Shown piece by piece: positions 1 to 45,371 of a DNA stretch of 45,371 bases. The DNA is taken from positions 1-45,371 of IMG/VR virus record IMGVR_UViG_3300021420_000061; one strand, 5' to 3'. The stretch's first letter is position 1; every line of letters begins with the position of its first letter. Both the position numbers and the translations under genes were made by a program. The stretch comes from a virus. Under the pieces are notes generated by a model. It was not told the origin of the DNA. It made no database searches and saw nothing but the letters and a program-made list of their open reading frames with translations.

Positions 1-127
1 CGCAGATGCTCATGCTTTCACCGGTTCTTCGAGCTTCAGCCTGTCGCCAGCACCGAAGTTTGGAGGCTTCAGGTCCTTCGCCTTGAAAAACTCGTTCAGC
101 TTGGCGAGGTAAAGCCTTCCCTCCGGG
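1..127. repeat. Terminal direct repeat (copy 1), circular-assembly overlap
   Basis: Bases 1-127 are identical to 45245-45371. A perfect 127-base overlap equals a common maximum assembler k-mer, so this most likely marks a circular or circularly permuted genome of about 45,244 bp rather than a biological terminal repeat. Genes at the two window ends should be read as neighbours. Confidence 0.93.
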
Positions 128-462
128 CAATCCTGCGCTCGGTACGCCGGCACCATCGCCTCATCGGACCAGTAAACGCAGGGGACGCCTTTTGCGTCCT
201 TGCTCGGCACCATGAACAGGCCAGTTTTGGGAATCAGCTCCGGGTGGTTGTCGCGAACGACTGCAATCGCCTTCGTGAGGTGCCCGGGCGTCGGCATCCT
301 CTCGGCCTTCGTCGTCACTTCCTCGAGAGCCAGCGCCAGGATGCGAGGATCGGTGCCGATGAAGATGCGCTTCCAGACAGCCACTTCCGCAGGCTTCAGG
401 TTCCTGCGATAGAGCGCTGCCCAATCAACTAGCGCGTTTTCCAAATACTCCACGGATAACAC
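10..462 (-). CDS. Replication-associated protein, helicase-loader-like
   Basis: A 150-aa, mostly helical protein. The GTG start at 462 follows GAGGAGGAG, an ideal Shine-Dalgarno, and overlaps the end of the upstream gene. The N-terminal half (LVDWAALYRR, then a helix ending in MPTPGHL at about residues 57-63) resembles the small helicase-loader or replisome-organiser partners of phages such as SPP1 G40P, which load the host or phage DnaB helicase; that is family-level resemblance only. It lies between an initiator-like gene (425-724) and RusA, which supports a replication or recombination role. Its TGA overlaps the RusA ATG by ATGA, across the assembly junction. Confidence 0.6.
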   Translation of the reverse strand: MLSVEYLENALVDWAALYRRNLKPAEVAVWKRIFIGTDPRILALALEEVTTKAERMPTPGHLTKAIAVVRDNHPELIPKTGLFMVPSKDAKGVPCVYWSDEAMVPAYRAQDCPEGRLYLAKLNEFFKAKDLKPPNFGAGDRLKLEEPVKA

Positions 463-724
463 GGCGATTCTCCTCCTCGAAATCCGGTCTGCCGCTTTGC
501 TGCTGAATCGGATACAAGCCCTGCCAACAGTTGAAAATCGACTGCTCCAGCACGAGACTCGGCTGATTCCCTTCCGCCATCAACGCTGCCAATTTCCCGA
601 TCGCCAGCTTTGCAGCGAACGCCCCGAGCGGCTTTTTTATGGTTCTGCGCATCTCGACGTATGCCTTCCAGGTCTCAACCGGGATCCAGTCAGGCAAAAT
701 CAAGAGAGAATCGGTCTTTCCCAT
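425..724 (-). CDS. Replisome-organiser-like protein (C-terminal-domain type)
   Basis: A 99-aa protein starting at ATG 724 behind AGGAG. Residues about 10-70 (LPDWIPVETWKAYVEMR, then a KLAALMAEGNQP helix and a SIFNCWQGLYPI ending) match the pattern of the C-terminal domain of many phage replication-initiation proteins: W-x-P...W..Y..MR, helix, EGN/H, W-x-G-L-YP. The usual N-terminal winged-helix DNA-binding region is missing, so it may work as a stand-alone helicase- or DnaC-interacting domain, or be a reduced initiator. It overlaps the following loader-like gene by 38 nt and is probably translated together with it. Confidence 0.6.
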   Translation of the reverse strand: MGKTDSLLILPDWIPVETWKAYVEMRRTIKKPLGAFAAKLAIGKLAALMAEGNQPSLVLEQSIFNCWQGLYPIQQQSGRPDFEEENRRVIRGVFGKRAS

Positions 725-932
725 TCGCTCTCCTAGAAGAAAGAATTAGCATGGCTTTTGCCAAACCTTCGCTCGCGAAACTCACAAACAAAACCAAAAC
801 AAGCGCTTTACCCATCAATAAACCGCTTGACCTACTAATGGGCAGCTTTTTCAGAACCACTACATATTGTGGTCATCCGGTCTTGTGGCCTGCATACACC
901 ACAAGCGGTAGCGTTTAACATATCGGCATTTT
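725..932. other. Intergenic segment with inverted repeats
   Basis: A 208-bp gap inside the leftward early operon, without a supported gene. It holds two inverted repeats: ACCAC/GTGGT (856-860 and 869-873) and a perfect 7-bp CTTGTGG/CCACAAG pair (882-888 and 899-905, 10-nt loop). They could form an intercistronic hairpin or a regulator site feeding the initiator-like gene at 724. There is no U-run, so a simple intrinsic terminator is unlikely. Confidence 0.45.
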
Positions 933-1238
933 CTAGGCTACCGGTCCCTTTGCGTTGTCCTTTGTGAACTGTTGGAGCCTGGCGATAGCGAGCTCGTCCA
1001 TAAGCTGCTTCTCGCGCCACGAGGGGAAGCGACTGGCACTGACCACTTCCCCTTCCGACGCAGCGAATATGGGCTCAAAGACCGATGGCTGGTCTGGATT
1101 GATGCACTCGACTACATCGGTCGTTCGAGTAGCCCGGAACCAAGCCCGAGCGACCTGCACCTCCGTTGTGTGCCCATGAATCGAGTGCATGACTGATCCG
1201 CGGTCGCTCGGTGCCGTTCTCTTGGTCAGGACGTACAC
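933..1238 (-). CDS. Hypothetical early protein
   Basis: A 101-aa protein that I do not recognise. The GTG start (1236-1238) abuts the TAA of the preceding gene, with purine-rich GAGGAAGAGG about 10 nt upstream. The middle is mixed and rich in acidic residues; the C-terminal part (residues about 75-97) is an amphipathic helix. No cysteines form a metal site, and there is no membrane segment or signal peptide. It lies downstream of the recombination genes in the same operon. It has an ordinary coding pattern, but its function is unknown. Confidence 0.65.
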   Translation of the reverse strand: MYVLTKRTAPSDRGSVMHSIHGHTTEVQVARAWFRATRTTDVVECINPDQPSVFEPIFAASEGEVVSASRFPSWREKQLMDELAIARLQQFTKDNAKGPVA

Positions 1239-1514
1239 TTAGGCAGCCTCTTCCTCTTCGTGCCGCTTCACCTTGACGCTCACTTTGTCCTTGCCCTTCT
1301 TGAGCTTCAGGGTGACGCCGTTATGGTTGTAGGACGTCTTGCCGGCCTTCTTCATCAGGGTGGCGAGGCGTGTGTCGATTTCCTTCAGCTCCTCGCGACT
1401 CTTGCGAATCTCGCCGGAAGTGTCGGAGTACTCGGTTGCCGCGTCCTCGAGTTCCTGAATCTGCGGATCCTCGGTGCCGGGCAACCGTTTCTGCTTTGCT
1501 GCTGTTGATGCCAT
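1239..1514 (-). CDS. Small coiled-coil, Lys/Glu-rich protein
   Basis: A 91-aa protein. The start at 1514 is chosen because AGAGGAGG lies 5-7 nt upstream; an in-frame extension to 1628 overlaps the exonuclease gene and looks like a shadow. Residues about 17-55 form a charged coiled coil (IQELEDAATEY, IRKSREELKEIDTRL), followed by a short beta-like stretch and a very basic KLKKGKDKVSVKVKRH segment with an acidic EEEE tail. The architecture suggests a nucleic-acid or exonuclease accessory protein, comparable in position with the small partners of phage recombination modules. That role is inferred from position only. Confidence 0.7.
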   Translation of the reverse strand: MASTAAKQKRLPGTEDPQIQELEDAATEYSDTSGEIRKSREELKEIDTRLATLMKKAGKTSYNHNGVTLKLKKGKDKVSVKVKRHEEEEAA

Positions 1515-1533
1515 CGTTCCTCCTCTGTGAGAT

Positions 1534-2250
1534 TTACTGAAAACTCGGAATCTCTGCCTTGGGCGGACCTGCCGCTCGAATGGAATCCTCCAGCTTGCCG
1601 ACGAGGCTTCCGCCTGAGCGCACGACAAGTTTCTGGCACATGGCGTTCAACTCCCCGAGAAACTGGCAGACCGCCAGCTCCAATTCCCTGATAACTTTCT
1701 CGTCGCGGTGCCAGCGCACGATGAAGAGGCCAAACTCTTGAGGCAGACGAGGATCGTAGGAGACGAAATCCACCCAGGCACGCCCCGAACAAGCGAGCTG
1801 CCAATTCAGTTGGGGCAGGTATTCGTCGGGAACCTCCTCGGCCAAGAGGTAAGACAGGTGCGTCGTCGACGTTGGCACCTTAAACTCGACGAGGCCATGC
1901 TCGCCTACCAGGCCATCCGGAGACGCACCGCTTCTGGGAATCGAAGGGTGCCGAATGTAGCCGATTCGCTCGACTTCAACGCCTCGATCGATCTCGTAGG
2001 CGCCGCGCGCGAGAGGCTCGTTCTCGATGCCGAAGTCCATCGCCTGCGAGACGTAGTGCTCTGCTGCCCGGCCGGTGATGATCTCGGTGAGCAATTCGAG
2101 CTTATAGGAAGCCCGTGCAGCGCTCTCCCCGCCTTTCTTGAGGGTAGCGACGGCATCCTTCACGCGGCTCGCTGTGACGCTCCCAATGCGCTCTACGAGC
2201 CATTCTGGCGTGTTCTGCTGGATGTTTAGGTAATTCGGAGGGTATTTCAT
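1534..2250 (-). CDS. YqaJ/lambda-exonuclease-type recombinase nuclease
   Basis: A 238-aa PD-(D/E)XK nuclease of the YqaJ/lambda Red-alpha family, which degrades 5' strands at double-strand ends to feed an annealing protein. Visible motifs are QQNTPEWLVERIGSVTASRV (residues 11-30), FGIENEPLARGAYE (73-86), and the catalytic SPDG...VEFK motif with D112, E122 and K124. The segment LPQLNWQLACSGRAWVDFVS follows, as is usual in this family. Length is normal. Its ATG overlaps the preceding stop by ATGA. With the ERF-type annealing protein one gene upstream it forms a two-component recombination system of Red or Rec type. The tail after residue about 200 is not conserved-looking. Confidence 0.92.
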   Translation of the reverse strand: MKYPPNYLNIQQNTPEWLVERIGSVTASRVKDAVATLKKGGESAARASYKLELLTEIITGRAAEHYVSQAMDFGIENEPLARGAYEIDRGVEVERIGYIRHPSIPRSGASPDGLVGEHGLVEFKVPTSTTHLSYLLAEEVPDEYLPQLNWQLACSGRAWVDFVSYDPRLPQEFGLFIVRWHRDEKVIRELELAVCQFLGELNAMCQKLVVRSGGSLVGKLEDSIRAAGPPKAEIPSFQ

Positions 2251-2525
2251 GGGGTGGCAACCGTGCTGAGTCCGTTGATGGCGCTGATCACCACCGCCAG
2301 GTTAAAGTCCTCGTCCTTCACAATTTCCTGTGTGAGCAGCTTGCGGGTGATCTCTCGTTGCATGGGGACGTCTTTGGTCGCGTATTCCTCTTTGCAGAGG
2401 ACCTTCTCCGCGCTCTCGTACTGGCCTCGAGCCTGCCGAATCTCCGTCGGGGTGCTGCTCGTGATGAAGTTCTTCGTTTCGATATACTTTTCGGTGATGA
2501 CCTGCTCGATCGTTATTCGGATCAT
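2247..2525 (-). CDS. Hypothetical protein between ERF and exonuclease
   Basis: A 92-aa helical protein linked to both recombination genes by ATGA overlaps: its ATG overlaps the ERF stop, and its TGA overlaps the exonuclease ATG. GGAGGAAGGGAAGG lies just upstream. An in-frame extension to 2786 runs inside the ERF gene and was discarded. I see no motif I can name. The composition (central EIRQARGQYESAEKVLCKEEY) suggests a small helical bundle. Its place in the middle of a recombination pair suggests an accessory factor of that pair, which is inference. Confidence 0.75.
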   Translation of the reverse strand: MIRITIEQVITEKYIETKNFITSSTPTEIRQARGQYESAEKVLCKEEYATKDVPMQREITRKLLTQEIVKDEDFNLAVVISAINGLSTVATP

Positions 2526-3298
2526 TGTGCCTTCCCTTCCTCCGGCTTCTGCAATCGGGCTTTCGTTTCGTCTTTGGCCTTCATGATTGCCTGCCCGGCT
2601 TTCACGTTGTTCAGCTTGGTGGCTTCTGCGAAGGCGTCTCGGAAGGCGTTGCCGAGCTGCTCCATGTTCTCCGAGCCCTTGATGCGGTCGATGTGGACCT
2701 GAAGCGTTTCCATCTCTGTTGCATTCGCATCCGTGTCCTGCCCCTTGATCGCCACCCCTGAAGTCGAGCAGAAGGTGTATTTGCACAGGTAGGAGGTCGT
2801 CGAGCCGATGGCTTGAATTGGGTTCTTCGTCCCGCTATCGTCGGGAGCAGCTTCCAGCGTCGAGCCGTCCTGGGAGTGGCCGAGCGAGTGCGAGATTACG
2901 CAGGTGACGCGAATCTTCCCGTTCTCGAGCTGCGAGGTTCGCCAGTTGTGGCTGAGGCCATGCTTGCTGAGAACCGGAATCAGCTTTTCGCAGATATTGT
3001 CGAGGCTGGCGTAGTCGTAGGAAACGGCTCCCCCTCCGCGGCCAGTGAACGAGGCCGTTCTGTCTTTCACTATCTGGGGAACCTCCGCCTTAAAAGCCGC
3101 CATCGCCTCGAAATATGCTTTGCGAGCTTCATTCGCTTCCCACTTCAGGCGCAGATCCAAGAGGCGCTCGAGGGTTTCGATCGGTGCGCCGTTTGCCACC
3201 GCCCTTTCGATCAGGGACATGGGCGTCACAGGCTGGATCGCCTGCTGGTCGTCGTAGCCCGTGCCTACGTCAGGTAACTTAGCTAGTGCTTCGTTCAT
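2522..3298 (-). CDS. ERF-family single-strand annealing protein
   Basis: A 258-aa ERF-superfamily protein, the single-strand annealing component of phage recombination and of genome circularisation in P22-like phages. The start at 3298 has AAAGGAG seven nt upstream; upstream in-frame codons lie in the HNH gene. The ERF core spans residues about 27-190: a helix with KAYFEAMAAFKAEVPQIVKD, a conserved Y-DYASLD-I segment, LSKHGLSHNWRT, and the glycine and serine rich IQAIGSTTSYLCKYTF block that typifies the family. The C-terminus is a charged helical tail. It works with the YqaJ-type exonuclease two genes downstream. Confidence 0.9.
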   Translation of the reverse strand: MNEALAKLPDVGTGYDDQQAIQPVTPMSLIERAVANGAPIETLERLLDLRLKWEANEARKAYFEAMAAFKAEVPQIVKDRTASFTGRGGGAVSYDYASLDNICEKLIPVLSKHGLSHNWRTSQLENGKIRVTCVISHSLGHSQDGSTLEAAPDDSGTKNPIQAIGSTTSYLCKYTFCSTSGVAIKGQDTDANATEMETLQVHIDRIKGSENMEQLGNAFRDAFAEATKLNNVKAGQAIMKAKDETKARLQKPEEGKAQ

Positions 3299-3650
3299 TG
3301 GCGTACTCCTTTGCATCTCTGTGGAATCCTTCGGTTCGGTGCGCGTGACACTTCCGCCCGGTCGTGGGGCTACAGCGCAGCTCAGAGCAACCGACACAAT
3401 CGCAGTTCTTTGGGTGGTGCCATTCCCCGCAGTGCGGGTGGAACATGGGGGCGTCAGGGTGCAACCTCACGCCACAAACGACACAGCGGTTCCTATGTTT
3501 TCGAAACACACGTTCCCTGGTGCGGCCCTTGTCAAAACCCTCTAAAAAGAGATGCCCATCGAGCGAGATGAACGAGCGCCTGTTCAGGAAGAAACCTGCC
3601 TCTCGCAGATTCCGCGTCACGGTCAAATCTTCTTTGGCGCCGCGTGGCAT
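3279..3650 (-). CDS. HNH-endonuclease-like zinc protein
   Basis: A 123-aa protein with an HNH-like layout. There is a leader strand HLFLEGFDKGRTRERVFRKH (residues 33-52), then CVVCG (C56, C59), a GEWHH pair (H78, H79), an N82 with D84 in NCDC, a C-x5-C pair and a final CHAH. This follows the usual phage HNH order (leader, CxxC, HH, D/N, CxxCH), but the cysteine spacing is unusual, so catalytic activity is uncertain. GGAGACTGA precedes the start, and the upstream gene's TGA directly abuts the ATG. It overlaps the ERF gene by 20 nt. It could be a homing-type or recombination-associated nickase. Confidence 0.72.
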   Translation of the reverse strand: MPRGAKEDLTVTRNLREAGFFLNRRSFISLDGHLFLEGFDKGRTRERVFRKHRNRCVVCGVRLHPDAPMFHPHCGEWHHPKNCDCVGCSELRCSPTTGRKCHAHRTEGFHRDAKEYANERSTS

Positions 3651-3962
3651 TCAGTCTCCGCAGCTCGGGTCGCGCCGGCAGTACCCCGCCTCGATGCAGT
3701 CTTGGATGGTTGGATTGCCGTGGCACCAGGGATAAGGCTTGCGCTGGTCATCCGAAAGGGTAGGCCCCGTGGTCCTGTATTTTGTGGACAGGGACTCCGT
3801 GCGGTCACTAACCGCTTCGAGTTGCCCATCTGGGGCCGTAGAGTGCTTCTGCAACTCTTCTTTCATCACTGCGATTTCCTCATCGGTGATGTCTTCCCAA
3901 TCCTCGCCGAGAATGCGCCTGAGCGCCCCGTTCAGGTCTTTCAGTCCGAGTGCAAGGCTCAT
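3651..3962 (-). CDS. Hypothetical protein with C-terminal cysteine motif
   Basis: A 103-aa protein whose ATG overlaps the previous stop by ATGA. The N-terminal half is an acidic helix (DWEDITDEEIAVMKEELQKH). The middle is polar and probably disordered. The end carries C-x7-C-x6-C-x5-C within PYPWCHGNPTIQDCIEAGYC, a small metal or disulfide knuckle common in phage host-takeover proteins. The function is unknown. Confidence 0.7.
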   Translation of the reverse strand: MSLALGLKDLNGALRRILGEDWEDITDEEIAVMKEELQKHSTAPDGQLEAVSDRTESLSTKYRTTGPTLSDDQRKPYPWCHGNPTIQDCIEAGYCRRDPSCGD

Positions 3963-4069
3963 CGCATCCTCCCGAAGTAATACGCCAATCGCAGGATTCG
4001 CTCGCGCGTTCGCGGCCTGAGTTTCATCAGTTGCCGCTCGATGGCGGCGATCTTGCGTGCCTTCGTCAT
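3959..4069 (-). CDS. Very small basic protein (36 aa)
   Basis: A 36-aa protein bounded by ATGA overlaps on both sides, which is the main support for it. It consists almost wholly of one strongly basic amphipathic helix (KARKIAAIERQLMKLRPRTR). A longer in-frame start at 4228 would lie inside the upstream membrane-protein gene and was rejected. It may bind nucleic acid or a host protein; nothing more can be said. Confidence 0.55.
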   Translation of the reverse strand: MTKARKIAAIERQLMKLRPRTRERILRLAYYFGRMR

Positions 4070-4281
4070 CGGTTGAGCAGCTCCGACGTCAGCCAGAAAG
4101 AGGCTCCGCCGACCGCGAACACGGCGAGCCAGAAAATGATGTTTCGCATTCGAGGGCTCAGGCCGGGACGCGCCTCCGAGTACGACGCCGAAAGGCATCT
4201 CCCGCAGAAGGAAAAAGGGTCGCTGCACGGCCGCCCACAGCCCAAGCAGGATCGCGAATCGTTTGCCACGTCGAATCTCAT
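4066..4281 (-). CDS. Zinc-ribbon membrane protein
   Basis: A 71-aa protein starting at 4281 behind GGAGGAG and overlapping the RHH gene's stop by ATGA. The N-terminus carries CLGCGRPC and FCGRC (C-x2-C...C-x2-C, residues about 13-29), a typical half-zinc-ribbon. One hydrophobic segment follows (IIFWLAVFAVGGASFWL, residues about 49-65). The topology suggests a cytoplasmic zinc knuckle tethered to the inner membrane. The function is unknown. Confidence 0.75.
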   Translation of the reverse strand: MRFDVANDSRSCLGCGRPCSDPFSFCGRCLSASYSEARPGLSPRMRNIIFWLAVFAVGGASFWLTSELLNR

Positions 4282-4481
4282 GCCGTTTTCTCCTCCCCTA
4301 CGTCGTCGTGACTAGCGCGGACAAGCCGTGCCTTGATGCCCAGAGTGAGTAAGTAGAGAATCTCCCGGTTAGGATCGCGGCAATCCTCATCAGCGAGTCG
4401 GTAAATGGCCTTGACCATCTCCTCATCGGCGCGAATCTGTTTCGGAACGCGAAATCGAGAGGTGCGTTTGCCTTCGAACAT
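4278..4481 (-). CDS. Arc/MetJ-type ribbon-helix-helix regulator (candidate)
   Basis: A 67-aa protein with a ribbon-helix-helix layout: a basic beta strand (TSRFRVPKQIRADEEM), helix A (VKAIYRLADEDCRDPN) and helix B (REILYLLTLGIKARL), as in Arc or Mnt. It is the first gene of the leftward early operon and is divergent from the gene at 4593. A perfect 15-bp palindrome lies 32 bp upstream of its start, the expected position for an autoregulatory operator. No good Shine-Dalgarno lies right before the ATG; GAGGGAAAG is too far, about 17 nt away. It is probably a repressor of its own operon. Confidence 0.7.
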   Translation of the reverse strand: MFEGKRTSRFRVPKQIRADEEMVKAIYRLADEDCRDPNREILYLLTLGIKARLVRASHDDVGEEKTA

Positions 4482-4512
4482 GAGCGTGAACCATTCGCTT
4501 TCCCTCAGTTAC

Positions 4513-4527
4513 TTCTGTGACACAGAA
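4513..4527. promoter_or_regulatory. 15-bp palindrome, operator candidate
   Basis: TTCTGTG-A-CACAGAA is a perfect 7+1+7 dyad in the 111-bp gap between the divergent RHH gene (4481) and the gene at 4593. RHH repressors bind such dyads as dimer pairs, so this is the likely operator controlling both directions. Binding is inferred, not shown. Confidence 0.6.
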
Positions 4528-4592
4528 CAACCGCCGTTACCCCGTCCGTACTATTCCGTGCAAAGTGACCGCGTTGCTAACCTCGGTGAGTC

Positions 4593-4835
4593 ATGACGAT
4601 TCCACTGCAATATCTGATGGGCGTTTCAAATGACGGCCTTGAACGCTTCGCGCTGAAGCGAATGGCCGATGCTGCCAATTTGCGCAAGGAAGCGAAGGCC
4701 ATCGAGCAGGAAGCGATCGAAACTGAAATGGAAGCTCGCGTAGGGTACTGGTTGCTAGAAAACCGCGACGAATTACTGCGCGCCGTAGGCTCGCACCTCG
4801 AGAGGATTGAGGATGTTGGGGAGAGCGCGGCGTGA
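4593..4835 (+). CDS. Small helical rightward protein
   Basis: An 80-aa, almost wholly helical protein. The central region is a charged coiled coil (LRKEAKAIEQEAIETEMEAR), followed by a second helix ending in DELLRAVGSHLERIE. GGTGAG lies only two nt before the ATG, so translation may be weak or the start may vary. It is divergent from the RHH gene, with the palindrome at 4513-4527 between them, and its stop lies one base from the stop of the convergent zinc-finger gene. It could be a regulator or antirepressor paired with the RHH protein, but only its position suggests this. Confidence 0.6.
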   Translation: MTIPLQYLMGVSNDGLERFALKRMADAANLRKEAKAIEQEAIETEMEARVGYWLLENRDELLRAVGSHLERIEDVGESAA

Positions 4836-4836
4836 T

Positions 4837-5094
4837 TCACTTCCAACCTCCGCAACTGGTTGTTTCTAAATGAGCGCAAATTCCGCGCATGGTCTCAGCT
4901 TGGTATCCGCATCCCCGGCATCGAAAGCGCTCGATGTCCCTGTCGAATGTCGCGCAGGGTTCAAGCTCTTGCCCCAACTCAACGCGCCTATCGCGCAGGC
5001 TTTCATTGGCGGCGTGCCTCGTACCCGAACAGTTCCCCTTTGTTCGTTTCCCTTCTTTCTTTGGTGCGGAATAGAGGGAGCATCGCAATGCCAT
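4837..5094 (-). CDS. Putative small zinc-finger protein
   Basis: An 85-aa protein whose C-terminal third reads FRCRGCGYQAETMRGICAHL and then a further Cys, giving C-x2-C-x12-H-x6-C, a plausible C2HC finger. The N-terminal half is basic and low in hydrophobics. It ends one base after the convergent gene 4593-4835, which is the spacing of two real tail-to-tail genes. No clear Shine-Dalgarno precedes the ATG at 5094, and competing frames are open here, so the call is tentative. The 105 bp upstream to 5199 hold no gene that I can support. Confidence 0.45.
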   Translation of the reverse strand: MALRCSLYSAPKKEGKRTKGNCSGTRHAANESLRDRRVELGQELEPCATFDRDIERFRCRGCGYQAETMRGICAHLETTSCGGWK

Positions 5095-5199
5095 TTACCG
5101 TTCACCGATTATGTTGCACAACGTAACAACTGCTTCAATATTCATTAGCGGAAGTACTTTAGTCGATGGCTTTAGCGTAAGTGCGGCAATGCCCATGAT

Positions 5200-5361
5200 T
5201 TAGGCCGCCTGCGACTTGTTGGAAGCGGTTAATTCCCGATGGAGCAGCTTGCGAATCAGGCCAGCCAGCGTCATGAATTGGCTCTGCGCCAACTGCTTGA
5301 ACGCCTTATGGTCCCGGTCGCTAACCTCGACGGGAATGCGCTTCTTGCTGTTTTTTGCCAT
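5200..5361 (-). CDS. 53-aa ribbon-helix-helix protein from a leaderless mRNA
   Basis: A 53-aa protein: basic strand KKRIPVEVSDRDHKAFKQLA, then a helix-turn-helix-like part QFMTLAGLIRKLLHRELTA. This is the strand, helix and helix pattern of CopG/Arc-type DNA-binding proteins. There is no Shine-Dalgarno. Instead TTGACA-N17-TACATT ends eight nt before the ATG, so the transcript should start at or next to the start codon. It is divergent from the PEP-CTERM cassette at 5501 and is therefore its natural candidate regulator. It is too short for many gene finders. Confidence 0.78.
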   Translation of the reverse strand: MAKNSKKRIPVEVSDRDHKAFKQLAQSQFMTLAGLIRKLLHRELTASNKSQAA

Positions 5362-5369
5362 GTGCGCCG

Positions 5370-5398
5370 AATGTATTCAGAATGGACATTTGTGTCAA
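5370..5398 (-). promoter_or_regulatory. Sigma70-like promoter of the 53-aa RHH gene
   Basis: On the minus strand, TTGACA (5398-5393), a 17-bp spacer and TACATT (5375-5370), followed by eight bases and ATG. The -35 and -10 hexamers and the spacer length equal those of the rightward promoter at 39762-39790. A GACA-TTTG-TGTC dyad overlaps the -35 box and may be an operator. Confidence 0.8.
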
Positions 5399-5500
5399 GA
5401 AAAAACGCATCGCCAAATGCAAATAGTTGGCATCCGGCGTGCACTGCTTTCCGTCCGGGCCAGGGGGTTATACACAATGCACGTCTCTAGGAGAGTTAAC

Positions 5501-6034
5501 GTGAAAATGCTTTCCGCTTTGGTACTATTTTTTGCATCCCTCCCTGTTGTTCACGCCAGCACGATTCAGGACTGGACCTACAGCGCGACGAGCTTCTGTT
5601 GGGACCCTGGCTGCACCACGGCCACGCTCTCGCTCAATATGTTCACCGACCTCGAAACCGGAACCTTCGACGAGAACGGGAATGACGAGCAGTTTGTCGG
5701 CACCTTCCCGGTCGTAACGTCGCTCACAGGCTCGCTCAATGGCAACCCGCTTACGATGGTGAGCGGCGTAGGTTTCCCGCAGGATGGGACGATCCGTGGC
5801 TGGATTTTCAATGGGCTCCCCGAGGAGATCGAGTTCTCGGATGGCACGTTCGTCTACGACTTCCAGTGGGACTTGTCCGATGAGATTCTGCTAGGTGGCA
5901 GCAATCTCTATCACTTCGGAGACATCCTCGTAGACCCTGTTATCCCCACGCCGGAGCCCGGAGTGCTGGTACTCCTGACCATCGGCTTCGCCTGTCTGCT
6001 TGGGCGCAGGGTGGTGAGGAAGTCGTGGCTTTAG
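5501..6034 (+). CDS. Secreted protein with PEP-CTERM sorting signal
   Basis: A 177-aa protein. The GTG start at 5501 lies seven nt after AGGAG. Residues 1-19 form a Sec signal peptide (KMLSALVLFFASLPVVHA, cleavage after HA). The mature part is acidic and Gly/Asp/Thr-rich, probably all-beta. The C-terminus has PTPEPG (PEP at 151-153), a hydrophobic helix VLVLLTIGFACLL, then GRRVVRK. That is the tripartite PEP-CTERM signal, which in bacteria is recognised by exosortase (EpsH/XrtA) and links proteins to exopolysaccharide-forming surfaces. The phage has no exosortase, so it must use the host's. It is probably a host-derived cargo gene. It overlaps the next gene by 10 nt. Confidence 0.85.
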   Translation: MKMLSALVLFFASLPVVHASTIQDWTYSATSFCWDPGCTTATLSLNMFTDLETGTFDENGNDEQFVGTFPVVTSLTGSLNGNPLTMVSGVGFPQDGTIRGWIFNGLPEEIEFSDGTFVYDFQWDLSDEILLGGSNLYHFGDILVDPVIPTPEPGVLVLLTIGFACLLGRRVVRKSWL

Positions 6035-6309
6035 GGCCAGACATCATCACCGAGGCCGGCGGTTATGAGTCTGCACGAGAGCTACTGCACGATCCGGTCT
6101 TTGTGGGCATGTTCCTAGTGGGGGTGCTGATCGTGGTTCTCTTCAATGTCGCTTACATCAAGTCTGGGGGCAACATGAAACGATTCATCTGCTGGCTGCG
6201 TGGCTGCAAGACGGGACACGCCGACGTCGGACCTGAAGTAAGCTCGGCAGGGCCGTGCTCGCGCTGCAAAAACACGGACCCCGCCAAGCATTGCTACCCG
6301 TTGCTTTAG
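6025..6309 (+). CDS. Single-TM, Cys-rich small protein
   Basis: A 94-aa protein with a GTG start at 6025 behind GTGAGGA, overlapping the PEP-CTERM gene, so the two are probably co-translated. One membrane helix (VFVGMFLVGVLIVVLFNVAY, residues about 25-44) is followed by a basic, Cys-rich tail with CWLRGC, CSRC and a final C-x4 end. The tail resembles a small metal knuckle. An internal ATG at about 6175 could give a 44-aa tail-only form. Its stop overlaps the convergent stop of the gene at 6306. It may act with the PEP-CTERM protein at the envelope; the function is unknown. Confidence 0.7.
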   Translation: MALGPDIITEAGGYESARELLHDPVFVGMFLVGVLIVVLFNVAYIKSGGNMKRFICWLRGCKTGHADVGPEVSSAGPCSRCKNTDPAKHCYPLL

Positions 6310-6827
6310 GACTGTTTCGAAGCCGGTGCTTTCGCGTTGGCTGCCGGAGCCGGGGCCGGAGCTGCCGCCGGAGCCGGTGTTCCGAAATCAACCTTGAGCG
6401 AGGCAGGCTGGTCCGGCGTGAACGTGCCGCTCCAGCTTCCGCTCAGGGAGATCGGGGGCACCGCGGCCGGGTCGCTGTAGCTGGCTGAGCCTCCTACCGC
6501 TCCTGAGAATCCTGCCGCTGCCACGATGTTCCCGGTCGCGCCCGACTTGTCGTTCGAGTTGGGTACCACGATGGCATTCCCGTCCTGCGAAACCAGCGAA
6601 AGTACGCCTGTCGCTGAGGGTGGAATCACGTTTCCCGCTGCGTCGAGAAGCTCGACGTCGTAAGGAACCATGTCGATATTCGGTGCTGAAAAAACGCTCG
6701 ATGAACTCATCTGCTTTTCTCCTTTGAATTTGACCCTGAGAGCGATCGGCTTCCTCACGGTGAGCCAGATTGCACGCGAGAGCCTAAGTATTTCTTCTAA
6801 CTTTTCATCCTTGCAAAACCACTTCAT
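6306..6827 (-). CDS. Hypothetical protein, Ala/Pro-rich C-terminus, two possible starts
   Basis: Two in-frame starts are each well supported. ATG 6827 (173 aa) follows GAGGGAAG. ATG 6710 (134 aa) follows AAAGGAG at ideal spacing. The shorter form is a beta-rich, Ser/Gly/Val domain (VPYDVELLDAAGNVIPPSAT, later LSGSWSGTFTPD), Ig-like in composition, then an AAPAPAPA linker-like tail. The extra 39 residues of the long form are a basic helix (CKDEKLEEILRLSRAIW). Dual products are possible. It is the last gene of the late leftward operon. Confidence 0.7.
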   Translation of the reverse strand: MKWFCKDEKLEEILRLSRAIWLTVRKPIALRVKFKGEKQMSSSSVFSAPNIDMVPYDVELLDAAGNVIPPSATGVLSLVSQDGNAIVVPNSNDKSGATGNIVAAAGFSGAVGGSASYSDPAAVPPISLSGSWSGTFTPDQPASLKVDFGTPAPAAAPAPAPAANAKAPASKQS

Positions 6828-6892
6828 TTCACTTCCCTCGATGTGCTTTGGGCCAGGTAACCCAGTACCACTTCAAAGCGTGCCCCACGGCT

Positions 6893-7117
6893 TTAGGAAT
6901 TACTAGGAGCAGGTGCGGCAGAGGATGGGCCATTGAGCCACTCCATGAGAGCCGGTTCCACGAGGTCGATGAGCTCCTGCTCGGTGATCGGTTTCCAGCG
7001 TTGCGGGAATTCGCTGCCGCCCGAGACTAGGATCGACTTTACGCCGCCAGGACCGGCAGTGATCTGAAGGCTCGTCGAGCCGTCAGAGCTCTTGAGTGTG
7101 AAAGTTTTGTCGAACAT
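6893..7117 (-). CDS. Small hypothetical late protein
   Basis: A 74-aa protein. Its ATG overlaps the beta-barrel gene's stop (TGATG), with GAGG five nt upstream. A beta hairpin-like N-terminus (KTFTLKSSDGSTSLQI) and a helix (ITEQELIDLVEPALMEWL) are visible. There is no membrane segment. The function is unknown. The 65 bp to the next gene hold only that gene's ribosome binding site. Confidence 0.65.
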   Translation of the reverse strand: MFDKTFTLKSSDGSTSLQITAGPGGVKSILVSGGSEFPQRWKPITEQELIDLVEPALMEWLNGPSSAAPAPSNS

Positions 7118-7728
7118 CAGAACCTCAGACCGATGCCGGCCGAGAGTTGTGCGGCGTTCGTCACCACCACGTTACCGCTGCCAGGGATGGCCGAGGAGTG
7201 AATTAAATCCAGTTCGAGAAGTCGAATCGACATCGTGGCGTTCACCGGAATGTCGAGTCCTCCGCCGATCTTGAATGCCGCGTGCGTGGTCTGGTCTGTG
7301 CCGGCTGCGCAGTTCTGGGCTGCGACGCACTGGTTACGCGCGAAGCCAAAGCCCACGTTGGCGAAGGGCTGGAACGCCTGATTGTTGAACAGGTTCGGCT
7401 TTGAGAACTGGAGTCGAAACTCCGGGCCGCCCGTCAGCACGTAGTCCGAAGGCTTCGAGAGCGAGAAGTAGTCCCCGCGGAGCGAGAGCGTCATGTCGTA
7501 CTGCTTGGCGATCAGGCTTTGGAACGTGTACGCCGGCACTGCCACGCTGCCCCAGAAGCCGTTATTTGTTGCATTGCCGGAAGTCGCTGAGTAGCCGGCG
7601 CTGAGGGAGATGGAGTATCCGGGTAGCGAAGCGGGAGGGGGCACGACGGGGGCGCTTTGCGCGAAAGCAGGTAGAGCGATAAAAAGAACCACGAGAAAGA
7701 GAAGCACCGCGAGCAGCTTGAGTTTCAT
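7117..7728 (-). CDS. Phage-encoded outer-membrane beta-barrel protein
   Basis: A 203-aa protein with a clear Sec signal peptide (residues 1-24, ending PAFAQ), a Pro-rich linker, and about eight alternating amphipathic strands (YSISLSAGYSAT, YDMTLSLRGDYFSL, FRLQFSK, FQPFANVGFGFARN, AAFKIGGGLDIPV, MSIRLLELDLI). It ends in AQLSAGIGLRF, with the terminal Phe recognised by the BAM machinery. Size and layout fit an 8-stranded OmpA/OmpX-type barrel. By analogy with lambda Lom and similar phage barrels, it may modify the host surface, for example by superinfection exclusion or adhesion. AGGAG lies six nt before the ATG. Confidence 0.85.
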   Translation of the reverse strand: MKLKLLAVLLFLVVLFIALPAFAQSAPVVPPPASLPGYSISLSAGYSATSGNATNNGFWGSVAVPAYTFQSLIAKQYDMTLSLRGDYFSLSKPSDYVLTGGPEFRLQFSKPNLFNNQAFQPFANVGFGFARNQCVAAQNCAAGTDQTTHAAFKIGGGLDIPVNATMSIRLLELDLIHSSAIPGSGNVVVTNAAQLSAGIGLRF

Positions 7729-7737
7729 GTTCGTCTC

Positions 7738-8109
7738 CTATGCCTTATTCAGGTAATCCTGCAAAGTGTTGGTCGCGCTCATCCCGAGGCTCTGTGCGAC
7801 GGAGAGAGCCCAATTCGCGGCGGCGTCATTCCCTGTCCACCGCACGGCCACCTGCCACCAGGTGTCGCTGAGTTTGTAGCCGGCGCCCGAGAGCTGCGAA
7901 AGAATCAGGTCGCACTGGTGACGCAGCCTCATCCATCCGTCGTTATCGTCCTTAAACTTCGTTTTCCCGTCGTCGACGCCATACCCGACATCGCCAATCT
8001 CGAGGTCGCCCGGGTTGTGGCAGCGAGCCGGCAGAGAGCCTGGGACGAAGAAGCCTTCGGCCTTGGCGATTGCTGTTGCCATCTTCGAGATTTTGAGAGG
8101 ATCGATCAC
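7738..8109 (-). CDS. Endolysin-like peptidoglycan hydrolase
   Basis: A 123-aa protein with a GTG start overlapping the previous stop (GTGA). The N-terminus, ATAIAKAEGFFVPGSLPARC then HNPGDLE, matches the compact lysozyme or transglycosylase-like phage lysins. In those the Glu of the AxxEGFF motif (here E18) is the likely catalytic acid and xNPGxL forms the active-site floor. The usual central F-DxxDGWxxL motif is present (FKDDNDGWMRL). It has no signal peptide, so a holin is needed, and one lies two genes upstream. A single domain without a cell-wall-binding part is usual for Gram-negative hosts. Confidence 0.75.
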   Translation of the reverse strand: MIDPLKISKMATAIAKAEGFFVPGSLPARCHNPGDLEIGDVGYGVDDGKTKFKDDNDGWMRLRHQCDLILSQLSGAGYKLSDTWWQVAVRWTGNDAAANWALSVAQSLGMSATNTLQDYLNKA

Positions 8110-8393
8110 TTTTCGTTATCTCCGCAGTGCCTAGAGTCCTTCGAGCAGAGGTAAAATTCGATGGCTCCCACTTTCCTTTGCAGGTCGCGATTGCGCTGCT
8201 CATTGTCCGTTTTCATCATGTCGAGCTTCTGGTTGACCTGGCTGATCTGGTCTGTGTGGCCCGATACTTGGTCACTCAGCTTCGTGTAACCGATGATGAT
8301 CGCGGCCAGCAGGGCGATGATTTTCAGCCAGTCCGAAACGTCCTTCATGTTCAGGGAAAGCTGGCCAGTTTTCCCGTTCCCGTTCTCCGTCAC
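8106..8393 (-). CDS. Membrane protein with coiled coil, holin or spanin-like
   Basis: A 95-aa protein linked to both neighbours by stop/start overlap. A membrane helix (LKIIALLAAIIIGYTKL, residues about 23-39) is followed by a long coiled coil (VSGHTDQISQVNQKLDMMKT...RDLQRKVGAIEF) and a short CSKDSRHC end. This is the layout of an inner-membrane spanin (Rz-like, N-in/C-out) or of a holin-associated antiholin. Its location between holin and endolysin supports a lysis role. Confidence 0.65.
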   Translation of the reverse strand: MTENGNGKTGQLSLNMKDVSDWLKIIALLAAIIIGYTKLSDQVSGHTDQISQVNQKLDMMKTDNEQRNRDLQRKVGAIEFYLCSKDSRHCGDNEK

Positions 8394-8689
8394 GGTTGCT
8401 TCGGGCTCTCGCTCAACTTCGGAGAAGTCCCCGCCACGTTCGAGGTTGCCGAAATGTCATTCCCGTAAGCCTTGCTCATCGCGGTTCGCAGATTGATAGC
8501 GAAGGCTTTCAGCCAGATAAGGAAAAACCCGTAAAACTTTTGAAATCCTGGGTAGCCTGCAAAGCTCTCAACGGGTGGCAGGAACGTGTACAGGAGTGAA
8601 CTGATTGTGACGAGAGAGGTGCCGAAGGCCCACCACTGCGCGAAGCTAAGGCCGGCTAACCAGTGCAGCAGGTTGGATAGTGCGTTCAT
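8390..8689 (-). CDS. Putative holin
   Basis: A 99-aa protein with two hydrophobic segments (LHWLAGLSFAQWWAFGTSLV to SSLLYTFL, and FQKFYGFFLIWLKAFAI), and a polar, Ser/Pro/Lys-rich C-terminus. Start 8689 has GGAG eight nt upstream and overlaps the preceding stop (ATGA). Size and topology fit a small class II-type holin that would release the downstream endolysin. No sequence family is recognised. Confidence 0.65.
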   Translation of the reverse strand: MNALSNLLHWLAGLSFAQWWAFGTSLVTISSLLYTFLPPVESFAGYPGFQKFYGFFLIWLKAFAINLRTAMSKAYGNDISATSNVAGTSPKLSESPKQP

Positions 8690-8898
8690 CGGCTGGACTC
8701 CAGATATTTTTGAAAGTGTGCAAAACCGAACAGAATCTCCGTTTGGAAGCGCCTATAAACACGACAGACGCCCCCGAGCGGGGCTCTAGCGGCGGGACTG
8801 GCAACCGGATAGGGGAGTCGGTCCTGCCCACACAATGCTGTGCCGCAGAGAGGCCGGGTCGCCGTCATGCGGAAAGGCCCGGCCGCTGCAAACCTCAT
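8686..8898 (-). CDS. Small unknown protein in the lysis cassette
   Basis: A 70-aa protein whose reality rests on perfect ATGA overlaps at both ends, with the periplasmic gene upstream and the holin gene downstream. Content: RPLCGTALCGQDRLPYPV in the middle (C-x4-C), then an aromatic, basic end (CRVYRRFQTEILFGFAHFQKY). There is no signal peptide or long hydrophobic run. A longer in-frame reading to 8994 lies inside the upstream gene. The function is unknown; its position suggests a lysis-timing or accessory role. Confidence 0.6.
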   Translation of the reverse strand: MRFAAAGPFRMTATRPLCGTALCGQDRLPYPVASPAARAPLGGVCRVYRRFQTEILFGFAHFQKYLESSR

Positions 8899-9362
8899 CT
8901 CATTAACCTCGCACGAGCGGCCTGCTGCTGAGTCGCCACATTCACGGCCGTTTGCGTTGCTACCCCCGACAGGAAACACGCTGGAGCGGTCCACAGCACG
9001 AAGGCGAACTGAGTGCCGCCAGCGTCAGGCTTTGCATTCTGGTAGTGAAAGAAAACGTGAGAGGTCAGCACCAATCCCGCGGCGTTGATCGCGTTCACCG
9101 AATAGACCCCCGCAGCAGGTGGCCGCGGCCCGAATATCTGACGAATCGGGAATCCGCCTTCTGTGCAAGCGGGGTTCACTTTCTGGCAATGCACCGAAGC
9201 CGCTGCGTCAGCCATGCGTGCCGCTACCAGCAGAGCATCGGAAGCCAGCAGAAACTTATGCGTTTTGATGTACTGGAGAACGCGATTCGGGGGAGTGACA
9301 AGCTGAGCGCGCGAAGGAATCGCGAGCCAGAGCAGTGCTCCGATCAAGGCTGCGAGTTTCAT
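8895..9362 (-). CDS. Exported protein of unknown function
   Basis: A 155-aa protein with a Sec signal peptide (residues 1-19, LAALIGALLWLAIPSRAQ). The mature part begins with a helix (FLLASDALLVAARMADAAAS), then a CQKVNPAC pair, GPRPPAAGVYSV, and two mildly hydrophobic helices (AAGLVLTSHVFFHYQ and FVLWTAPACFLSGVATQTAV). The arrangement resembles short uncharacterised exported proteins common in Acidobacteriota; this is an impression, not a match. It is the first gene of the lysis cassette, with AGGAG nine nt upstream of its start. The 119 bp to the divergent gene at 9482 hold that gene's promoter. Confidence 0.7.
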   Translation of the reverse strand: MKLAALIGALLWLAIPSRAQLVTPPNRVLQYIKTHKFLLASDALLVAARMADAAASVHCQKVNPACTEGGFPIRQIFGPRPPAAGVYSVNAINAAGLVLTSHVFFHYQNAKPDAGGTQFAFVLWTAPACFLSGVATQTAVNVATQQQAARARLMR

Positions 9363-9444
9363 CGGCTAGGCTCCTACGCTGCTTTTGGTGCATTGTGGGA
9401 AGCCGATGAATTGTGGACGTGACTGCCGGGGATTGTACTGTGTC

Positions 9445-9473
9445 TTGATTATTCTGCAACTGTTTTCTATACT
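9445..9473 (+). promoter_or_regulatory. Promoter of a leaderless rightward gene
   Basis: TTGATT (9445-9450), 17-bp spacer, TATACT (9468-9473), then exactly eight bases to the ATG at 9482. There is no Shine-Dalgarno. The -10 to ATG distance equals that of the promoter at 5370-5398, which predicts a transcript starting at the start codon. Confidence 0.8.
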
Positions 9474-9481
9474 CCCGCGCC

Positions 9482-9829
9482 ATGCCACTCACTACTGAGA
9501 ATCATTTTGTTTGTTCCCTCAAGAAGCCGAACGGCGAACCGGATTGCAACGTCGACTTCTACTATGACCCTGGCTCACAGGGGAAACCTCCGCAGTGGAC
9601 GCCCGGCGTGCAACTCGCGCTCACCAAGGTAGTCGCGATCACCATGCCGATAACCGGCTTCACTACGTTCTTCTGCTGCGACGAGCACGCCATCCTCGCG
9701 ATCGAGCGCGCACAGCACTTGCCGCCGATGCCTTCGAAGATCACGCCAGCCACCGAGGCAGACGTGAACGCCGCGAAGCGTGGCATGAAGGTCGTCGAGA
9801 ACATGCGTGAAGGCGCCAAGCCGAGTTAG
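9482..9829 (+). CDS. Lone rightward gene, leaderless, unknown function
   Basis: A 115-aa protein on the opposite strand to the whole late operon. It is expressed from its own strong promoter and, by spacing, from a leaderless mRNA. It has a CSLKKPNGEPDCNVDFYYD N-terminal part, a hydrophobic beta region (VVAITMPITGFTTFFCCDEH, with a CC-x2-H site) and a helical C-terminus. No signal peptide is seen. Its TAG directly abuts the TCA (stop) of the 984-aa virion gene, so the genes converge with zero spacing. It looks like an independently regulated cargo ('moron') gene. Confidence 0.75.
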   Translation: MPLTTENHFVCSLKKPNGEPDCNVDFYYDPGSQGKPPQWTPGVQLALTKVVAITMPITGFTTFFCCDEHAILAIERAQHLPPMPSKITPATEADVNAAKRGMKVVENMREGAKPS

Positions 9830-12784
9830 TCACTCCGCCAGAGAAAAGCGAAATGCCTGAATCTGTTGCCGCATTGCATCGTTGTCTTTCCGTGTGCGCG
9901 TGCTGGCCGTGGTCTGAAACCGCTCGATCTTCTTCTGGATGATTGGCCGTAATGCCCTTTTCTCGTTGATCGAAGCCCTGTCCCACACCTGCAAAGCATC
10001 GGCGAGTGCGAGATGGTCAACCGTCGATTGCAGCGGCATCGGATACTTGTTGGCCTGCGCGATGAGTTTCGATGCCTCTTCGCCTGTGAGCTTCGCGTCC
10101 GGTCCTACCGATGCCCCGTGAATCGCCCTGATTGCGTCCGTCCTCGCCTGGCTGTCTCGCGCGTTGATCGCTGTACGCAGGTTATCTTCGAGCTTGTAAC
10201 GGAGCTGCGCCTTTGCGAGGTCGTCGCCTTCGAGGGGAGCGCCTTCCCCGTTCCTCTTCGTCGCGAGTTGGTGCGCCAGCGTCTCGGCCGGAGTGAAAGC
10301 CTTTGTCGAACGAACGCCGATCGATTGCAGGAGCTTGTCTTTCGCGGACTGCTGAGAGATTGTTTCCGTGGGAAAGATGCCCTGCGCTGGAATCGGCGTG
10401 ATCTGCCGCATCACTTCCATGAGTTGCTGCTGAGGGCTGATTCTCTCGCCGTGCTGGTTTGTGCGCGTGTAGAGTTCGGCCGGCACCCTGAGCGTCAAAG
10501 GGTTCACGCGATTGGCGAGAAAGTCACGCGGCTGTTCGACGAAGTGCAGGAAGTCCCCGAGAGTGGTTCGCAGGCCGTACTCGCGCTTGCCGTCCTTCGA
10601 GCGAACCGAGAATCCCGTTTCGGGGTGTGAGTCGCCGGAGACCAGGTAGTTTATCGCGCGGGCTGCGAACCAATGAGCCGCGTTGAAAGCCACCAGGCGC
10701 TTTACCAGAGAGCTGCCACTGTTCCCCGCGACGTCGAGAATTGAGCGGCCGGTCGATTCAAGGAAGTCTGGGGCCAGCATCAGAAGGCGGAGGGCGTTTT
10801 GATTGTTCGCTCCCCTGCCGAGAACCTCGTAGTTCAAGCCGCCGAATTTGTTGTTCACCTGCGCGGCTGCCACTCGTCCAGCTTCTCGGGGGCTGAGATT
10901 CGGCTGCGACTTCTGAATCGAATCGCGCAGCGAGTCATAGGCTGAAAACTTCAAACGTGACAGGTACCCCGACGGGCCGAAGAGATTCTGCTCGATAAGT
11001 TTGTTCACGCCACCGACGACCGGGATGCGATTTATCAGTGACTCCTTGCCGGGCACAAGCCCCTCCGAGGCTCGACGGAGTCCGCGGCCGCCAATCATCA
11101 ATCCATCGGAGAGAGCGTCCTGCTGCACCGGCGTCAAGTTGTGCCAATCGATCTTCGCTGTCGAGAAAGGATTCTGTGCGAGCTCGAGCATTCTGTTTGT
11201 TACCGTCGCCCAATGGAAAGGCGAAAGGGAGAGCAGCGCGCTTTTCGCTCCTGAGCTGGCCTTGAGAGCCAGTTTCTCAAGTCGAGACGGAGCGGCCTGC
11301 TCGAAGAGAGCGGAGACATGCGGAGCGATTTCCCGGTTGATTGCCAGAGGCACCAGTTCCCCGTTCATCCACAGATGCAAGTCGCTCGGGACGAAGTTCG
11401 CGGGATTCGCCTGTGCCGGAACATTTCGCGCGGGAACTGCGAGAGGCTCACCGGCATTCGTCTGTCCTGTAATCAGATCGGTTTTGAATGAATCGTCGGC
11501 GAGCACGTTCCCGGCATTCTCGTGGTAGTCCGCAACCATCGCCGGAAGGTTTTTGATTGGAGTCAGCCCCGAGAGTTCCGCATCCACGATATTGTCGTAG
11601 ACGCGCTTTTTGAGAAACCCTTCGCTCGTGACGCCATGCTCGGCTTTCTTCCCGGTTGCGGGGTCGATGTAGTCCTCGGCGTATTGATGCGGCATGTAAC
11701 CAGCCGAGGTCGATGTTTGCGCGAGTCGGTCGCTCGCTCGAAGCTGGTCGCCATTCTCTTGCACGACGCGCGCTACGATGTCGCGAGCCTTCTGCTCGGT
11801 CGGACTCAGGCTCTTGCCAGCCCGTATCTCTGCGGCAAGTTCCGGCTTATTTGCGAGGTCCGCCTTCACGGCCCGGCTCTCGAGCACAAGTGGGTCGCCC
11901 ACAGCCTCTTTGTTGTGCCAAATGGCCGCCTGTGCCTTCGGGTCTTTCACGAGCGACAAAATCTCATGCTCGTACTGATCGCCTTCCCCTGACGCCGCGC
12001 GCCGTCTCGCTGAACGCGCCAGCACCGCATCGGCGTAATCGTTCTGCGCCATTGCTCGGCCCTTGGGAGACGTTGCCTCGATGTCGCGAATGTCGCCTGA
12101 GATTCCCTTTGCGGCAAGTCCGCTTGCGATCGCCCCCAGGACCGCCTCAGTTCCCATCTCTTTGAGTTCATCGAGGGCTCGCTGCTTTTGCTTCTCGTTC
12201 GTGGCTGAGCGGTAGTCGCCCCACTTTGTCTCGAGAGCGGGAATTGATTTCGTGCCGAGGTCATAACCGTACTTCGTGAGGAATCCGATGTCGGTTGCGA
12301 GCTTTACTTTTTGCACGACGGCTGCTGCGTCTGCGGCCGTCGCTACGAGTCCAGCCTTCAGGACTCCCTGTGCCAGTGCGCTGCTACCGAGAGTTCCAAT
12401 CAGCAGACCTACGCTCAGTGGCGACGTGAAGCCGGAGGCAAACTTTTCAACGCCCCGCTCAATCGGACCTGCTCCCTCTCTGGATTCGGGGAGAGCCCCG
12501 GACATCACGGTTAGCGGGGTGTTTAGGAAATCCCACGCTTTGCCGACGATACCCTGCGCTTCTGGTTTTGGTGCCACAGTTGAGGGCGCAGAACCGGAAG
12601 TTCGGGAGAAGAAGTCAGAGGGAAGCGTATCGGGCGCCGTCGCCGGTTGCTCTTTGGGCAGTGCCTGTGCCTGCGAGAAGAAATTCGCGGGGAGCGTGTC
12701 AGGGCTGGCAGGCTGCGCCGCGGCGGCAGGTTGCGGCTGCTGCGTCGAGAAGAAATCCGCCGGCAATGTTGCGGGTGCGCCCAT
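9830..12784 (-). CDS. Large internal virion protein with TLPxxFFS repeats
   Basis: A 984-aa, largely helical protein at the place of podovirus inner-core or ejection proteins. The N-terminus holds three repeats of the motif TLPADFFS, TLPANFFS and TLPSDFFS (residues about 6-61), separated by Ala/Gln/Pro linkers. They look like short linear docking motifs. Hydrophobic helices follow (SPLSVGLLIGTLGSSALAQG, then AGLVATAADAAAVVQ). Long charged helices and a region with YRSATNEKQKQRALDEL make up the rest. No peptidase or transglycosylase motif was recognised. The ATG overlaps the previous stop (TAATG). It probably enters the cell with the DNA. Confidence 0.72.
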   Translation of the reverse strand: MGAPATLPADFFSTQQPQPAAAAQPASPDTLPANFFSQAQALPKEQPATAPDTLPSDFFSRTSGSAPSTVAPKPEAQGIVGKAWDFLNTPLTVMSGALPESREGAGPIERGVEKFASGFTSPLSVGLLIGTLGSSALAQGVLKAGLVATAADAAAVVQKVKLATDIGFLTKYGYDLGTKSIPALETKWGDYRSATNEKQKQRALDELKEMGTEAVLGAIASGLAAKGISGDIRDIEATSPKGRAMAQNDYADAVLARSARRRAASGEGDQYEHEILSLVKDPKAQAAIWHNKEAVGDPLVLESRAVKADLANKPELAAEIRAGKSLSPTEQKARDIVARVVQENGDQLRASDRLAQTSTSAGYMPHQYAEDYIDPATGKKAEHGVTSEGFLKKRVYDNIVDAELSGLTPIKNLPAMVADYHENAGNVLADDSFKTDLITGQTNAGEPLAVPARNVPAQANPANFVPSDLHLWMNGELVPLAINREIAPHVSALFEQAAPSRLEKLALKASSGAKSALLSLSPFHWATVTNRMLELAQNPFSTAKIDWHNLTPVQQDALSDGLMIGGRGLRRASEGLVPGKESLINRIPVVGGVNKLIEQNLFGPSGYLSRLKFSAYDSLRDSIQKSQPNLSPREAGRVAAAQVNNKFGGLNYEVLGRGANNQNALRLLMLAPDFLESTGRSILDVAGNSGSSLVKRLVAFNAAHWFAARAINYLVSGDSHPETGFSVRSKDGKREYGLRTTLGDFLHFVEQPRDFLANRVNPLTLRVPAELYTRTNQHGERISPQQQLMEVMRQITPIPAQGIFPTETISQQSAKDKLLQSIGVRSTKAFTPAETLAHQLATKRNGEGAPLEGDDLAKAQLRYKLEDNLRTAINARDSQARTDAIRAIHGASVGPDAKLTGEEASKLIAQANKYPMPLQSTVDHLALADALQVWDRASINEKRALRPIIQKKIERFQTTASTRTRKDNDAMRQQIQAFRFSLAE

Positions 12785-14250
12785 TAGCGAACCGTTCTTG
12801 CCGCCCCTTCACCGTAGCCGGCTGCCCCCACTTCGGCTGCATTCGGCTGTTCGGCTGTGGCCTGTTTGATCCATTGGTGCCCGTCAAACTTGTAAGTCGA
12901 ACCCTGATAGTCCTTCGTGTCGCCGAGGCTCGGGGCTTTCGGCTCGGCCACCGGATGCACGCGATCGGCACCGGGCGTGCTGTATCCGTGCCCGAGTTTG
13001 CGCAATGTGTCGTAGGCGTCGCCGAGTTCCGCATTCGCATCGTCGACGTGGTAGCGCTCGGCGAGGTCTTTGAACTGCCGGCTGGTCCGGTCCGGGTTGC
13101 CCTGAGCGTCCACAGGCACCGAGAACCAGTCAGGGTCTTTTTGCATGTCCCGCTGCGCTGCCTGTGCGACGTTCCACGCGAACTGATATTGCTTCATCGC
13201 GTCGCCGCGGAGAGCCTCTTTCTGGCCTTCGTCGAGCTTCGTGTAGTCGCCGCCCACTTTATCGAGAGCCTTCCGGGCCGCCTTCGCCGTTCCCTGATCC
13301 TTGAAGTCCTGCAACTGCTGTTGCGCCTTCGCGTAATCGAGGCTCGCGCGCGCCCCCGATTCGCGCACCTGGGCGACTTTCTCCTGGTAGTTCAGCACCG
13401 AGAGAGGGTCGCCGAAAATCTTCGTCATCTTGCCGTTGGCGTCCTTCACTTCGTGCCACTCCGGACCTGCATCCGGCACCTGGTAGATGTGATACTTGTT
13501 ATCCGCCCCGAGCATTCCCTGTTCTCTGTAGCCATTCAGGTGAGCCTGCTTCGCGAGATTGTTCTTGAGTGCGTATTCCTCCATCTGCCCGAGGTCATCG
13601 AATGCCGGAGTCTCTTGCCCGGCAATTTGCATGGGTTTTCCGCCGACTGCTTTGAGCGTCGCTTCCCGGTCCATCTGGCCCTGCCGCCAGGTGATGTCCT
13701 CGTGCATCGTGCGCATATTGTGTTCAGTGTGGGCGTCGTCCATTTCCCGCATTCGTTTGTCGTGCTCGGCGAGGTCGGCGATACTTCGCGCCTGCTGCCG
13801 GGCGTTCTCAGCCACGCGAAGCTGATAGTCCCGATTCTGGTTCGTCTCCTCGTTCTGCACGCGACGCTTCTCAAGGTCGAGTTGTTGCTGCCGCTGTGCT
13901 CGATTGGCGGCTTCTTTGTTCAGTTCGTCCTTGCGCTCCTGCCCCTGTCTTGCGGCAGCCCCTACGCCTGCCAGGGCCCCGCTGCCCGGATTGACCTTCC
14001 CGGCCGCACCAAAGCCTGCGAGGGCCGCCTGGACGCCCGCAACCGTGTTCTCGGCCCAATCTCGTGCGTCGCCGTGGTTAACCTGGCCGGCGGCGATCTG
14101 ATGTTGGGCGATCGTGGCTCCCATATCCGGGGGAGTTGCCAGCGATTCGGCTGCCTCGTCCTCGCCCGGTGCCTGAAGCGCGCCAGTCTGCGGCAAAGGA
14201 ATCGGCTGCGGTGATACGTCGAGTGGGTCTTTCGTTGTCGTGTCGGCCAT
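12784..14250 (-). CDS. Coiled-coil internal virion protein
   Basis: A 488-aa protein. A disordered, Pro-rich N-terminus leads to an Ala/Gly-rich helix (VAGVQAALAGFGAAGKV), then a long charged coiled coil (residues about 100-200) rich in Gln, Arg and Glu. Two more helical regions follow, and a short C-terminal beta segment (YKFDGHQWIKQA) ends it. Size, composition and position between two other internal-virion candidates match the ejection-protein set of podoviruses. There is no enzyme motif. AGGG lies upstream of the ATG. Confidence 0.68.
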   Translation of the reverse strand: MADTTTKDPLDVSPQPIPLPQTGALQAPGEDEAAESLATPPDMGATIAQHQIAAGQVNHGDARDWAENTVAGVQAALAGFGAAGKVNPGSGALAGVGAAARQGQERKDELNKEAANRAQRQQQLDLEKRRVQNEETNQNRDYQLRVAENARQQARSIADLAEHDKRMREMDDAHTEHNMRTMHEDITWRQGQMDREATLKAVGGKPMQIAGQETPAFDDLGQMEEYALKNNLAKQAHLNGYREQGMLGADNKYHIYQVPDAGPEWHEVKDANGKMTKIFGDPLSVLNYQEKVAQVRESGARASLDYAKAQQQLQDFKDQGTAKAARKALDKVGGDYTKLDEGQKEALRGDAMKQYQFAWNVAQAAQRDMQKDPDWFSVPVDAQGNPDRTSRQFKDLAERYHVDDANAELGDAYDTLRKLGHGYSTPGADRVHPVAEPKAPSLGDTKDYQGSTYKFDGHQWIKQATAEQPNAAEVGAAGYGEGAARTVR

Positions 14251-14253
14251 GTT

Positions 14254-14922
14254 TTAGAACCCTGCGAAGAAGTTCTGCAACTGCTCTCCGCCCGAGCTCC
14301 CTCCCGTCATATCAAGATTCCCGAATCCGCCTATCGCTCCGGTTGCGAGCGAGGTGATGCCCCCGGCGATGTCCGCCTGTTCCTGGGCTTGCTCCTGGGC
14401 GATCTGTGTTGCCTCTCCAAAGGCTGTCTTGTTGGCTTCATTGGCGAGGCTGCCGGTGCCCACTGGATTAAACTGGCCCGAAACGCCTTCCTCAGCGCTA
14501 ACAGCGTTATTGAAATTCGATCGTCCCGTCGCATAGTCCGCCTCAGTGATGCCGAGTTCCTCATTCGAGAGTTGACCTTCCGCCGCAGAGGCAGCGCTGG
14601 CTTTGAGCGCGGCGACGTTCCCTGCTTCCGGCAGATTACCGCTATCGTTTCGGCCTGCCGTCTCATTGGCAATGGCGCGCTCTGTGTTCGCCGCTGCAGC
14701 TCCAGTTGAGTTGATGGCCTGCGTATCGAGAGCAGCCTTCTCTGAGGGTGAAAAGCCGGTCTGGTTCGGGCCTGCCTGGAGCATTGGCGCGAGGACGCTG
14801 TTTAGGTGGTTCAGGACGCTCTGCTGCTCGCCAAAATTCGTCGCGTAGTTCTGCTGCAACTCGTTCATGAATTGCTGCTCAGAGCCTTCGAGGTTTGTCT
14901 GCGTCGATGTCGGGCCGCACAT
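14254..14922 (-). CDS. Small internal virion protein
   Basis: A 222-aa protein, start 14922 behind AGGAGG. It is Ala/Asn/Gln/Glu-rich and nearly all helical, with many small residues (AINSTGAAAANTERAIANET). A glycine-rich hydrophobic stretch near the end (AGGITSLATGAIGGFGNLDM) could insert into a membrane. This resembles T7 gp14-type ejection proteins, which form an outer-membrane pore, in size and composition, but not by recognisable sequence. Confidence 0.65.
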   Translation of the reverse strand: MCGPTSTQTNLEGSEQQFMNELQQNYATNFGEQQSVLNHLNSVLAPMLQAGPNQTGFSPSEKAALDTQAINSTGAAAANTERAIANETAGRNDSGNLPEAGNVAALKASAASAAEGQLSNEELGITEADYATGRSNFNNAVSAEEGVSGQFNPVGTGSLANEANKTAFGEATQIAQEQAQEQADIAGGITSLATGAIGGFGNLDMTGGSSGGEQLQNFFAGF

Positions 14923-14931
14923 TGTTGCCTC

Positions 14932-15318
14932 CTACAGTTCCGCGGTCATCTCGGCGCGGAATCCCATTTCGAGCATTGTGCGAACGAGCGCGGGAGAGTG
15001 AGACTCGAACCTTACGCGCTTGAATCCCCGCATTTTGGCGTCGGCTGCGACCAGAGGATAACCTTCGCGCATCGCTTCGACAATCCTCTTTCGATCCGAA
15101 GGCGCAAATTGTATGTGCAAAGTCGTCACTTCCTCGTCCGTTGCTTCCTGCCGAACGAACATCAAAGGCCCTGTTTCGCCTTCGACCGCGTAGCAGGAAA
15201 CGCCCTTGCCGCTGCACAAGAAGAAATCTGCATCGATGTGCGCGTGCCTGGGGTCTTGCGCGATCCAGTTCGTGATCGTCAGCACATCCTCCGGCTCGGT
15301 TCTGCGAAACTTAATCAT
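14932..15318 (-). CDS. GNAT-fold-like protein, T7 gp13-type
   Basis: A 128-aa protein; its ATG overlaps the previous stop (TGATG), with AGGGAAG upstream. MIKFRRTEPEDVLTITNWI is the typical opening strand and helix of GNAT acetyltransferases. A beta core (GVSCYAVEGETGPLMFVRQE, TTLHIQFAP) and the end SPALVRTMLEMGFRAE follow, which matches the GNAT C-terminal 'neighbour/LxxxGF' pattern. The canonical acetyl-CoA loop (Q/RxxGxG/A) is not evident, as in T7-like gp13 virion proteins. A structural or assembly role is more likely than catalysis. Confidence 0.65.
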   Translation of the reverse strand: MIKFRRTEPEDVLTITNWIAQDPRHAHIDADFFLCSGKGVSCYAVEGETGPLMFVRQEATDEEVTTLHIQFAPSDRKRIVEAMREGYPLVAADAKMRGFKRVRFESHSPALVRTMLEMGFRAEMTAEL

Positions 15319-15596
15319 CACTTCCCTGTGAGACTCTGAATCGCCGAGTTGAGCGCCGGATCGGCACTCGCAATCGGCGGCATCACGCGATATGCCCCCA
15401 AGCCGCCTGAGTAGCGAGTCGGCATGATGTCGGGCTGTAGCTGCATCCCCGGCGGTATCGAGGCTGCAAAGTTCTGGTCCGGGCCTCGCGGTCCCACCGG
15501 CGGCGCACTTCCCGGCGCTCCTACCACGATCGGCGGCTCGGCAACCGGGTGCCAACCTTCCGGAAAGCCGTCATTCGGCGTCCCTGCTGGCACCAT
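15318..15596 (-). CDS. Small Pro/Gly-rich virion-region protein
   Basis: A 92-aa protein. The start at 15596 avoids overlap with the large tail gene, although no strong Shine-Dalgarno is seen; an in-frame extension to 15683 exists. It is rich in Pro, Gly and Ala (PPIVVGAPGSAPPVGPRGPD) and looks disordered, ending in a helix (DPALNSAIQSLTGK). It may be a linker or adaptor between tail and internal-core proteins. The function is unknown. Confidence 0.55.
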   Translation of the reverse strand: MVPAGTPNDGFPEGWHPVAEPPIVVGAPGSAPPVGPRGPDQNFAASIPPGMQLQPDIMPTRYSGGLGAYRVMPPIASADPALNSAIQSLTGK

Positions 15597-15606
15597 CGGC
15601 CAGCGC

Positions 15607-18600
15607 TCAGCCCTCGTGGTATTTCTTTCCGAAGATCGCGAAGGAAATGAGTTCATCTCTTCCATTGTTCGCATTGCTCCCAAAGTCGACTTTCAAACGA
15701 ATCCTGCGTCCCACGGCCACCGCTGCATTCTGGTTCAGGTTGTAGCGGTTCGGCAGATAGGGCGGCGTGATCGTCGAGCCATACACCACCGGGGGATCGA
15801 AGATGGCTGTCGCGAGCTGCACCCACGCCGGAGTCGGCGAAGGATCATCGAGCGCGTAGTAGACAAGCGGCGCGACGCCCGAAGGTGCCGTTGGCATGAA
15901 ATCAAACTCAAGGAATTTCACTGCCGCGCGCTGGCCGGGGTAGACCATCGTGATTGCGCCTATTTCGAACCATGAATCGTAGGGCGTCCCGTTGTCGGTA
16001 AAGACCTTCTGCGAACGAGCGAGGATGGGATGTCCCGGCATGTTTGAGCCGATGATGAGTTCTCGCGTAGGCGCCGCAGGGCCGGGCCCAGGGCCGGGCG
16101 TGCCAATCGTGTAGCCAATCTGGAAGGCTCCCCAATCGCTCGAGCTGGCCTGCGTCCAGGTATCGTTCGCAGGTGCGCCAGTTGTGTTGACGAACCAGGC
16201 AGCCTGCATCGTGAAGTTCATCCCTGCGAGCGGTGTATATCCTGTGGGAATGTTAGTAATCCCTCCGGCAGCGAAAGGAAGCGCGATCGCGAGATAGACC
16301 GCATTGGCCGTGGGAATCGTCGTATTCGAATTGAACGTCGTGTTGGGCGGCAGGACGTTATCGGGTTGCCCCTTGAGCCATGCCGCCTCATTGCCCGAAA
16401 TGAACGAAATCCCGGTCATGGAGATAAAGGCCGCTTCGAGCGTGGTGGGAATGAACCCTCCGCCCGGCTGCATCGTGACCGTGATGGTGAAGGCGCCGCC
16501 CGGTGGAATCGCGGTGAGCATGGGAGCGGTGCAAAGGCTCACCGTCTGCTCGTTCGCTCCAAAGTTCGTGAAAATGATGTCGTGGCCCAGATTCACGCCA
16601 ATCGTGTTTCCAGTTGCCCAGGTATTACCGAGCGAGTCTGTGACGGAGGCAACCGAAGGAGTCGCGAAATTGTGGTCGGACGAATGCACGACGAGTATCC
16701 CGACGTCGCCGACTGCGATGCCTCTCGCTCCAGCCACGCAATTCAGCACGAAGCTCGAAACCGTGCCCTGCGAGCCGAACGAGTTCACTGTCGTTACGGG
16801 GCCGGTTGTCGCTCCGCCCTGCATCGGCTTTAGAACCGATTTGAGGAGTTGCGCTCCGCCATTGATTTGCGCGAAGGGCGACCAGCAGATTGCGTTCTCG
16901 CCGCTCATGTCCGCGCCCACCTGGTGCGGATTCAGGCGATACCATCCGGTTGCACCATCGCCCACGAACACGGCGTTGTCCGTCCCGTTCTCATAGGCCA
17001 CAAGCGAGACATTCTCGCCATTCGCCGGGAGCTGCGCTGCGAGCAGGTTGCCGATCGGGAAGCCAGCGCGCGCGAGTTGCACTGTGGGGTTGAACGACCA
17101 GACCTGGCAATCGGTCGAGACGAAATAAATCTCGCCGCCCACCCGATCCCAGGCGTTGTAGTTCAGCAGGCCCACCTGCTTAATCATCGTCTGCGAGTAG
17201 AAGCTCGCTGTCGAAGGTCCGCCGTAGATGCACTCTTGGTCCGTCGTCGTCGGGCAGATGAGTCCCGCGGGTGTGTGGATGCAGGCCACCACGGTTGATT
17301 TGAACGGGAAATCGTCATCGTTCGGGTTGAACGCCTCATTGGGATTGCCCACCAGGTTGTCGGGCCCAGAGCTGTGGAACACCGTGTTCCCTACCGCACC
17401 CCAGATACGCGAGAAATGCAGTTCGTCGCACAGCGGCAGAAAGCCTGCCGGCGGAGGGTCGTTCTGGTGGTCGATCGGTGCCGGCGCGAGGTTGTCGAGG
17501 CCAGGGTAATTGATTCCGCCCACCGTCGAGGCGATGTCGGGCAGGAAATCGAAGAAGGTCCAGGGTTGTGCCACTCCTGCAATCGGCTTCGGCGCGGGGA
17601 TGTGGATGAGGTCGAACATATTCGAAGGGCCGCCTCCATCCGCATCGCGCCAGATGATGATCGTATCCACCTGCGGATCCGTCGAGCCGAGCGCGCCAAT
17701 CTGGTTTACCGCTCCAGTGATGTTCGGGGTTGCAAGGGTAAAGACAGGCGAGGCCGTCGAAACTGCCCCTGTGCCGCCTCCCGAGTAGAAGCCGAGCGGA
17801 GTCGTCAGGCCCGGCACGTTGCCCAGGGGCGTGAGCATTTGCGGCGTGTTCAGATTGCCAAAAGTGAGAAGCGCCGTCGTGTCGTAAGGGTCTGTCGGCG
17901 TTCTGCAGGCGAACGAATAGGCGTAAACGTGGCTTTTTGTCCACGTAATGCTGCGATTCGAGAAGGCTGCAACCGTTTCCCAAGTGATGGCGTTGTCTGT
18001 CGTCGTCGCGCCCACCGTAACCGACCAGGTGGGAGTGCTGCCCCCGGAGATGCCGCTCACGATGACTGCTTGCACGAAAGCTGAACCGACTACCTCTGAG
18101 CCGCCGAATGCCTGGGTGAGAAGCGGGGGAGCGAAACCGGGCGCTGGCAGGAACCACTTCGTGTTCGCCGTCCACGCCACCGGAGGCCCGACGCATACCC
18201 ATGTCGCCGTGCCGTCTGTCGTCTGTCCACCGTAGACGGTTGACCATGGATCGAAGGTCGCGACGCCGGAATGCGTCTCCGCTACGCCGTTCGGGTTCAC
18301 GATTACGAGCGTGGTCGAGTTGCAGGAGACGACTTGTCCGGTTGCATTGTTGCCGGCGTTCACAAAGCCGGTAATCGTCGCAGGGAAGCCCACCGGGAAA
18401 GGCGTGGGAAACGTGCCGGTGTAGGTCGTGTTTCCGCCCGAAGCATTCGAGGCCGCAGTGAGTGTCGCCGTCGAGCCGGGCTCGAGAGCTCCGCTGGTGC
18501 CCGAAGAGATGCACACCTGCATATTCGAGTTCTGATCTTCGATCACCGAGAAAGTCGTGTTCCCATAAACCCACTGCGTATAGGGATTGTCAGGAATCCA

Positions 18601-19866
18601 GACTTTCGAACCCTGGCAGATCCACGCGAGCTGATTGTCGTCGGTGATTTGCCCGATTGTCTGCGAAGGGATGCCGTTCCAGGGAGTGTAGGTCGTGTTC
18701 GCAGTCGTCCCGGCCACTGAGGCGCCGAGCAAGTAAGTTGGCTGTCCGCCGCACAGTTGGCCCTGCGAGTTCACGAAGGGGATTAGCGGAAACACCACCG
18801 CGCTGAAGGCGTTCGTCGGGTCCGCGCCGCTTGCCGGCACGTTGTAGAGATTGAAATGCGTGTTCGATGCCCAAGTCTGAGGCGCACCGGGCGCGACGTT
18901 CGCCTGCCCGATGTTCTCCCACCGAGCGCCTGTGGGCTCGCTCACGCGCGCGCCGCTCAATCCCAGGGTCGCGTTGAATGCTGGCCGCGTCGTCCCAGAC
19001 TTCACCGGATGCCCGTGCGAGGTGATGAAAATGCAGTTCGTCCCCGGATCGTAAATCGCATTCCCTGGCTGATAGGTTGTGTTTGGCTCCCAGAGCGTAA
19101 TCTGGCCGAGCGATGTCCAGGTCACGCTGCCATCGTTCGTCGTGGCAAGGTAGGCAGTATTGAAGTTCGGCGTGCCGGGGCCGCTCGTGCCAATCTGCGT
19201 CGCATTCGGCGCTGTGGGGTTCGCGTTGACCGAGCTGAGTTGCTGCACGTTATTGTTCGGGTCAACGAGCAGGCCCATTGTCGAGAAAACTGTGTTCGCT
19301 GCCCACTGTGCGGCCGAGGAGCCTGCCGCTCCAACCGTCACCGTCGGCGCAGACGTGGGCGCTGCGATGCCCCAATTCCAGATCAGCCCGTTGGGATTCG
19401 TGGGCGTGTACTTGATGAGATCGATTCCATCGCCGTAGTAGAGCGTGTCGCCTGAAGCGACGAAGTACCCGCGGCCGGCGAAGGGAGACTTCGCGAAAAT
19501 CTGAGTGGCTGCCCCTAGGTTGAGCGGCTCTTTGTAAACGAAGCTCTGCGTATCGACGTTCAGCAGGATCGTGCCGTCGTCGAGTTCCCACTGGAAGGCA
19601 TTGAGGGGCGGCTGCGCGTAGTTCGCCGAAGCCTGGACCGTGCCGAATCGCCGAATCAGGGTGAGTTCGTTCGAGAGCTCGACGTTGAGGCCATTGAAAA
19701 GCGTGTCAGGCCTGCCGCCATAGAAGCGCTGCGTGACGACGTTTGAGGGGTCGTGAAAGACGCTGCGCTGCGTGTAAAGGCCAGTTAGAGAGGCCGCAAC
19801 GAATATCGGGGCATAGTGCGAGGGTTTCGCCGGCTGTGCGCCTGCCTCTGCGAAACGGTCCTGCAC
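15607..19866 (-). CDS. Giant tail protein (tail-nozzle/tubular-B position) with modular insert
   Basis: A 1419-aa protein. GTG start 19866 follows the previous TAA, with CAGGA eight nt upstream. The N-terminus has the tail-nozzle-like YGGRPDTLFNGLNVELSNEL followed by a strand-rich FQWELDDGTILLNVDT region. The middle (about 190-650) carries about six repeats of a W..NT.Y..G / DGSVTW..LG module, typical of carbohydrate-binding or Ig-like decoration domains. Near residues about 1060-1290 there is a VTDSLGNTWATGNTIGV-type domain. The C-terminus returns to a conserved-looking end (RIRLKVDFGSN...ISFAIFGKKYHEG). It probably forms the distal tail tube, with surface-exposed receptor modules. Confidence 0.75.
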   Translation of the reverse strand: MQDRFAEAGAQPAKPSHYAPIFVAASLTGLYTQRSVFHDPSNVVTQRFYGGRPDTLFNGLNVELSNELTLIRRFGTVQASANYAQPPLNAFQWELDDGTILLNVDTQSFVYKEPLNLGAATQIFAKSPFAGRGYFVASGDTLYYGDGIDLIKYTPTNPNGLIWNWGIAAPTSAPTVTVGAAGSSAAQWAANTVFSTMGLLVDPNNNVQQLSSVNANPTAPNATQIGTSGPGTPNFNTAYLATTNDGSVTWTSLGQITLWEPNTTYQPGNAIYDPGTNCIFITSHGHPVKSGTTRPAFNATLGLSGARVSEPTGARWENIGQANVAPGAPQTWASNTHFNLYNVPASGADPTNAFSAVVFPLIPFVNSQGQLCGGQPTYLLGASVAGTTANTTYTPWNGIPSQTIGQITDDNQLAWICQGSKVWIPDNPYTQWVYGNTTFSVIEDQNSNMQVCISSGTSGALEPGSTATLTAASNASGGNTTYTGTFPTPFPVGFPATITGFVNAGNNATGQVVSCNSTTLVIVNPNGVAETHSGVATFDPWSTVYGGQTTDGTATWVCVGPPVAWTANTKWFLPAPGFAPPLLTQAFGGSEVVGSAFVQAVIVSGISGGSTPTWSVTVGATTTDNAITWETVAAFSNRSITWTKSHVYAYSFACRTPTDPYDTTALLTFGNLNTPQMLTPLGNVPGLTTPLGFYSGGGTGAVSTASPVFTLATPNITGAVNQIGALGSTDPQVDTIIIWRDADGGGPSNMFDLIHIPAPKPIAGVAQPWTFFDFLPDIASTVGGINYPGLDNLAPAPIDHQNDPPPAGFLPLCDELHFSRIWGAVGNTVFHSSGPDNLVGNPNEAFNPNDDDFPFKSTVVACIHTPAGLICPTTTDQECIYGGPSTASFYSQTMIKQVGLLNYNAWDRVGGEIYFVSTDCQVWSFNPTVQLARAGFPIGNLLAAQLPANGENVSLVAYENGTDNAVFVGDGATGWYRLNPHQVGADMSGENAICWSPFAQINGGAQLLKSVLKPMQGGATTGPVTTVNSFGSQGTVSSFVLNCVAGARGIAVGDVGILVVHSSDHNFATPSVASVTDSLGNTWATGNTIGVNLGHDIIFTNFGANEQTVSLCTAPMLTAIPPGGAFTITVTMQPGGGFIPTTLEAAFISMTGISFISGNEAAWLKGQPDNVLPPNTTFNSNTTIPTANAVYLAIALPFAAGGITNIPTGYTPLAGMNFTMQAAWFVNTTGAPANDTWTQASSSDWGAFQIGYTIGTPGPGPGPAAPTRELIIGSNMPGHPILARSQKVFTDNGTPYDSWFEIGAITMVYPGQRAAVKFLEFDFMPTAPSGVAPLVYYALDDPSPTPAWVQLATAIFDPPVVYGSTITPPYLPNRYNLNQNAAVAVGRRIRLKVDFGSNANNGRDELISFAIFGKKYHEG

Positions 19867-20598
19867 TTAAATCGTCCTGGCCTGGGCGGCCGCCTGCGTT
19901 CTGAGATTTGCTGCGATGGTCTGAAGGTCTGAGAACATGGCCTGCGCGAAGATCATGCTCTTTTGCATCTCGGTGAGCCCTTCGGCCGTAGCGAGAAGCG
20001 CTGCCATTCCGCGACGCCGGTAGATCGCCGCTGATTGTTCATCGCCATTCGTCTGGAAGGCTTCTCCGAGGAAAAGATTGTTGTAAATGTGCATCTGGCT
20101 CTGCGGCAGATTGCACTGAGTGAACCAGTCCTGCGAGGTCGCCGAAAAGAGCACCGGAGCCTTCTGGTAGGTGGTGATGCAGCTCGTATAAATCGCGTCC
20201 ATCGAAGGAAAGCGCAGGGTGACGCTCGTTCCGGGATTAATCAGGCTCACCGAAACCGCATCTGGCCGCTTCGTCTGGTCGGTGTTTTTGTTGATCGCCG
20301 TCGTGTTGTAGATTCGCGGCACGTCCCAATATTTGCCACCGCCGTCAATCAGTGAAAGTTTCTCAAGGAAACCAAAGTTTGCAATCGAGAGCTGGTAGTC
20401 CGACTGCCCTGCCACGGTCGTTAGGCTCGTATCTTCCGCGCGATTCGTCGCCCAGGTGAAAGGCGGAGAGTTGACGAACACGACCACCATGTTCCCAATC
20501 GTTGTCGCAGGCTCGTTTCCAGTCTGGGCGGTGAGTGGGATATAGCTGCCCAGGATCGACTGCGACCAGAGAATCGTTTGGTTGAGCGTGTAGGCCAT
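19867..20598 (-). CDS. Tail-tube or adaptor protein
   Basis: A 243-aa protein. The sequence mixes a beta-rich N-terminal half (GQSDYQLSIANFGFLEKLSL, WDVPRIYNTT) with a helical C-terminal half (AIYRRRGMAALLATAEGLTE...DLQTIAANLRTQAAAQ). This alternation, its length and its position directly before the giant nozzle-like gene fit a tubular-A or connector protein. It starts at ATG 20598, overlapping the preceding stop by one base. No enzymatic motif. Confidence 0.65.
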   Translation of the reverse strand: MAYTLNQTILWSQSILGSYIPLTAQTGNEPATTIGNMVVVFVNSPPFTWATNRAEDTSLTTVAGQSDYQLSIANFGFLEKLSLIDGGGKYWDVPRIYNTTAINKNTDQTKRPDAVSVSLINPGTSVTLRFPSMDAIYTSCITTYQKAPVLFSATSQDWFTQCNLPQSQMHIYNNLFLGEAFQTNGDEQSAAIYRRRGMAALLATAEGLTEMQKSMIFAQAMFSDLQTIAANLRTQAAAQARTI

Positions 20599-21725
20599 CA
20601 GCTCACCGGGCCGCCGAAAGGCCAGAAGGGGCCAAGCGTGCCGGGGCTAGGTCCGAGGCCGCCGGCGCCGATAATCGTGCGCGCTGGCACGATCTTGAAA
20701 AACTCTTTCTCGCGGTCTGATTGCCGACGCATCGCGATGAGCGAATTGATCCATGCGTTATGCGCCTTGTCGTAGTTCGCGCGAATCTTCGCGTTGGGGT
20801 TGTAGCGATAGCACTCGGTGATCGCGCCGTCGAGAAAGCGCTGGTAGTACTCGTCGGTGAGCGGAAAGAGCGTCTGGCTCGTGAGGCTTGTCGCGGCAGA
20901 GAACTTCGCCGGCTGCGCCTGCCCGAGCAGGTTGATTTGCCACACGGTGCCGGTTTGGCTCGGCGTCGGCGAGACGCGGATGCCCTGGCCGTAAGGGTCT
21001 ATGACGGTCCAGACCGTTGTATCACCTGTGCCGGGAGTCGCCTGCGTTCCCGCGGCTGAGTTTGCCGGTGCAACCGGCGCCGTGCTGCCCAGAGTCCCGT
21101 ACCCGGTGAGCACGAGATAATTGCCATTCGCATCCTGAATCTGAAGAATGGGATTCGAAGGCATCGACGAGCCGTTGCCGAGCGGGTTCTTGATTACTTG
21201 CCCTGCCTGTGGATTGTTGCCCCAAGTCTGATTGCCCGTCTGCGCTGCTCCCCAGGTGCCGTAGTAAAGCTGATAGTTCGGCAGGAAGTTCGCGCCGCAG
21301 AGAGGCTGCTTGAAAACCGAGTTCGAAACGTAGGAAGCGGTCGAGCGAGTCTGGTCGCGTCCTACCTGCACCCAGGTCCACGGCTTCGGCATCGAGGGAT
21401 TGTTTATGTCGAGGCCGACGCCCTGTTCGAGCCATCCAAGGTTCGTGAGGCTCGGATCGCCATTGACCGGCATCTTGCCCGGCTTCCCGATGAGCGCGTA
21501 ATCCTGCTGCCAGGAGTTGTAGACGAAGAGCGGAAGCAGAATGCGATTCCACTTCCAGGGAAACATCCCCTCGCCGCCGCACATCTCCATGAACGTCTTG
21601 TTCGCGATGCTGATGATGGGGCGGACGGTATAACCCGCAGCATCCCAACCGGGATCGAGGTCCCCGTGAGCGACAAGATCATCGTAAAGATTCTGGAGAG
21701 TGTACGTGCTCTGCGACGATGCCAT
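20598..21725 (-). CDS. Head-tail connector or adaptor protein
   Basis: A 375-aa protein. The N-terminus is helical (YTLQNLYDDLVAHGDL, IISIANKTFMEMC); the middle is beta-rich, with many Trp, Tyr, Gly and Asn (DANGNYLVLTGYGTLG, TVWQINLLGQAQP). The C-terminus has YYQRFLDGAITECYRYNP and a charged helix (RRQSDREKEFFKIVP). The alternation resembles the next gene and suggests a related adaptor. Its position between capsid or fibre genes and the tail nozzle supports this. No named family was recognised. Confidence 0.62.
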   Translation of the reverse strand: MASSQSTYTLQNLYDDLVAHGDLDPGWDAAGYTVRPIISIANKTFMEMCGGEGMFPWKWNRILLPLFVYNSWQQDYALIGKPGKMPVNGDPSLTNLGWLEQGVGLDINNPSMPKPWTWVQVGRDQTRSTASYVSNSVFKQPLCGANFLPNYQLYYGTWGAAQTGNQTWGNNPQAGQVIKNPLGNGSSMPSNPILQIQDANGNYLVLTGYGTLGSTAPVAPANSAAGTQATPGTGDTTVWTVIDPYGQGIRVSPTPSQTGTVWQINLLGQAQPAKFSAATSLTSQTLFPLTDEYYQRFLDGAITECYRYNPNAKIRANYDKAHNAWINSLIAMRRQSDREKEFFKIVPARTIIGAGGLGPSPGTLGPFWPFGGPVS

Positions 21726-21731
21726 TTAGCC

Positions 21732-22277
21732 TCAAGCTGCCGGGATTTGCAGGTCCTTCAAAACGCGCACTTCCTCAGAATCGATGTCCTCGGGCTCGAC
21801 GCGCTCGATGCGGAATGCCCTGCTCGTTAGGTCCGAAGAGTTCTCGAATGAGTAGAAATACTGATTCATTTCGCGCCAGCTTTTCTTCGTCGGGTTCGGC
21901 ATCTTCACGAGCACCCCATCAGCGTTCCGAATAAATAGAAACTCCGCCGTGTCGCCAGGGTGCATCTCGATGCGGCACTTGCCGCAGTAAATCCGCACGC
22001 TCTTGTCGCTCAGATAGTCCTTGTGCAGAGCGCAGCGCTTCTTCTCGGGGATGACGCCGACGCGGTGATTGCCGAGCAGATGGTCGCAGATGGCCTGAAA
22101 GCGAAACTTTCTCGCCCAATCGTCCGCTTCAGTCTTGTGCATCTGCTGAAGGGCTACTTCCCGCGACTTCGCCCTAGATTGTTTCTCGCGAATCTTCTCT
22201 GCCTGGTCCTCGAGCGCGACGCGCGCGAGCACTGCCATTGGGTCATTGGGGTCCTGAATTTTCTGTCTACGCGGCAT
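21732..22277 (-). CDS. Zinc-binding protein in the structural operon
   Basis: A 181-aa protein. A basic helical N-terminus (MAVLARVALEDQAEKIREKQ) leads to a Cys/His cluster: CDHLLGNH (C-x2-H-x4-H), C82-x-LH and CGKC with H106 nearby. This suggests one or two zinc knuckles in residues about 64-107. The C-terminus is acidic (ERVEPEDIDSEEVRVLKDL). It may be a virion-assembly or DNA-binding accessory protein. It overlaps the upstream gene by 11 nt. Confidence 0.62.
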   Translation of the reverse strand: MPRRQKIQDPNDPMAVLARVALEDQAEKIREKQSRAKSREVALQQMHKTEADDWARKFRFQAICDHLLGNHRVGVIPEKKRCALHKDYLSDKSVRIYCGKCRIEMHPGDTAEFLFIRNADGVLVKMPNPTKKSWREMNQYFYSFENSSDLTSRAFRIERVEPEDIDSEEVRVLKDLQIPAA

Positions 22278-22866
22278 TTTGTCTCCTCATGTTGTTGTTG
22301 AAGTCGAACAGCATCCGGCGATAGCGGCGCGAGACTGCGCAGATTCGCGGCTTACCGAAAATTTCGTGCGCTCTCTTTTCCGTGAGTGCGCCATTGAAAA
22401 TCAGGCATCGGACAGCGCTGCGCCAGCCGATGTCGCGAAAGCCCGAAGGCAATCCGGTTCTCGGGTCGAGTCGCAGGAGCGACCACTCCCACATGAGCGG
22501 CACCTGAATCGAGCACATGGGCTGAAACTCGCCGCCGTTCCTGGTAGGCATCAGCACGAAGAGAGACGCCGAGCCATCCTTGAGCGTCGAATCGTGGCTG
22601 AAGCAGGTCAGTCCGCCTTCGGTGCGGAGCTTTCGCATAAAGACGGCTGCCGGCATGATGTTCACGCGCCGTCCGGCTGGATTGGCGAGCGAGTCCTGGT
22701 CGTCCACTTTGTAGGAGCGGCATTCGGCCATCAGGTTCTCGTGCGCCTCTTTGTGCCACTCCTGTACCATCGCCTTATAGTCCTCGGGATGCGCGTACCA
22801 CTTCGGAGTTCCGCCCTTCAGCAGGTCTTTAATCAGGTGCAGCGTTTCTTTGCGATCGACGCCCAT
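22267..22866 (-). CDS. Hypothetical structural-region protein
   Basis: A 199-aa protein. It starts at ATG 22866 immediately after the TAG of the preceding gene. The N-terminus is charged and helical (ETLHLIKDLLKGGTPKWYAH, VQEWHKEAHENLMAE). The middle has beta strands (ASLFVLMPTRNGGEFQPM, CSIQVPLMWEWSLLRLD). The end is strongly basic (CAVSRRYRRMLFDFNNNMRR). No motif I can name. It may be a head-completion or adaptor protein by position. Confidence 0.6.
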   Translation of the reverse strand: MGVDRKETLHLIKDLLKGGTPKWYAHPEDYKAMVQEWHKEAHENLMAECRSYKVDDQDSLANPAGRRVNIMPAAVFMRKLRTEGGLTCFSHDSTLKDGSASLFVLMPTRNGGEFQPMCSIQVPLMWEWSLLRLDPRTGLPSGFRDIGWRSAVRCLIFNGALTEKRAHEIFGKPRICAVSRRYRRMLFDFNNNMRRQNAA

Positions 22867-23223
22867 CTATTTCACTGCCCCTGTGAGAGTCTGGCCGGGA
22901 AGCGACACCGTTGCGGTCGTGGGCAAAGGCACCGTCACATTTCCGGTCGAATCTGGTTTTATCGCGTTCACCGAAAGAACTACTCCGGTCGGCTGGCTTG
23001 GCGGAGCAGCGAGAAACCATCCCTGCGTCGAGTTCTGCCAGATCCAGAAACCGTCGCCCGCGAGGCAAAGCGACGGCACGGTAGGCGTTCCGCAGTTTGC
23101 CGCCTTGGTGGTTCCCGCGGTGGCGCCGAAGTAGATGATTTGTCCGCTCTGCGCGTGCAGGGCGAGAGCGACCGCGCACAGTAGGACGATCACAAAAGTT
23201 GCAAAGAGCATTCTGTTTTTCAT
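22867..23223 (-). CDS. Exported fibre-associated protein
   Basis: A 118-aa protein with a Sec signal peptide (residues 1-25, MLFATFVIVLLCAVALALHAQ). The mature part has GQIIYFGATAGTTKAANCGT and WIWQNSTQGWF, then VVLSVNAIKPDSTGNVTVPL, a motif style frequent in phage tail-fibre modules. It overlaps the tailspike-like gene by ATGA and is the last of four adjacent genes with export signals. It may be a secreted partner or shortened fibre. Confidence 0.7.
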   Translation of the reverse strand: MKNRMLFATFVIVLLCAVALALHAQSGQIIYFGATAGTTKAANCGTPTVPSLCLAGDGFWIWQNSTQGWFLAAPPSQPTGVVLSVNAIKPDSTGNVTVPLPTTATVSLPGQTLTGAVK

Positions 23224-25919
23224 GGCATTAACACCCTTCCTTGGAGGATGGCTTGCGCGATTAGCGAGGATTTTGTTGGAGCCCCAGGTACCACCACACC
23301 GGTTCCTGTGCCCAGGAGAGCCGCGGTCACGGGCGAGCCCGATGCTCCCGTGAAGTTCAGTTGCAAAGTATCTGCGAGCGAGCCTGTGCCGGTGGGCTGG
23401 AAAATGACCGAGATCGAGCAGCTCGTCCCATTCGCCAGCGTCCCCACGCAGGTATTCGCAGGGCTCGATGCGGTGAAGTAGTTCACTCCGCTTGCGTAGG
23501 TCGAGCCCACGTTCGTGATCGAGGCGCCCGTATTATTCGTGAAGGTCAGGCTCACTGCGACGCTCATGGTCCCGACAGCCACGTTCCCAAAGTTCACGCT
23601 CGAAGGCGAGACGAACGGAGTGAGCACGTACACGGCAGAGCCCACTGCGCTGTCCGAAGAGAATCCAGTTCCCCCGGCGACGGCGAAGAGAGTTTCACTG
23701 ACGGCGACTGACACGGGACCGCTGTACAGCGTGCTTCCTGCCGCACAACCGGTTGTGCCGTTCGTGGCGGGGGCGCCGGTCGTGTTGTAGCAGATGACCG
23801 TGAAAGCGGTTGAGCTGATCGTCACCGATTGCGAGCCGGTATAGGTTCCGCCCACTGGGCTGAAGGTCGGGATTCCTGCCGGCGGTGCCGAGGAGCCAAT
23901 CACCATCAGGTTTGAAACCATGCGGCTATCGGTTGAACCTGATTTCGTAGCAACGGCCTGCACGCCGCTGGTTTGAGCAACAGTGAAGGCACCCGAGTAG
24001 ACGAGAGAATTGCAGGTTCCGTTTCCGTTCGTGCTCGGATAAGACGGCCCCAGATTCAGGCAAATTGTCGCTCCCGCTGGCCCTGTGCAGGTCACACTTT
24101 GCGATGTCGCGTAGGTTCCTGCGCCGGGAGTGCATACCGGTGTCGCGAGAGGCGTTGTGCCGATCACGTAGGATTGAAACTGTCCAAACGGGACAGTCGC
24201 CCCAAAGGAATCGGTCTGCGGGATGTAGCTATCTTCGAAACCGGATTTGCAGCCGATTGCACTCACAGTTTGCGTGGTCGCGATGGTGAGCGCGGATGAG
24301 TAGGTTTGTGTCGTTCCGGTCGGAGAGCATGATGCTCCGTGGGTCGGAATCGATCCGTCCGTCGTATAGAGAATCGTCGCGCCTGCCGTCAGGGGCTCGC
24401 TCAGTGTCAGCGTTTGCGACGTGGCATAGACTCCGGTGCTCGTTCGGGTTCCGCTCGGATAGAAAGTGCTGCCCTGCAGGCTGAAAACCGGCGGAGCAAC
24501 GATTGGAGTTTCAAGTCCAACGGCGAGCGGATGAGGGTAGGCGCATCCGCCAGCCGTGCAGGGTGTGTAACCCGGCTTTGCCGCATCGAATACGATGTCT
24601 CTCCCCGCCACCACAACGTCACTCGGAGCCCAGACTTTTCCAGTTGCGGGATTGACTGCCGAACACGGGTTGGCGAGGCCGGAATTTATGAGCGAAAACT
24701 GAGCTGCGCCCGTGCCCCCGCCGATGTTGTTCCAGATATAAATCGGATCGGGAAGCTGATGGACGTCCGCCGGCACCTGGCTCGGATCGACGAAGGAAGG
24801 CGATTGCGTGGCCGTCGATGCCCCTGCCGCTCCTTGGTGATAGCACATATAGCCGGTGCAGCAACCGACTGAAGGAACGTTTGATTGCGTCTGTTCTACG
24901 CTCGTAACAAACGAGGTGCCCACGAAACCGCCGCCGATGATCTGCTGCACTTCGTTGTCATAGGCGACGAAAGTTCCATCGCGCAGCCAGAAGTAGCGGC
25001 CGAGGTTTTTACCTGTGCCGTTCGGGTGCGAGATGTAGGTGAAGCGGTTCGCGATTATCTCAACGAAGCGTCCGCCAATCGTGCTCGTGGGGCCGTGCGT
25101 GAGTCCCGCAGAGCCGAAATACTTGTTGTGGCGCAGGACGATTCGGCAGTTGTTGTCGCAATCGGGAAACTGCCCGATCTCATCGGCCGTGACGTTTTCG
25201 ATGTAGAGGTTTATCGTCCCGTTGGTGTCGGCAGTTCCCATCGAAGTGTTCGCGTCCCAGTTGCTCGGATTTCCTGTGTTGATGCAGGAGCCGCCGGGCT
25301 TATAGACGAGGCTGCCGCTCTGGCTGCCAGGCACCGAGGGGCTTGTCGAATAGAGGCGCGAGTTGAAGAAAACGCCGCCGCAGGCATTCCACTCGACGCC
25401 ATTTCCAAGCACGCCATCAGGCAGAATCCCTGAGATGTTGTAAACCAGCGGAATCTTTGAGCCGCCGCCGGTCGTGTTCACATAGCCGCAGACCGGATTC
25501 GCCGGGCAGGTGGTCGTCCCGTTTACGAAATTGATTCCGCTCAGCGAGACGTTAAAAGTGTTCCCGCTTGTGATCGTGAAGGCGTAGGAAGTGTTCGGCA
25601 CATTGACCGTGATTGTCGGGCCGCCCGAGCCGTTTGCGCCGCCTGTTCCCTGTATAAAAATCTGCTTCGTCGTCGAGATTGCGACGTTCATCGTGCAAGT
25701 TCCGCTCGGGATCGCCACTGTATCGCCATCAGAGGCCAGGTTGATTGCCGCCTGGATGTCGAGCTGCCCGGTGTTGTTATTGCAGCTCGCCGCAGTGAAG
25801 GTCGAGGCGTGGACGGCACGAGCAGCAGGAAAGAGTCGAACGAACGCGCAGAAAGCGATGAAGGCGAGGAGCAGCAGGCTCGCGCCTTTTTCCCACCGAG
25901 GCTTTAGTTGTGGAAGCAT
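23220..25919 (-). CDS. Exported tailspike-like beta-helix protein with Ig-type modules
   Basis: An 899-aa protein with a basic N-region, then a hydrophobic export helix (LLLLAFIAFCAFVRLFP) ending AVHAS. It continues with a parallel beta-helix resembling pectate lyases (IQAAINLASDGDTVAIPSGT, then coils such as INLYIENVTADEIGQFPDC and FVEIIANRFTYISHP). After residue about 480 come chitobiase C-terminal-like modules (YATSQTLTLSEPLTAGATIL, YTTDGSIPTHG), at least two more shorter copies, and an ASH/HYDIN-type domain (SPSSVNFGNVAVGTM) near 790-880. It is a probable polysaccharide-binding or depolymerising spike, or a secreted surface protein. The start overlaps the upstream gene by 16 nt. Confidence 0.72.
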   Translation of the reverse strand: MLPQLKPRWEKGASLLLLAFIAFCAFVRLFPAARAVHASTFTAASCNNNTGQLDIQAAINLASDGDTVAIPSGTCTMNVAISTTKQIFIQGTGGANGSGGPTITVNVPNTSYAFTITSGNTFNVSLSGINFVNGTTTCPANPVCGYVNTTGGGSKIPLVYNISGILPDGVLGNGVEWNACGGVFFNSRLYSTSPSVPGSQSGSLVYKPGGSCINTGNPSNWDANTSMGTADTNGTINLYIENVTADEIGQFPDCDNNCRIVLRHNKYFGSAGLTHGPTSTIGGRFVEIIANRFTYISHPNGTGKNLGRYFWLRDGTFVAYDNEVQQIIGGGFVGTSFVTSVEQTQSNVPSVGCCTGYMCYHQGAAGASTATQSPSFVDPSQVPADVHQLPDPIYIWNNIGGGTGAAQFSLINSGLANPCSAVNPATGKVWAPSDVVVAGRDIVFDAAKPGYTPCTAGGCAYPHPLAVGLETPIVAPPVFSLQGSTFYPSGTRTSTGVYATSQTLTLSEPLTAGATILYTTDGSIPTHGASCSPTGTTQTYSSALTIATTQTVSAIGCKSGFEDSYIPQTDSFGATVPFGQFQSYVIGTTPLATPVCTPGAGTYATSQSVTCTGPAGATICLNLGPSYPSTNGNGTCNSLVYSGAFTVAQTSGVQAVATKSGSTDSRMVSNLMVIGSSAPPAGIPTFSPVGGTYTGSQSVTISSTAFTVICYNTTGAPATNGTTGCAAGSTLYSGPVSVAVSETLFAVAGGTGFSSDSAVGSAVYVLTPFVSPSSVNFGNVAVGTMSVAVSLTFTNNTGASITNVGSTYASGVNYFTASSPANTCVGTLANGTSCSISVIFQPTGTGSLADTLQLNFTGASGSPVTAALLGTGTGVVVPGAPTKSSLIAQAILQGRVLMP

Positions 25920-27460
25920 ATTCCAGACGACTCCTGCGAGGCTGTGCTCGCACTCAGCAGTACTTTTGGAGCGGCACCCGTTCGCGCGTTCAACAGCATC
26001 ATGGAAACGCCCTGAGCGTTGTTGGCCCCATATCCCCCGAAGAAGTTAGAACCTTGCGGCGACGGATAGAGATAAGCGACCCACTCGATTTGCGATGCGC
26101 TGGCCCATCCAAGCTCCGCGAAACAAACGTCTGGTCCTACTCCGCCGTTGGTCAACGTGAGCGTTTGTCCTGTGACTGTTTGACTGCCCACGCCGCTAGT
26201 CGATGAGTTTTGCGTGTCGAGCGCAATCGTTCCCGACGAAGCGCGAATGACGTAATAAATAAAATAGGCCGTGGTGCTCGCAGACATCGTGGGCGTGAAT
26301 GTCGATGTGCTTGTCCGTGTTGCGACCGTGTAGCCGCAACTGAGGTCTACGCTTCCGCCCGTCTGTTTGCAGGTGTTAGCTGCGCTCGGCACCGTCCAGG
26401 TGTTCGCTGAGCCGCCGCTGCCATTGTCGACAACCGATGAAATGGTCGCCTGCGTCGAGCCGGGTTGTACCTGGGCATGGAAGAAAATCAGGTCGCCTGC
26501 GTTGGCCGTCACGGGCAAAGTAATCGCCGGACATCCCGGCGAGCAGGTCTGTGGCGCGGTTGTGCTCGTCGTACCGGGAATCCCCTGCGAAATATACGAA
26601 AACGGCGTCGAGGGAGCGGTATAGGCTGTCGCTGGCTTCACTGCCACAGCCGTTAGCGAGAAATAATTTGTCGTGTTGAACGTGATGGCCGCACCGCTCG
26701 ACGTATCGAGATTCGCCGGATCGCCGATGAAATCCAAAATGTAGGGAGAGCTCGGGCTCGCTATACCGGCTCCGCTGTCAATCTGTTCAACGATCAGGTC
26801 ATTCGTGCCGGTGAGCGTGAACGACGGCCCGGTGCAGGGCGTACAACCGGCGCTAGAGTGACTTGCCGTGCTCCCGTTTCCCGAGTTGTCGATCGACATC
26901 GCACAGGGCGTTCCACTGCAATTTGGCGGCGCGTATTCCTTAAATTCCAAGAATTGGAAACTGGTGGACGTTCCTGAGAGGTTGATGGTGACAATTGTCG
27001 CGCCGCCTGCTCCACCGAGAACGTGCCAAGCATCCTCGTTGTCGTTACCCGAATTGAAAATATGGCAGGTGCTCGAAGTGCAGTTTACGAATGTGTCCAC
27101 CTTGTCGCCCGAACCTGTCAGGCACGGATTTGATGACACGCAGCTAAAAGCGGAACTGATTGTCAGGTTGTTTCCCGTGGTGATGCCGGCGCGCAGAAAA
27201 CTTCCAGCTGTCGTGGCAAAAATCTTGAACGAACACGCCGTGCTGGTTCCGAGCGTTCCGCACGCACCGTCCTGCACTTCCCATCCGCCCGCCCCTGTCG
27301 TGGTTCCCGAAGTGGCTTGCAGATAGGCCCATTCGCCGGTCACGGACACCGGATTCGCCGCGAGGATCTGCGACTTCGCCATGACCTGCGATTTAGACAT
27401 CACCTGCTGCGCACCGCAGGGGAGCGCGAAGGAGAGGATCGCGAGGAGAAGCCGTTTCAC
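25904..27460 (-). CDS. Exported Cys-rich beta protein, fibre-like
   Basis: A 518-aa protein; GTG start at 27460, GAGG nine nt upstream. Signal peptide at residues 1-18 (RLLLAILSFALPCGAQ). Then short heptad-like repeats KSQVMAKSQIL and two similar halves of Ig-like or lectin-like beta structure, each with many Cys (CSFKIFATTAGSFLRAGITT; GDLIFFHAQVQPGSTQATIS). The abundant cysteines fit disulfide formation after export. The second half resembles the VTDSLGNTW-type domain of the giant tail protein. It may be an exported fibre or an adhesin. Confidence 0.68.
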   Translation of the reverse strand: MKRLLLAILSFALPCGAQQVMSKSQVMAKSQILAANPVSVTGEWAYLQATSGTTTGAGGWEVQDGACGTLGTSTACSFKIFATTAGSFLRAGITTGNNLTISSAFSCVSSNPCLTGSGDKVDTFVNCTSSTCHIFNSGNDNEDAWHVLGGAGGATIVTINLSGTSTSFQFLEFKEYAPPNCSGTPCAMSIDNSGNGSTASHSSAGCTPCTGPSFTLTGTNDLIVEQIDSGAGIASPSSPYILDFIGDPANLDTSSGAAITFNTTNYFSLTAVAVKPATAYTAPSTPFSYISQGIPGTTSTTAPQTCSPGCPAITLPVTANAGDLIFFHAQVQPGSTQATISSVVDNGSGGSANTWTVPSAANTCKQTGGSVDLSCGYTVATRTSTSTFTPTMSASTTAYFIYYVIRASSGTIALDTQNSSTSGVGSQTVTGQTLTLTNGGVGPDVCFAELGWASASQIEWVAYLYPSPQGSNFFGGYGANNAQGVSMMLLNARTGAAPKVLLSASTASQESSGICFHN

Positions 27461-30055
27461 TTAGAAGAGCCTCGTCACTGATGCGTCAAGCTGATAGGTG
27501 CCGGTTCCGGTCGTGCAGGCCGTATAGGTCGTCGCGTACTGGATAATCGAGCCGTTCGTCGAGATGACGAAGGTGCCGCTCGCTCCGGCGGTAGCCAGGC
27601 TCGTGTTGAAATGGAAAGCGGTGGTGAACCCGGCCGTTTTCTGGTCGTAGACGCCGATGCCCACGGCCGAATGCGTGGTCGCGTTCGAATCCGTCCAGGT
27701 CAGGTTGAAAACGACTTGCCCGGCGGTCACGCTCGAGCACGCAGTCCCAGTTTCGATGAAGTCAAAATGCACTTCGTATTGCCCGGCCACGTTGCAAGCG
27801 CCGGCGACGTTGTTGCAAAGCGTCGCCGTGCCCAGGGATGCCGTGTTCCCGGTCGAGTGAACTTGTCCGGTCTGCCTTCGCACCAGCAGGCCGAAGTTCG
27901 ATGAGCCGTTTGTGGCGCAGGCAATCTCATGCGCCGTCGAATCCGGATAGCAGGCGGCAGTGCCCGATACGTTTGTTGGCGCGGTGCCTTCGGTTTCGCA
28001 AATGGCTCCGGCGCTTCCGGCCGTGCAAGCGGGTGCGGTGCCGACTGCGACCTGCCCGGTGAATTGTGCCCCTGCGGAGTCTGTGCAAGTGAACACATTC
28101 GCCGTGGTATGCCCGTCATCGCATAGGGAAGCCGTCAGGAGGCCGTGCGTTGAATCCGTGGCCTTGGGGATGAATCCAGCGGTGAGGGCTGCGGCCATTC
28201 CCGCCGCGATCGCATCGGCCGCGTTGATTCGCAGGTGGGTGTTTCCGTTTGTCGAATCGTAAGCGAGTACGCCGTTCGCGCCAGAAGTCGCACCGGCAAT
28301 CACGGGAACCTTGAAGGAATTTGCCCCGCCAGCACTCAGGTCTACGAGCCCAGAAGCGCCCATCGTCAGGGTGTGCGAAGAAACCAGGGTGAAATCTCCA
28401 GCGCAACCGAACGCTCCGCCATTGTTGATCTGAAAACTTAGGGCCGTGATCGTGCAGGGCGTTGAGCTGGCCGCGCTGTTCAGCGAGACAGAGCCATCGG
28501 CGTTGATTGTCTCCGTCATGTTCGTGCCGGCTTTGGCCGAACGAGCGCAGCGCGCGATGTAATTCGTATTGTCGGGTGATGAAATCGTGCACCAGGTGTT
28601 CTGAGGCGGGACGAGCGTCGTTTGCCCATTGATCGTCGACGTGGTAGGCGTAACGGTGACGGCGCCTGCGCCAGTCACAAAGACCGCAAAAGTGAAGTTC
28701 GAGGAGCAGCCGGACGAGCCTGCCTGCGGCAGTGTCACGGCAACGGCGCTGCCCGATGTGTATTGAATCGTCGTCATGCGGTCGCGCAGCGCGGTGGCGG
28801 AATCGCAGAGGATTGTGTCGGTCGTTCCGGCAACGGAGCGTCCGGAGAGCCCCGGAGAGACGAGGGTATAGTCCGCGTTGTTATTGGCCTGCACCGCTTG
28901 GCCGGTGAGGCCGGGCGTCAGCAGATTGCAATTCGAGGAGCCTTCCGTCATCTGGAGCGAGTGCGCCGTGGGGTTCGCCGCCCCGCACACGCCGTTTGCA
29001 GGGCCGAGCACGCCGATTCGGGCATTCGCGAGGGTTCCGCTCGATATATTCGAGGCGTTGGTTGTATCGGTTGTGGCCGAGGATGCGAACGAAACCCCGT
29101 TGGTGCTCAGGCAGGTAATCGCGCCCGTGTTTGTCAGCGTGCAGTCGTTCGACATCGCAACGCCGGTAGGAACATTCGAGGCGTTGCCGACGAAGAAACT
29201 CCCAGAGGCCAGCGTCCCGGTCGCGAAATTCGTCGAAGGGCACCAGCTTGAGACGCCCGAACTGTTCTGGCAGAAGAGGCCGGTCCCGGTCGTGTTATGC
29301 CCGAAATCGATCCAGACCTGAGAGGAGTTCGACACCATCAGGTCGCCCTGGCCTGCACCGGCAACAGGCGCGAGAGAAGTGAAGGCTCCGCTATTGTTGA
29401 TCTGCCCGTTGATCGAGAGCACGCCGCCGGGAAGGGTGAAGTAAGACTGAAGGCCGGAAATTCCCGAGTTGCAGCCGGTGACGAGCGAGAGCACGCCGTT
29501 GTTATCGAACAGGCAGCCCGTCGAAAGGGCCAGAGTAGGGAGCGGAATCGTCTCTAGCCCTACGACGGATGGGGTTCCGGTTGAGCCGCCAATGTCACCA
29601 GCCGGTGGCGTGATACCGCCGCCTCCCCCGCCCCCGGTGCCGCTGCCCGATGAGCCTTGGGACATGCTTATCGCGACGACGACCGTGCCGCTCGTGTAGG
29701 CCGATACCCTCGCACGTATCTGCGCCAAGCCGGAAACGGTGACGCGCCAGGCTCCATTCGCCGTGGTCGAATTGACTCCGCTCGTCCCGCCGATCGCTAC
29801 CGCGTTGACTGCGTTGAATGTTCCGCCACTTCCGGGCTGTGCGTTGCCCTCGAATTGGACAGTCGCGCTCCATGTCCCCGTGATTTGAATTACCGAAGAA
29901 GCCGCATTATTTGCTACGTTCACGGTCAGGCAGGCGCCCGCCGTGGCGCACGTTCCGCCGTCCGATGCTGTTAGGTTTGCCGTCGCTGGCTGCGTCTGCG
30001 CACGAATGGGCAGAAGGAACGCGAGGACGGCTATTAGAAGCCACAGCTTTTTCAT
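27461..30055 (-). CDS. Exported tail-fibre-like protein
   Basis: An 864-aa protein, start 30055 after GGAGGGG. Signal peptide at residues 1-19 (LWLLIAVLAFLLPIRAQ). A beta domain (TGTWSATVQFEGNAQP, WRVTVSGLAQIRARVSAY) is followed by a GSGTGGGGGGG linker. Then come repeats of the style known from phage tail fibres: SFFVGNASNVPTGVAMSNDC, TNTGAITCLSTNGVSFASSA and NASNISSGTLANARI. The C-terminal third is a beta domain with YEVHFDFIETGTACSS. It sits directly downstream of the major capsid gene. Fibre identity is convincing; the export signal is unusual. Confidence 0.78.
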   Translation of the reverse strand: MKKLWLLIAVLAFLLPIRAQTQPATANLTASDGGTCATAGACLTVNVANNAASSVIQITGTWSATVQFEGNAQPGSGGTFNAVNAVAIGGTSGVNSTTANGAWRVTVSGLAQIRARVSAYTSGTVVVAISMSQGSSGSGTGGGGGGGITPPAGDIGGSTGTPSVVGLETIPLPTLALSTGCLFDNNGVLSLVTGCNSGISGLQSYFTLPGGVLSINGQINNSGAFTSLAPVAGAGQGDLMVSNSSQVWIDFGHNTTGTGLFCQNSSGVSSWCPSTNFATGTLASGSFFVGNASNVPTGVAMSNDCTLTNTGAITCLSTNGVSFASSATTDTTNASNISSGTLANARIGVLGPANGVCGAANPTAHSLQMTEGSSNCNLLTPGLTGQAVQANNNADYTLVSPGLSGRSVAGTTDTILCDSATALRDRMTTIQYTSGSAVAVTLPQAGSSGCSSNFTFAVFVTGAGAVTVTPTTSTINGQTTLVPPQNTWCTISSPDNTNYIARCARSAKAGTNMTETINADGSVSLNSAASSTPCTITALSFQINNGGAFGCAGDFTLVSSHTLTMGASGLVDLSAGGANSFKVPVIAGATSGANGVLAYDSTNGNTHLRINAADAIAAGMAAALTAGFIPKATDSTHGLLTASLCDDGHTTANVFTCTDSAGAQFTGQVAVGTAPACTAGSAGAICETEGTAPTNVSGTAACYPDSTAHEIACATNGSSNFGLLVRRQTGQVHSTGNTASLGTATLCNNVAGACNVAGQYEVHFDFIETGTACSSVTAGQVVFNLTWTDSNATTHSAVGIGVYDQKTAGFTTAFHFNTSLATAGASGTFVISTNGSIIQYATTYTACTTGTGTYQLDASVTRLF

Positions 30056-30070
30056 GTTCCCCTCCTCTGG

Positions 30071-30100
30071 AAAAGGCCCGGCGGATTTCGCCGCCGAGCC
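30071..30100 (-). terminator. Rho-independent terminator after the major capsid gene
   Basis: On the minus strand, GGCTCGGCGG-CGAAAT-CCGCCGGGCC-TTTT: a stem of nine pairs out of ten (one mismatch), six-base loop, and a four-T tract. It lies 19 bases after the capsid stop and before the next gene's Shine-Dalgarno. It probably limits read-through so that capsid protein is made in excess over fibre-like proteins. Confidence 0.8.
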
Positions 30101-30118
30101 CGGTCCGTTCTCGCGTTT

Positions 30119-31156
30119 TTAGGAAGTCAACTGCGGGACAGCGTCAATCCAGCGAATACGCGCAGTGCCCTGAGTGAAGGGCGGAGGCGTAAACACCAGG
30201 TGAGCGCGGGTGGCAACCCAAGCGCCGATTGTGGCGGTCGGGTCGTAGGAGCTCGAAGGCGCGTCGGTGACGATGTTCGTCTTGATGGCCTTCCAGTCGG
30301 CTTCGCCAAATTCGGTGTCGCCGGGAACGCGCATCACGAGCATCAGGAAACCGTACTTGCCCTCGATGTAGGTTCGATAGCCGGTCGAACTCGACACGAG
30401 GTTTGCGGTCGAGTGCACGAAGGGCGTAATCCCGAACGAGACGCCGAGGCCAGGGCCGATCTCCATGCGCTTCCACTGATTCGTCACGCCAGCCACTTCC
30501 TCGTAGCGCCCGATGTCTGAATACTTCCAGAGGTCGGCGATCGAGGCGTTCACTGTGACCGCGTTCGAAATGTCGTTCAGCAGGAGCGGGTGAATCTGGC
30601 CGCCGTAATCGTCGCCCTTCACCGGCATCGCTGGCAGGTTGAAGAGTTGATTCTTCATCGTGCGCAGCGCGTTGATCGTCAGCAAATACGCAGGCGAGTT
30701 GCCGGAGATGAGCGCGTTCTGGTTTACGGTCGTGTCCGTGCTCGACTGCGCATCGAGGCCCGTGTAAGCCAGGTTGTTAATCGTGATGCCGAGTTGGTAG
30801 GCGAGAAGTTCCGCCGTGCTCTTGGCTTGGTTCGGGTCGAGCGATGCAGCAGCCGAGAACGCCGACCAGTTCGCGAATGCGTTGTACTCGGCGACCTGGG
30901 CGTTCACGAACGACTGGCCGAAATATTCCGGGGATCCAATGACGCCATCGGCCGACGCGGGAATCGTGTCGGTGATCAGGTCATAGGTAAACATCGTGCG
31001 GTTGACGCCGGTGTGCAGCGCTTGTTCGCGTTGCTCGGCGGCCCAAACAAAGGCCGCAGTGTTCGCCATCAGGGGCGGGATGAAGGCCGCGTCGTAATGG
31101 ACGATCTGCGCGAGAAGGTTGTTTGCGACGTTATTCGCCGCCGGATTCGCAGACAT
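30119..31156 (-). CDS. Major capsid protein
   Basis: A 345-aa protein following the scaffold gene and followed by a terminator, the typical place of the major capsid gene. It contains long helices (AAFVWAAEQREQALH), mixed beta segments (TMFTYDLITDTIPAS) and a central helix/strand region (SAFSAAASLDPNQAKSTAEL). Beta segments with conserved-looking Pro and Gly follow (GFLMLVMRVPGDTEFGEADW). This composition fits an HK97-fold shell protein, perhaps near the N4-gp56-like group; the family assignment is tentative. Start 31156 follows GCGAGG. Confidence 0.82.
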   Translation of the reverse strand: MSANPAANNVANNLLAQIVHYDAAFIPPLMANTAAFVWAAEQREQALHTGVNRTMFTYDLITDTIPASADGVIGSPEYFGQSFVNAQVAEYNAFANWSAFSAAASLDPNQAKSTAELLAYQLGITINNLAYTGLDAQSSTDTTVNQNALISGNSPAYLLTINALRTMKNQLFNLPAMPVKGDDYGGQIHPLLLNDISNAVTVNASIADLWKYSDIGRYEEVAGVTNQWKRMEIGPGLGVSFGITPFVHSTANLVSSSTGYRTYIEGKYGFLMLVMRVPGDTEFGEADWKAIKTNIVTDAPSSSYDPTATIGAWVATRAHLVFTPPPFTQGTARIRWIDAVPQLTS

Positions 31157-31171
31157 GGTGCCTCGCTAGTC

Positions 31172-32050
31172 TTAGCGACTGGCGAGCGCGGCGTTCAAAA
31201 TCTTGTACTTCTGGGGGTCCCGCATCCAGGCTTCGTACTTTCGAGGCTCTTTGTAAAGCATATTGAGAGCCTGCTCCCGGGTGAGGACTAGCGCCGAGCT
31301 TGCCGGTCGATCCGACACCTGCGAATTGCGTATTCCACTCGCAGGCGCCCTGCGCTCTGGGGCGGCAGGGGTGTCCCGATTGGGTGAGGCATTGTCGGGC
31401 GCGGCATTGTCTGGACTCGGTGCGGGAGCATTGTTGCGAGGCCGCTCGACCAGCTTCGGGCCGAGCACTGCGGCTGCAAATTCCAAGTTCGCTACGGAAA
31501 ACTCAAAATTGTTGTTCGCCAAATAGGCGTTGACCATGTTGTTGTTCGCATCGCAGGGAAAGTAGTCTGGGTGCGAACCTATAAACTCGGCCGCGATTCT
31601 TTTCCTTGCCTGAAGGTCGAGCGTTTGTCCTTGTCGCTGGACTTCGCTCGCGATTTCCTTCAAAGGTACGGCAGACTCTACCACACGTTGCACTGCTGCC
31701 GCTGCCTTTCGTGGGTCCTGAATGTCCAAACCGATTTGCACGCTCTCCTCGGAAGTGAGCGGCTTCGATTCGATTTTCGGCGGTGCGGTTCTCGCCGGGG
31801 TCGGCTGCCGATTGCTCAGCGTGTCGAAGCGCCGGCTCGAGCGCTCGAGTGCGCGTGCGACTTCGAGGTTCGCCTGTCCGAGCTTCTTCACGAGCTCGCC
31901 GGGTGAGTCAGCAACGAGATTCGTGAAGCGCGGTTTCCCGCTGCGGTCGAGCAGGGGCTTGCCGTCCTCATCCGTCAGGCCAAAAGCGATTGTGAATTTT
32001 GTTTGGCCGTCTACCAGAATTTCTTGCATCTCCATCGTGTCGGTCGTCAT
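31172..32050 (-). CDS. Scaffolding protein (candidate)
   Basis: A 292-aa protein between the portal-side gene and the capsid gene. A short beta N-terminus (FTIAFGLTDEDGKPLLD) is followed by helices with many charges (LGQANLEVARALERSSRRFD) and a long Pro/Ala/Asn-rich disordered region (PRNNAPAPSPDNAAPDNAS). The C-terminal helices (REQALNMLYKEPRKYEAW) are basic. Phage scaffolds usually end in such a basic helical capsid-binding part. GGAGAAGG lies before the ATG, which overlaps the upstream stop. Confidence 0.7.
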   Translation of the reverse strand: MTTDTMEMQEILVDGQTKFTIAFGLTDEDGKPLLDRSGKPRFTNLVADSPGELVKKLGQANLEVARALERSSRRFDTLSNRQPTPARTAPPKIESKPLTSEESVQIGLDIQDPRKAAAAVQRVVESAVPLKEIASEVQRQGQTLDLQARKRIAAEFIGSHPDYFPCDANNNMVNAYLANNNFEFSVANLEFAAAVLGPKLVERPRNNAPAPSPDNAAPDNASPNRDTPAAPERRAPASGIRNSQVSDRPASSALVLTREQALNMLYKEPRKYEAWMRDPQKYKILNAALASR

Positions 32051-32367
32051 TGTGCCTTCTCCAGTTCATTTTTGCCCTGCTTCGCCAAGGCTTCTTCCTG
32101 CTCCTGCAAAATCTTCCAGTTAAACTCGATCTCTCTTTTCGCCATCTCGTAGGTGAGCTTCATGGCGAAGGCAACAGCGCCGATGCCGTCGAGTTTTGTT
32201 GAGCGATCGGGATCGTCGGGCTGCACGGTATGAATCTGCTGGAGCTGCTGCTCGGCATGGCCGCCGATGATCCTCTCGATGAGAACAGTGAGGCCCGGAT
32301 GTTTCGTGATCGAGCCCAGGTCCGACCGCTCGGTGGGCGTGAGTTTGATTGGATCGTGCTGTTTCAT
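32047..32367 (-). CDS. Small helical protein between portal and scaffold
   Basis: A 106-aa protein. Its helical C-terminal half (FAMKLTYEMAKREIEFNWKI, then a Gln/Glu/Lys helix) and a polar N-terminus suggest a small coiled-coil assembly factor. Start 32367 overlaps the portal stop, and its TGA overlaps the scaffold start. Its function is not recognised; a capsid-assembly cofactor is plausible. Confidence 0.65.
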   Translation of the reverse strand: MKQHDPIKLTPTERSDLGSITKHPGLTVLIERIIGGHAEQQLQQIHTVQPDDPDRSTKLDGIGAVAFAMKLTYEMAKREIEFNWKILQEQEEALAKQGKNELEKAQ

Positions 32368-34466
32368 CCGACGAGCCCCGTTCCCTGCTGCTCCTGCCCG
32401 ATTTGCAGAGCGTGTTCGGCCTGGAGCACTGTCACCTTCTCACCGGCGCGCGCGAGGCCGGAATCGAAAATCTGCTGCGTCTTAGCAGCCTGCGCCTTGT
32501 CGAATTGCGCTTGCTTCGCCGCGTTCTGTTGCGCTGCCACTCCAGCCTTTGAGTTCTGATCGCGACGTTTCTTCTGCGCTGCGGTCATCTCGGTAAAGAA
32601 TTGCTGGCTGAATTTGAAGCCCGATAGCTCGGCGAAACTCTTGAACCAATCGGTGAAGTTGAAAGCCATATCGGCTTCGGCCGCGGCCTGGATCAGTGCC
32701 GGGTTGATGGCGATTTGTTCGATCACGGAAAGGAACTGCGCCATTTCGCGCTTCGGTCCAAGGTGTGCGCCTGCGAGAACTTCGTATTTCATCTGGGCGT
32801 TGCGGAAGGCGACGTGATCGAGCGAGAGGTCTGTCATTTCCTTTTCGGTGAGGATTTCGCGGATCGATTGCGTGGGCAGGAGTTCGTTGTTCAGGTTGTC
32901 CATGATGTAGAGCCAGGGAGTGAAAACTTGCCGAATGAATCGCTCCGTTGGCCCATCGAGCCTGCCTGCCGCCGCTTGGCCCACAAGCCCCGCTCCTGTA
33001 GCATTGCGCATACCCGTTCCGACGCCTGGAGCCGAACCTGCCGCCATCGTGACTTGCTGGTTTGCGCCAACCGATTCGAGAGCTTCCGTCTTGTTGCGCT
33101 CCTGAATCGCGAATATTTCCGGGGGAATCTTCGGCATCTCGAGAAGCCCGATGCCCTTGCGCACGTCGTCGCCCTGAATCTTCAGCACGTCCCCGGAGCC
33201 GAGCGAGATTTGCTGCGTCGGAGTGTTCCACCCTTCGATCATCGTGAACGTCGGGTGCAGCGGATACGCGGCGACTTCGAGAGCGAGGTTCTCGATGCCC
33301 TGCGAAACCATCTGGCGCGTCCCGATGATCTGGCCCATTCCTTGCCCGATGAGTGAATCGCGAAGTGGACGCCACACGCTTGAAAGGTAGGTGTGCCCGG
33401 TGCCGCCAGCGCCCTTCGAGATTTCGGCGAACGGGTTCTCTGAGTTGCGAATCAGCACGCAGTCGTTTCCGTGGCAAAGCACGGTGATGATCGCGTTGGC
33501 ATCCTGCCTCTCGACGATCACGAGACTTGCCCGAAGAGGGTCGGCGCTTGTTTGGAAGTTCGCCGGCATCGCGTGAACGATCTGCGCGCGCATCCCTTCC
33601 GGCATGGTCATTACCGGGCTGTCAGGCTTCGCCGTTTTCTTGTCGCGGAAAAACCAGTCGAGCAGAATCTCTTTCGAGGGAATCGAGTATTCGTCGTTCT
33701 GCCTCAGTTTTTCGAGGTCGTCCCAATCGGCATAGGCCCACTCGACCGACCATTTTGCTTTGCGGCAGTCGGGCTCTTTGCAGGCGGGATCGAAGCCCAC
33801 GCGAGCGAGGTCTTTCTTCTCGATGAATGGGCGGCGCACTTCGCGAGTCACATACTCAAACTCGATGGCGTCCGAATCCTCGGTCTGTATCACCGTCTTA
33901 AAGCCGGTGGGGGATTCGTCGACGATTGGCGATTCTTTGCGCTTGAATTTGCGGAAGCGCCGCGTCTCTTCGTGCCAGCCCCACTTCAAGAACACTGTCC
34001 CGCGCAGGCCGCAGTCGTAGACGGAAGCCTCAAGCGTCTCGACGAAATTCATGTCCTCAAGCTGGTAAGAGAAAATCGCGGTTTTCGCCCGGATCACATC
34101 GTCGGTCGTCCCAGGGCGAGGCCGAAGCAAAAACATCGGGTCCTCGTAGGTCATGCCGCCCACGATTTTCGGCACGATGGCATCGAGGGTATTGGAGAGC
34201 AGGAAATTCGGAACGCACGCCCTTGTCCCGATTCCCTGCCCCCAGGGTGACATCGACTGCGGAGACTGCACGAGAATGTCCGCATCGGTCCACCGCGCAG
34301 CCCAATTCGAAGAGTTCACGTAGGCGAACCAGGTATCCATGTCGCGCATTGCGATTTCAACCGCCGCGGCGTCTGAATACTGGTAGCCCGTCTCGGTAAA
34401 ACGCAGGTCTTTCCGCGTGATTTCGTGGTTCTGCGGGATTACTTTGGCTTCGGCTACAGGGCTCAT
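32364..34466 (-). CDS. Portal protein
   Basis: A 700-aa protein directly after the terminase gene. Its length and arrangement fit the large podovirus portals. It has N-terminal helices (YSDAAAVEIAMRDMDTWFAY), a wing or clip region, and many beta elements (GTVFLKWGWHEETRRFRKF, VIVERQDANAIITVLCHG). A central helix (VGQAAAGRLDGPTERFIRQV) precedes a long Lys/Gln/Ala-rich C-terminal helix (MTAAQKKRRDQNSKAGVAA) that could form the barrel. It forms the dodecameric DNA channel to which terminase docks. GGGGAT lies before the ATG. Confidence 0.85.
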   Translation of the reverse strand: MSPVAEAKVIPQNHEITRKDLRFTETGYQYSDAAAVEIAMRDMDTWFAYVNSSNWAARWTDADILVQSPQSMSPWGQGIGTRACVPNFLLSNTLDAIVPKIVGGMTYEDPMFLLRPRPGTTDDVIRAKTAIFSYQLEDMNFVETLEASVYDCGLRGTVFLKWGWHEETRRFRKFKRKESPIVDESPTGFKTVIQTEDSDAIEFEYVTREVRRPFIEKKDLARVGFDPACKEPDCRKAKWSVEWAYADWDDLEKLRQNDEYSIPSKEILLDWFFRDKKTAKPDSPVMTMPEGMRAQIVHAMPANFQTSADPLRASLVIVERQDANAIITVLCHGNDCVLIRNSENPFAEISKGAGGTGHTYLSSVWRPLRDSLIGQGMGQIIGTRQMVSQGIENLALEVAAYPLHPTFTMIEGWNTPTQQISLGSGDVLKIQGDDVRKGIGLLEMPKIPPEIFAIQERNKTEALESVGANQQVTMAAGSAPGVGTGMRNATGAGLVGQAAAGRLDGPTERFIRQVFTPWLYIMDNLNNELLPTQSIREILTEKEMTDLSLDHVAFRNAQMKYEVLAGAHLGPKREMAQFLSVIEQIAINPALIQAAAEADMAFNFTDWFKSFAELSGFKFSQQFFTEMTAAQKKRRDQNSKAGVAAQQNAAKQAQFDKAQAAKTQQIFDSGLARAGEKVTVLQAEHALQIGQEQQGTGLVG

Positions 34467-36454
34467 AGATGAATCCCCGAATCACCGAAGATCCACTCAG
34501 GCCCGATAGGCCGCACAGGTCCAGCCTCCGGTTCAGCGGGGGTCATCGCTGGGGGTGGCGGAGACTGGAACACCGTGCGGTACTGGGCATCGTCGTGTTG
34601 ACGAGCAAACTCTTCGCGCATCTCTCGTGCTTCGCGCCTCTTGCGCTCTTCGTCTGTTTCGCGCGCGGCCAGCTCAGGGCTTGGCTCGCGAGGGATGATG
34701 CGCTGCAATTTCGAGATGGCGTCGGGGATGTCGTCCTTGCGCCGAGGGTTGAAGCCGGTGAAGCGCACAAACTGTTGCGTGGTTATTTCCATCCAATCGC
34801 CGTCGACGAACCAGAGGCGGTCGTCGTTCATCAGCGTCTCGAGTCCCTTCACCCAGTTGCGCTTTGAGCCTGAGCTGTATTCGGCTTCGCGCCAGTAGAG
34901 CGGCACGATGCTCTTGCGCGTCGCCATCGAGATGCGCTGCACTTCGGCGCCAAACAGTTCCCACCCATGAAACTTCTCGATTTCCGTATAAAGCGCGTCC
35001 CATTTCCAGTGCAGTTTCACAACTTGCTGCGCCGTGATCGAATCGCGCCACTTGCCATAAGCGACTTCGAGGATGAAAAGCGAGCGCGTTTCCGGGTCTG
35101 CCCACCCCACCGCGCCTGCTGAATAGTCCGATTGCACCTTTTCGCCGTGCGCCGTGTCCCACCGGATCACGGGCCTGCGCACGCCCTTCGCTGGCTTGGG
35201 TACCGCGGTCAAGAGAATCGTGTGCTTCTGAATATCCTCTGCGTCGAAGTGGATCAGGAGGTCTGAGCCGGCCGGTTCGTTGAGCTTCTGGCAGCGAAAG
35301 ACTTTCTCGTTCTGCCGGCACTGCTTCATCAGCACGTTAAACGGCATGATCTCTGGGAAATAGAGATCGACCATCTCCGCCTGAAGCTGTTTGATCGGCA
35401 GGGCGATAAACTCGGGCTTCACCTTCCAGGCCGCTCGGCAGAGATACTTCAGGGCGTTCGAATCGGGGTATTTCTTCCACTCGTCGATGCGCGTTCCATA
35501 CCAGTCATCGGGTGCGTAGCGCGTGCCGAGATGGTCCCTGAATGCCCATTTGTCAGGGCGGTTCTGCGAGAGGTTGTCGTACTTTTCCTTGAGCGAGGCG
35601 CGCGTCTCTTCCGTGTTCGAGTTCTGCTCGTTTACGACGTCATCGCCCTTCCACACGTCGCAGTGCCATCCGGCAATCGAGCCATCAATCGAGTTCACCC
35701 AGAGCGTCGGAGTACCGGGCTGAGGATGCAGGCGCGCCGGAGTGGTGAGGGGCGCTAGGCTCTCTCCGTCCTCGCCCTCGACCACATATTCGGGGAAGAG
35801 GCACTGGAAGAAAGTAGCCTTAGCGCCCTCGGGTTTAAAAAAGAAGCCCTTCACTTCCTTGAGGAATTTGCGCGAAAGGTGGCCGGAACCGGTGATGATG
35901 AAAATGCGGATGTCGGGGCAGTTCAGAATCCACTGTGCGCAATCGACTTTATTCGCCGTGGATTTAAAGGCACCGGTGGGGCAGAGCAGGAGCATCTCTT
36001 TCGTCGGATCGCCACCCCCGCGGGTGAGTGTGTCAATATGCACACGCATCTCATCGAGCGTCCATTTGTCGTGATACACGCCGTCAAAGCGCTTCTCGAC
36101 GAAGCAGTCGACCATTTCGCGGTGAACGTGCTCGACGAAGCCGGAGCCCGACTCAGGCGTCCCGATGCAGTCGTGCCCAAGCCAGTAGAGGTCTTTGCGC
36201 GCCCGGTCCCTCAAATCGAGCCATTCGCGGAAGGATGGCGGTTTCTTGAGCGTGTGCGAAACCGCCATAGCCCGCCAGAGCGGATGGAGGTGCTTGAGGG
36301 GTCTGCATTCGGAGCGGTAGTAATACTCGTCGAAGGTCTGGATTCCCTGCGGAAGTTCTAAATCGCGAAAGTCGTAGGCCCACCGAATCGATCGGCGCTC
36401 GCGTGCCTCTTTGCTCTGTTTGCGAGTCTCTTTCTCTTCGGCCGTGAGTGTCAA
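34463..36454 (-). CDS. terL: Terminase large subunit
   Basis: A 663-aa packaging motor and nuclease. The ATPase domain has a degenerate Walker A (LLLCPTGAFKST, residues about 155-166) and a Walker B-like segment (CDVWKGDDVV, 265-274). The RNase H-fold nuclease domain begins with VIRWDTAHGE (D433 as first acidic residue) and ends near DDIPDAI, a usual third acidic motif. It has a TTG start at 36454 with only weak Shine-Dalgarno support; the upstream in-frame codons hit a stop, so translation is probably coupled to the small Cys-rich gene before it (TTGA overlap). No separate small terminase subunit is recognised nearby. Confidence 0.9.
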   Translation of the reverse strand: MTLTAEEKETRKQSKEARERRSIRWAYDFRDLELPQGIQTFDEYYYRSECRPLKHLHPLWRAMAVSHTLKKPPSFREWLDLRDRARKDLYWLGHDCIGTPESGSGFVEHVHREMVDCFVEKRFDGVYHDKWTLDEMRVHIDTLTRGGGDPTKEMLLLCPTGAFKSTANKVDCAQWILNCPDIRIFIITGSGHLSRKFLKEVKGFFFKPEGAKATFFQCLFPEYVVEGEDGESLAPLTTPARLHPQPGTPTLWVNSIDGSIAGWHCDVWKGDDVVNEQNSNTEETRASLKEKYDNLSQNRPDKWAFRDHLGTRYAPDDWYGTRIDEWKKYPDSNALKYLCRAAWKVKPEFIALPIKQLQAEMVDLYFPEIMPFNVLMKQCRQNEKVFRCQKLNEPAGSDLLIHFDAEDIQKHTILLTAVPKPAKGVRRPVIRWDTAHGEKVQSDYSAGAVGWADPETRSLFILEVAYGKWRDSITAQQVVKLHWKWDALYTEIEKFHGWELFGAEVQRISMATRKSIVPLYWREAEYSSGSKRNWVKGLETLMNDDRLWFVDGDWMEITTQQFVRFTGFNPRRKDDIPDAISKLQRIIPREPSPELAARETDEERKRREAREMREEFARQHDDAQYRTVFQSPPPPAMTPAEPEAGPVRPIGPEWIFGDSGIHL

Positions 36455-36648
36455 TTTGGGCTATACCGCCTGCACCACATCTCGGGCTCTATCGGGCAGA
36501 GCACGGTGCGGCACCTTGACTCTCTGTCGCAGGGGATGAAGTTCTTGCAGTTCGAACAGTGCTCGCGCTTCGTCCCCTTCTTGTAATCCACCTGCGCGTG
36601 TGTCGCCTTCTGCGTGACAGAGAGTTCGTGCAGCTCGGCCCAATTCAT
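36451..36648 (-). CDS. Small Cys-rich protein, HiPIP-like pattern
   Basis: A 65-aa protein with CSNCKNFIPC, then CRTVLCPIEPEMWCRRY at the end. The Cys order (C-x2-C...C-x5-C-x7-C-R-x-Y) recalls the small high-potential-iron-sulfur-like knuckle proteins found in phages and soil bacteria, but no claim of a cluster can be made. It precedes the terminase gene, which probably depends on it for translational coupling. It overlaps the upstream gene by ATGA. Confidence 0.65.
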   Translation of the reverse strand: MNWAELHELSVTQKATHAQVDYKKGTKREHCSNCKNFIPCDRESRCRTVLCPIEPEMWCRRYSPN

Positions 36649-36833
36649 CGAAGGAAGCTGAACGTGCTCGATGCCTTATAGAGCAGCAGGAACACGAACA
36701 GCCCCACGCCGAACATGATGCGGCCGATTTCCGCCCATGTCGCAGAACGCGGAGACGGAGTTTTCGAGGGGCTGTTCAGAATGTAAACGATCAGGCCCAG
36801 GATGCAGACGAGCAGGCTCAGGTAGATAATCAT
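36645..36833 (-). CDS. Small two-helix membrane protein
   Basis: A 62-aa protein with two hydrophobic segments (MIIYLSLLVCILGLIVYIL and IGRIMFGVGLFVFLLLY) separated by a Pro/Ser-rich turn. It is linked by ATGA overlaps to the genes on both sides. A holin-like or envelope-stress role is possible, but it lies in the packaging region, far from the lysis cassette. The function is unknown. Confidence 0.65.
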   Translation of the reverse strand: MIIYLSLLVCILGLIVYILNSPSKTPSPRSATWAEIGRIMFGVGLFVFLLLYKASSTFSFLR

Positions 36834-36955
36834 TTCGCCTCTTCCTCCTCGGCCTTTTTCTTCGCGTCCGGATTGGTCTGTTTCTGAGCCAACTCCCGGC
36901 GCTGCTTCTCGGACAGATTTGCCGGCGTGCTGGCCGGTGCTTTTGAATCGCCCAT
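36830..36955 (-). CDS. 41-aa charged peptide
   Basis: A 41-aa gene, easily missed. It reads MGDSKAPASTPANLSEKQRR and then a Lys/Glu-rich helix. Its TGA overlaps the next ATG (ATGA), and AAGG lies about eight nt before its start. It is very hydrophilic and probably a coiled or disordered peptide. The function is unknown. Confidence 0.6.
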   Translation of the reverse strand: MGDSKAPASTPANLSEKQRRELAQKQTNPDAKKKAEEEEAK

Positions 36956-36958
36956 CAC

Positions 36959-37174
36959 TTACGCCTTATGGGCTTTGAGCGCGTTTTGGTATGCGGCGAT
37001 TGCCGCGCCTTTGCCCTTCGACTTCTCGATCTTTTTGAAGTTGCCGGTGGTCTTGGTGCGCCCGAGAGCGTGAACGGCGGCCTCGCCGTGCTTCCCTTTC
37101 GGCTTGTGCCCCTTACCGGGAGGCGTCAGGCCGGGGTTACGCTTTTTGAACGCTTCGTGGTATTCGCTTGCCAT
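36959..37174 (-). CDS. Small basic protein with EYHEAFKKR motif
   Basis: A 71-aa, very basic protein (MASEYHEAFKKRNPGLTPPG, later KKIEKSKGKGAAIAAYQNAL). Its EYHEAFKKR segment recurs as EYHEAYKKR at the C-terminus of the 57-aa protein at 37413-37586, which suggests shared ancestry or a common partner. It may bind DNA or the packaging machinery near terminase. It has no membrane segment or cysteines. Confidence 0.65.
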   Translation of the reverse strand: MASEYHEAFKKRNPGLTPPGKGHKPKGKHGEAAVHALGRTKTTGNFKKIEKSKGKGAAIAAYQNALKAHKA

Positions 37175-37179
37175 GCGTT

Positions 37180-37416
37180 TTAGACGGCGCCGCCTCCGCC
37201 GGAAGCGCCGGCCTCCATAGCCTCTTCAGCGCCGCCTTCACCCCCGGCCATTTCTGGCGAGAGATGCTCGTGCATCGAGTCCATCATGCCGTCGTGGTCC
37301 GCCACAGCGTGCTCGACGTCATGTTCTGGCCCTTTCTCGTGGTGATGATGGACCGTGTGCGAGCCGTCCTTGTGATGATGGACCGTGGTGTGCGTGAATC
37401 CGTGGTGTCGCTTCAT
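37180..37416 (-). CDS. His-rich small protein
   Basis: A 78-aa protein with about 18 histidines, mostly in residues 4-52 (HHGFTHTTVHHHKDGSHTVH, then HHHEKGPEHDVEHAV), and a Gly/Ala/Glu-rich tail. Small proteins of this kind often lie near terminase genes in podoviruses; their function is unknown, and metal binding is an obvious possibility. AGAGG lies eight nt before the ATG, which overlaps the previous stop. Confidence 0.7.
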   Translation of the reverse strand: MKRHHGFTHTTVHHHKDGSHTVHHHHEKGPEHDVEHAVADHDGMMDSMHEHLSPEMAGGEGGAEEAMEAGASGGGGAV

Positions 37417-37586
37417 GTCGAATGCCTCTTTTTGTACGCCTCGTGGTACTCGCCGCCGTGTTTGGCTTCGTTGCGCTGTTCCGATATTTTTATCGCCACC
37501 GCCTGCTTCTGGGAAGTGACGGGTTGGCCGGAACTCGATTTAAGAGTCCCGGCCTTCCACTTGTGCATGACTGCCGACGACGGCAT
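37413..37586 (-). CDS. DUF6496-like small protein
   Basis: A 57-aa gene. VMHKWKAGTLKSSSGQPVT followed by KQAVAIKISEQRNEA matches the DUF6496-type pattern (V-M-H-x3-x-G-x-L-K-S-G-S-G, then a Q-A-I-A-I-A-S helix), known from phages and bacteria as a small protein of unknown function. The end GGEYHEAYKKRHST shares EYHEA[FY]KKR with the basic protein two genes downstream. Its ATG lies one base after the stop of the decoration-like gene, and its TGA overlaps the His-rich gene's ATG. Confidence 0.75.
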   Translation of the reverse strand: MPSSAVMHKWKAGTLKSSSGQPVTSQKQAVAIKISEQRNEAKHGGEYHEAYKKRHST

Positions 37587-37587
37587 T

Positions 37588-38205
37588 TTAGGCCGCGGTC
37601 AGCGAGAACTGGCTCAGCACACCGACGTTCGTTGCATCCGACACGCCGAACGTCACGCCGAACACGAAAGAGTAGTTCGTGGTCGTCAGGTTGATGCCGG
37701 TCAGATCAGTCAGGGTCAGCGATCCCGAAACGCCGTTGCAGACAAACACGCCTGAGTAAACCTGCATCACGCCGGAAACGGAATCGGCTTGGATGCGGCA
37801 GTTGAATGCGAAGGGATACGAGGCGTTGGTCGTGAGCGACTGCGCCGAGGCCAAAGTCGCCATTGTCGTATTCGAACCCGACGTCAGCGACGTGCCCTGC
37901 TGGAACAGGAAGTTGAGCGTCGGCGAGGTTCCATGCACGAAAACGAATCCGGAACAGCTCACCGAAATCGCTTGCTGCTCATATTGCCCGGTGCCGGGGA
38001 TGGTCACGAGTGCCGCCGGGGTTGCCGCGGCGACCACTGGAATTGCCGGCTTGGTGGATCCAGGCACGCTCGAGAGCGGGTTGCCCCCGTTGCCGAATCC
38101 GGGGCCGAGAAGAGAGGGGAAAATCTTAGTTGTCGTGCCGGTGCCGCCTACGATCGACGGCGTGTAGGGGCCGATACCGCCTGCGTTGCTGAAGGGCTCT
38201 GACAT
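37588..38205 (-). CDS. Beta-rich virion protein, first gene of late operon
   Basis: A 205-aa protein, start 38205 behind CAGGAG. The first 60 residues are Gly/Pro/Thr-rich and disordered (GGTGTTTKIFPSLLGPGFGN). The rest is strand-rich, with Ser, Thr and Asn (ISVSCSGFVFVHGTSPTLNF, TTTNYSFVFGVTFGVSDATN). That composition and its place first in the structural operon fit a head-decoration or head-fibre protein. It is transcribed from the promoter at 38322-38350 with an untranslated leader of about 110 nt. Confidence 0.65.
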   Translation of the reverse strand: MSEPFSNAGGIGPYTPSIVGGTGTTTKIFPSLLGPGFGNGGNPLSSVPGSTKPAIPVVAAATPAALVTIPGTGQYEQQAISVSCSGFVFVHGTSPTLNFLFQQGTSLTSGSNTTMATLASAQSLTTNASYPFAFNCRIQADSVSGVMQVYSGVFVCNGVSGSLTLTDLTGINLTTTNYSFVFGVTFGVSDATNVGVLSQFSLTAA

Positions 38206-38321
38206 GGTCGTATCTCCTGTTTTTCGACGGGGTCCCCGCCGGCGCGAAGGTTCTCCTCACGCGGGAGCCGATCATTGTGGGCAGAGCATTGTTGGGTAGA
38301 AATGTTACCGAGTCGACGATG

Positions 38322-38350
38322 AAATTATTCCTGAAGTGGGGCGCTGTCAA
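38322..38350 (-). promoter_or_regulatory. Promoter of the late structural operon
   Basis: On the minus strand, TTGACA (38350-38345), 17-bp spacer, TAATTT (38327-38322). It lies in the 156-bp gap between 38205 and 38362. GGTAACATTT (38309-38300), found also in the dyad at 39490-39504, lies at about +6 to +15 of the predicted transcript and may be a repressor site. Confidence 0.8.
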
Positions 38351-38361
38351 GACTCAGAGTT

Positions 38362-38565
38362 TCATTTGAGCGACCTGACATCAACCGGGCCTGCGAGTCT
38401 TTTGAGGATTTCCTCGTAGTCGATGAAGGTTTTTACGACCGCTCCGCTCTTGAGCGTGATTTCCGCAAGGTGCTCCATGCCGGTTGCGTGTACCGTCGAA
38501 ACCTCGTCGACGCAGATGAGCACGCGCTCGCCTTCCGTGTTTTTCACTTCGATGAACCTGCTCAT
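38362..38565 (-). CDS. Small FlbD-like protein
   Basis: A 67-aa protein. The start at 38565 follows GGAGGGG; longer in-frame readings overlap upstream genes. The pattern is SRFIEVKNTEGERVLICVDE, then VSTVHATG, then AEITLKSGAVVKTFIDYEEI, a beta-rich fold like FlbD or the small phage family with I-T-L-x-x-G-G and E-E-I. It is the last gene of the leftward control mini-operon. Confidence 0.65.
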   Translation of the reverse strand: MSRFIEVKNTEGERVLICVDEVSTVHATGMEHLAEITLKSGAVVKTFIDYEEILKRLAGPVDVRSLK

Positions 38566-38627
38566 TTCCCCTCCGCCAAGCGCACCCCTACGACGATCGC
38601 CACGCCGAAGATGAACATCCAGAGCAT
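38562..38627 (-). CDS. 21-aa membrane micropeptide (candidate)
   Basis: A 21-aa reading frame, LWMFIFGVAIVVGVRLAEGK after the initiator Met, that forms one short hydrophobic helix with a charged end. Its ATG overlaps the stop of the 61-aa gene (TGATG) and its TGA overlaps the next ATG (ATGA), so coupling is perfect at both ends. It could equally be a coupling device for the next gene. Proteomic support would be decisive. Confidence 0.45.
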   Translation of the reverse strand: MLWMFIFGVAIVVGVRLAEGK

Positions 38628-38812
38628 CAATACCGTTCACCCGGCAGCCGGAAGGAGTTGAAATCGATCTTCGCCCCAGGCAACGTCTCGAGCAGGTGCC
38701 TGTGCTCCTGACAGCTCCGGCAGTTGCAGTATTGCCACTTCGACTCCGCTACGTGCTTGTCGAACGGTGGAACAGGTACCCACTCTGGAGCAAAACTAAC
38801 TTCGCCTTTCAT
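38627..38812 (-). CDS. Small protein with CNCRSC knuckle
   Basis: A 61-aa protein starting at 38812 behind AGGAGG, six nt away. It contains WVPVPPFDKHVAESKWQYCN followed by CRSCQEHRHLL, so YCNCRSCQEHRH provides a compact Cys/His site. The rest is unremarkable. Its role is unknown; it lies in the control mini-operon driven by the promoter at 39134-39162. Confidence 0.65.
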   Translation of the reverse strand: MKGEVSFAPEWVPVPPFDKHVAESKWQYCNCRSCQEHRHLLETLPGAKIDFNSFRLPGERY

Positions 38813-39110
38813 CTTTCGCCTCCTGTGCCACGTTGTCCGGACAGAACTGACAAACCGTCCCATACGTCGCCCCGTGGTTGCAAGTCGTATACTTCGGCTT
38901 CTTCGACCGTTTCCTAGGTTCGATGTCGGGACCCGGCGGAATCAGAATCTCCTCGTCCTCCGGCTTTGCGTGATTCTTCTGTATTCCGTCCGCAAGCGCG
39001 ATCGCAGCCTCCAGCCACTTCCCGATCGTCAAACCCGCTGCCCCAGCTGCCCCCTTCGCTATCCGCCGGGACCCCTCCGACACGCCTCGGATGTTCCACA
39101 TGTCTACCAT
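38796..39110 (-). CDS. RHH-type protein with zinc ribbon, first gene of left control operon
   Basis: A 104-aa protein. The N-terminus, WNIRGVSEGSRRIAKGAAGA then LTIGKWLEAAIALAD, follows the strand, helix and helix pattern (W-x-I-R-G-V-S-x-E-x-R..A..AA...G.T.G.WL..AI) of the common plasmid and phage RHH-like DNA-binding proteins. A Pro/Lys-rich linker leads to CNHGATYGTVCQFC, a zinc-ribbon half. It starts a few bases after its own promoter, behind a run of six G. It is therefore a probable autoregulator of the divergent control region. Confidence 0.7.
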   Translation of the reverse strand: MVDMWNIRGVSEGSRRIAKGAAGAAGLTIGKWLEAAIALADGIQKNHAKPEDEEILIPPGPDIEPRKRSKKPKYTTCNHGATYGTVCQFCPDNVAQEAKDERRS

Positions 39111-39133
39111 TGTTTTACATCCCCCCGTGTGAT

Positions 39134-39162
39134 GTATTACACCTACTTGTAAAGCATGTCAA
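39134..39162 (-). promoter_or_regulatory. Leftward promoter of the control operon
   Basis: On the minus strand, TTGACA (39162-39157), 17-bp spacer, TAATAC (39139-39134). The transcript should start near 39127, giving a leader of about 17 nt with GGGGGG. The box is overlapped by GTATTACA, which recurs in the same orientation at 39459 and 39781. Confidence 0.82.
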
Positions 39163-39390
39163 GCGCGGAAATGGGTCGGTACCACCCTGCCAGCGCGCAC
39201 CCTCCTATGGGGCGACCACGCCCCGCCGGCAAGCCCTGGGAAAGCATTCTTTTTCGCCTGGGAATCTCTTGCCGATCCCGTGTCAATCGTGCTGGGCGTT
39301 GTGGCGCGAATGCCGCAGTTCTGCTAAGTGGCGATTATGTTGCACCCATCTAGCGCCTTGATTCCGTGTCGATTAGACACACACGCCGTT

Positions 39391-39445
39391 CGATGCGTGC
39401 CTTGCATTCCCACGCATTCCATTGCATCGTCCCGCGAGCGATGCG
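39391..39445. repeat. Iteron-like cluster of GCAT repeats
   Basis: Within 55 bp: CGATGCG (39391-39397), GCATTCC (39404-39410), GCATTCC (39414-39420), GCATCG (39424-39429) and GCGATGCG (39438-39445). The two outer copies are inverted relative to the inner ones. Single related GCATTC/GAATGC copies lie at about 39244 and 39307. Such clusters are typical of initiator-binding sites. Confidence 0.5.
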
Positions 39446-39489
39446 AGCCGCAACACTTGTATTACATCACTTTGAAATGGGCGGGTTTG

Positions 39490-39504
39490 GTAACATTTTG
39501 TTAC
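39490..39504. promoter_or_regulatory. Dyad GTAACA-TTT-TGTTAC, operator candidate
   Basis: A perfect 6+3+6 palindrome. Its core ACATTTTGT recurs at 39751-39759, just upstream of the -35 box of the rightward promoter, and its half GGTAACATTT recurs just downstream of the late promoter. This suggests one regulator acting at several promoters. Confidence 0.5.
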
Positions 39505-39761
39505 ATTGAGGCGATTGGAGATGCAGGCTGCGAGGCTGTGAATTGGCGATACAGAGTGACGGAAGGCTTGAAAGTCGAGGACGTTGTGACACTGACGAGG
39601 TCAATTAGACTTGGATGATCATGGGCGCACGATAAACATTGGCTGATTGTGCTGTGCGAGCTGTAACGGACTGAGCGAGACTTCCAGAACGCTTCTGCAA
39701 AGGATATAAGCGCGATTTTCGAGCTATTCACGGCTGATTCGCAGGTTAACACATTTTGTGC

Positions 39762-39790
39762 TTGACATGATGTAGCACAAGTATTACATT
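39762..39790 (+). promoter_or_regulatory. Rightward promoter of the AAA+ operon
   Basis: TTGACA (39762-39767), 17-bp spacer, TACATT (39785-39790). It has the same -35, spacing and -10 as the promoter of the 53-aa RHH gene. ACATTTTGT (39751-39759) touches its upstream side and GTATTACA overlaps the -10 box. Confidence 0.85.
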
Positions 39791-39796
39791 CGCATC

Positions 39797-39830
39797 GTTC
39801 GGTGAGCACCCCGCTCATAACGAGCCGAAC
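39797..39830 (+). promoter_or_regulatory. 5'-leader hairpin at the predicted transcript start
   Basis: GTTCGG (39797-39802) pairs with CCGAAC (39825-39830), and TGAGC (39803-39807) with GCTCA (39813-39817). The transcript should begin at about 39797, so its 5' end would be folded into the stem. That could stabilise the mRNA. A related leader occurs at 40258-40278. Confidence 0.6.
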
Positions 39831-39845
39831 ACAGGGAGAATCAAA

Positions 39846-40223
39846 ATGAAACATACGCATGTGAAAGTGGATCGCGGCTGTTCGTGCGAGGCTTACCCGT
39901 TTTGTGAGCACGCGCCCAACGCATCGAAGTACACTGCTGGTCCGTGGGACGTATATGTACTCGCTGATGACTCAGAGACTTACGGGAACATCGCTGGAAT
40001 GCCGATAGTCACAGCCCATGGCCACGAGACTGAGGTTTGTGGGGCTTGCTTTAATCCAGCAGACGCTCGATTGATCTCAGCCGCCCCTGACTTGCTTCAG
40101 GCCGCAGAGCAAGCACTGGCCGAGTTCGTAGACCTTTGTGACGCCGATGAAACCCTCAATGGTGACAAGAAGATAGGCCAAACGATGCGCAAGCTACAGG
40201 CCGCAATCTCCAAAGCACGCTAG
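39846..40223 (+). CDS. Hypothetical early phage protein
   Basis: A 125-aa protein with AGGGAG six to ten nt before the ATG. The N-terminus has a Cys/His set (CSCEAYPFCEH). The middle carries GPWDVYVLADDSETYGNIAG, and the end ADARLISAAPDLLQAAEQAL with a helical tail. The D-A-R-L-I-x-A-A-P-D-L-L motif is common in small phage proteins that share this GPW...DARLIAAAPDLL order; their function is unknown. It is first in the rightward operon, so probably made early. Confidence 0.75.
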   Translation: MKHTHVKVDRGCSCEAYPFCEHAPNASKYTAGPWDVYVLADDSETYGNIAGMPIVTAHGHETEVCGACFNPADARLISAAPDLLQAAEQALAEFVDLCDADETLNGDKKIGQTMRKLQAAISKAR

Positions 40224-40233
40224 ACCGAGCGAT

Positions 40234-40278
40234 TGCGGCTTTCGCAGAGCCGCACGCGAACGGGCTAACGAGCCGTTC
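40234..40278 (+). promoter_or_regulatory. Two leader hairpins before the 90-aa gene
   Basis: Hairpin 1: TGCGGCT (40234-40240) and AGCCGCA (40248-40254). Hairpin 2: GAACGG (40258-40263) and CCGTTC (40273-40278). Hairpin 2 and the following bases share TAACGAGCCG, AGGGAG and the short spacing to ATG with the leader of the first gene (39819-39846). The leaders look duplicated, which suggests a common post-transcriptional control. Confidence 0.55.
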
Positions 40279-40294
40279 AAAGGGAGCATAACAA

Positions 40295-40567
40295 ATGACT
40301 TATCAATTTACTGAGGATGAGAAGAAACGCATCATTTCGTCTCTCAAGGCGCTTGCGGTCGCACAGGCTGAGTTTTGGGACGTGCTGCGCGATTTAGAGC
40401 TTGAGCACGAAGAGGGTCTGGAGATCGAGACTGACGTTTACCTAGTGGGAGAACTGGCCGGTGATTGTTCGATGTGTCCGCGTCACTCAGACTTGCAGAA
40501 TGAGGCTGTGTGGGATTCGTTCGTTGAACACTCGCACGTCGAACAGAGCGAGGTGTCCAATGGCTGA
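40295..40567 (+). CDS. Acidic hypothetical protein
   Basis: A 90-aa protein behind AAGGGAG. It is helical and acidic (ALAVAQAEFWDVLRDLELEH, EEGLEIETDVYLVGELAGD), with C-x2-C (CSMCPRH) and a C-terminal charged tail. No known family. It overlaps the AAA+ gene by eight nt, so the two are probably co-translated. It may be a partner of the ATPase. Confidence 0.7.
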   Translation: MTYQFTEDEKKRIISSLKALAVAQAEFWDVLRDLELEHEEGLEIETDVYLVGELAGDCSMCPRHSDLQNEAVWDSFVEHSHVEQSEVSNG

Positions 40568-41228
40568 ATTGTTTGAAATGGACGCACAGCCTTCGATGCC
40601 GTTTCCCGCTTCACTCACAGAGTCCTATAAGCCGCAACGTATCAATGACTTTGTGGGCTTGGCAAAACAGAAAACGATTATCAGCAACCTGATTGCAGCT
40701 CCGCGGCCATGCGGGTTGCTGTTCTTAGGTGCGCCTGGAACTGGTAAGACTTCGATGGCCTTTGCGTTTGCTGAAGCCATTGGAGCACAGGTTCACCACG
40801 TACCGTCTCAGGATTGCAACCTTGAGAATCTTGAGAGGATAGCCCGAATGTGTCACACCGTCCCCTACGATTGGCACAAGGGAAAGCCGTGCAAGTGGCA
40901 CTGTATCGTGATAGATGAAGCCGATGAGATGTCCAAGGCCGCCCAGACGTTCCTGCTATCGCGTCTCGACGGCTCGAATCCCTGCCCGAGCACGATCTGG
41001 ATTCTCACAGCGAACAGTGACGACCGTTTCGAGTCTAAGCTCTTGTCACGCCTGATCAAATTGCCACCATTCAACAATTACGGTGCGGGTGATCAGGTTC
41101 GCAGCTTGCTCGCACGCATCTGGAAAGAGCGAGCGAATAATGCGCCTGAGCCTGACTTTTCACGCATGAATACCGGCAACGTGCGCGAGGCTTTGCAGGC
41201 CTTGGAAGTTGAGCTGCTGTCCGTCTAG
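40560..41228 (+). CDS. Clamp-loader-like AAA+ ATPase
   Basis: A 222-aa protein. The start at 40560 overlaps the previous gene's end. Features: an N-terminal YKPQRINDFVG (as in RFC/DnaX/RuvB-type loaders), Walker A GAPGTGKT (57-64), Walker B IVIDEADE (116-123, D119/E120), sensor 1 ILTANSDD (148-155) and LLSRL with a probable trans-acting Arg. The C-terminal collar is short. The order and the S/T-AN sensor match RFC-small-subunit or RuvB-like ATPases. No clamp or polymerase gene accompanies it, so it probably acts on host replication proteins. It could also be a replication-protein loader. Confidence 0.82.
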   Translation: MAELFEMDAQPSMPFPASLTESYKPQRINDFVGLAKQKTIISNLIAAPRPCGLLFLGAPGTGKTSMAFAFAEAIGAQVHHVPSQDCNLENLERIARMCHTVPYDWHKGKPCKWHCIVIDEADEMSKAAQTFLLSRLDGSNPCPSTIWILTANSDDRFESKLLSRLIKLPPFNNYGAGDQVRSLLARIWKERANNAPEPDFSRMNTGNVREALQALEVELLSV

Positions 41229-41230
41229 CC

Positions 41231-41416
41231 ATGCGATACAAGGTGATTTACCTCAGCCCGGACAACCGCGAGAAACTGGAGCGCGAGTTCTGGGATTTCA
41301 ATGAAGCGGTTAACTTTGTGGCAGAACACGGCCCAGAGCGCGCTACGTTATGGGAGGCCGTCGGATTCGATGACACGGAATCGGACGGTGCGTGGCGCGT
41401 GAGGATATTCGATTAA
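41231..41416 (+). CDS. Small protein at the end of the rightward operon
   Basis: A 61-aa protein starting two bases after the AAA+ stop. It has the pattern YKVIYLSPDNREKLEREFWD, FNEAVNFVAEHG and ERATLWEAVGFDDTESDGAW, an alpha/beta mini-domain with an acidic middle. No motif I can name. Translational coupling to the ATPase gene is likely because the Shine-Dalgarno is weak. Confidence 0.65.
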   Translation: MRYKVIYLSPDNREKLEREFWDFNEAVNFVAEHGPERATLWEAVGFDDTESDGAWRVRIFD

Positions 41417-41612
41417 ACGGTCTAGGTTCGCGCAACCCTGAATCCCTTCAGGTGTGCGGACGTTGACGGTCGTCCCGTCTCAGGCTAGGTACGCAAGCCT
41501 AGCCCCTTTACCTTATCTTCGCCCCTGAAGCCCGGAAATCGCCCCGCCTGCCCCAAGAAATGCCATTTTAACGCGTCCGTGCGCCAGATTGCGCCGAACC
41601 CTCCGGCTCTTT
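41417..41612. other. Convergent intergenic region with two hairpins
   Basis: About 196 bp between the rightward AAA+ operon and the end of the leftward early operon. Hairpin CCTGAA-TCCC-TTCAGG lies at 41437-41452. Hairpin GGCTAGG-TACGCAAG-CCTAGCC lies at 41484-41505 with a weak T/C tract (CCTTTA) on the plus side. They are the best candidates for transcript ends here. A minus-strand open frame (41485-41778) overlaps them without a start and ribosome binding site and is not accepted. Confidence 0.5.
41484..41505. terminator. Bidirectional hairpin terminator (candidate)
   Basis: Perfect 7-bp stem GGCTAGG/CCTAGCC with an 8-nt loop, in the gap where two operons converge. The T tract is weak, so termination efficiency is uncertain. 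Confidence 0.45.
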
Positions 41613-41762
41613 TTAGGTGGGAAACTTCAGGATGAACCACAGGCCCGATAAATAGCCTCTGAACCAGTGCCAATGATTCGCGGTCCAAAACATGTACGGA
41701 TTCGCCTTCGGGTCTTTCCCTTCCCTTGCGGCTGAGTTGCCTTCTTTCCAGAATACGTTCAC
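41613..41762 (-). CDS. 49-aa Rmf/CrpP-like micro-protein
   Basis: A 49-aa gene. The GTG start at 41762 overlaps the previous stop (GTGA) and has GGAGAG about five nt upstream. FWKEGNSAAREGKDPKANPY, then WHWFRGYLSG, follows the Rmf/CrpP pattern: G-x-x-A-A-x-x-G..P..NPY, later W..G. Ribosome modulation factor and its phage and plasmid CrpP relatives are of about this length. A role in ribosome or antibiotic-linked regulation is family knowledge, not shown here. It is the last gene of the early operon. Confidence 0.6.
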   Translation of the reverse strand: MNVFWKEGNSAAREGKDPKANPYMFWTANHWHWFRGYLSGLWFILKFPT

Positions 41763-41956
41763 CCAACTCTCCGCCCATACTTCTTCTCGATCCTCGCGAT
41801 GCAATCTTGGCAGAGCTGCACGCCGCGCGACTTCACGATGCGAGGCTTGTCTAATTTGCAACTCGAGCAGCGCTTGTAGGTCGTGGCGAACCTGATGCCT
41901 CGCAGGTAGGCTCTGCGAATCTGCTCTGCTGTCTTGCCGTCTGGTCTGCCGCTCAT
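41759..41956 (-). CDS. Small zinc-ribbon protein
   Basis: A 65-aa protein with KRCSSCKLDKPRIVKSRGVQ and CQDCIARIEKK: C-x2-C...C-x2-C, a complete four-Cys zinc ribbon (residues about 30-52), in a basic protein. The N-terminal helix (GKTAEQIRRAYLRGIRFA) has a helix-turn-helix-like look (R-R-A-Y-x-R-G), so DNA binding is possible. Its ATG overlaps the previous stop (ATGA). Confidence 0.7.
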   Translation of the reverse strand: MSGRPDGKTAEQIRRAYLRGIRFATTYKRCSSCKLDKPRIVKSRGVQLCQDCIARIEKKYGRRVG

Positions 41957-42240
41957 GTTGCAACTGCCTTTCGAATTGCCCAGGCTTCACGCATCGCCTC
42001 GCGCCTTCGCTCTAGGGCTCCGGGCCGGCGCCATGATGCCCTGATTGCTTCCGATCGCTTGCTGCGTATCTCTGCATCCTCCCATTCCTTGCGACGAAGC
42101 TCTGAGATAACCGCCAAGTCCTCTTCAGACATGATTGCCTTGCCGCGGTAGCAGTTCGCGCACATCGGAGTATCGTCCACGAGATGCTTCGCAGGGATCC
42201 GCTCGCCTAATCGCTCGAAGTGGGGCTGGCAGAAGATCAC
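41953..42240 (-). CDS. Zinc knuckle plus NUMOD3-like helical repeats
   Basis: A 95-aa protein, GTG start at 42240, overlapping the previous stop (GTGA). AGGAG lies nine nt upstream. It begins with a Cys/His knuckle (FCQPHF, then CANCYRGK), a helix (SEEDLAVISELRRKEWED) and two basic repeats: SEAIRASWRRPGALERR and REAMREAWAIRK. The latter resemble NUMOD3-type DNA-binding modules of homing endonucleases (S-E-A-x-R-x-x-W...). There is no nuclease domain, so it may be an orphan DNA-binding module. Confidence 0.65.
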   Translation of the reverse strand: MIFCQPHFERLGERIPAKHLVDDTPMCANCYRGKAIMSEEDLAVISELRRKEWEDAEIRSKRSEAIRASWRRPGALERRREAMREAWAIRKAVAT

Positions 42241-42638
42241 TTCTCGCGCTCCTCGGTGGTGGACGCTGCGAGGGCCGCGCGCAACTCCTCTGCACGTTCT
42301 CTGCCCACGGCAACCAGCGCACCCAACATTTCGCGGTGAGTCTTTGCCGGTTGCATTCTCTTGACTAATCTCTCTGTCAAAACGTCCCACTCATCAATGC
42401 GAATCTGCGCTTCGTCGTGCAGGGGCGTGCGTGGCGTCGCATCCTCGCCCAACTTTTCTACCGTTCTGGAGCATTCATCCTTGACGATTTCTGTGATTAC
42501 CTGGTTGGCGTGGTTAGTTGGCTCGCGGGGCGCATCCTCCACCGTTGGCCTCTCCGCTTGCATTTCCTCCCAAGATTTGCAAGCCCTAGCCTCCTCAAGA
42601 GTTCTGTGCCCGAATCCACACTTATCGCATTTAATCAT
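42237..42638 (-). CDS. Small protein with N-terminal CxxC finger
   Basis: A 133-aa protein. The start at 42638 has GGAAGGGG upstream; the longer frame to 42671 lacks support. MIKCDKCGFGHRTLEEARAC opens with C-x2-C-x4-H-x8-C, a zinc-finger-like motif. The rest is helical and acidic/basic mixed (TEIVKDECSRTVEKLGEDAT, ALVAVGRERAEELRAALAAS). Possibly a coiled-coil, metal-binding regulator. It overlaps the previous gene by eight nt. Confidence 0.65.
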   Translation of the reverse strand: MIKCDKCGFGHRTLEEARACKSWEEMQAERPTVEDAPREPTNHANQVITEIVKDECSRTVEKLGEDATPRTPLHDEAQIRIDEWDVLTERLVKRMQPAKTHREMLGALVAVGRERAEELRAALAASTTEEREK

Positions 42639-42984
42639 CGTTTTCCCCTTCCACCGCTGGGGCGGCAGCACGGGCGGAAGCTAGATGCGCTTGATGCTGC
42701 GAATATGAGACAAAGGGGGCATTCCCGCATTCGCAGTTTCCATATCTGCCTCCAAAGCTGAAAGAAGTCGCCTGCCAAGCGTGTCCTGCAATCTCTAATT
42801 TCTCAGGCCGCGTGGGCTGCGGCGGCACCGGGGCTGGCGCGTACTTGTCGAACAGAGAATAAATCACAGCGGATAGCATCTCCGTCACTGACTCACTTCC
42901 TCCGCAAAACTGCGTCACAAACTCGTCTGCGGCATTGTTTATGGCCGTATCGCGCTCAACAAGGGCCTGTAGATTATGTCTCAT
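42631..42984 (-). CDS. Hypothetical protein with CECG knuckle
   Basis: A 117-aa protein, ATG 42984 behind AAGGAG, overlapping the previous stop (ATGA). The first half is helical (ALVERDTAINNAADEFVTQF, then SVTEMLSAVIYSLFDKY). A Pro-rich linker (APAPVPPQPTRPEK) leads to a C-terminal GHAWQATSFSFGGRYGNCEC part (GNCECGNAPF, then HQAH). The end looks like a half zinc site. The function is unknown. Confidence 0.68.
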   Translation of the reverse strand: MRHNLQALVERDTAINNAADEFVTQFCGGSESVTEMLSAVIYSLFDKYAPAPVPPQPTRPEKLEIAGHAWQATSFSFGGRYGNCECGNAPFVSYSQHQAHLASARAAAPAVEGENDD

Positions 42985-43370
42985 AACCACTCCTTAGGCT
43001 TGCAGGTATGGGAATTCTCAGCGTCGGTACTAGCATCCTTCGCATGGCAATTTGGACATTCCCAAATCGTGGGCACCGGGGCTGTGAGGGCGGCGCGCGC
43101 GTGTTGCTCCCATTCATCCCAAAACTCATTAGGTGCGCCGTGCACCTTCATGTCCACCGCCCGTTCTAGGGCTTCCGTGATTAGCTCGTCGCGTCCCGGC
43201 GCAGGTGCGGGGCGGCTCGCGGCAGCGTTTCCGGTTTGGGGCGGGTTGTTACGTGCTAGTTCCTGATGTGCGTGGCAAAACTCACAGCCGACCACTTGGT
43301 GTGTTATACATTTCAGATTTCGCCACGGCTGCGGCGCGTCGGCGTGCGGGGCCTGTTTTTCGTTCAGCAT
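42981..43370 (-). CDS. Small protein with two Cys/His knuckles
   Basis: A 129-aa protein. ATG 43370 is preferred over 43379, since GAGGAG lies only one nt before the latter. There are two metal-site candidates: CITHQVVGCEFCHAHQ (residues about 21-36) and WECPNCHAKDASTDAENSHT followed by Cys. A Pro/Ala-rich linker and a helix (LITEALERAVDMKVHGAPNE) separate them. It is linked to the downstream gene by ATGA. The function is unknown. Confidence 0.65.
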   Translation of the reverse strand: MLNEKQAPHADAPQPWRNLKCITHQVVGCEFCHAHQELARNNPPQTGNAAASRPAPAPGRDELITEALERAVDMKVHGAPNEFWDEWEQHARAALTAPVPTIWECPNCHAKDASTDAENSHTCKPKEWL

Positions 43371-43612
43371 GGTTTCCATTCTCCTCGCGTCAGGTATCCG
43401 TGAACCTCTGTCGGCTGGCCTTCGTCATGGCCCTTCGTCAGAATTGACGGCGTGACTGTTATCGTTCCGTCCTCATGCTCCTGAACCGTATGGTTGCGTA
43501 GATTGCCGACCCCACAGCCCGGAAAGTAAATAAGCCAGTAGCCATCCGCCTTCCAATAGCAGACCTGCTGGTCGTCCAAATCCTCATATCCCTTTATGCG
43601 TTTCGCGCTCAT
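43364..43612 (-). CDS. Small beta protein with DGTITVTPSI motif
   Basis: An 82-aa protein; start 43612 overlaps the previous stop by ATGA. KADGYWLIYFPGCGVGNLRN then EHEDGTITVTPSIL matches a small phage-associated family with the motifs P-G-C-G-x-G-N-L...H.V.EHEDGTITV.PSI, whose function is unknown. It is beta-rich. The conserved loop suggests a binding pocket, perhaps for a metal or a nucleotide. It probably acts in early infection. Confidence 0.68.
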   Translation of the reverse strand: MSAKRIKGYEDLDDQQVCYWKADGYWLIYFPGCGVGNLRNHTVQEHEDGTITVTPSILTKGHDEGQPTEVHGYLTRGEWKPC

Positions 43613-43890
43613 GGTGTTTGTTCCCACGGTTTGGCAGCGCGGCGCAGTTCTCCCCTTAGATTCTCGTAAACTTGGCAATCGCCGCAGGAGTGGTAGCAGG
43701 GGCGTCTGTGCTTTATGTGGCGACCGCCCGTATTCTGGTTTGCCATCCTGACTTCAACAATCGCGAGCGCCCTTCTAAGGGTCATGTACGCCTCACCGTC
43801 CATTTCCGGCTGCATGATTTGGGCGTGTCGCACCATTCTCCTGATTCTGGTCAGTCTGCTTTTGCCGAAATTCCCTTCGCGTCCGCTCAC
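43609..43890 (-). CDS. Hypothetical basic protein
   Basis: A 93-aa protein. The GTG at 43890 has GGAGGG at proper spacing, preferred over the ATG at 43941, which has no Shine-Dalgarno. The N-terminal half is basic and helical (RLTRIRRMVRHAQIMQ, then EAYMTLRRALAIVEVRMANQ). The end has CYHSCGDCQVYENLRGELRR, a C-x3-C-x2-C set. The motif suggests a small nucleic-acid-binding metal protein. A 19-aa frame with GAGGAG at 43960-43901 lies in the gap before it and could be a leader peptide. Confidence 0.62.
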   Translation of the reverse strand: MSGREGNFGKSRLTRIRRMVRHAQIMQPEMDGEAYMTLRRALAIVEVRMANQNTGGRHIKHRRPCYHSCGDCQVYENLRGELRRAAKPWEQTP

Positions 43891-43962
43891 CACATCCCTC
43901 CTAGTCGCCTGTTTTTGCAGCGTCCGCTTCTGGCTTCGCATCTGACTGCGAGACAGGCATGG

Positions 43963-44286
43963 TTACTCCTCGACCCGTGGCAGTGCCTTCAATCTCTCGC
44001 GCTCATTCTTAGAAAGAACACACGCTGAGCCTTCGTTCTTCCGCCACTCGCGTGAGTGCTCAATGATTTGCTTGGCGATTCCCTTCCAGAAGTTTTGAAC
44101 GTCCTCTCCCATCAAGTCAAAGAATGAGAGAGCGCCAGCAGTTCCGTAATTCCGGGCCATTGATTCCGCCAAGTTTGAGACTTGCGGCATTCCCTCATAG
44201 AGGGCGCACGCCAGCTCTCCCACCGTCAATTTCTCTCCCGGCTTCTTCTTGCTCACCGCCATCATGTAATTCGGTATGCCGTCCAT
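43963..44286 (-). CDS. Hypothetical helical protein
   Basis: A 107-aa protein, start 44286 with GGAGG upstream. It is helical: LTVGELACALYEGMPQVSNL, AESMARNYGTAGALSFFDLM and a C-terminal basic helix (SKNERERLKALPRVEE). No known family. It has only one cysteine, unlike most neighbours. The 94 bp upstream contain no accepted gene; a 19-aa frame there overlaps the previous stop by ATGA. Confidence 0.62.
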   Translation of the reverse strand: MDGIPNYMMAVSKKKPGEKLTVGELACALYEGMPQVSNLAESMARNYGTAGALSFFDLMGEDVQNFWKGIAKQIIEHSREWRKNEGSACVLSKNERERLKALPRVEE

Positions 44287-44380
44287 CTACATCCTCCGCG
44301 ATACTCTAGGTCTGGTAACTCAAGCTACGTTCTCGGTGTCGCTTGCAAACCCAAAGATTCAGGGTTGCGCGTGCGGCTTG

Positions 44381-44596
44381 TCATTTGCGCGGCTCCTTGC
44401 ATCCACATCCTATGTGCTCACAGTTATCAAGGCCGCCGTCGTGATGGTCGCGCATACAACTCTCGCAGAAGCTCACGGTGCCTTCCTTCGTCTTGCAAAA
44501 GCAGCACTCGTGGACGTTCGGCATTCCCCATTCATTTAACGATGGGCGGTAGTCATGGCAATTTTGCCTGCCTGCCGTAAAATCTCTCCCGCTCAT
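44381..44596 (-). CDS. Small cysteine-rich zinc protein
   Basis: A 71-aa protein, ATG 44596 overlapping the previous stop by ATGA with GAGGGG at good spacing. The second half is dense in Cys/His: ECCFCKTKEGTVSFCESCMR, then DHHDGG, CEHIGCGC. This gives C-x2-C, C-x2-C, HH and a final C-x4-C-x-C set, compatible with two zinc sites (B-box or ZZ-like). The function is unknown. Confidence 0.68.
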   Translation of the reverse strand: MSGRDFTAGRQNCHDYRPSLNEWGMPNVHECCFCKTKEGTVSFCESCMRDHHDGGLDNCEHIGCGCKEPRK

Positions 44597-44766
44597 TTGC
44601 GCGACCCCTCGCGATACGCATCGCAATCGCACTCCAAGCAGTCTGATTCTTCGTCGCTGGCCCATTCGTGCTGTGCTACGCCGTGTCCGCAGACGCAAAT
44701 GAAAGTATGCTCCTCTTTGGGCACATATCCCTTCATGGGGTCATGCCAGTAGCGTGCGTTAGCCAT
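44593..44766 (-). CDS. 57-aa zinc-knuckle protein
   Basis: A 57-aa gene. ARYWHDPMKGYVPKEEHTFI leads to CVCGHGVAQHEW, then SDCLECDCDAYREG. The set is C-x-C...H...C-x2-C-x-C, a compact metal-binding site. Its ATG overlaps the RusA stop (TGATG), and its TGA overlaps the next ATG. Overlaps at both ends support it. The function is unknown. Confidence 0.65.
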   Translation of the reverse strand: MANARYWHDPMKGYVPKEEHTFICVCGHGVAQHEWASDEESDCLECDCDAYREGSRK

Positions 44767-45257
44767 CAGGACAGCGCCACCACGCTGATCTGCGCGTGCG
44801 GCCGAGGGGCGAAGTCCTTCAGCAGTGACAGCGAAACCACCTGCGAGTCGTCCTCGTAGACGATGCCCTTCAGTGCGTCACCCACGCTTCTGATCAGCTT
44901 GTCGAGGTCCGGCCGCGTCGTTTTGTGCATGAGGCCCTTCTTCGCGCTCTTGGGCTTCACGAAGTAGAAATGGCAGGCCAGCGAGACAGCCACGCCTTTG
45001 CCCATGAGCGGCACGTTGGCCTTCTCCATCGCCTCGAGCGCTGCCGCCTTCACGTCCTGGCGCCAGGGCTTTGTGCGCTTGTTGTCCGCGGTGATGATTG
45101 GCCGCTTCCAGCCCTTCGGAATGAACGCGCGCGTTGAGCCCTGCGGGATCGGCTCGCCGTAGACCACGAAGTTAATCATTTGCGTTTGCACCGTTGCTCT
45201 CCTCTTGGGATCGCGCTCTTCGATCAGTTCGTGCTCGCATTCTGCGCAGATGCTCAT
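44766..45257 (-). CDS. rusA: RusA-type Holliday-junction resolvase
   Basis: A 163-aa endonuclease that resolves Holliday junctions. The RusA fold is shown by NFVVYGEPIPQGSTRAFIPK (N-terminal strand) and TRPDLDKLIRSVGDALKGIV with YEDDSQVV. The Asp residues of the RPDLDKLIR and YEDDSQV motifs are the family's catalytic metal ligands. The ATG at 45257 overlaps the loader-like gene's stop (ATGA) across the assembly junction. An alternative GTG at 45191 has AAGAGGAG seven nt upstream and gives a 141-aa form without the CAEC leader. It completes the ERF/exonuclease recombination set. Confidence 0.9.
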   Translation of the reverse strand: MSICAECEHELIEERDPKRRATVQTQMINFVVYGEPIPQGSTRAFIPKGWKRPIITADNKRTKPWRQDVKAAALEAMEKANVPLMGKGVAVSLACHFYFVKPKSAKKGLMHKTTRPDLDKLIRSVGDALKGIVYEDDSQVVSLSLLKDFAPRPHAQISVVALS

Positions 45258-45371
45258 GCTTTCACCGGTTCTTCGAGCTTCAGCCTGTCGCCAGCACCGA
45301 AGTTTGGAGGCTTCAGGTCCTTCGCCTTGAAAAACTCGTTCAGCTTGGCGAGGTAAAGCCTTCCCTCCGGG
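45245..45371. repeat. Terminal direct repeat (copy 2)
   Basis: Identical to 1-127. It contains the start of RusA and the end of the loader-like gene, so the features at the two window ends are contiguous on the circle. Confidence 0.93.

Follow-up and report, generated by a model that had tools for sequence, protein, structure and literature searches.

Why would a phage encode a protein built like a substrate of the bacterial exosortase system? Exosortase sorting occurs widely among environmental diderm bacteria, yet what most of its substrates do is obscure. The question is raised by a gene for a 177-amino-acid protein in the viral record IMGVR_UViG_3300021420_000061, the whole of which (45,371 nucleotides) was analysed here and is referred to as the window.

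The window is a complete soil phage genome. Its termini are an identical 127-bp repeat, as in a circularised assembly, and it encodes a terminase (phrog_38), an SU10-like portal scoring just below the Pfam cut-off, and a capsid whose major-head match is weak. Profile matches also identified YqaJ and ERF recombination proteins, RusA, and a clamp loader. Three large proteins (864, 518, and 899 aa) with signal-peptide-like N-termini are encoded between the capsid gene and the downstream structural genes (23220-30055, minus strand); the last has CHB_HEX_C and ASH-type Ig domains. Their counterpart is absent from the related phage G006, and another related phage likewise encodes a large signal-peptide protein (L039:16019-18028). 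Secreted fibre-like proteins are odd for a phage.

The 177-residue protein and its PEP-CTERM assignment

The original prediction described a signal peptide followed by the PEP, hydrophobic helix, and basic tail order of exosortase substrates, and the open reading frame, sequence, and hydropathy bear this description out (Table 1). A basic-hydrophobic start ending VHA/S is followed by a middle part without a family match and by a final stretch PTPEPGVLVLLTIGFACLLGRRVVRKSWL, the C-terminus reading PTPEPG-VLVLLTIGFACLLG-RRVVRKSWL. Residues 151-177 thus contain what characterises a PEP-CTERM tail, namely a near-invariant Pro-Glu-Pro and then a hydrophobic helix and a basic cluster. The only peaks in the hydropathy profile are near residues 1-22 and 152-172, with no membrane segment between them, which is the topology expected of such a protein. 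An AlphaFold model computed without relatives was poor overall (mean pLDDT 43), with a local pLDDT of 66-81 in the C-terminal helix. No relatives of the ectodomain were found in IMG/VR, GTDB contigs, or GenBank phages; a 75-residue ectodomain match in a related phage was rejected as a homologue, the resemblance being compositional.

Table 1. Features of the PEP-CTERM locus in the window
Feature	Position	Strand	Basis
53-aa ribbon-helix-helix-like gene, divergent from the cassette	5200..5361	-	E 0.018, below cut-off
Sigma-70-like promoter match, 9/12, facing the cassette	5355..5383	+	Consensus match only
Sigma-70-like promoter match, 10/12, facing the divergent gene	5370..5398	-	Consensus match only
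Shine-Dalgarno-like AGGAG	5489..5493	+	Sequence; 7 bases ahead of the GTG, rated good
177-aa PEP-CTERM type secreted protein (borderline by curated thresholds)	5501..6034	+	GTG start 5501, stop ending 6034; ORF list, profiles, HMM
Predicted signal peptide, residues 1-19	5501..5557	+	Hydropathy and sequence reading; putative cleavage after VHA (VHA/S, signal-peptidase type)
Pro-Glu-Pro motif, residues 151-153	5951..5959	+	PF07589/TIGR02595 scans
C-terminal hydrophobic helix, residues 154-168	5960..6004	+	Hydropathy; predicted helix 153-175 in structure model
Basic tail RRVVRKSWL, residues 169-177	6005..6031	+	Sequence
94-aa protein, one membrane segment and Cys-rich tail	6025..6309	+	ORF list, hydropathy, codon pattern

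By curated thresholds, the protein is a borderline PEP-CTERM protein. In scans of the protein itself, PF07589 matched residues 149-170 (E 8e-4; 19.8 bits, cut-off 20.7) and TIGR02595 matched residues 150-171 (15.0 bits, cut-off 16). The profile check proposed with the original prediction therefore fell narrowly short in the protein scans, by about 1 bit for each model, but succeeded in the genome-level scan of the window, where TIGR02595 reached 18.7 bits against the same cut-off. Scores just below both curated cut-offs would also fit a periplasmic protein of an ordinary kind, anchored by a single membrane pass, in which a PEP-CTERM-like tail is present and never processed; even unsorted, this tail could plausibly act as a stop-transfer anchor. 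We nevertheless regard that explanation as unlikely. An independent HMM, for which 24 tails were taken from other IMG/VR contigs, ranked the 177-aa ORF first among the 2,953 ORFs of the window and related phages, with an E of 0.0039 against 0.53 for the next ORF, and its score was attained by none of 20,000 composition shuffles. A chance origin of the resemblance is thus unlikely. Moreover, tblastn with the protein matched the C-termini of further PEP-CTERM proteins (at best 53% over a 38-residue stretch), and clear PEP-CTERM genes occur in other phages, as described below. A tblastn search of GenBank phages with a consensus PEP-CTERM tail gave no matches, the 30-residue repetitive query being a weak one.

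The composition of the mature part also argues against an unprocessed anchor. PEP-CTERM proteins have few basic residues and more Thr (Haft et al. 2006, PMC1569441); more Ser and Asn are also expected of them. Here, a single Lys or Arg is present where 12 would be expected from the phage's other proteins (p 6e-5), Thr is raised (11.6% vs 7.1%) as is Ser, and Asn is near the phage average. The exception is Cys, which is very low in PEP-CTERM proteins and is not low here (two residues, 1.6%).

A variable slot beside the lysis genes

In this part of the window, almost every gene runs on the minus strand; the PEP-CTERM gene and the ORF that overlaps it are reversed. They lie between the ribbon-helix-helix-like gene and the lysis region (~6.3-8.7 kb), whose small genes at 7738-8689 read as muramidase-like, spanin-like, and holin-like, and their 3' end abuts a convergent gene at 6306. 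Neither of the related phages G003 and G006 has a PEP-CTERM gene; the equivalent slot holds a Peptidase_C92-like gene in the former and a DUF5675 gene in the latter. From its absence in kin, its opposite strand, and its variable slot, we classify the PEP-CTERM gene as an accessory, moron-type phage gene that would have its own transcription. Ribbon-helix-helix-like genes occupy the equivalent place in two related phages. In the window, the promoter-like sites between this gene and the reversed pair overlap (5355-5398), and the ribbon-helix-helix-like protein is a possible regulator of the pair.

The original prediction treated the two reversed genes as a cassette. The second ORF is indeed present and encodes a strong hydrophobic segment at about residues 24-43 followed by five Cys; what ties it to a cassette is the overlap, the 94-aa protein having no family match in profile searches and no relatives in anything searched. 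Its GTG lies within the last codons of the PEP-CTERM gene, so its translation may be coupled to that of its neighbour. Both ORFs have a codon-position GC bias like that of the capsid, portal, and terminase genes.

Because the gene adjoins the lysis region, could its product be a lysis protein? A unimolecular spanin has its N-terminus in the outer membrane, a C-terminal helix in the inner membrane, and an ectodomain between, and the C-terminal topology of the 177-aa protein is alike. A spanin of this type, however, carries a lipobox Cys as well as the C-terminal helix, whereas the signal here ends VHA-S-T without a Cys. Moreover, the gene is on the strand opposite to the lysis genes, an inner-membrane coiled-coil protein encoded at 8106-8393 could itself act as the spanin, and related phages lyse without a PEP-CTERM gene. 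We consider a spanin function very improbable. Least probable is that the gene does nothing for the phage, having been captured recently from a host or having entered the record when the assembly joined on host DNA: the gene is an orphan on the opposite strand, absent from kin and with an ectodomain lacking phage relatives, but the record is circular, the codon pattern is phage-like (GC by codon position 0.55/0.43/0.75, matching the portal and terminase genes), the gene is packed flush with phage genes, and further complete phages carry genes of this type.

PEP-CTERM genes in other phages

Is the window an isolated case? Two DNA patterns for PEP-CTERM tails run on IMG/VR returned 43 and 12 stretches, giving about 40 PEP-CTERM contigs. 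Most of these stretches were the C-terminus of an ORF that also begins with a signal peptide, and an above-cut-off PF07589 match was found in 37 of the 40 records scanned. L090 and several other pattern hits were rejected as chance. Some contigs repeat one gene, and since many are fragments or may include proviral or host flanks, we placed weight on circularised genomes. Three of these have above-cut-off tails and a 127-bp terminal repeat each: G052 (100.2 kb), G075 (68.6 kb), and G083 (68.2 kb). Phage hallmarks were verified in G052 and G075, those of G083 being read by eye only. In G075, the PEP-CTERM gene (TIGR02595, 25.4 bits) is flanked by lysis genes on one side and the integrase on the other; this phage also encodes a portal, a capsid, and an endolysin. 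In G052, which encodes a capsid and an integrase, the PEP-CTERM gene (20.6 bits) lies among tail genes in reverse orientation. A linear 46-kb contig, G062, has an integrase and a reversed PEP-CTERM gene beside what read as terminase genes. The phage-database search put forward with the original prediction thus did find PEP-CTERM proteins on other phages, circularised genomes included, and the window is not a one-off.

Other observations concern individual carriers. G075 has two convergent PEP-CTERM-like ORFs with overlapping 3' ends (L155:17-718, plus strand, and L155:698-892, minus strand), the second of only 64 aa. One PEP-CTERM gene is common to two separate IMG/VR contigs, one of them the circularised G083 (L172, L178, L196:9555-10046), and is therefore maintained within a phage population. 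G028, a complete 104-kb phage with a related terminase, has a PEP-CTERM-like gene near an endolysin-like gene and integrases (L067:1429-2163, minus strand); this gene was not counted, as it scored below cut-off, had no TIGR02595 match, and was missed by the independent HMM. Integrases were found in G052, G075, G028, and G062.

Host, proposed role, and known systems

What host would process such a protein? In a search of 50,697 phage records, the sole match to the portal was the cultured Tunturiibacter phage Tunturi_3 (29% over 83%, E 7e-72), which was likewise the best match to the terminase. Tunturi_3 infects Tunturiibacter, of the phylum Acidobacteriota, and the host of the window phage is therefore probably an acidobacterium. 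A 203-aa signal-peptide protein encoded at 7117-7728 (minus strand) has a weak OMP_b-brl match (25.9 bits, cut-off 28.7); this possible phage outer-membrane barrel near the PEP-CTERM gene fits a diderm host. Host searches by terminase alignment to prophages and by plasmid matches of neighbouring proteins returned nothing, and two acidobacterial plasmid records contained no PEP-CTERM match. A PF09721 search of the phage found no exosortase, as the original prediction held, and so the PEP-CTERM protein would depend on the host's enzyme, for which the EpsH/XrtA system named in the original prediction is a candidate.

We think it likely that the PEP-CTERM gene is accessory phage cargo whose product is destined for the envelope of the infected cell and sorted there by a host exosortase. 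The gene, arranged opposite to the neighbouring lysis and structural genes, would be transcribed separately from them. The signal peptide would direct Sec export and then be removed. As in the model published for PEP-CTERM proteins (PMC1569441), the protein would then be held in the inner membrane by its C-terminal helix and basic tail, with Pro-Glu-Pro at the periplasmic side; a host exosortase would recognise and cut the motif and pass the protein towards the cell's outer surface or its extracellular polysaccharide. Its partner may be the Cys-rich membrane protein encoded by the overlapping ORF. More speculatively, the surface of the infected cell would be altered, for example in the access of other phages or in cell-cell adhesion; effects on biofilm, shielding, and superinfection, as raised in the original prediction, are likewise speculation. 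Against accessory cargo we count the cut-offs missed in the protein scans, the lack of a PEP-CTERM match in Tunturi_3 and the two plasmids, the lack of ectodomain relatives in which the PEP residues could be compared, and the lack of an integrase.

The last point bears on when the gene would act. Lysogenic-conversion genes belong to temperate phages, marked by an integrase or other lysogeny gene, and searches of the window for tyrosine and serine integrases or recombinases found neither class. Lysogenic conversion is therefore unsupported for this phage, and expression during infection or in a carrier state is more likely. In temperate carriers, G075 among them, lysogenic conversion would be a natural role for the PEP-CTERM gene.

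Phages may repeatedly borrow the host exosortase system. Tentatively, and with somewhat less than even confidence, we propose that several unrelated phage lineages independently carry exosortase substrates as recurring cargo, placing proteins on the infected-cell surface through the host PEP-CTERM route and thereby affecting adhesion, biofilm, or the entry of other phages. If this is true, phage-borne substrates would show that the exosortase pathway is worth hijacking and would provide small, tractable test proteins. Alongside the lipoprotein and barrel morons already described, they would represent a further way of remodelling the cell surface, and this in hosts, Acidobacteria among them, about whose phages very little is known.

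How does this gene compare with described systems? In the open-licence literature, we found no paper on phage-encoded PEP-CTERM proteins, in line with the original prediction, which knew of no described system of this kind. Phage envelope cargo is already known, in the form of morons and lysogenic-conversion surface proteins such as lambda lom and bor; exosortase-tagged cargo is, as far as we found, an undescribed variant. Like lom and bor, it is an accessory gene that close kin lack, lying near lysis genes and on the other strand, with a product predicted to be envelope-targeted; unlike them, it has an exosortase tag instead of a lipobox or barrel, and its phage has no detected integrase. The window phage shares with Tunturi_3 (PP885686; PMC11924767) related portal and terminase proteins and the order terminase-portal-capsid, whereas Tunturi_3 is far larger (97.6 kb). 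With PEP-CTERM/exosortase (EpsH) sorting as described in bacteria (Haft et al. 2006, PMC1569441), the protein has in common its signal peptide, Pro-Glu-Pro, helix, basic tail, orphan ectodomain, scarcity of basic residues, and raised Thr, but it differs in its borderline scores and in being encoded by a phage, with no exosortase in the same genome.
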